A stretch of 15,049 nt of DNA from Nitrospiraceae bacterium. GTDB lineage: Bacteria > Nitrospirota > Nitrospiria > Nitrospirales > Nitrospiraceae. Each line of letters begins with the position of its first letter. Position 1 is the stretch's first letter. The position numbers and the translations under genes are program-made. The notes beneath the pieces were generated by a model. That model was not told the origin of the DNA. It worked only from the letters and a program-made list of their open reading frames with translations, and did no database searches. Positions 1-15,049 of the stretch are shown here, piece by piece. The DNA lies in the NCBI GenBank assembly GCA_005793285.1, contig SXPO01000077.1:1-15049 (forward strand). The letters are read 5' to 3'.

Positions 1-1
1 C

Positions 2-463
2 ACGCAAAAGTGGGCACAGGAACAACTCGGCATGATCGCCGTCCACCGTGGTCCACGCAGCTTCGAGGAATCGGACGGAAAATACTCCTTGACGATGGAG
101 GAAGATGGGCACCCTTTGGGCACCAAACTCATCATCCACGGATCGAACTCGTTTTATCGGCTCAAACACAACCGCATCACCCAAATCAATCGGACGATGG
201 CCCATCCCGGCATGACCCCGTTTGCCTTTACGATCAATGTCGAAGACAGCGCCGTCACGCAGGAGCAGAAAAATCTGACGACCCGCTACACCGTCTACTA
301 CTACTCGCCCACGGACGGCAAACTGAACAACGTGGAAAGCTTCACCGACACCCACACACGCCTCGGCTCAGCCGATCTGCCGGCGACTCGCCGGATCATT
401 TCGTACGAGAACGGCGCCGTCACGGTGAAGAACCTGACCTTCACAAACCATCGTCTGTTGTAG
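2..463 (+). CDS. DUF3386-family protein, C-terminal part (5' end outside window)
   Basis: The reading frame is open from base 2 and reads through the window edge, so the N-terminus is missing; the internal ATG at 32 is unlikely to be the true start because the codons before it (TQKWAQEQLG) read as coding sequence. The visible ~153 residues match my memory of DUF3386: an 'HPLG' segment followed by a 'YRL..NRITQINRTM' stretch, a central 'FTINVED' strand, 'YYYSPTDGKLNNVESFTDTHTRLG', 'LPATRRI' and the end 'LTFTNHRLL'. The family is known mainly from cyanobacteria, plants and some other bacteria and has no established function. The next gene starts 2 bases after the stop, so the two are probably co-transcribed. 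The family call is from motif memory, not a search. Confidence 0.7.
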   Translation, partial: TQKWAQEQLGMIAVHRGPRSFEESDGKYSLTMEEDGHPLGTKLIIHGSNSFYRLKHNRITQINRTMAHPGMTPFAFTINVEDSAVTQEQKNLTTRYTVYYYSPTDGKLNNVESFTDTHTRLGSADLPATRRIISYENGAVTVKNLTFTNHRLL

Positions 464-465
464 CT

Positions 466-915
466 ATGGACTTGAGAACCAGTTTCCCTCGCAGCATGAA
501 AGTCACGCTGGAGGGCTATGTGCATCTGGCCCGCATGATCGACAAATGCCGCGCCCTGCTGGCCGGAACCGAGGGGGAATACATCTACCCCTGCCCGATG
601 GACGAACGGCTGATGGAGTTTGCCGGCATCACCGCCGAGCAATTTACCGCCGCCGTCAAGACCAATCCGACTGATGAAGGAGTCGCGGCCTGGTTTCAAC
701 AAACAGTAACGCCGCACAGACCCGCTGAATTGGAAGGCTGGAATCAGACACTACTGGCACGCGGACCGAGTTCTCCTGAGAGTGCGGCCAAGTTCAAAAA
801 ATACCGCGACGCCATCGACCCCTCCCGCACCGATCTGACCGCCTGGTCCGATCTCCAAGATTTGGAAGAGGGACGGACCGTACCGAGACGAGAACCAGTG
901 CCTCACCCTCAATAG
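466..915 (+). CDS. DUF5069-family protein
   Basis: A 149-residue protein starting at an ATG 2 bases after the preceding stop. I chose this start because the residues before it (the frame stays open far upstream) overlap the DUF3386 gene and look non-coding, whereas DUF5069 proteins begin with a short 'DL....PRS..V.L.GYV.L.RMIDK.RA.LAG..GEY.Y.CP.D....EF.GI' pattern that is visible here from residue 2 to about 55. The family is cytosolic, small and of unknown function. A second segment near residues 95-120 (FKKYRDAIDPSRTDLTAWSD) resembles the usual C-terminal part of the longer family members. Its 3' end overlaps the convergent oxidoreductase gene by 7 bases. Confidence 0.75.
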   Translation: MDLRTSFPRSMKVTLEGYVHLARMIDKCRALLAGTEGEYIYPCPMDERLMEFAGITAEQFTAAVKTNPTDEGVAAWFQQTVTPHRPAELEGWNQTLLARGPSSPESAAKFKKYRDAIDPSRTDLTAWSDLQDLEEGRTVPRREPVPHPQ

Positions 916-1535
916 GTCAGCGCAGGATATTTCCCGAGATAGATTGGATTTTCAGCCTGCGCCACCATGAAGTGCGCCACATCAGAACGAGCAATAGCCC
1001 CCACCTTCATTCCTTCCACAAGGCCGTCCAGTACACGATAATGACCCGTCATGGCGCCATTGGTTAACCGGCCAGGGCGCACGATTTCCCAGCGGGGATA
1101 TCCCCCGGCTGTCACACGCTCCTGCTCACTTTTGTCCGCATAGACTGCCTTGAGGAGCAGCGTGAAGAGGAGCTTCATGGGGAGAGAATTGTAGCCCCAG
1201 CTCTCGCCTGCCCCAAAACCGGTGAGCACGATGACGGTCGCGGAGGAACCGGTTTCTTGTAGAACCCGCAACAAGGCGCGCGCAGAGTCGGAAAACAGCG
1301 TGGTGGCAAAGGGGCTCTTCACGCCGAGCGTCACGAAGATGGCGTCGGCCCCTTCCACTGCGACCCTTACGTCGTTTGGATTGGTCGCACTCCCCTGCAC
1401 CCTTCTCAGTTTGGCGTGGTCCGGGATCGGAACGATCCGGCGCGACAAGCTGGTGACTGCATGCCCCTTCTGAAGCGCGAGATGCGTCGCCTCAAGCCCA
1501 ATACCAGCTGAAGCCCCCATAACGGTGATTTTCAT
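909..1535 (-). CDS. NAD(P)-binding oxidoreductase, atypical SDR / NmrA-like
   Basis: A Rossmann-fold protein of 208 residues. The N-terminal 'MKITVMGASAGIG' holds the dinucleotide-binding glycine motif right at the start, followed by 'SLSRR', which would contact the NADP phosphate, and 'ADAIFVTLG' after the fourth strand. 'VIVLTGFGAGESWGY' and 'WEIVRPGRLTN' match the substrate-side segments of atypical SDRs (biliverdin reductase B-like, NAD(P)H-binding domain). The classical SDR Tyr-x3-Lys is not obvious, as expected for atypical members. The substrate cannot be told from the sequence. I placed the start at 1535 because the glycine motif lies at residue 7 and an AGG sits 4 bases upstream; an upstream ATG at 1556 would add seven residues. 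Its end overlaps the convergent DUF5069 gene. Confidence 0.75.
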   Translation of the reverse strand: MKITVMGASAGIGLEATHLALQKGHAVTSLSRRIVPIPDHAKLRRVQGSATNPNDVRVAVEGADAIFVTLGVKSPFATTLFSDSARALLRVLQETGSSATVIVLTGFGAGESWGYNSLPMKLLFTLLLKAVYADKSEQERVTAGGYPRWEIVRPGRLTNGAMTGHYRVLDGLVEGMKVGAIARSDVAHFMVAQAENPIYLGKYPALTY

Positions 1536-1582
1536 GTGACCTGTTCTCGTTGTCATCCGCCTAACAACGTCCTACTGCATCC

Positions 1583-1823
1583 CTAGAACACCACGGCATG
1601 ATCGCACAGATATGTACCGTTTTGGTGAACCAATACCAGCTCGGCAACCAATTCACCCTTGGCTTTGGTAAAGATACTCCTTTGTCACAATACCTTTCAT
1701 GCGGTCACTGAAATCCCTGACATGAGCCTCATAATCGATCCTCGTGGAGGCAGCCATCAGATTGTCCATGATTGGAGTCGCACTATCGAGAATCTCCTTG
1801 TCTGACATGGTCTCGAAATTCAT
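1583..1823 (-). pseudogene. Frameshifted small gene, unknown function
   Basis: Reading the minus strand from an ATG at 1823, preceded by a good ribosome site (AAGGTGA, about 6 bases away), gives MNFETMSDKEILDSATPIMD and continues through 'RIDYEAHVRDFSDRMKGIVTKE' before going out of frame and stopping at 1653. The next frame, from about 1670 to a TAG at 1583, reads 'SIFTKAKGELVAELVLVHQNG' and then 'TYLCDHAVVF', which looks like a natural protein C-terminus. The span is 241 bases, one more than a multiple of three, so a frameshift or an internal deletion has joined two halves of one gene near base 1670. It follows the DsbA-like gene by 39 bases and was probably its operon partner. I do not know the function. 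A sequencing error is the main alternative. Confidence 0.55.
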
Positions 1824-1862
1824 GTCGTCACCTTGTACATGCCGACAGCAACGCCAAACCCG

Positions 1863-2636
1863 TCATCGCCCCTGCCCCGCCCGCACAATGAGTTCTTTCA
1901 ACCCGTTCAAGTCCAGCATCCCGGGTACGAGTTCGGTGCCCACGATGAAGCCAGGTGTCCCAGAAATACCAAGATCCTGAGCGAGGGCCCGATTCTTCTC
2001 GATGACGGCCTGCCACTGAGGATTGGCCATATCAGCTTCCAGACGTTGTGTATCGAGGCCGACGCCGCTCGCGATCTTCAAGATTTCCTCCTTCGTCATG
2101 TCGGAGTGGGACGCGAACAGCGCCTCGTGGAAAGCTTGGTGCTTGCCTTGCGCCTGAGACGCAAGCGCGGCCTTGGCCGCAAGCTCCGACGGTTCGCCTA
2201 GAATGGGGAAATCTTTGTAGACTACCCGCACCCGTGGATCATCCTTCTGAAGTTCTGTGACGACCTGAGCTGCCTTCTTACAATACCCGCAGCGATAGTC
2301 GTAGAACTCGACCAGGGTGATTTCGCCCTTGAGATTTCCACTGACCGGTGACGTCGGATCGTGCAGTAGTTCCTGCTGCTTCGTCGCGAGAGCTGATTTT
2401 TGACGCTCCTGCAACTCGGCTTGGCGTTTGGCTTCCATTGCCTGCAACGATTGCACGATCACTTCCGGGTGGGTACGGATGTAGTGTTCAATCGCGGCAT
2501 CGGTGAGGTCTGGCGAGAAGGCCGAGACATTCTTCGTCTCGTTGGCCGTGCTTGAACAACCAGACACAACCAAGACCAGAGCAGAACAGATATTCAACCA
2601 AAACGGGAAACGGCTCCAGATATCGTAACTATTCAT
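1863..2636 (-). CDS. DsbA-family thiol-disulfide oxidoreductase, predicted lipoprotein
   Basis: A 257-residue envelope protein. Residues 10-27 form a hydrophobic export signal ending in a lipobox (V-S-G-C27), so it is probably lipid-anchored. Residues 40-95 are a charged, helical linker with 'IRTHPEVI.QSLQAMEAK', typical of Com1/DsbA-like proteins. The thioredoxin fold follows, with 'EFYDYRCGYC' placing the redox motif CGYC at residues 116-119, 'YKDFPILG' and the cis-proline loop 'GISGTPGF' near residue 225. Such proteins oxidise or isomerise disulfides in exported proteins; CGYC is a disulfide-exchange type motif also found in DsbG/DsbC-like proteins. The start has AGGA 9 bases upstream. A sigma70-like promoter is visible at 2722-2750. 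The exact redox role and partner cannot be told. Confidence 0.88.
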   Translation of the reverse strand: MNSYDIWSRFPFWLNICSALVLVVSGCSSTANETKNVSAFSPDLTDAAIEHYIRTHPEVIVQSLQAMEAKRQAELQERQKSALATKQQELLHDPTSPVSGNLKGEITLVEFYDYRCGYCKKAAQVVTELQKDDPRVRVVYKDFPILGEPSELAAKAALASQAQGKHQAFHEALFASHSDMTKEEILKIASGVGLDTQRLEADMANPQWQAVIEKNRALAQDLGISGTPGFIVGTELVPGMLDLNGLKELIVRAGQGR

Positions 2637-2721
2637 GGATGTGATTCCTGTCAGTTAGAAGGTCCGCACACTATCTTTTCAATTTCAGCATCCAAGAGAT
2701 GCCCGCACTCCTACGCGGCAC

Positions 2722-2750
2722 ATTCTCAGCCGGTTTACAGGCTCCGTCAA
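2722..2750 (-). promoter_or_regulatory. Candidate sigma70 promoter for the DsbA-like gene
   Basis: On the minus strand, TTGACG (2745-2750) and GAGAAT (2722-2727) are separated by 17 bases. Transcription would start near 2715 and leave a leader of roughly 80 bases. The -10 box matches four of six consensus positions. Seen by eye only. Confidence 0.35.
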
Positions 2751-2849
2751 GCTACCTCTGATGTGTACGTACGGAAAAATCAAGACGTACCTCGACGCCC
2801 CGGGAGCGAAGCCATTCCACCGGCGCCACAACCTTGGTCGTCGTCCATT

Positions 2850-2869
2850 TTTGTCGCCCATGTGACAAA
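2850..2869. repeat. Short inverted repeat, possible operator
   Basis: TTTGTC and GACAAA form a 6-base dyad with 8 bases between, in the A+T-richer part of the divergent intergenic region. It could be a regulator site, but dyads of this size are common by chance. Confidence 0.25.
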
Positions 2870-3047
2870 TCAGGCAAACGAGCAACCCTGTATAAATGCT
2901 GAAATCCTTGTTTTTTCTCTTATTACATCCGGCACGTTTCTGGAACATAGCAAGGAGACTCGCCTGTCCCCACTGGACGACAGTATGCCCTGATTTCAGG
3001 CCGATGACTCAGCACTCCAATGGGTCAGCGCAAGGAGGTACGCCGTT

Positions 3048-3170
3048 ATGCGCACGATGATCGTCGGAATACTTCTCGCCGGAGTTATTGGATTGGGAGC
3101 CGCCTTGGGAACGATGTGGATACAACGTGTCGCATCATGGGGACGGACGGCGAGTAGCGACAGAAAATGA
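3048..3170 (+). CDS. Small single-pass membrane peptide (40 aa), unknown function
   Basis: A 40-residue ORF starting at an ATG with a near-perfect Shine-Dalgarno sequence (AAGGAGGT, 3032-3039, 8 bases upstream). It reads MRTMIVGILLAGVIGLGAAL, then GTMWIQRV and a polar, basic tail ASWGRTASSDRK. Residues 3-24 form one glycine-rich membrane helix, with the tail charges suggesting a positive C-terminal side. The strong ribosome site and clean helix argue for a real gene despite the size. It ends 32 bases before the stop of the convergent MBL gene. I know no family for it; glycine-rich single-helix peptides are often subunits or regulators of membrane complexes or small toxins, but nothing here decides. 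Confidence 0.6.
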   Translation: MRTMIVGILLAGVIGLGAALGTMWIQRVASWGRTASSDRK

Positions 3171-3202
3171 TTGGTCCCACGTATTTCGTGAATGGCTTTG
3201 AA

Positions 3203-3934
3203 TCATGACTGCGGGCCCAAGACCTCTTGCCAGATAACGGCCAGATCCTGGAGCGCTTTGCTTCCATCGCCCACGTAAACCGAACCGTGCATGGTCGCCA
3301 GTCGTTTCGGCTGTAGCGCCGCCAGCCGTTGCAGCGTCGCATCCGTCACGGTGCAATAGGGCATATAATTCGCCAACGGACCCTGCTGATACTCCACCAA
3401 TGTCTTCCGACACCGGTCGAGCACGTCCGACTCCGTCATCGGTTCCACGTTCCCGTCTTGGTGAAGGAGATCCGAGCACAAGAGCGTCCGTTCCGTCTCT
3501 TCAAACAGCAACCCCGCCTCCCAACAATGAGGCACATGCGGCGTCGCCAGAAAGCGGAAGCGGTATGTTCCCGTCCGGAGCACCTCCCCATCCATCATCC
3601 CTTTGGCAGGGCGAAGTGCGAGACAATCATCAACGCTCACCAACTTGCCCACCAGACTGCACACCGCCTGGGATTGCGGAGCCAGTTGCTGCCACTCCGG
3701 CAGAGTCGCGCATTCATCCGACTCAAAATGGCTGAATCCAATCCAACGCAATGTCTCCAAAGCAATGAGCGACGCCACGGCTGCTTTAACCTCAGCAAAC
3801 AAGGCTCGCGGCCCCGTATGAAACAGCAGCGGCTCGTCGTCACGCACCAAAAACTGGCTGAACTGAAGATTGATCGACTCGACGAATGTCGTGATGCGAA
3901 ACAGATCCGGAGCTATCTCAGTAACCTGCGCCAT
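3203..3934 (-). CDS. MBL-fold di-iron protein, ODP / flavodiiron-like domain without flavodoxin
   Basis: A 243-residue metallo-beta-lactamase-fold protein. The ligand pattern of flavodiiron proteins is complete: H69-x-E71-x-D73 (in 'FSHFESDEC'), H133 (in 'TPHVPH'), D155 (in 'CSDL') and H216 (in 'TMHGS'). Spacing agrees with the family pattern HxExD...H...D...H. There is no C-terminal flavodoxin or rubredoxin domain, so it belongs to the stand-alone group known as oxygen-binding di-iron proteins (ODP), some of which act as oxygen sensors or reductases. It is cytosolic, with no signal peptide. The start has AGGAAG 5 bases before the ATG. It is the last gene of a minus-strand run, 61 bases after the TPM-protein gene. 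Whether it binds or reduces oxygen or NO cannot be told. Confidence 0.8.
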
Positions 3935-3995
3935 AGAATCTTCCTACTGCAAGGGCCGTTGAGCGATCGAGAAGAATGAACACCGGCAAGTGCGC

Positions 3996-4745
3996 TTACT
4001 TATATCCTTCCCCGCTGGTACCGCCGCCGAATCCACCCCAGTTGCCGCCGAATCCACCCTGCCCGGTTCCCCAATACTCGCCCTTCTGAATGCGGGAATA
4101 GGGATGGCGAAGATCCGGACGGCTGATCCACCAAAAGCACACAATGGCGACAAGGCTGGTGCCGAGCGCAAGCCAAAATCCAATGCCCCGGAAATGCGTT
4201 TTCGACAGAGTGCCGACGCGGACTTCTTGAGACGGCGCAGACAAGGCCACCGCTGTTCGATACAGCCCTTCGCCGAAATGGCCGAGATCGATCGCCGGCT
4301 GGAGGTATTGGCTCCCCGCCTCGCGCCTGATCTCCGGTGTGATGATCGGCAGCATCTGGCGTCCCAAGGTGATCGCCGCTTGCCGCTCCTGCACCGCGAC
4401 CAACACCATCACGCCATGCTCTTGCTGCGTGGAGCCGATGTGCCATTGCTCATAGAGCGCCGTCGCATACTCATTCGCCGACGAGAATGGCTGGATGCTG
4501 GGCACCGTCACGACGACCATCTCAACGCCGGTTTTCCGTTCAAGATCCTGACAGACTGAACGAATCCGCTCTTTCCACTCGGGATCGACCACCTGAGCAT
4601 GGTCGCTCACATAGCCCATCGGGCCGGGCAGCTGCGGACGGCTTTTCGGCCGGTCATAGAACGAAGACTGGCCCGCAGCCGGCCATGGCAACAGGACGCT
4701 CAATAACAACGCAGCGGCCATGTACGCAGTCCACACCCGCGTCAT
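3996..4745 (-). CDS. TPM-domain (TLP18.3/Psb32/MOLO-1) membrane protein
   Basis: A 249-residue exported protein. Residues 1-25 form a signal peptide ending 'WPAAGQ'. The TPM domain spans about residues 40-170, opening with 'GYVSDHAQVVDPEWKERI' and including 'TGVEMVVVTVPSI', 'HGVMVLVAVQERQAAITLG' and a helical end. One membrane helix follows near residues 185-207 (GFWLALGTSLVAIVCFWWI), then a cytoplasmic-like basic segment and a glycine-rich tail 'GGFGGNWGGFGGGTSGEGYK', a hallmark of many bacterial TPM proteins. The domain has been linked to acid-phosphatase activity in plants and to photosystem II repair; in bacteria its role is mostly unknown. The ATG overlaps the stop of the upstream gene (ATGA), so translation is probably coupled. 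Confidence 0.85.
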   Translation of the reverse strand: MTRVWTAYMAAALLLSVLLPWPAAGQSSFYDRPKSRPQLPGPMGYVSDHAQVVDPEWKERIRSVCQDLERKTGVEMVVVTVPSIQPFSSANEYATALYEQWHIGSTQQEHGVMVLVAVQERQAAITLGRQMLPIITPEIRREAGSQYLQPAIDLGHFGEGLYRTAVALSAPSQEVRVGTLSKTHFRGIGFWLALGTSLVAIVCFWWISRPDLRHPYSRIQKGEYWGTGQGGFGGNWGGFGGGTSGEGYK

Positions 4746-5500
4746 CTGTGTCCGATCTGCCGTTCCACCACATCAACCAATCGTCCGAGACCGTCGAAGT
4801 AGCGATCCATGACTCGCGGCATTTCCTTATGTCCTGGAGAAATGTGCCCCCGCTTGATCGACAGCGCTTCATGCAGGCCCGTCAGATCAATGACACAATA
4901 GTCTGCGAGATCCTTCACCAGAGGCTCGCCCTGCGACAGCACCGGCCTGCCCACCAGCCGTTGCACACCGCGCAGCACCGGCAATAACGCTGTAATCGAG
5001 AGGGGCAGCAACAACATCATCGACTCTTCCGTAGTTCCGCCTTCCACCAACCGCTGCCGCATGCGTACAAGATTGCCCCGTAGCGCTTGCAAGACTTCAC
5101 CGGCCAGATGATGTGGATCGACCTTGAACCCGATAAAGGGGTCCTGTCCCCACAACAGCCGATGACACTCCTGGATATCTTGATACTCCAATGGAAAAAC
5201 CAAGGCCGATGCCTGGAGGTCGGCCTTGGTGAGAAACAACGGCACCACGACCTGTTCTTTATTCCATTTTTTATGCACGCCGTCATAGGCCTTCAAGAGC
5301 GCCACGTCGTAGGAGCGGACGAACAGCAGAATGTTCAGATTCGACCGACCAGGTAGGAATTCTCCACGAACCGCACTGCCAAAGAGCAGTACCGCGTCGA
5401 GTTGCTCGCCGTAAGCCTGAGCCACGTCCTTCACATACGACCGCAGCAAGCGCTGCGTCTCGTCCGGCACCCCATCAATCGTCCATTCCACTGCCGACAT
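4742..5500 (-). CDS. Nucleotidyltransferase-fold protein with altered catalytic aspartates
   Basis: A 252-residue cytosolic protein. Residues 35-60 hold the DNA polymerase-beta-type nucleotidyltransferase start, 'AVLLFGSAVRGEF' followed by 'GRSNLNILLF'. G41-S42 and the surrounding arrangement are as in the superfamily, but the two metal-binding aspartates of the normal D-x-D motif are replaced by N54 and N56. It may therefore be inactive or use other residues. The rest (residues 130-250) is helical, as in KNTase/HEPN-like C-terminal regions, and has 'VDPHHLAGEVLQALRGNLVRMRQRLVEG'. I chose the ATG at 5500, 5 bases after the FAD monooxygenase stop and with a GGGG 8 bases upstream; a GTG at 5533 would overlap that gene. 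Confidence 0.7.
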   Translation of the reverse strand: MSAVEWTIDGVPDETQRLLRSYVKDVAQAYGEQLDAVLLFGSAVRGEFLPGRSNLNILLFVRSYDVALLKAYDGVHKKWNKEQVVVPLFLTKADLQASALVFPLEYQDIQECHRLLWGQDPFIGFKVDPHHLAGEVLQALRGNLVRMRQRLVEGGTTEESMMLLLPLSITALLPVLRGVQRLVGRPVLSQGEPLVKDLADYCVIDLTGLHEALSIKRGHISPGHKEMPRVMDRYFDGLGRLVDVVERQIGHR

Positions 5501-5504
5501 CCTG

Positions 5505-6785
5505 TTACCCCGCCCCTCTCGCCACACCCTCACGTGCGTGCGCCGCAGGGTCCGGAAGAAACCCCGCCGCCATCAACCGATCCGCCATACCAAACGGAGG
5601 AATAGCTCGCAGTCCCGCCGTCGTGGACAACACGCGATAACGCAGCCGCTCGTTGCGATCCAGGGTGCGGAATACTCGGTCGCGTAGGAACGCAACTATG
5701 GGATTCGCCGTGTTCCAAAACAACACTTGCTCATCCGCCAGGCGCTGGAGCATGGCGATCTGAGGCCGGCGCGCGTGTTCGAAACGCTTGAGCCGCTCGG
5801 CGGAATAATCATGTGATGCCAGACACTCAGGCAACAGATCCGCCAGCGTCATCGCATCCACCATCGCCTGCATACGTCCCTGGGACGCATGGGGATTCAT
5901 CGCATGTGCCGCATCCCCGATGAGCACCGCGCCGTCGGCAACCCACGTCGGCGTACGCACACGCCCGGTCGGCATGAAGGCGGTTTGATTCCAATCGGTC
6001 AGCGCCCGAAACAGCATTTCGTTAGACGGATCAATGGCGGTCCATGCCTGTTGCAAGGCAGGCAGGCCCTGCGATTTGACCCGGTCGTATGAGCCGGTAT
6101 CGATCATATAAAAGAGATAGACCTTGTTCCCCGCGGCAGGAAACATGCCGAGGATCGTCCGCTTGCCGACAAAATATTTCGCCTCGGTCACCGGCGTAGG
6201 CGCATCCACAATCGCGATCAGATACCCCTGCGGATACAGATGCAGATCGGCGGGAATCTGCAAGGCCTCCCGAACTTTTGAAAACGCCCCATCGGCGCCG
6301 ACAACCACCTTGGCTTTTATGGTGATCTCATCGGTTCCCTTCTTCGCCATCAGCCCGACAACCCGACCGTTCTCCTTGAGAAGACCGGTGAACGCAGCTC
6401 CATACCAGAGGGCCACGGAGGGCTGGGTCTGAATCGCATCCAGAATGGCATGGTGCGCCACATTCGGCAGCGTCACCACCGCCCGATTGTACGGAGCCGG
6501 CAGATCGCCGTAATCCACCGTGCAGAGCCGCTCGCCGCCGACCTTGCAGAAATGGAACCAGCGCACCGTGCGTGTCGCATCGGCAGGCAGCTTGTTCAAC
6601 AATCCAAGCTGATCGAGCACCCGTTGCCCGTTCGGTTGCAGAATCTCGCCACGCAGACCTCGCGGCGGTCCGGGGGCCTGTTCCAATACAATGGTCTTGA
6701 TCCCCTTCTGCGCCAAGGCAAGGGCCAGCACCGCCCCGCCGCCACCGGCTCCGACCACCGCAATGTCAGTTTCTTCACTCCTCAC
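5505..6785 (-). CDS. FAD-dependent monooxygenase (aromatic hydroxylase / UbiH-like)
   Basis: A 426-residue flavoprotein of the class A monooxygenase superfamily. The three FAD motifs are present: 'IAVVGAGGGGAVLALALAQKG' near residues 8-28 (GxGxxG), 'VVVGADGAFSKVRE' around residue 165 (DG motif), and 'AVLIGDAAHAMNPHASQG' near residue 285 (GD motif). The usual 'GQG.N..MEDA' after the GD motif appears here as 'ASQGRMQAMVDAMTLADLL'. No signal peptide or membrane segment is clear. Enzymes of this class hydroxylate phenols, quinone precursors or related substrates with O2 and NAD(P)H; the substrate is not evident. The start is a GTG, not an ATG, and the sequence before it (6786-6844) is a G-rich spacer on the minus strand. 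It is followed closely by the nucleotidyltransferase-like gene. Confidence 0.85.
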   Translation of the reverse strand: MRSEETDIAVVGAGGGGAVLALALAQKGIKTIVLEQAPGPPRGLRGEILQPNGQRVLDQLGLLNKLPADATRTVRWFHFCKVGGERLCTVDYGDLPAPYNRAVVTLPNVAHHAILDAIQTQPSVALWYGAAFTGLLKENGRVVGLMAKKGTDEITIKAKVVVGADGAFSKVREALQIPADLHLYPQGYLIAIVDAPTPVTEAKYFVGKRTILGMFPAAGNKVYLFYMIDTGSYDRVKSQGLPALQQAWTAIDPSNEMLFRALTDWNQTAFMPTGRVRTPTWVADGAVLIGDAAHAMNPHASQGRMQAMVDAMTLADLLPECLASHDYSAERLKRFEHARRPQIAMLQRLADEQVLFWNTANPIVAFLRDRVFRTLDRNERLRYRVLSTTAGLRAIPPFGMADRLMAAGFLPDPAAHAREGVARGAG

Positions 6786-6844
6786 TTCCGCCCCCTTGCC
6801 CCTTGCGACTTGCCACTCCCCCCGTACCCTTCACCCCTCACCAC

Positions 6845-7408
6845 TCACTTCCATTCCTCGAATCGAGTTCGGTCCTTCCACATCGACAGAAACTTCTCGC
6901 GGGATTGTACCGCGATCGGATGGTCTCTGATGACATCCAGGCGTTCATCGTTATAGCGATTACCGCTGGTCGTATGATTCATCGACCCGCTGGCCGTCAC
7001 CTCATCATCGACCACCACTTGCTTCAGGTGCATGAGACCGTCGTGCCGATTGACCATGACGGGAATCCCGGCTTCCCGGAGAGCGGATACGGCCCTCCGT
7101 TGATTGGGATCGTTGAGCCGCTCGCGGTCGGTGATCACACGGACATCCACACCATGTTTTCTGGCATTCAGCAGCGCTTTGACCACAATGGGGGACGTAA
7201 GTCCATACACAGCCACGAAGATGTACCGCGTCGCCTGCTCATAAATCTGCGCAACCTTTTGCAGCGGCTCATCCTCGGGTGAGTACCAGACCTCTATCGA
7301 CGCGGCGGAGACTCCCCCGCTCGTCACGCTCAGCACCGCGACGAGCGACCAGATCAGCAGACTTGCGCAACACCTCGAATGCGCATCAGATCGGCGGAGC
7401 CCCATCAT
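6845..7408 (-). CDS. Secreted phospholipase D-like nuclease, single HKD motif
   Basis: A 187-residue protein, the length of the single-motif PLD nucleases (Nuc, PLD6) that act as dimers. Residues 15-35 form an export signal ending 'GGVSA', so the mature protein probably begins at A36. The HKD motif is complete: H127-x-K129 with D134 four residues after the lysine, and 'GSMN' at 141-144, in 'MHLKQVVVDDEVTASGSMN'. Nuc-type enzymes cut DNA or RNA, or hydrolyse phospholipids, through a phosphohistidine intermediate. The gene starts 2 bases after the stop of the upstream ORF, with AGGA abutting the first ATG; the second ATG (7405) may be the true start and would drop one residue. It probably acts outside the cytoplasm. 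Confidence 0.82.
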   Translation of the reverse strand: MMGLRRSDAHSRCCASLLIWSLVAVLSVTSGGVSAASIEVWYSPEDEPLQKVAQIYEQATRYIFVAVYGLTSPIVVKALLNARKHGVDVRVITDRERLNDPNQRRAVSALREAGIPVMVNRHDGLMHLKQVVVDDEVTASGSMNHTTSGNRYNDERLDVIRDHPIAVQSREKFLSMWKDRTRFEEWK

Positions 7409-7410
7409 TC

Positions 7411-7782
7411 CTACTCAAACAGCTCGCGAAAGTGATCCTCCGATGCCTCCCACGCCTGCGGCGCATGAGTTTGGAACCAGCGTCCAAGAAATTGTTTCTG
7501 GCTCGGCGTCAACATCTGCTTGATCTGGTGAGACCGTCCTTGGAGAGGTTGAAGGAACCCCACCTGCTTGGCCACATCCAAGGTGGCGGTGCGGACATAG
7601 ACATTGGTAAACACCGAAGGCTTGTCGTCCTCGCCTTCGCCCTGAACCCAGACGGAAAGAAACCGGTCCAGGGTGAGCCCGACGCTGTCCATCGCCGGCT
7701 CGGTGTCATGAAACAGCTCGTTCTCGGACTTTGGCATCGGCGTATCGTCCGCAGCCCGAAAGAGAAAATTTTTCTTCCACAT
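7411..7782 (-). CDS. Hypothetical protein, 123 aa
   Basis: A real gene by context: GGAG lies 8 bases before the ATG, a sigma70-like promoter sits at 7809-7838, and the PLD nuclease gene follows directly. I do not recognise the family. The protein has no signal peptide and no membrane segment. It starts with 'MWKKNFLFRAADDTPMP', has a mid segment 'FLSVWVQGEGEDDKPSVFTNVYVRTATLDVAKQVGFLQP', and ends in a polar, aromatic stretch 'FLGRWFQTHAPQAWEASEDHFRELFE'. It could be a cytosolic partner of the secreted nuclease, but nothing in the sequence shows that. Confidence 0.65.
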   Translation of the reverse strand: MWKKNFLFRAADDTPMPKSENELFHDTEPAMDSVGLTLDRFLSVWVQGEGEDDKPSVFTNVYVRTATLDVAKQVGFLQPLQGRSHQIKQMLTPSQKQFLGRWFQTHAPQAWEASEDHFRELFE

Positions 7783-7808
7783 GGCGGTAACTCCGTGAAT
7801 GCGCTGGC

Positions 7809-7838
7809 ATAGTGGCGGCGAAGTCGGATTAAAGTCAA
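7809..7838 (-). promoter_or_regulatory. Candidate sigma70 promoter for the 7782-to-3203 minus-strand gene run
   Basis: On the minus strand, TTGACT (7833-7838) and CACTAT (7809-7814) are separated by 18 bases. Transcription would start near 7802, about 20 bases before the ATG of the hypothetical-protein gene. No other convincing promoter is visible between that gene and 3203, so it may drive much of the run. Confidence 0.45.
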
Positions 7839-8070
7839 GGCTACTGTGCTGGCGTCAAACGCCCAAGCGGACCAGAAGCAGAGGTGGTGCGGGAAATTCG
7901 GACAGGTCGATCAGGGATAGTCTGGCTCAACCCACGCCGTGGAGGACACGGCCAACAGAGGAGACCACACATGGCGCGTGACGGCAGAACCCCGGATGAG
8001 TGCGACGGTGAGAACCTGCCTACAGGGCCCAAGACCGCATAGGCATACACCGCACGGCTACACGTATGAA

Positions 8071-8085
8071 GACAGAATTTCTGTC
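8071..8085. repeat. 15-base palindrome, possible regulator site
   Basis: A perfect palindrome with one central base, GACAGAA-T-TTCTGTC. It lies in the spacer about 110 bases downstream of the antitoxin stop. Its function is unknown. Confidence 0.3.
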
Positions 8086-8181
8086 CAACCAACCGGAGCC
8101 GCTCTTTGTTGTGAGCAGACGCTTAATCGCGCGTCAAGAAAATCAGAATGTCCCTATTTCTTCGCCCCGATTTTCATGAAA

Positions 8182-8249
8182 CGTCACGCAGCGTCAAGCG
8201 GCACGGCGCTTCTTTCCACGTCCGCTTGAACGCGCAGTTAGACGTGACG
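8182..8249. repeat. Nested inverted repeats over the end of the antitoxin gene, weakly attC-like
   Basis: Two nested arm pairs: outer CGTCACG (8182-8188) with CGTGACG (8243-8249), inner TCAAGCGG (8194-8201) with CCGCTTGA (8222-8229). The left gap is 5 bases and the right gap 13. On the minus strand the right part reads GTCTAAC-TGCGCGT-TCAAGCGG and the left part CCGCTTGA-CGCTGCGTGACG. This recalls the R''-L''...L'-R' order of an integron attC site, with a good R''-like GTCTAAC but no GTTRRRY at the other end. It could equally be an ordinary hairpin; there is no T-run for a terminator. Confidence 0.3.
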
Positions 8250-8517
8250 ACTTTTCGACGAAACGACCAGCTACGAACTTATGCAATACGCTGGCAATAA
8301 GCGTTTGGTAGGGAACACCTTCTTCTGCGGCACGAACCTGGATTTCAGAAAGGTCAGGTGTAGACAACCTGATATTGACACGCTTGTTCTTGCTGAGGGT
8401 CGCACGCGCATACTCGCGATACCGACGCAGGGACGCTTCGGAGGTTACCGTTGATTGAAGCTCGCCAGATTCGAAAGCCGACAGAATTTGCTTCTCATAA
8501 CGATCAAGAGATTTCAT
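8194..8517 (-). CDS. CopG-type ribbon-helix-helix antitoxin (BrnA-like)
   Basis: A 107-residue protein. The DNA-binding strand and helices are 'NKRVNIRLSTPDLSEIQVRAAEEGVPYQTLIASVLHKFVAGRF' around residues 44-86, which is the usual ribbon-helix-helix antitoxin pattern. An N-terminal acidic and helical part (residues 1-40) and a strongly basic C-terminal tail (SSGRGKKRRAA) flank it. It should bind the toxin and repress the operon. Its ATG overlaps the toxin stop by four bases (ATGA), and it lies downstream of the toxin gene, as in BrnT/BrnA pairs. The last codons contain the inverted repeat at 8182-8249. The lower G+C than in neighbouring genes suggests acquisition. Confidence 0.85.
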   Translation of the reverse strand: MKSLDRYEKQILSAFESGELQSTVTSEASLRRYREYARATLSKNKRVNIRLSTPDLSEIQVRAAEEGVPYQTLIASVLHKFVAGRFVEKSSRLTARSSGRGKKRRAA

Positions 8518-8795
8518 GGTTTCCCTCTCATTCCATATTCGCGCATTGCTTTACGACTAGGGATAATCGTTTTCAGAAAGACGTACTCTGCTTCGTCTAT
8601 ATGTGGCACGAGATACACATAGGAAGTAATTGCCACAACAAAAACACCCTGGCTTGGATAACGAGCAGGATTGGGGTGTCCCACAACATCCAATAATCCG
8701 CCGGACTCAATAGCCAGCACCACATCCTCAAAAGAAACGCCACGACTTGCTTTAAGCTGTTCGTTCTTCTGGAAATTCCAATGGAAAGTTTTCAC
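8514..8795 (-). CDS. BrnT-like toxin of a type II toxin-antitoxin pair
   Basis: A 93-residue protein of the BrnT-like group. 'FHWNFQKNEQLKASRGVSFEDVVLAIESGGLLD' at the N-terminus and 'FVVAITSYVYLVPHIDEAEYVFLKTIIPSRKAM' at the C-terminus follow the family pattern. Members that have been tested are RNases that block growth until bound by the partner antitoxin. I chose the GTG at 8795 rather than the ORF's upstream ATGs for two reasons: family similarity begins at that codon, and a near-consensus promoter (8802-8830) would place the transcript start on the G of this GTG. The gene would then be translated from a leaderless message. The antitoxin gene follows with a 4-base overlap. Confidence 0.82.
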   Translation of the reverse strand: MKTFHWNFQKNEQLKASRGVSFEDVVLAIESGGLLDVVGHPNPARYPSQGVFVVAITSYVYLVPHIDEAEYVFLKTIIPSRKAMREYGMRGKP

Positions 8796-8801
8796 CCGGG
8801 A

Positions 8802-8830
8802 ATTATATACACGCCGGTGCCTTTTGTCAT
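8802..8830 (-). promoter_or_regulatory. Near-consensus sigma70 promoter of the toxin-antitoxin operon
   Basis: On the minus strand, ATGACA (8825-8830) and a perfect TATAAT (8802-8807) are separated by 17 bases. The expected start, 7 bases past the -10 box, is base 8795, the first base of the toxin's GTG. This is the best promoter match in the window. The CCCGGG at 8795-8800 is a small palindrome that an autorepressor could use. Confidence 0.65.
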
Positions 8831-8885
8831 CAGGTGGCAGAGAACAACCCACTGTGTCTAACGCGGCTATCTGACCATTTCTCAT

Positions 8886-8913
8886 GGGTGTTATGCAGAT
8901 CGGCATAACACCC
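8886..8913. repeat. Perfect 11-base inverted repeat with 6-base loop
   Basis: GGGTGTTATGC (8886-8896) and GCATAACACCC (8903-8913) are exact reverse complements around AGATCG. It lies upstream of the toxin promoter and marks the left border of the carrier-cluster upstream region. There is no T-run, so it is not a standard terminator. It could be an operator, a hairpin, or the trace of a mobile element end. Confidence 0.55.
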
Positions 8914-9079
8914 GTCCTTGCATGCGCTCACATACCATCCAGCGGACTGCGGACACCGGCTGGCCTTGATGAAGGACATGCATATAGCTCAGAGCCGATC
9001 GTGACAGTACCAGCCCCTAGGTGCCGGACGGAATGAATCCAATCTTCAGCCCATGACTCTAACAGTCCATACGGTTGCC

Positions 9080-9113
9080 TTGACAAGCAACGTACGCGTT
9101 TGCTAGCTTGACA
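9080..9113 (+). promoter_or_regulatory. Candidate promoter region of the sulfur-carrier cluster
   Basis: Two CTTGACAA copies (from 9079 and 9107) lie 28 bases apart. The first TTGACA (9080-9085) has TAGCTT (9104-9109) after an 18-base spacer, an acceptable sigma70 match. The second has no good -10 box. Between them AGCAA..TTGCT forms a small dyad, so an operator overlapping the promoter is possible. Transcription would begin near 9116, about 33 bases before the first ATG. Confidence 0.4.
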
Positions 9114-9148
9114 AAATCCCTAATCTCTATGCCAACTTGGGAGCATTC

Positions 9149-9349
9149 ATGCAGGTGAAGATCAACGGAAAATCAGAGGAAGTCCAGGGGGGAACCGTCC
9201 TCGACTTGCTCACGGCCAAAAAGATCGAACCTCAAATGGTCGCTGTCGAGGTCAATGACAAAGTCCTGGATCGCGAGCACCTTGGCGCCACGCCCCTCAA
9301 CGAAGGAGACCAGGTTGAGTTTCTGTTCTACATGGGAGGAGGCCGGTGA
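9149..9349 (+). CDS. thiS: ThiS-like sulfur-carrier protein with C-terminal GGGR
   Basis: A 66-residue ubiquitin-fold carrier, the usual ThiS length. It begins 'MQVKINGKSEEVQGGTVLDLL', has the ThiS-like 'VAVEVNDKVLDREH', and ends 'GDQVEFLFYMGGGR'. The C-terminal glycine of such carriers is adenylated and converted to a thiocarboxylate. Here an arginine follows the glycines, so the tail must be trimmed before activation, unless Arg is tolerated. The JAMM protease encoded at 13869 could do this. I placed the start at ATG 9149, with GGGAG about 6 bases upstream, rather than at the in-frame TTG at 9137. Its neighbour is a cysteine synthase, not thiamine genes, so a role in cysteine synthesis is more likely than in thiamine synthesis. 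The symbol reflects the family only. Confidence 0.8.
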   Translation: MQVKINGKSEEVQGGTVLDLLTAKKIEPQMVAVEVNDKVLDREHLGATPLNEGDQVEFLFYMGGGR

Positions 9350-9351
9350 CG

Positions 9352-10275
9352 ATGGTGCTGCACAAAGAAATCACTGAGCTGATCGGGAATACCCCGCTCG
9401 TCCGGTTGAACCGGCTGTCAAAACCAGGCGCCGCCACGATCTACGGCAAAGTGGAGTTTTTCAATCCCGGCGGCAGCGTCAAGGACCGGATTTGCCTCAA
9501 CATGATCAATGAGGCGGAACGCCAGGGCAAACTCAAACCAGGCGGAACCATCGTTGAGCCGACCAGCGGGAATACCGGTATCGGCCTGGCCTTGGTCGCA
9601 GCGGTTCGCGGTTATAAGCTGATCCTAGTCATGCCGGAAAGCATGAGCATGGAGCGGGCCAGCTTGCTGTCATCCTACGGCGCGCAGCTCGTCCTGACTC
9701 CGGCCTGGGAAGGCATGAAAGGCTCGATCAAAGAAGCGGAAAGCATCTTGGCGCAGAATCCCTCGTATGTCATGCCGGATCAGTTTTCCAACCCGGCTAA
9801 TCCGGCCATACACCGGATGACGACGGCGGTTGAAATTTGGGATGCGCTGAATGGACAGGTGGATGCGTTTGTCGCGGCAGTTGGAACCGGAGGCACGATC
9901 ACGGGGTGCGGTGAAGTGTTCAAGGAAAAGAATCCGGCCGTGAAGGTCATTGCCGTGGAACCGGCTGGATCGCCGGTGTTGTCCGGCGGCGACCCTGGTC
10001 CGCACAAGATCCAAGGGATCGGCGCGGGCTTCATTCCCAAGGTCTTAAATCGAGCAATTCTTGACCGCGTGATCACCGTGACCGACGACGAGGCCTATCA
10101 GACCGCCAAGCAATTGTCGAAAAAAGAAGGCCTGTTGGTCGGCATCTCAGCCGGCGCCAACGTGTTCGCTGCGCAGAAAGTTGCCGATGAATTGGGGGCC
10201 GGGAAAAACGTGGTGACGATTCTCTGCGACACCGGCGAGCGGTATATCAGCATCGAGAAGTATTTCAATATATAA
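9352..10275 (+). CDS. cysK: Cysteine synthase (O-acetylserine sulfhydrylase type)
   Basis: A 307-residue fold-type II PLP enzyme. The PLP lysine is K44 in 'NPGGSVKDR', the substrate loop is 'PTSGNTGIGLA', the phosphate-binding loop is 'GTGGTITG', and the end is 'CDTGERYISIEKYFNI'. The loop 'HKIQGIGAGFIP' is the canonical form of O-acetylserine enzymes and differs from Mycobacterium CysM, where an arginine in this loop selects O-phosphoserine. Sulfide or a thiocarboxylated carrier would supply sulfur. The gene follows the ThiS-like carrier with almost no gap; a GTG overlaps its stop (GTGA) at 9346, but I prefer ATG 9352, which has AGGAGG 9 bases upstream. Whether it uses sulfide or the carrier cannot be settled by sequence. 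Confidence 0.88.
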   Translation: MVLHKEITELIGNTPLVRLNRLSKPGAATIYGKVEFFNPGGSVKDRICLNMINEAERQGKLKPGGTIVEPTSGNTGIGLALVAAVRGYKLILVMPESMSMERASLLSSYGAQLVLTPAWEGMKGSIKEAESILAQNPSYVMPDQFSNPANPAIHRMTTAVEIWDALNGQVDAFVAAVGTGGTITGCGEVFKEKNPAVKVIAVEPAGSPVLSGGDPGPHKIQGIGAGFIPKVLNRAILDRVITVTDDEAYQTAKQLSKKEGLLVGISAGANVFAAQKVADELGAGKNVVTILCDTGERYISIEKYFNI

Positions 10276-10311
10276 GAACGCTGAAAATGACTTCAAACTT
10301 TGAGCGTTCTT
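10274..10311. repeat. Hairpin between cysK and the first E1 gene
   Basis: AAGAACGCT and AGCGTTCTT form a 9-base perfect stem; after one G-G mismatch, AAA and TTT extend it, leaving a 12-base loop. It overlaps the cysK stop codon and ends 17 bases before the ATG of the next gene. No T-run follows, so it is more likely an RNA-processing or stability hairpin, or an attenuator, than a complete terminator. Confidence 0.6.
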
Positions 10312-10327
10312 GGCACCGCTGAGTAAG

Positions 10328-11140
10328 ATGGAATTTACTGAAGAGCAAATAAATCGCTACAGCCGGCATATCCTGTTGCCGGAAGTCGGCGGCAAGGGAC
10401 AGAAGAAGATCGCCAAGGCGAAAATTCTTCTGGTCGGCGCCGGTGGACTCGGCTCGCCGGCTGCCCTGTACTTGGCAGCCGCCGGAGTAGGCCGGATCGG
10501 CCTGATCGACAGCGATGTGGTGGACTTGACCAATCTGCAGCGCCAAATTCTCCATCACACACCGGATGTCGGGCGTCCGAAGGTCCTGTCCGGAAAAGAA
10601 AAGATTCACGCGTTGAATCCTGATGTGGCCGTCTCGATGTACGAAGAACGCTTGACCGCCGGGAACGCGCTGAAAATCTTCGCCGACTACGATGTCGTCA
10701 TCGACGGGGTCGACAATTTCACGGCGAAATTTCTGATCAACGATGCCTGTTTCTTCGCCGGGAAACCGCTGGTGCATGGCGGCATTCTGCGCTTCGACGG
10801 CCGGGTGACGACGATCATCCCCAAGCAATCGGCTTGCTACCGCTGCGTCTTCAAATCGCCTCCGCCGCCCGGCTTAGTTGCCTCCTGTCAGGAAGCGGGC
10901 GTCATCGGCGTATTGGCCGGTATTATTGGTACGATCCAAGCTACAGAGTCCTTGAAGCTGGTGCTCGGCATCGGCCGTCCACTGACGAACCGTATGCTCG
11001 ACTTCGATGCGCGCAAGACACAGTTTCGTGAAATCAAAGTCCGCCGCAATCCCAATTGCGCACTCTGCGGCGAGCACCCAACGATCACCGAATTGTTCGA
11101 CGATGGAGATCCCTATGCCGGCTGTGCGGCGCATCCTTAA
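10328..11140 (+). CDS. moeB: MoeB/ThiF-type E1-like activating enzyme, first copy
   Basis: A 270-residue enzyme that adenylates the C-terminal glycine of a ubiquitin-like carrier. It has the nucleotide loop 'GAGGLGSPA' at residues 37-45, the aspartate cluster 'DSDVVDLTNLQRQ' at 61-73, 'DGVDNF' at 126-131, a conserved cysteine C187 in 'SCQEAGVIGVLAG', and a zinc site made by C170/C173 and C244/C247. No rhodanese domain is attached, so a sulfur donor must act from elsewhere. I chose ATG 10328, where family similarity ('F..EQ..RYSRH') starts; only a weak GAG lies upstream. Position after thiS and cysK suggests it activates the ThiS-like carrier. moeB is the family symbol; a molybdopterin role is not implied. 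Confidence 0.85.
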   Translation: MEFTEEQINRYSRHILLPEVGGKGQKKIAKAKILLVGAGGLGSPAALYLAAAGVGRIGLIDSDVVDLTNLQRQILHHTPDVGRPKVLSGKEKIHALNPDVAVSMYEERLTAGNALKIFADYDVVIDGVDNFTAKFLINDACFFAGKPLVHGGILRFDGRVTTIIPKQSACYRCVFKSPPPPGLVASCQEAGVIGVLAGIIGTIQATESLKLVLGIGRPLTNRMLDFDARKTQFREIKVRRNPNCALCGEHPTITELFDDGDPYAGCAAHP

Positions 11141-11167
11141 TCACAGATTGCCGAAGGTGGTGCTACG

Positions 11168-12418
11168 ATGAGCAAAATGAAAGCGCTGGTGTGCCGCGAG
11201 TGCGGGAAAGAATACCCGACCAAAGCGATTCACGTCTGCGAGATGTGTTTCGGTCCGCTCGAGGTGAAGTACAACTACGAAGAAATCAAAAAGACGATCT
11301 CCCGCAAGAAGATCGAGGGCGGCCCCCACAGCATGTGGCGCTATCTCGATCTGCTGCCGGTCGAAAGCACAAATTTCGTCGGGCCCCATGCCGGATTCAC
11401 GCCGTTGGTCCGCGCCAAGAATCTCGGCGCTTATCTCGGCCTGGACGAGCTCTACATCAAGAACGACACGGTGAATCACCCCACCCTGTCCTTTAAAGAT
11501 CGTGTGGTCGCCGTCGCCTTGACCCGCGCCAGAGAATTGGGTTTTGAGACCGTGGCCTGCGCTTCGACCGGGAACCTGGCTAATTCGGTGTCGGCCCATG
11601 CCGCATCGGCTAATCTGCATTGTTACGTATTCATCCCCGGCGATCTCGAAGCCGCCAAAGTGCTCGGCAATCTGATCTACAAGCCGCACGTCGTCGAAGT
11701 GGAGGGCAACTACGACGACGTCAACCGGCTGTGCAGCGAAATTGCCGGTGAACACGGCTGGGCATTCGTCAATATCAACATTCGCCCCTACTATGCGGAA
11801 GGCTCCAAAACCCTCGCCTTTGAAACCGTAGAACAGCTGGGTTGGAGAACCCCCGATCAAGTCGTCATTCCAATGGCATCCGGCTCGTTGTTGACCAAAA
11901 TTTGGAAGGGTCTGCATGAGCTGAAGTACGTGGGGCTGATCAATGAGGTGCAGACGAAAATCAACGGGGCCCAAGCAGAAGGGTGCTCGCCGATTTCTAC
12001 TGCCTTCAAGGCCGGCCGTGACTTCTTCAAACCGGTGAAGCCGAAAACCATCGCGAAGTCACTGGCGATCGGCAACCCGGCCGACGGCTACTATGCCCTG
12101 AAGACGACCGCCGAGAGCAACGGCGCCATGGACATGGTCACCGACGAAGAAGTGGTGGAAGGCATCCAGCTGCTCGCGCAAACCGAAGGCATCTTCGCCG
12201 AAACGGCCGGCGGCGTGACCATCGGTGTGCTCAAGAAGCTGGTGAAACAAGGTCTCATCAAGAAGAACGAGATGACGGTCGCCTATATTACGGGCAATGG
12301 ATTGAAGACACAGGAGGCGGTCATCGATGCCGTCGGACGGCCGACCCGCATTCAACCGAGCCTCGTCGCGTTTGAGAAAACCTTTAAACTCGGGAAAACC
12401 GGTGGTGGTGACGCATGA
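11168..12418 (+). CDS. thrC: Threonine-synthase-type PLP enzyme with N-terminal zinc ribbon
   Basis: A 416-residue fold-type II PLP enzyme, close to the usual ThrC length in archaea and some bacteria. The first 30 residues hold a zinc ribbon (C9, C12, C24, C27). The PLP lysine is K110 in 'HPTLSFKDR', followed by '[15 protein letters not shown]' and the loops 'MASGSLLTK' and '[11 protein letters not shown]'. ThrC normally makes threonine from O-phosphohomoserine. Here it sits between an E1 gene and a CysO-like carrier, its stop overlapping the carrier ATG (ATGA), which is not where a pure threonine gene is expected. One possibility is that it replaces the phosphate of O-phosphohomoserine with sulfur from the carrier, giving homocysteine; that is inference. 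AAGGTGG 7 bases upstream supports the ATG at 11168. Confidence 0.82.
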
Positions 12419-12687
12419 TTAAAGTCCGTATTCCGACTCCGCTGAGACCGCTGACGAAAAACCAGGGTGAAGTCGATGTGGCCGCCGGCTCTGTTGCGGA
12501 CATGGTCGACAGGCTGGAGGCGTCTTATCCAGGTATCAAGTCGCGCCTCTGCGATGACAGCGGCGAATTGCGCCGGTTCGTCAACATCTATGTCAACGAA
12601 GAAGACATCCGGTTCTTGAAGGGCAAAGACACCGTACTGAAAACCGGAGACGAAGTCTCAATCGTGCCGGCCATTGCGGGAGGCTAA
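12415..12687 (+). CDS. CysO/MoaD-like sulfur-carrier protein ending in GG
   Basis: A 90-residue ubiquitin-fold carrier with an exposed diglycine end, '[12 protein letters not shown]'. It is longer than ThiS and has the features of Mycobacterium CysO: an early 'IPTPLRPLT', '[34 protein letters not shown]', and a C-terminal '-P-A-x-A-G-G'. CysO carries a thiocarboxylate that CysM uses to make cysteine, with Mec releasing the amino acid. Here it overlaps the ThrC-like gene and not the CysK gene. Because GG is already terminal, no trimming is needed. The overlap with the previous gene suggests coupled production of an equal amount of both. Confidence 0.88.
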
Positions 12688-12689
12688 CT

Positions 12690-12938
12690 ATGGCACATGT
12701 CTCACACTTGCGATTTCACGTCCGGTTTCCGGAAGACAAAGTGAAGGAGCCGATCATTTACCAGATCGGCCGTGAATACAACATCGTCACCAACGTGCGC
12801 CGCGCCGACGTGCGCGAAACCACGGGCTGGGTCGATGTCGAACTGTCCGGCGAAACGGCGGAAATCGAGCGCGCAATCGAAGGCCTACGCAAAAAAGGTT
12901 GTGTCGTCGATCCGATCGAATTGAACGTAGTGGAATGA
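12690..12938 (+). CDS. NIL-domain protein
   Basis: An 82-residue stand-alone NIL domain, spanning nearly the whole protein: 'HLRFHVRFPEDKVKEPIIYQIGREYNIVTNVRRADVRETTGWVDVELSG' and 'IEGLRKKGCVVDPIE'. NIL domains, an ACT-like fold, are found on the methionine ABC transporter MetN and near ferredoxins in methionine and homocysteine synthesis, so a link to sulfur amino acids is expected. It has no catalytic motif and is probably a binding or regulatory subunit, maybe of the ThrC-like enzyme or the E1. It starts 2 bases after the carrier stop with GGGAGG 6 bases upstream. Confidence 0.85.
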   Translation: MAHVSHLRFHVRFPEDKVKEPIIYQIGREYNIVTNVRRADVRETTGWVDVELSGETAEIERAIEGLRKKGCVVDPIELNVVE

Positions 12939-12944
12939 CAGGAA

Positions 12945-13015
12945 CGTGAAGCGCACTTCGTGAAGCGTATCTCGTCAGAGGATCGCGCTTCACGCTTCAC
13001 GAGCGACGAGATACG
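12945..13015. repeat. REP-like palindromic element before the second E1 gene
   Basis: The spacer is built of CGTGAAGCG words (12945-12953 and 12959-12967) and their reverse complements CGCTTCACG (12986-12994 and 12993-13001), plus an 11-base exact inverted repeat CGTATCTCGTC (12966-12976) / GACGAGATACG (13005-13015). The transcript could fold into a branched hairpin. Its right arm ends 6 bases before the ATG of the next gene, where a ribosome site should be. A second, shorter stretch of the same flavour (GTGACGCGTGAAACG) lies at 13828-13845 before the JAMM gene. Elements of this type are known as repeated intergenic palindromes in other genomes. Confidence 0.6.
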
Positions 13016-13021
13016 ATCATT

Positions 13022-13825
13022 ATGGAACTCACTGAATCAGAAATTCAACGCTACAGCCGGCATATCATTCTCCAGGATGTCGGCGGCAAGGGACAACTCA
13101 AGCTCAAGCGGGCGAAAGTCCTGCTGATCGGCGCGGGAGGCCTCGGCTCGCCGGCCGGACTCTATCTGGCCGCCGCAGGCATCGGCACCATTGGATTGGT
13201 CGACGGCGACGTGGTTGACCTGTCGAACCTGCAACGGCAGATCATGCACTCGACTGCCACGCTGGGCCAGCCGAAGGTCGAATCCGGAAAGAACACGCTC
13301 TCGGCCATCAATACCGAGATCACCATCAACGCCTATCACCAGTTGGTCGATGCCCAGAATATTCTCCCGCTCATTTCCCAATACAATATCGTACTCGACG
13401 GCTCGGATAACTTTACAACCCGGTTCCTGGTCAATGACGCCTGCTTCTTCGCTAAGAAGACGCTGATTTCAGCCAGCATGTTCCGGTTCGAGGGGCAGTT
13501 GACGACGATCAAGCCGCATCAAGGGTATCCCTGCTACCGCTGTCTCTATCCTGAGCCACCGCCGGCCGGCTTAGTCCCGAATTGCCAGGAGGCCGGGGTC
13601 TTGGGAGTGTTGGCCGGTACCATGGGAGTCTTGCAAGCCTCTGAAGCCATCAAGGAAGTGCTCGGCATCGGCGAAACCATTGCCGACAAGCTGTTGATCT
13701 ACGACGCGCTCGACATGAAATTCCGCAAAGTGGGACGCCCCAAAGATCCGGCCTGTCCACTCTGTGGGCCGAACCCAAAGATCACAGATCTCAGCATGGA
13801 CTATGCCGTCAGCTGCACGATTTGA
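13022..13825 (+). CDS. moeB: MoeB/ThiF-type E1-like activating enzyme, second copy
   Basis: A 267-residue paralogue of the E1 at 10328, similar along its whole length. It has 'GAGGLGSPAGLYLAAAGIG' at 37-55, 'DGDVVDLSNLQRQ' at 61-73, 'DGSDNF' at 126-131, C188 in 'NCQEAGVLGVLAG', and zinc ligands C171/C174 and C245/C248. Its neighbours are the CysO-like carrier, the NIL protein and the JAMM protease, so it probably activates the CysO-like carrier, while the first copy serves the ThiS-like one. Cross-activity is possible. No good ribosome site is visible; the palindromic element just upstream covers that region. It has no rhodanese domain. Confidence 0.85.
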   Translation: MELTESEIQRYSRHIILQDVGGKGQLKLKRAKVLLIGAGGLGSPAGLYLAAAGIGTIGLVDGDVVDLSNLQRQIMHSTATLGQPKVESGKNTLSAINTEITINAYHQLVDAQNILPLISQYNIVLDGSDNFTTRFLVNDACFFAKKTLISASMFRFEGQLTTIKPHQGYPCYRCLYPEPPPAGLVPNCQEAGVLGVLAGTMGVLQASEAIKEVLGIGETIADKLLIYDALDMKFRKVGRPKDPACPLCGPNPKITDLSMDYAVSCTI

Positions 13826-13868
13826 ACGTGACGCGTGAAACGCAAGACGGAAACGGACACTAGCTACC

Positions 13869-14378
13869 GTGGCCGACATCATCATTCCCCAGCACATTCT
13901 CGATGACATGATCGCCCACGCGCGCGAGTTGGCTCCGCATGAATGCTGCGGACTCCTGGCTGGAACGGGCAGCGTGGTGAGCCGGATCTACCGCATCAAG
14001 AACATCGTGGCGATGGAAGGCGCGCAGAATCTTTCGTCCTTCGATTCTGCCAAAGTGGCGCACTTGGAGCGGCTCTCTCCAGCTGAACGGGCGGAAATCG
14101 CCTTCGTCATGGACATGCAGGATTTTTCAACCGCCAAGAAAGATATGCGCAATAACGGCCTGGACCTGCAAGTGGTCTATCATTCCCATCCTCACGATCC
14201 GGCCAGGCCCTCTGTGACCGACATCAAGATCGCCACCGATTACGAAGAAATCTGGCCCAAGATCAACCTGCCGATTCCCGTCTATCTCCTGATTTCCCTC
14301 ATGCATGCAACGCCGGATGTTCGATCCTACTGGATCAAATCCGGACAGGTCTCCACCGCTCCGTTCACCGTTCAGTGA
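13869..14378 (+). CDS. mec: JAMM/MPN+ metalloprotease, Mec-type
   Basis: A 169-residue zinc protease with a complete JAMM motif: E25 in 'PHECCGLLAG', H105 and H107 in 'YHSHPHDPARPSVTD', S115 and D118. In Mycobacterium, Mec releases the newly formed amino acid from the carrier (CysO-cysteine). In Wolinella, HcyD removes a C-terminal residue from the carrier. Both jobs fit here: one carrier ends in GG and the other in GGGR. The start is a GTG at 13869, where family similarity begins, 43 bases after the E1 stop, with only a weak ribosome site. It is the last gene of the cluster. The symbol reflects the family. Confidence 0.85.
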   Translation: MADIIIPQHILDDMIAHARELAPHECCGLLAGTGSVVSRIYRIKNIVAMEGAQNLSSFDSAKVAHLERLSPAERAEIAFVMDMQDFSTAKKDMRNNGLDLQVVYHSHPHDPARPSVTDIKIATDYEEIWPKINLPIPVYLLISLMHATPDVRSYWIKSGQVSTAPFTVQ

Positions 14379-14394
14379 TTCCACATTTTCGCAG

Positions 14395-14423
14395 TTTTCT
14401 TCCCGATCATCGAATGCGATAAT
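14395..14423 (+). promoter_or_regulatory. Candidate extended -10 promoter for the small secreted protein
   Basis: TGC-GATAAT (14415-14423) is an extended -10 box; a weak TTTTCT -35 lies 17 bases upstream. Transcription would begin near 14430. This suggests the following gene is not part of the carrier cluster. Confidence 0.4.
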
Positions 14424-14460
14424 GCACCGCTGTTGATCCCTCTTGGAAGGAGCGGTCGTC

Positions 14461-14778
14461 ATGCGCATTATTGTTTTCGCACTCTTCTTCAGCGCGACCT
14501 TGGTCAGTACAAGCCTTGCGGTCGAGAAAAGCTACTACAGCCCAGTCATTCACATCGACGTCGACAATCACCGCATCCTGATCTCCCAGCTCGGTGGAGT
14601 CTTCTACGTCGATGTCCCGGAAGTCGCGCGGCCCCACATGGAGAAGCTGCCGATTTCAGGACTGGTGGATTTTGTGGTGGACTGGAAAAGCGACGATCAG
14701 ATGCCCGTGATTAAAACCTGGAAGGTCAAATCCGGCGAATCAACCTGCCTGTACTTCAACGGGAAAGAGTGTCAGTAG
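14461..14778 (+). CDS. Small secreted protein, unknown function
   Basis: A 105-residue protein. AAGGAG lies 8 bases before ATG 14461, which makes it the start. Residues 1-20 form a signal peptide ending 'STSLA', so the mature protein begins near V21. The mature part is about 85 residues, with 'VIHIDVDNHRILISQLGGVFYVDVPEVARPHMEKLPISGLVDFVVDWKSD' and a C-terminal pair of cysteines ('GESTCLYFNGKECQ') that could form a disulfide in the envelope, perhaps by the DsbA-like protein. I know no function. It has its own promoter and converges with the next gene. Confidence 0.7.
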   Translation: MRIIVFALFFSATLVSTSLAVEKSYYSPVIHIDVDNHRILISQLGGVFYVDVPEVARPHMEKLPISGLVDFVVDWKSDDQMPVIKTWKVKSGESTCLYFNGKECQ

Positions 14779-14794
14779 CGGGATAGATCGCGGC

Positions 14795-15004
14795 TTATTC
14801 GCCGCTGCCGGCCATGTCGTCGATGAGGGGGCGGTTGATGTCGGTACAACCCATGCAGATCAGGTCAAAGAGTTCATCGTGGTTGGCGACGAAGTTTTTG
14901 GCATCCACGAGTTTTTCGTTCATGACCAAGGAATGGCAGGTGTCGCAGAGCATCATCAGGCCGCGTGAGACCCCCACTGTTTTTCTTCCCGTACTTCCAC
15001 TCAT
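14795..15004 (-). CDS. Small four-cysteine protein, zinc-ribbon-like
   Basis: A 69-residue protein with C20-x2-C23 ('CDTCHSLV') and C50-x2-C53 ('ICMGCTDINRPL'), a zinc-ribbon arrangement. The first pair is CxxCH, as in c-type haem sites, but there is no export signal, so zinc is the better guess. Residues 28-48 (MNEKLVDAKNFVANHDELFDL) look helical, and the two cysteine knuckles are 27 residues apart. The start is uncertain: no strong ribosome site lies before the ATG at 15004, and M17/M18 are alternatives that would remove a polar, disordered head. Function unknown. Confidence 0.5.
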   Translation of the reverse strand: MSGSTGRKTVGVSRGLMMLCDTCHSLVMNEKLVDAKNFVANHDELFDLICMGCTDINRPLIDDMAGSGE

Positions 15005-15049
15005 ATGAATTAGACCGATCCTTTTTGAAGAGCCATAAGAAAATCTTCC

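Follow-up and report, generated by a model that had tools for sequence, protein, structure and literature searches.

An eight-gene cluster in a Nitrospira-like genome quite probably specifies a factory for sulfur amino acids that operates on protein-bound sulfur, wherein a threonine synthase-like PLP enzyme (hereinafter ThrC-A) would use the thiocarboxylate of a small carrier protein (carrier2-COSH) to form homocysteine, the precursor of methionine, and a second carrier (carrier1) would serve a CysK-type enzyme in the formation of cysteine. Of the two branches, the sequence evidence makes homocysteine the most likely outcome of the reaction between ThrC-A and the carrier2 thiocarboxylate, while the carrier1–CysK cysteine branch is plausible but less supported.

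The cluster occupies positions 9149–14378 of the window (i.e., the whole stretch of 15,049 nucleotides that was analyzed). An ORF check recovered all eight genes, co-directional on the + strand as the original prediction had them, in the order carrier1–CysK–E1a–ThrC-A–carrier2–NIL–E1b–JAMM. They are separated by 2, 49, 27, −4 (an overlap), 2, 83 and 43 nt, with the gap of 49 nt reckoned to position 10325; this position reads AAG, and the start codon of E1a is the ATG at 10328. An Rfam search of the window returned nothing at gathering scores. Carrier1 (9149..9349, + strand; 66 aa) is a ThiS-type sulfur carrier (TIGR01683, 60 bits; ThiS structures 2k5p/3cwi) with the C-terminus MGGGR, which extends one residue past the GGG, and its relatives similarly show GGG followed by a variable tail. 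The adjacent PLP enzyme (9352..10275, + strand; candidate starts GTG 9346 or ATG 9352) is a cysteine synthase of the CysK type, scoring 462 bits with TIGR01139 (cut-off 351) and falling below the CysM cut-offs (295 vs 394 and 299 vs 413). The two MoeB/ThiF-like carrier-adenylating enzymes, E1a (10328..11140, + strand; 270 aa; PF00899, 286 bits) and E1b (13022..13825, + strand; 267 aa; PF00899, 263 bits), consist of the ThiF domain only, without a rhodanese domain. Both display the GAGGLG motif and two CxxC pairs, along with SCQEAGV in E1a and either SCQEAGV or NCQEAGV across the pair.

ThrC-A itself (11168..12418, + strand; TIGR00260, 296 bits) bears an N-terminal Cys4 ribbon. It is overlapped by the gene for carrier2 (12415..12687, + strand; 90 aa; PF02597, 61 bits), a CysO/SAMP1-like sulfur carrier with the C-terminus AIAGG, which comes just short of the SAMP1 (57 vs 60) and MoaD-family (46.5 vs 49.5) cut-offs. 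Its best solved relative is 3dwg_C (E 4.8e-21), an entry titled 9.5 kDa culture filtrate antigen cfp10A that we take to be CysO in complex with CysM, itself a fold-type-II PLP enzyme. A search for carrier2 homologs retrieved 7999 proteins, and among the best 120 those with names are nearly all from Nitrospirota. Next follows a stand-alone NIL domain protein (12690..12938, + strand; 82 aa; PF09383, 53.5 bits vs a cut-off of 24) of a family whose profile matches the C-terminal domains of MetN, with 13/13 members matching PF09383 at E 0.01. The final gene (13869..14378, + strand), with GTG 13869 as its start codon, codes for a JAMM metalloprotease with a complete motif (HECCG and HSHPHDPARPSVTD); it falls in PF14464 (72 bits), and PF01398 is unmatched in the window's own genome at E 0.001.

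Among 40 Nitrospirota loci, hand-picked from 118 genomes to cover families, 21 keep the complete eight-gene set in the same order. This is the recurrence that the original prediction had proposed looking for, and since the eight-gene order recurs to this extent, the cluster is not a chance assemblage. The predicted make-up of two carriers, two E1s and two PLP enzymes was likewise borne out: the carriers belong to different families with no meaningful similarity, the E1s are 55% identical to each other, and the components are conserved together. In many loci, the ThrC-A/carrier2 pair is found without the CysK branch, and this pair is the core of the system. Across many phyla, 65 of the 76 named loci have carrier2 no more than 600 nt after ThrC-A. 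Moreover, carrier2 tracks ThrC-A even when the two are unlinked: in the Aquificota it is found in 30/31 genomes with ThrC-A as compared to 0/10 without it, and only 10 of 30 Aquificota loci have it within 1.5 kb of ThrC-A. In the phylum of genome G138, carrier2 was present in all five ThrC-A genomes searched out of the 13 having the enzyme. The use of carrier1 by CysK, suggested by the conserved order and by in-frame carrier1–CysK fusions in two loci (L051 and L052), is less sure, as is an assignment of E1a to carrier1 and of E1b to carrier2. The NIL protein, which had been thought common to both branches, instead appears tied to the ThrC-A branch, with carrier2–NIL fusions in 12 loci of other phyla (ten distinct sequences). 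In genome G013, it is instead DUF39 that is followed by a NIL protein, one bearing ferredoxin-like cysteines. We propose that the NIL protein is a methionine/homocysteine sensor or an accessory subunit.

Where ThrC-A occurs, it tends to take the place of the homocysteine synthases already known. We surveyed 41 Nitrospirota genomes, comprising 36 of the 40 hand-picked ones (all except G098, G051, G034 and G080) together with G000, G006, G007, G013 and G058. ThrC-A is present in 38 of these, of which 30 have neither the MetB/MetY/MetZ superfamily (PF01053) nor DUF39 (PF01837), as compared to 0/3 of those without ThrC-A. Over the whole set, PF01053 is absent from 31/41 and DUF39 from 40/41, including the window's own genome, which is 55% complete. 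In the Aquificota, neither is found in 31/31 ThrC-A genomes, while DUF39 is present in 10/10 without ThrC-A; thus, DUF39 and ThrC-A are mutually exclusive in all 41 genomes, and PF01053 is absent throughout (41/41). In the phylum of G138, the corresponding figures are 7/13 with ThrC-A vs 1/26 without it (the latter being every third of 85 ThrC-A-negative genomes); the other 6/13 have PF01053 and/or DUF39, with DUF39 accompanying ThrC-A in 5/13. MetX was absent from 71/71 genomes at E 1e-20. These counts are not independent events because the genomes are related. The prediction that the ThrC-like branch yields homocysteine fits this distribution well.

The original prediction had also held that a standard sulfhydrylation route, if neither PLP enzyme accepted carrier thiocarboxylate, would tell against it. 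With regard to the route, this check comes out mostly in its favor: neither PF01053 nor DUF39 is found in the 30 Nitrospirota genomes above, although the remaining eight of the 38 encode a PF01053 protein; beyond the Nitrospirota, PF01053 is present in 15 of 45 named ThrC-A genomes (drawn from 52 loci not labelled Nitrospirota, without L098, L105, L107, L109, L118, L131 and L132). In seven of those eight Nitrospirota genomes, the eight PF01053 proteins have as their best model methionine gamma-lyase (6), cystathionine beta-lyase (1) or cystathionine gamma-synthase (1), with no score above cut-off among the matches listed. Similarly, of the 10 scanned out of 12 Nitrospirota PF01053 proteins, 8 have the methionine gamma-lyase model TIGR01328 as their best, and none reaches cut-off among the matches listed. 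We rejected these PF01053 proteins as the real homocysteine synthases of ThrC-A genomes, except that such a role stays plausible for the one in locus L080 (G110), which resembles cystathionine gamma-synthase (404 bits against a cut-off of 513).

ThrC-A forms a family of its own, usually accompanied by a classic ThrC in the same genome. A collection with one genome per species yields at least 591 stretches that match it, and the family occurs in Nitrospirota, Aquificota, Omnitrophota, Nitrospinota, Methylomirabilota, Zetaproteobacteria, Actinomycetota and others. The version in the window is 68% identical to P0128 of Aquifex aeolicus, and P0335, from an Acidimicrobiia MAG, is 68% identical to an actinobacterial ThrC-A query (L155). 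The family is set off by scores of at least 700 bits in the Aquificota, where other matches reach at most 257, and of at least 669 bits vs at most 380 in the phylum of G138. We also inspected six loci of more distant ThrC relatives (233–301 bits by tblastn): in five, the motifs differ and no carrier was seen in the surrounding 4.7–7 kb, while L233 shows the ThrC-A motifs, including STGNLA, with a carrier2 relative directly after.

One might still argue that ThrC-A is merely a second threonine synthase adjoined by carrier2 for some other purpose, given that it clears the TIGR00260 cut-off (296 vs 167 bits), that its best solved folds are threonine synthases, and that every named ThrC-A entry among the database matches listed is labelled 'threonine synthase'. 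We consider this unlikely. Another ThrC match accompanies ThrC-A in 31/31 ThrC-A Aquificota genomes, and one is present besides ThrC-A in 36/41 Nitrospirota genomes. The solved A. aeolicus threonine synthase (2zsj), while sharing the fold and about 36% identity, is of the other, 350-residue type and lacks the ribbon present in ThrC-A. Further, 25 class-diagnostic positions separate ThrC-A (31/31) from classic ThrC (13/13), among them L137/T87, Y209/R159, A300/R241 and R206/N156 (ThrC-A/classic ThrC), where R159 of the classic enzyme is presumably a phosphate-binding residue. ThrC-A also matches the absence of DUF39 in 41/41 and the presence of carrier2 in 40/41 Aquificota genomes; a redundant threonine synthase would not track these features.

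The CysO-like nature of carrier2 and the fold type that CysM has in common with ThrC-A, together with the presence of cysK within 5 kb of ThrC-A in 40/76 named loci, could instead hint at cysteine or cysteate-like products made by ThrC-A from carrier2-COSH through β-replacement, as CysM does with O-phosphoserine. This too seems improbable, for CysK-type genes are already in the same clusters, the NIL protein points towards methionine, and most ThrC-A genomes lack homocysteine synthases. With comparably low probability, ThrC-A might draw the sulfur for homocysteine from free sulfide or a different donor, with carrier2 being a regulator or a SAMP1-like protein tag. The likeness of carrier2 to SAMP1 would accommodate this, as would the cases of ThrC-A without carrier2, namely four Poribacteria loci where it is not nearby (L143 and L148–L150; three of these four genomes have PF01053) and genome G182, where neither a genome search nor the 8.5 kb around ThrC-A revealed one. 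However, the near-perfect co-occurrence of the two in the Aquificota despite their being unlinked, the presence of an E1 in 43/76 and a JAMM protease in 26/76 named loci within 5 kb of ThrC-A, and the CysO–CysM precedent speak for a carrier-borne donor. Less probable again is that the functions of the carriers and E1s lie in thiamine, molybdopterin or tRNA thiolation, with the operon shared only for sulfur supply. While carrier1 passes the ThiS cut-off and a MoeB model scores highest for both E1s, family matches place no thiG, moaE or tRNA-thiolase among the eight genes, and CysO rather than MoaD is the best solved relative of carrier2. The carrier2–NIL and carrier1–CysK fusions also run counter to it, and for carrier1 position and fusion favor a role with CysK over one as a thiamine ThiS.

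Returning to the synthesis of homocysteine by ThrC-A from carrier2-COSH, we infer its chemical steps and its substrate as follows. An E1 would adenylate the C-terminal glycine of carrier2, and sulfur loading on the adenylated carrier would give carrier2-COSH. ThrC-A would eliminate the leaving group of an activated homoserine, whereupon the thiocarboxylate, adding at C-γ in place of water at C-β, would yield carrier2-homocysteine. The activated precursor is probably O-phosphohomoserine, though this is uncertain because arginines conserved in classic ThrC are lost. The JAMM protease would then free homocysteine from carrier2 and might also trim carriers bearing residues past the GG, in a Mec/QbsD-like role. 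The NIL protein may sense methionine or homocysteine, or aid the synthase. In the second branch, carrier1 and CysK would generate cysteine by the same carrier scheme.

Mec of Mycobacterium is likewise a JAMM protease. The CysO–CysM–Mec–MoeZR system to which it belongs makes cysteine from a carrier thiocarboxylate (PMC3227635). The Nitrospirota cluster resembles it in having a CysO-type carrier ending in GG, an E1, a protease with a complete JAMM motif and a PLP enzyme that shares the fold type of CysM. However, it has no CysM-type, O-phosphoserine-dependent partner, with CysK and ThrC-A adjoining instead; its E1s lack the rhodanese domain of MoeZR; its predicted product is homocysteine; and it adds a NIL protein and a second, ThiS-type carrier with CysK. 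The HcyS–HcyD–HcyF system of Wolinella, attributed to Krishnamoorthy and Begley in 2011, reportedly produces homocysteine from a carrier thiocarboxylate. Its PLP enzyme belongs to the O-acetylhomoserine sulfhydrylase superfamily (PF01053). It similarly groups a carrier, an E1 and a JAMM protease with a PLP enzyme, but the enzyme here is ThrC-type, of another fold type, and family matches of the eight genes include no PF01053 protein. Operons combining a carrier, JAB, E1 and O-acetylhomoserine sulfhydrylase, with Wolinella among them, are listed in Iyer 2006 (row 4e). Finally, the DUF39 pathway with NIL/ferredoxin proteins, described from Methanosarcina and Desulfovibrio (PMC5764234), involves a NIL domain and fills the same metabolic slot; the passages on it name no carrier or ThrC-type enzyme. 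It excludes ThrC-A in the Aquificota, whereas the two coexist in some genomes of the G138 phylum.

The same 2018 paper (PMC5764234) lists Aquifex aeolicus, Pyrolobus fumarii and Acidimicrobium ferrooxidans as having none of the known homocysteine routes. A. aeolicus carries ThrC-A (P0128). Among the papers listed by our search, which was confined to the open-access literature, none describes this cluster or a homocysteine synthase of the ThrC type, nor did we find any biochemistry of ThrC-A. On balance, we favor the view that ThrC-A with its own CysO-like carrier constitutes a further, previously undescribed route to homocysteine, using a fold-type-II enzyme and sulfur from a protein thiocarboxylate in many phyla and filling the Aquifex gap, with Nitrospira adding the carrier1–CysK branch such that cysteine and homocysteine would both be carrier-built under the control of a methionine-binding NIL protein. 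ThrC-A and carrier2 offer a testable candidate for Aquifex and for most of the Nitrospirota genomes examined, among them the 30 with ThrC-A where no known route was found. If true, the label 'threonine synthase' would be wrong for this entire family, one PLP fold would have exchanged water for a protein-bound sulfur nucleophile, and the resulting route would be used across many phyla, Nitrospirota and Aquificota included.

The eight genes that the original prediction placed in the order carrier, CysK, E1, ThrC-like, carrier, NIL, E1 and JAMM on one strand are all found at 9149-14378 (+): a ThiS-type carrier (carrier1) ending in MGGGR, CysK, an E1, the threonine synthase-like ThrC-A, a CysO/SAMP1-like carrier (carrier2) ending in AIAGG, an 82-residue NIL protein, a second E1 and the JAMM protease, with successive intergenic spacings of 2, 49, 27, -4, 2, 83 and 43 nt. 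Both E1s lack a rhodanese domain. The source assembly comprises 1.47 Mb in 276 contigs (~55% complete), and clusters with a 93-94% identical ThrC-A occur in records labelled Nitrospira sp. or Nitrospiraceae (L133, L142, L162), which points to a Nitrospira-like host within the Nitrospirota. Directly after JAMM lies a small protein with a signal-like N-terminus and no Pfam match (14461-14778, +), which also follows the cluster, at 35-80% identity, in all 13 loci compared within the genus, family and order. An overlapping pair of small genes at 8194-8906 (-) is likely a toxin-antitoxin pair, presumably BrnT-like by eye: its downstream gene (8194-8517, -) shows weak similarity to a CopG antitoxin (PF12441, 26.6 bits against a cut-off of 28), and Pfam gives no hit for its partner (8514-8906, -). 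Neighbours unrelated to the cluster on the opposite strand are an ODP-family metallo-beta-lactamase (3206-3934, -), a weak nucleotidyltransferase match (4745-5533, -), an FAD-binding protein (5508-6785, -) and a PLD-like protein (6848-7408, -).

The NIL protein is matched in 112 of 118 Nitrospirota genomes, and we examined its surroundings in 40 of these, hand-picked to span families. The same-order co-occurrence on which the original prediction was to be judged holds for 21 of these 40 loci (L031-L050 and, with a partial ThrC-A match, L070), the rest being partial, reordered or devoid of thrC. L051 and L052 carry seven genes, with JAMM missing from the 16 kb examined; L057 has seven in a different order; 13 loci have an additional, classic thrC downstream of ThrC-A, carrier2 and NIL; only these three occur in L068; and L059 and L060 retain carrier2, NIL, JAMM and E1 with no thrC. 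Thus, ThrC-A, carrier2 and NIL form the constant core (38/40).

A scan of named genomes recovered at least 591 stretches encoding a ThrC-A relative, the best 80 of which include entries labelled Nitrospirota, Omnitrophota, Elusimicrobia, Aquificota, Nitrospinota, Methylomirabilota, Rokubacteria, Mariprofundus (Zetaproteobacteria), Deltaproteobacteria/Desulfobacterota, Poribacteria, Verrucomicrobia and Actinomycetes. Among the 76 of these 80 with at least 600 nt of downstream DNA, the distance from the end of ThrC-A to the start of carrier2 is at most 600 nt in 65 and at most 2 kb in 69; the seven without carrier2 comprise three Aquificota and four Poribacteria. Within 5 kb we found NIL in at least 57, E1 in at least 43, cysK in at least 40, JAMM in at least 26 and carrier1 in at least 20, these being lower bounds as the available flanking DNA is often shorter. 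The best 120 proteins listed include those of Aquifex aeolicus (P0128, 68% identical to the ThrC-A of the window), A. pyrophilus, Hydrogenobacter thermophilus TK-6 and Thermocrinis, and all named ThrC-A entries among the matches listed are annotated as threonine synthase. The Poribacteria loci L143, L148, L149 and L150 encode a ThrC-A of 64-66% identity, and three of the four genomes contain PF01053; a carrier2 partner was detected neither in the DNA near these loci nor in genome G182. At L233, a divergent relative (41%; 2668-4227, +) is immediately followed by a carrier2 relative and keeps a ten-residue ThrC-A motif and STGNLA, with the NxNxRPYY motif altered; this mixture indicates that the family boundary is not sharp, and L233 possibly represents a second subfamily.

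The nearest solved relative of carrier2 is 3dwg_C, an entry titled 9.5 kDa culture filtrate antigen cfp10A, which we take to be CysO in complex with CysM. A carrier2 profile at ≥125 bits matches 30 of 31 Aquificota genomes with ThrC-A against 0 of 10 with DUF39 (p 9.8e-9, ignoring descent), and only 10 of 30 loci have carrier2 within 1.5 kb of ThrC-A. Such co-occurrence without linkage argues that the two work together. In twelve loci (L098, L101, L103, L115, L125, L132, L196-L199, L213 and L220; ten distinct sequences, with L125 identical to L197 and L132 to L199), carrier2 is fused in frame to NIL through a PAIAGG motif, leaving the GG internal to the chain. Likewise, carrier1 and CysK share a single frame with GGG inside the chain in L051 (10771-11892, -) and L052 (4289-5422, +). 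Since unfused carriers also extend past these motifs (carrier2 by 0-7 residues past GG, carrier1 by 1-6 past GGG), a protease would be needed, and JAMM is present in the cluster. Gene order and fusion make a carrier1-CysK branch plausible; judged by its scores, the CysK of the window is a typical cysteine synthase A, so sulfide may be a substrate as well.

We traced the known routes to homocysteine through PF01053, which we take to cover MetB, MetC, MetY and MetZ, and DUF39 (PF01837), which match 13 and 3 of 14 control genomes, respectively. The absence of metB, metY and metZ to be looked for under the original prediction is borne out in part: ThrC-A occurs in 38 of 41 Nitrospirota genomes (37 by genome search, G008 by partial match), of which 30 have neither marker, eight have PF01053 and none has DUF39. 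The three without ThrC-A carry PF01053 (G015, G058) or DUF39 (G013). Among 41 genomes of the phylum of Hydrogenobacter genome G126, whose name Aquificota we infer, PF01053 is absent from all and ThrC-A present in 31; DUF39 occurs in 0 of these 31 versus all 10 others (Fisher p 8.9e-10), although this value ignores descent and a single switch could explain the split. The tendency recurs in a third phylum, that of G138 (a Syntrophaceae record), with ThrC-A in 13 of 98 genomes: neither route is found in 7 of the 13 versus 1 of 26 sampled genomes without ThrC-A (p 7.5e-4, again ignoring descent), and that one, G234, has a more distant ThrC relative. Summed over the three phyla, neither route is found in 68 of 82 ThrC-A genomes versus 1 of 39 without it. 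PF01053 is also missing from 30 of 45 named ThrC-A genomes of unknown completeness, drawn from 52 not labelled Nitrospirota and overlapping the phylum sets (e.g., G126, G131, G138).

Counting against ThrC-A as a homocysteine route are the eight Nitrospirota with PF01053 and 6 of the 13 genomes of the G138 phylum with PF01053 (three) or DUF39 (five, one as fragments), two carrying both. The PF01053 proteins from seven of those eight Nitrospirota are mostly nearest to methionine gamma-lyase, and one to cystathionine gamma-synthase. MetX was absent from all 71 genomes searched at E 1e-20, with matches in 7 of 14 controls, none of them above the cut-off; going by this search, O-phosphohomoserine is most likely the activated homoserine at hand. 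The Poribacteria loci and G182, for which no carrier2 partner was detected, and the blurred family boundary seen at L233 also count against it, and the changed arginines of ThrC-A could point to a different substrate.

We propose, partly after a pathway reportedly present in Wolinella, that E1 would adenylate carrier2, with sulfur loaded thereafter, and that ThrC-A would convert activated homoserine to a beta,gamma-unsaturated PLP intermediate and join the carrier2 thiocarboxylate to its C-gamma; homocysteine would then be set free through an S-to-N shift and cleavage by JAMM. Every step is also inferred by analogy to CysO-CysM-Mec (PMC3227635).

When 13 NIL proteins were combined into a profile, it matched the C-terminal domain found in MetN, the ATPase of the methionine transporter (3dhx, E 8e-9; 3tui, E 1e-7). 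This domain binds methionine. In G013, the gene after DUF39 encodes a NIL protein whose cysteines are spaced much as in ferredoxins, in line with the published DUF39 homocysteine pathway (PMC5764234).

The main text of a 2006 study describes operons of carrier, E1, JAB and cysteine synthase, one class with O-acetylhomoserine sulfhydrylase, and contains neither 'threonine synthase' nor words starting 'NIL'; that of GapMind contains no 'thiocarboxylate', 'Aquifex' or 'Nitrospira', and among the papers listed by our open-access literature search none described a ThrC-type homocysteine synthase. ThrC-A thus looks like a novel enzyme serving the key step of the known protein-thiocarboxylate mode of amino acid synthesis and, together with carrier2, offers an answer to a gap in homocysteine synthesis stated in print.
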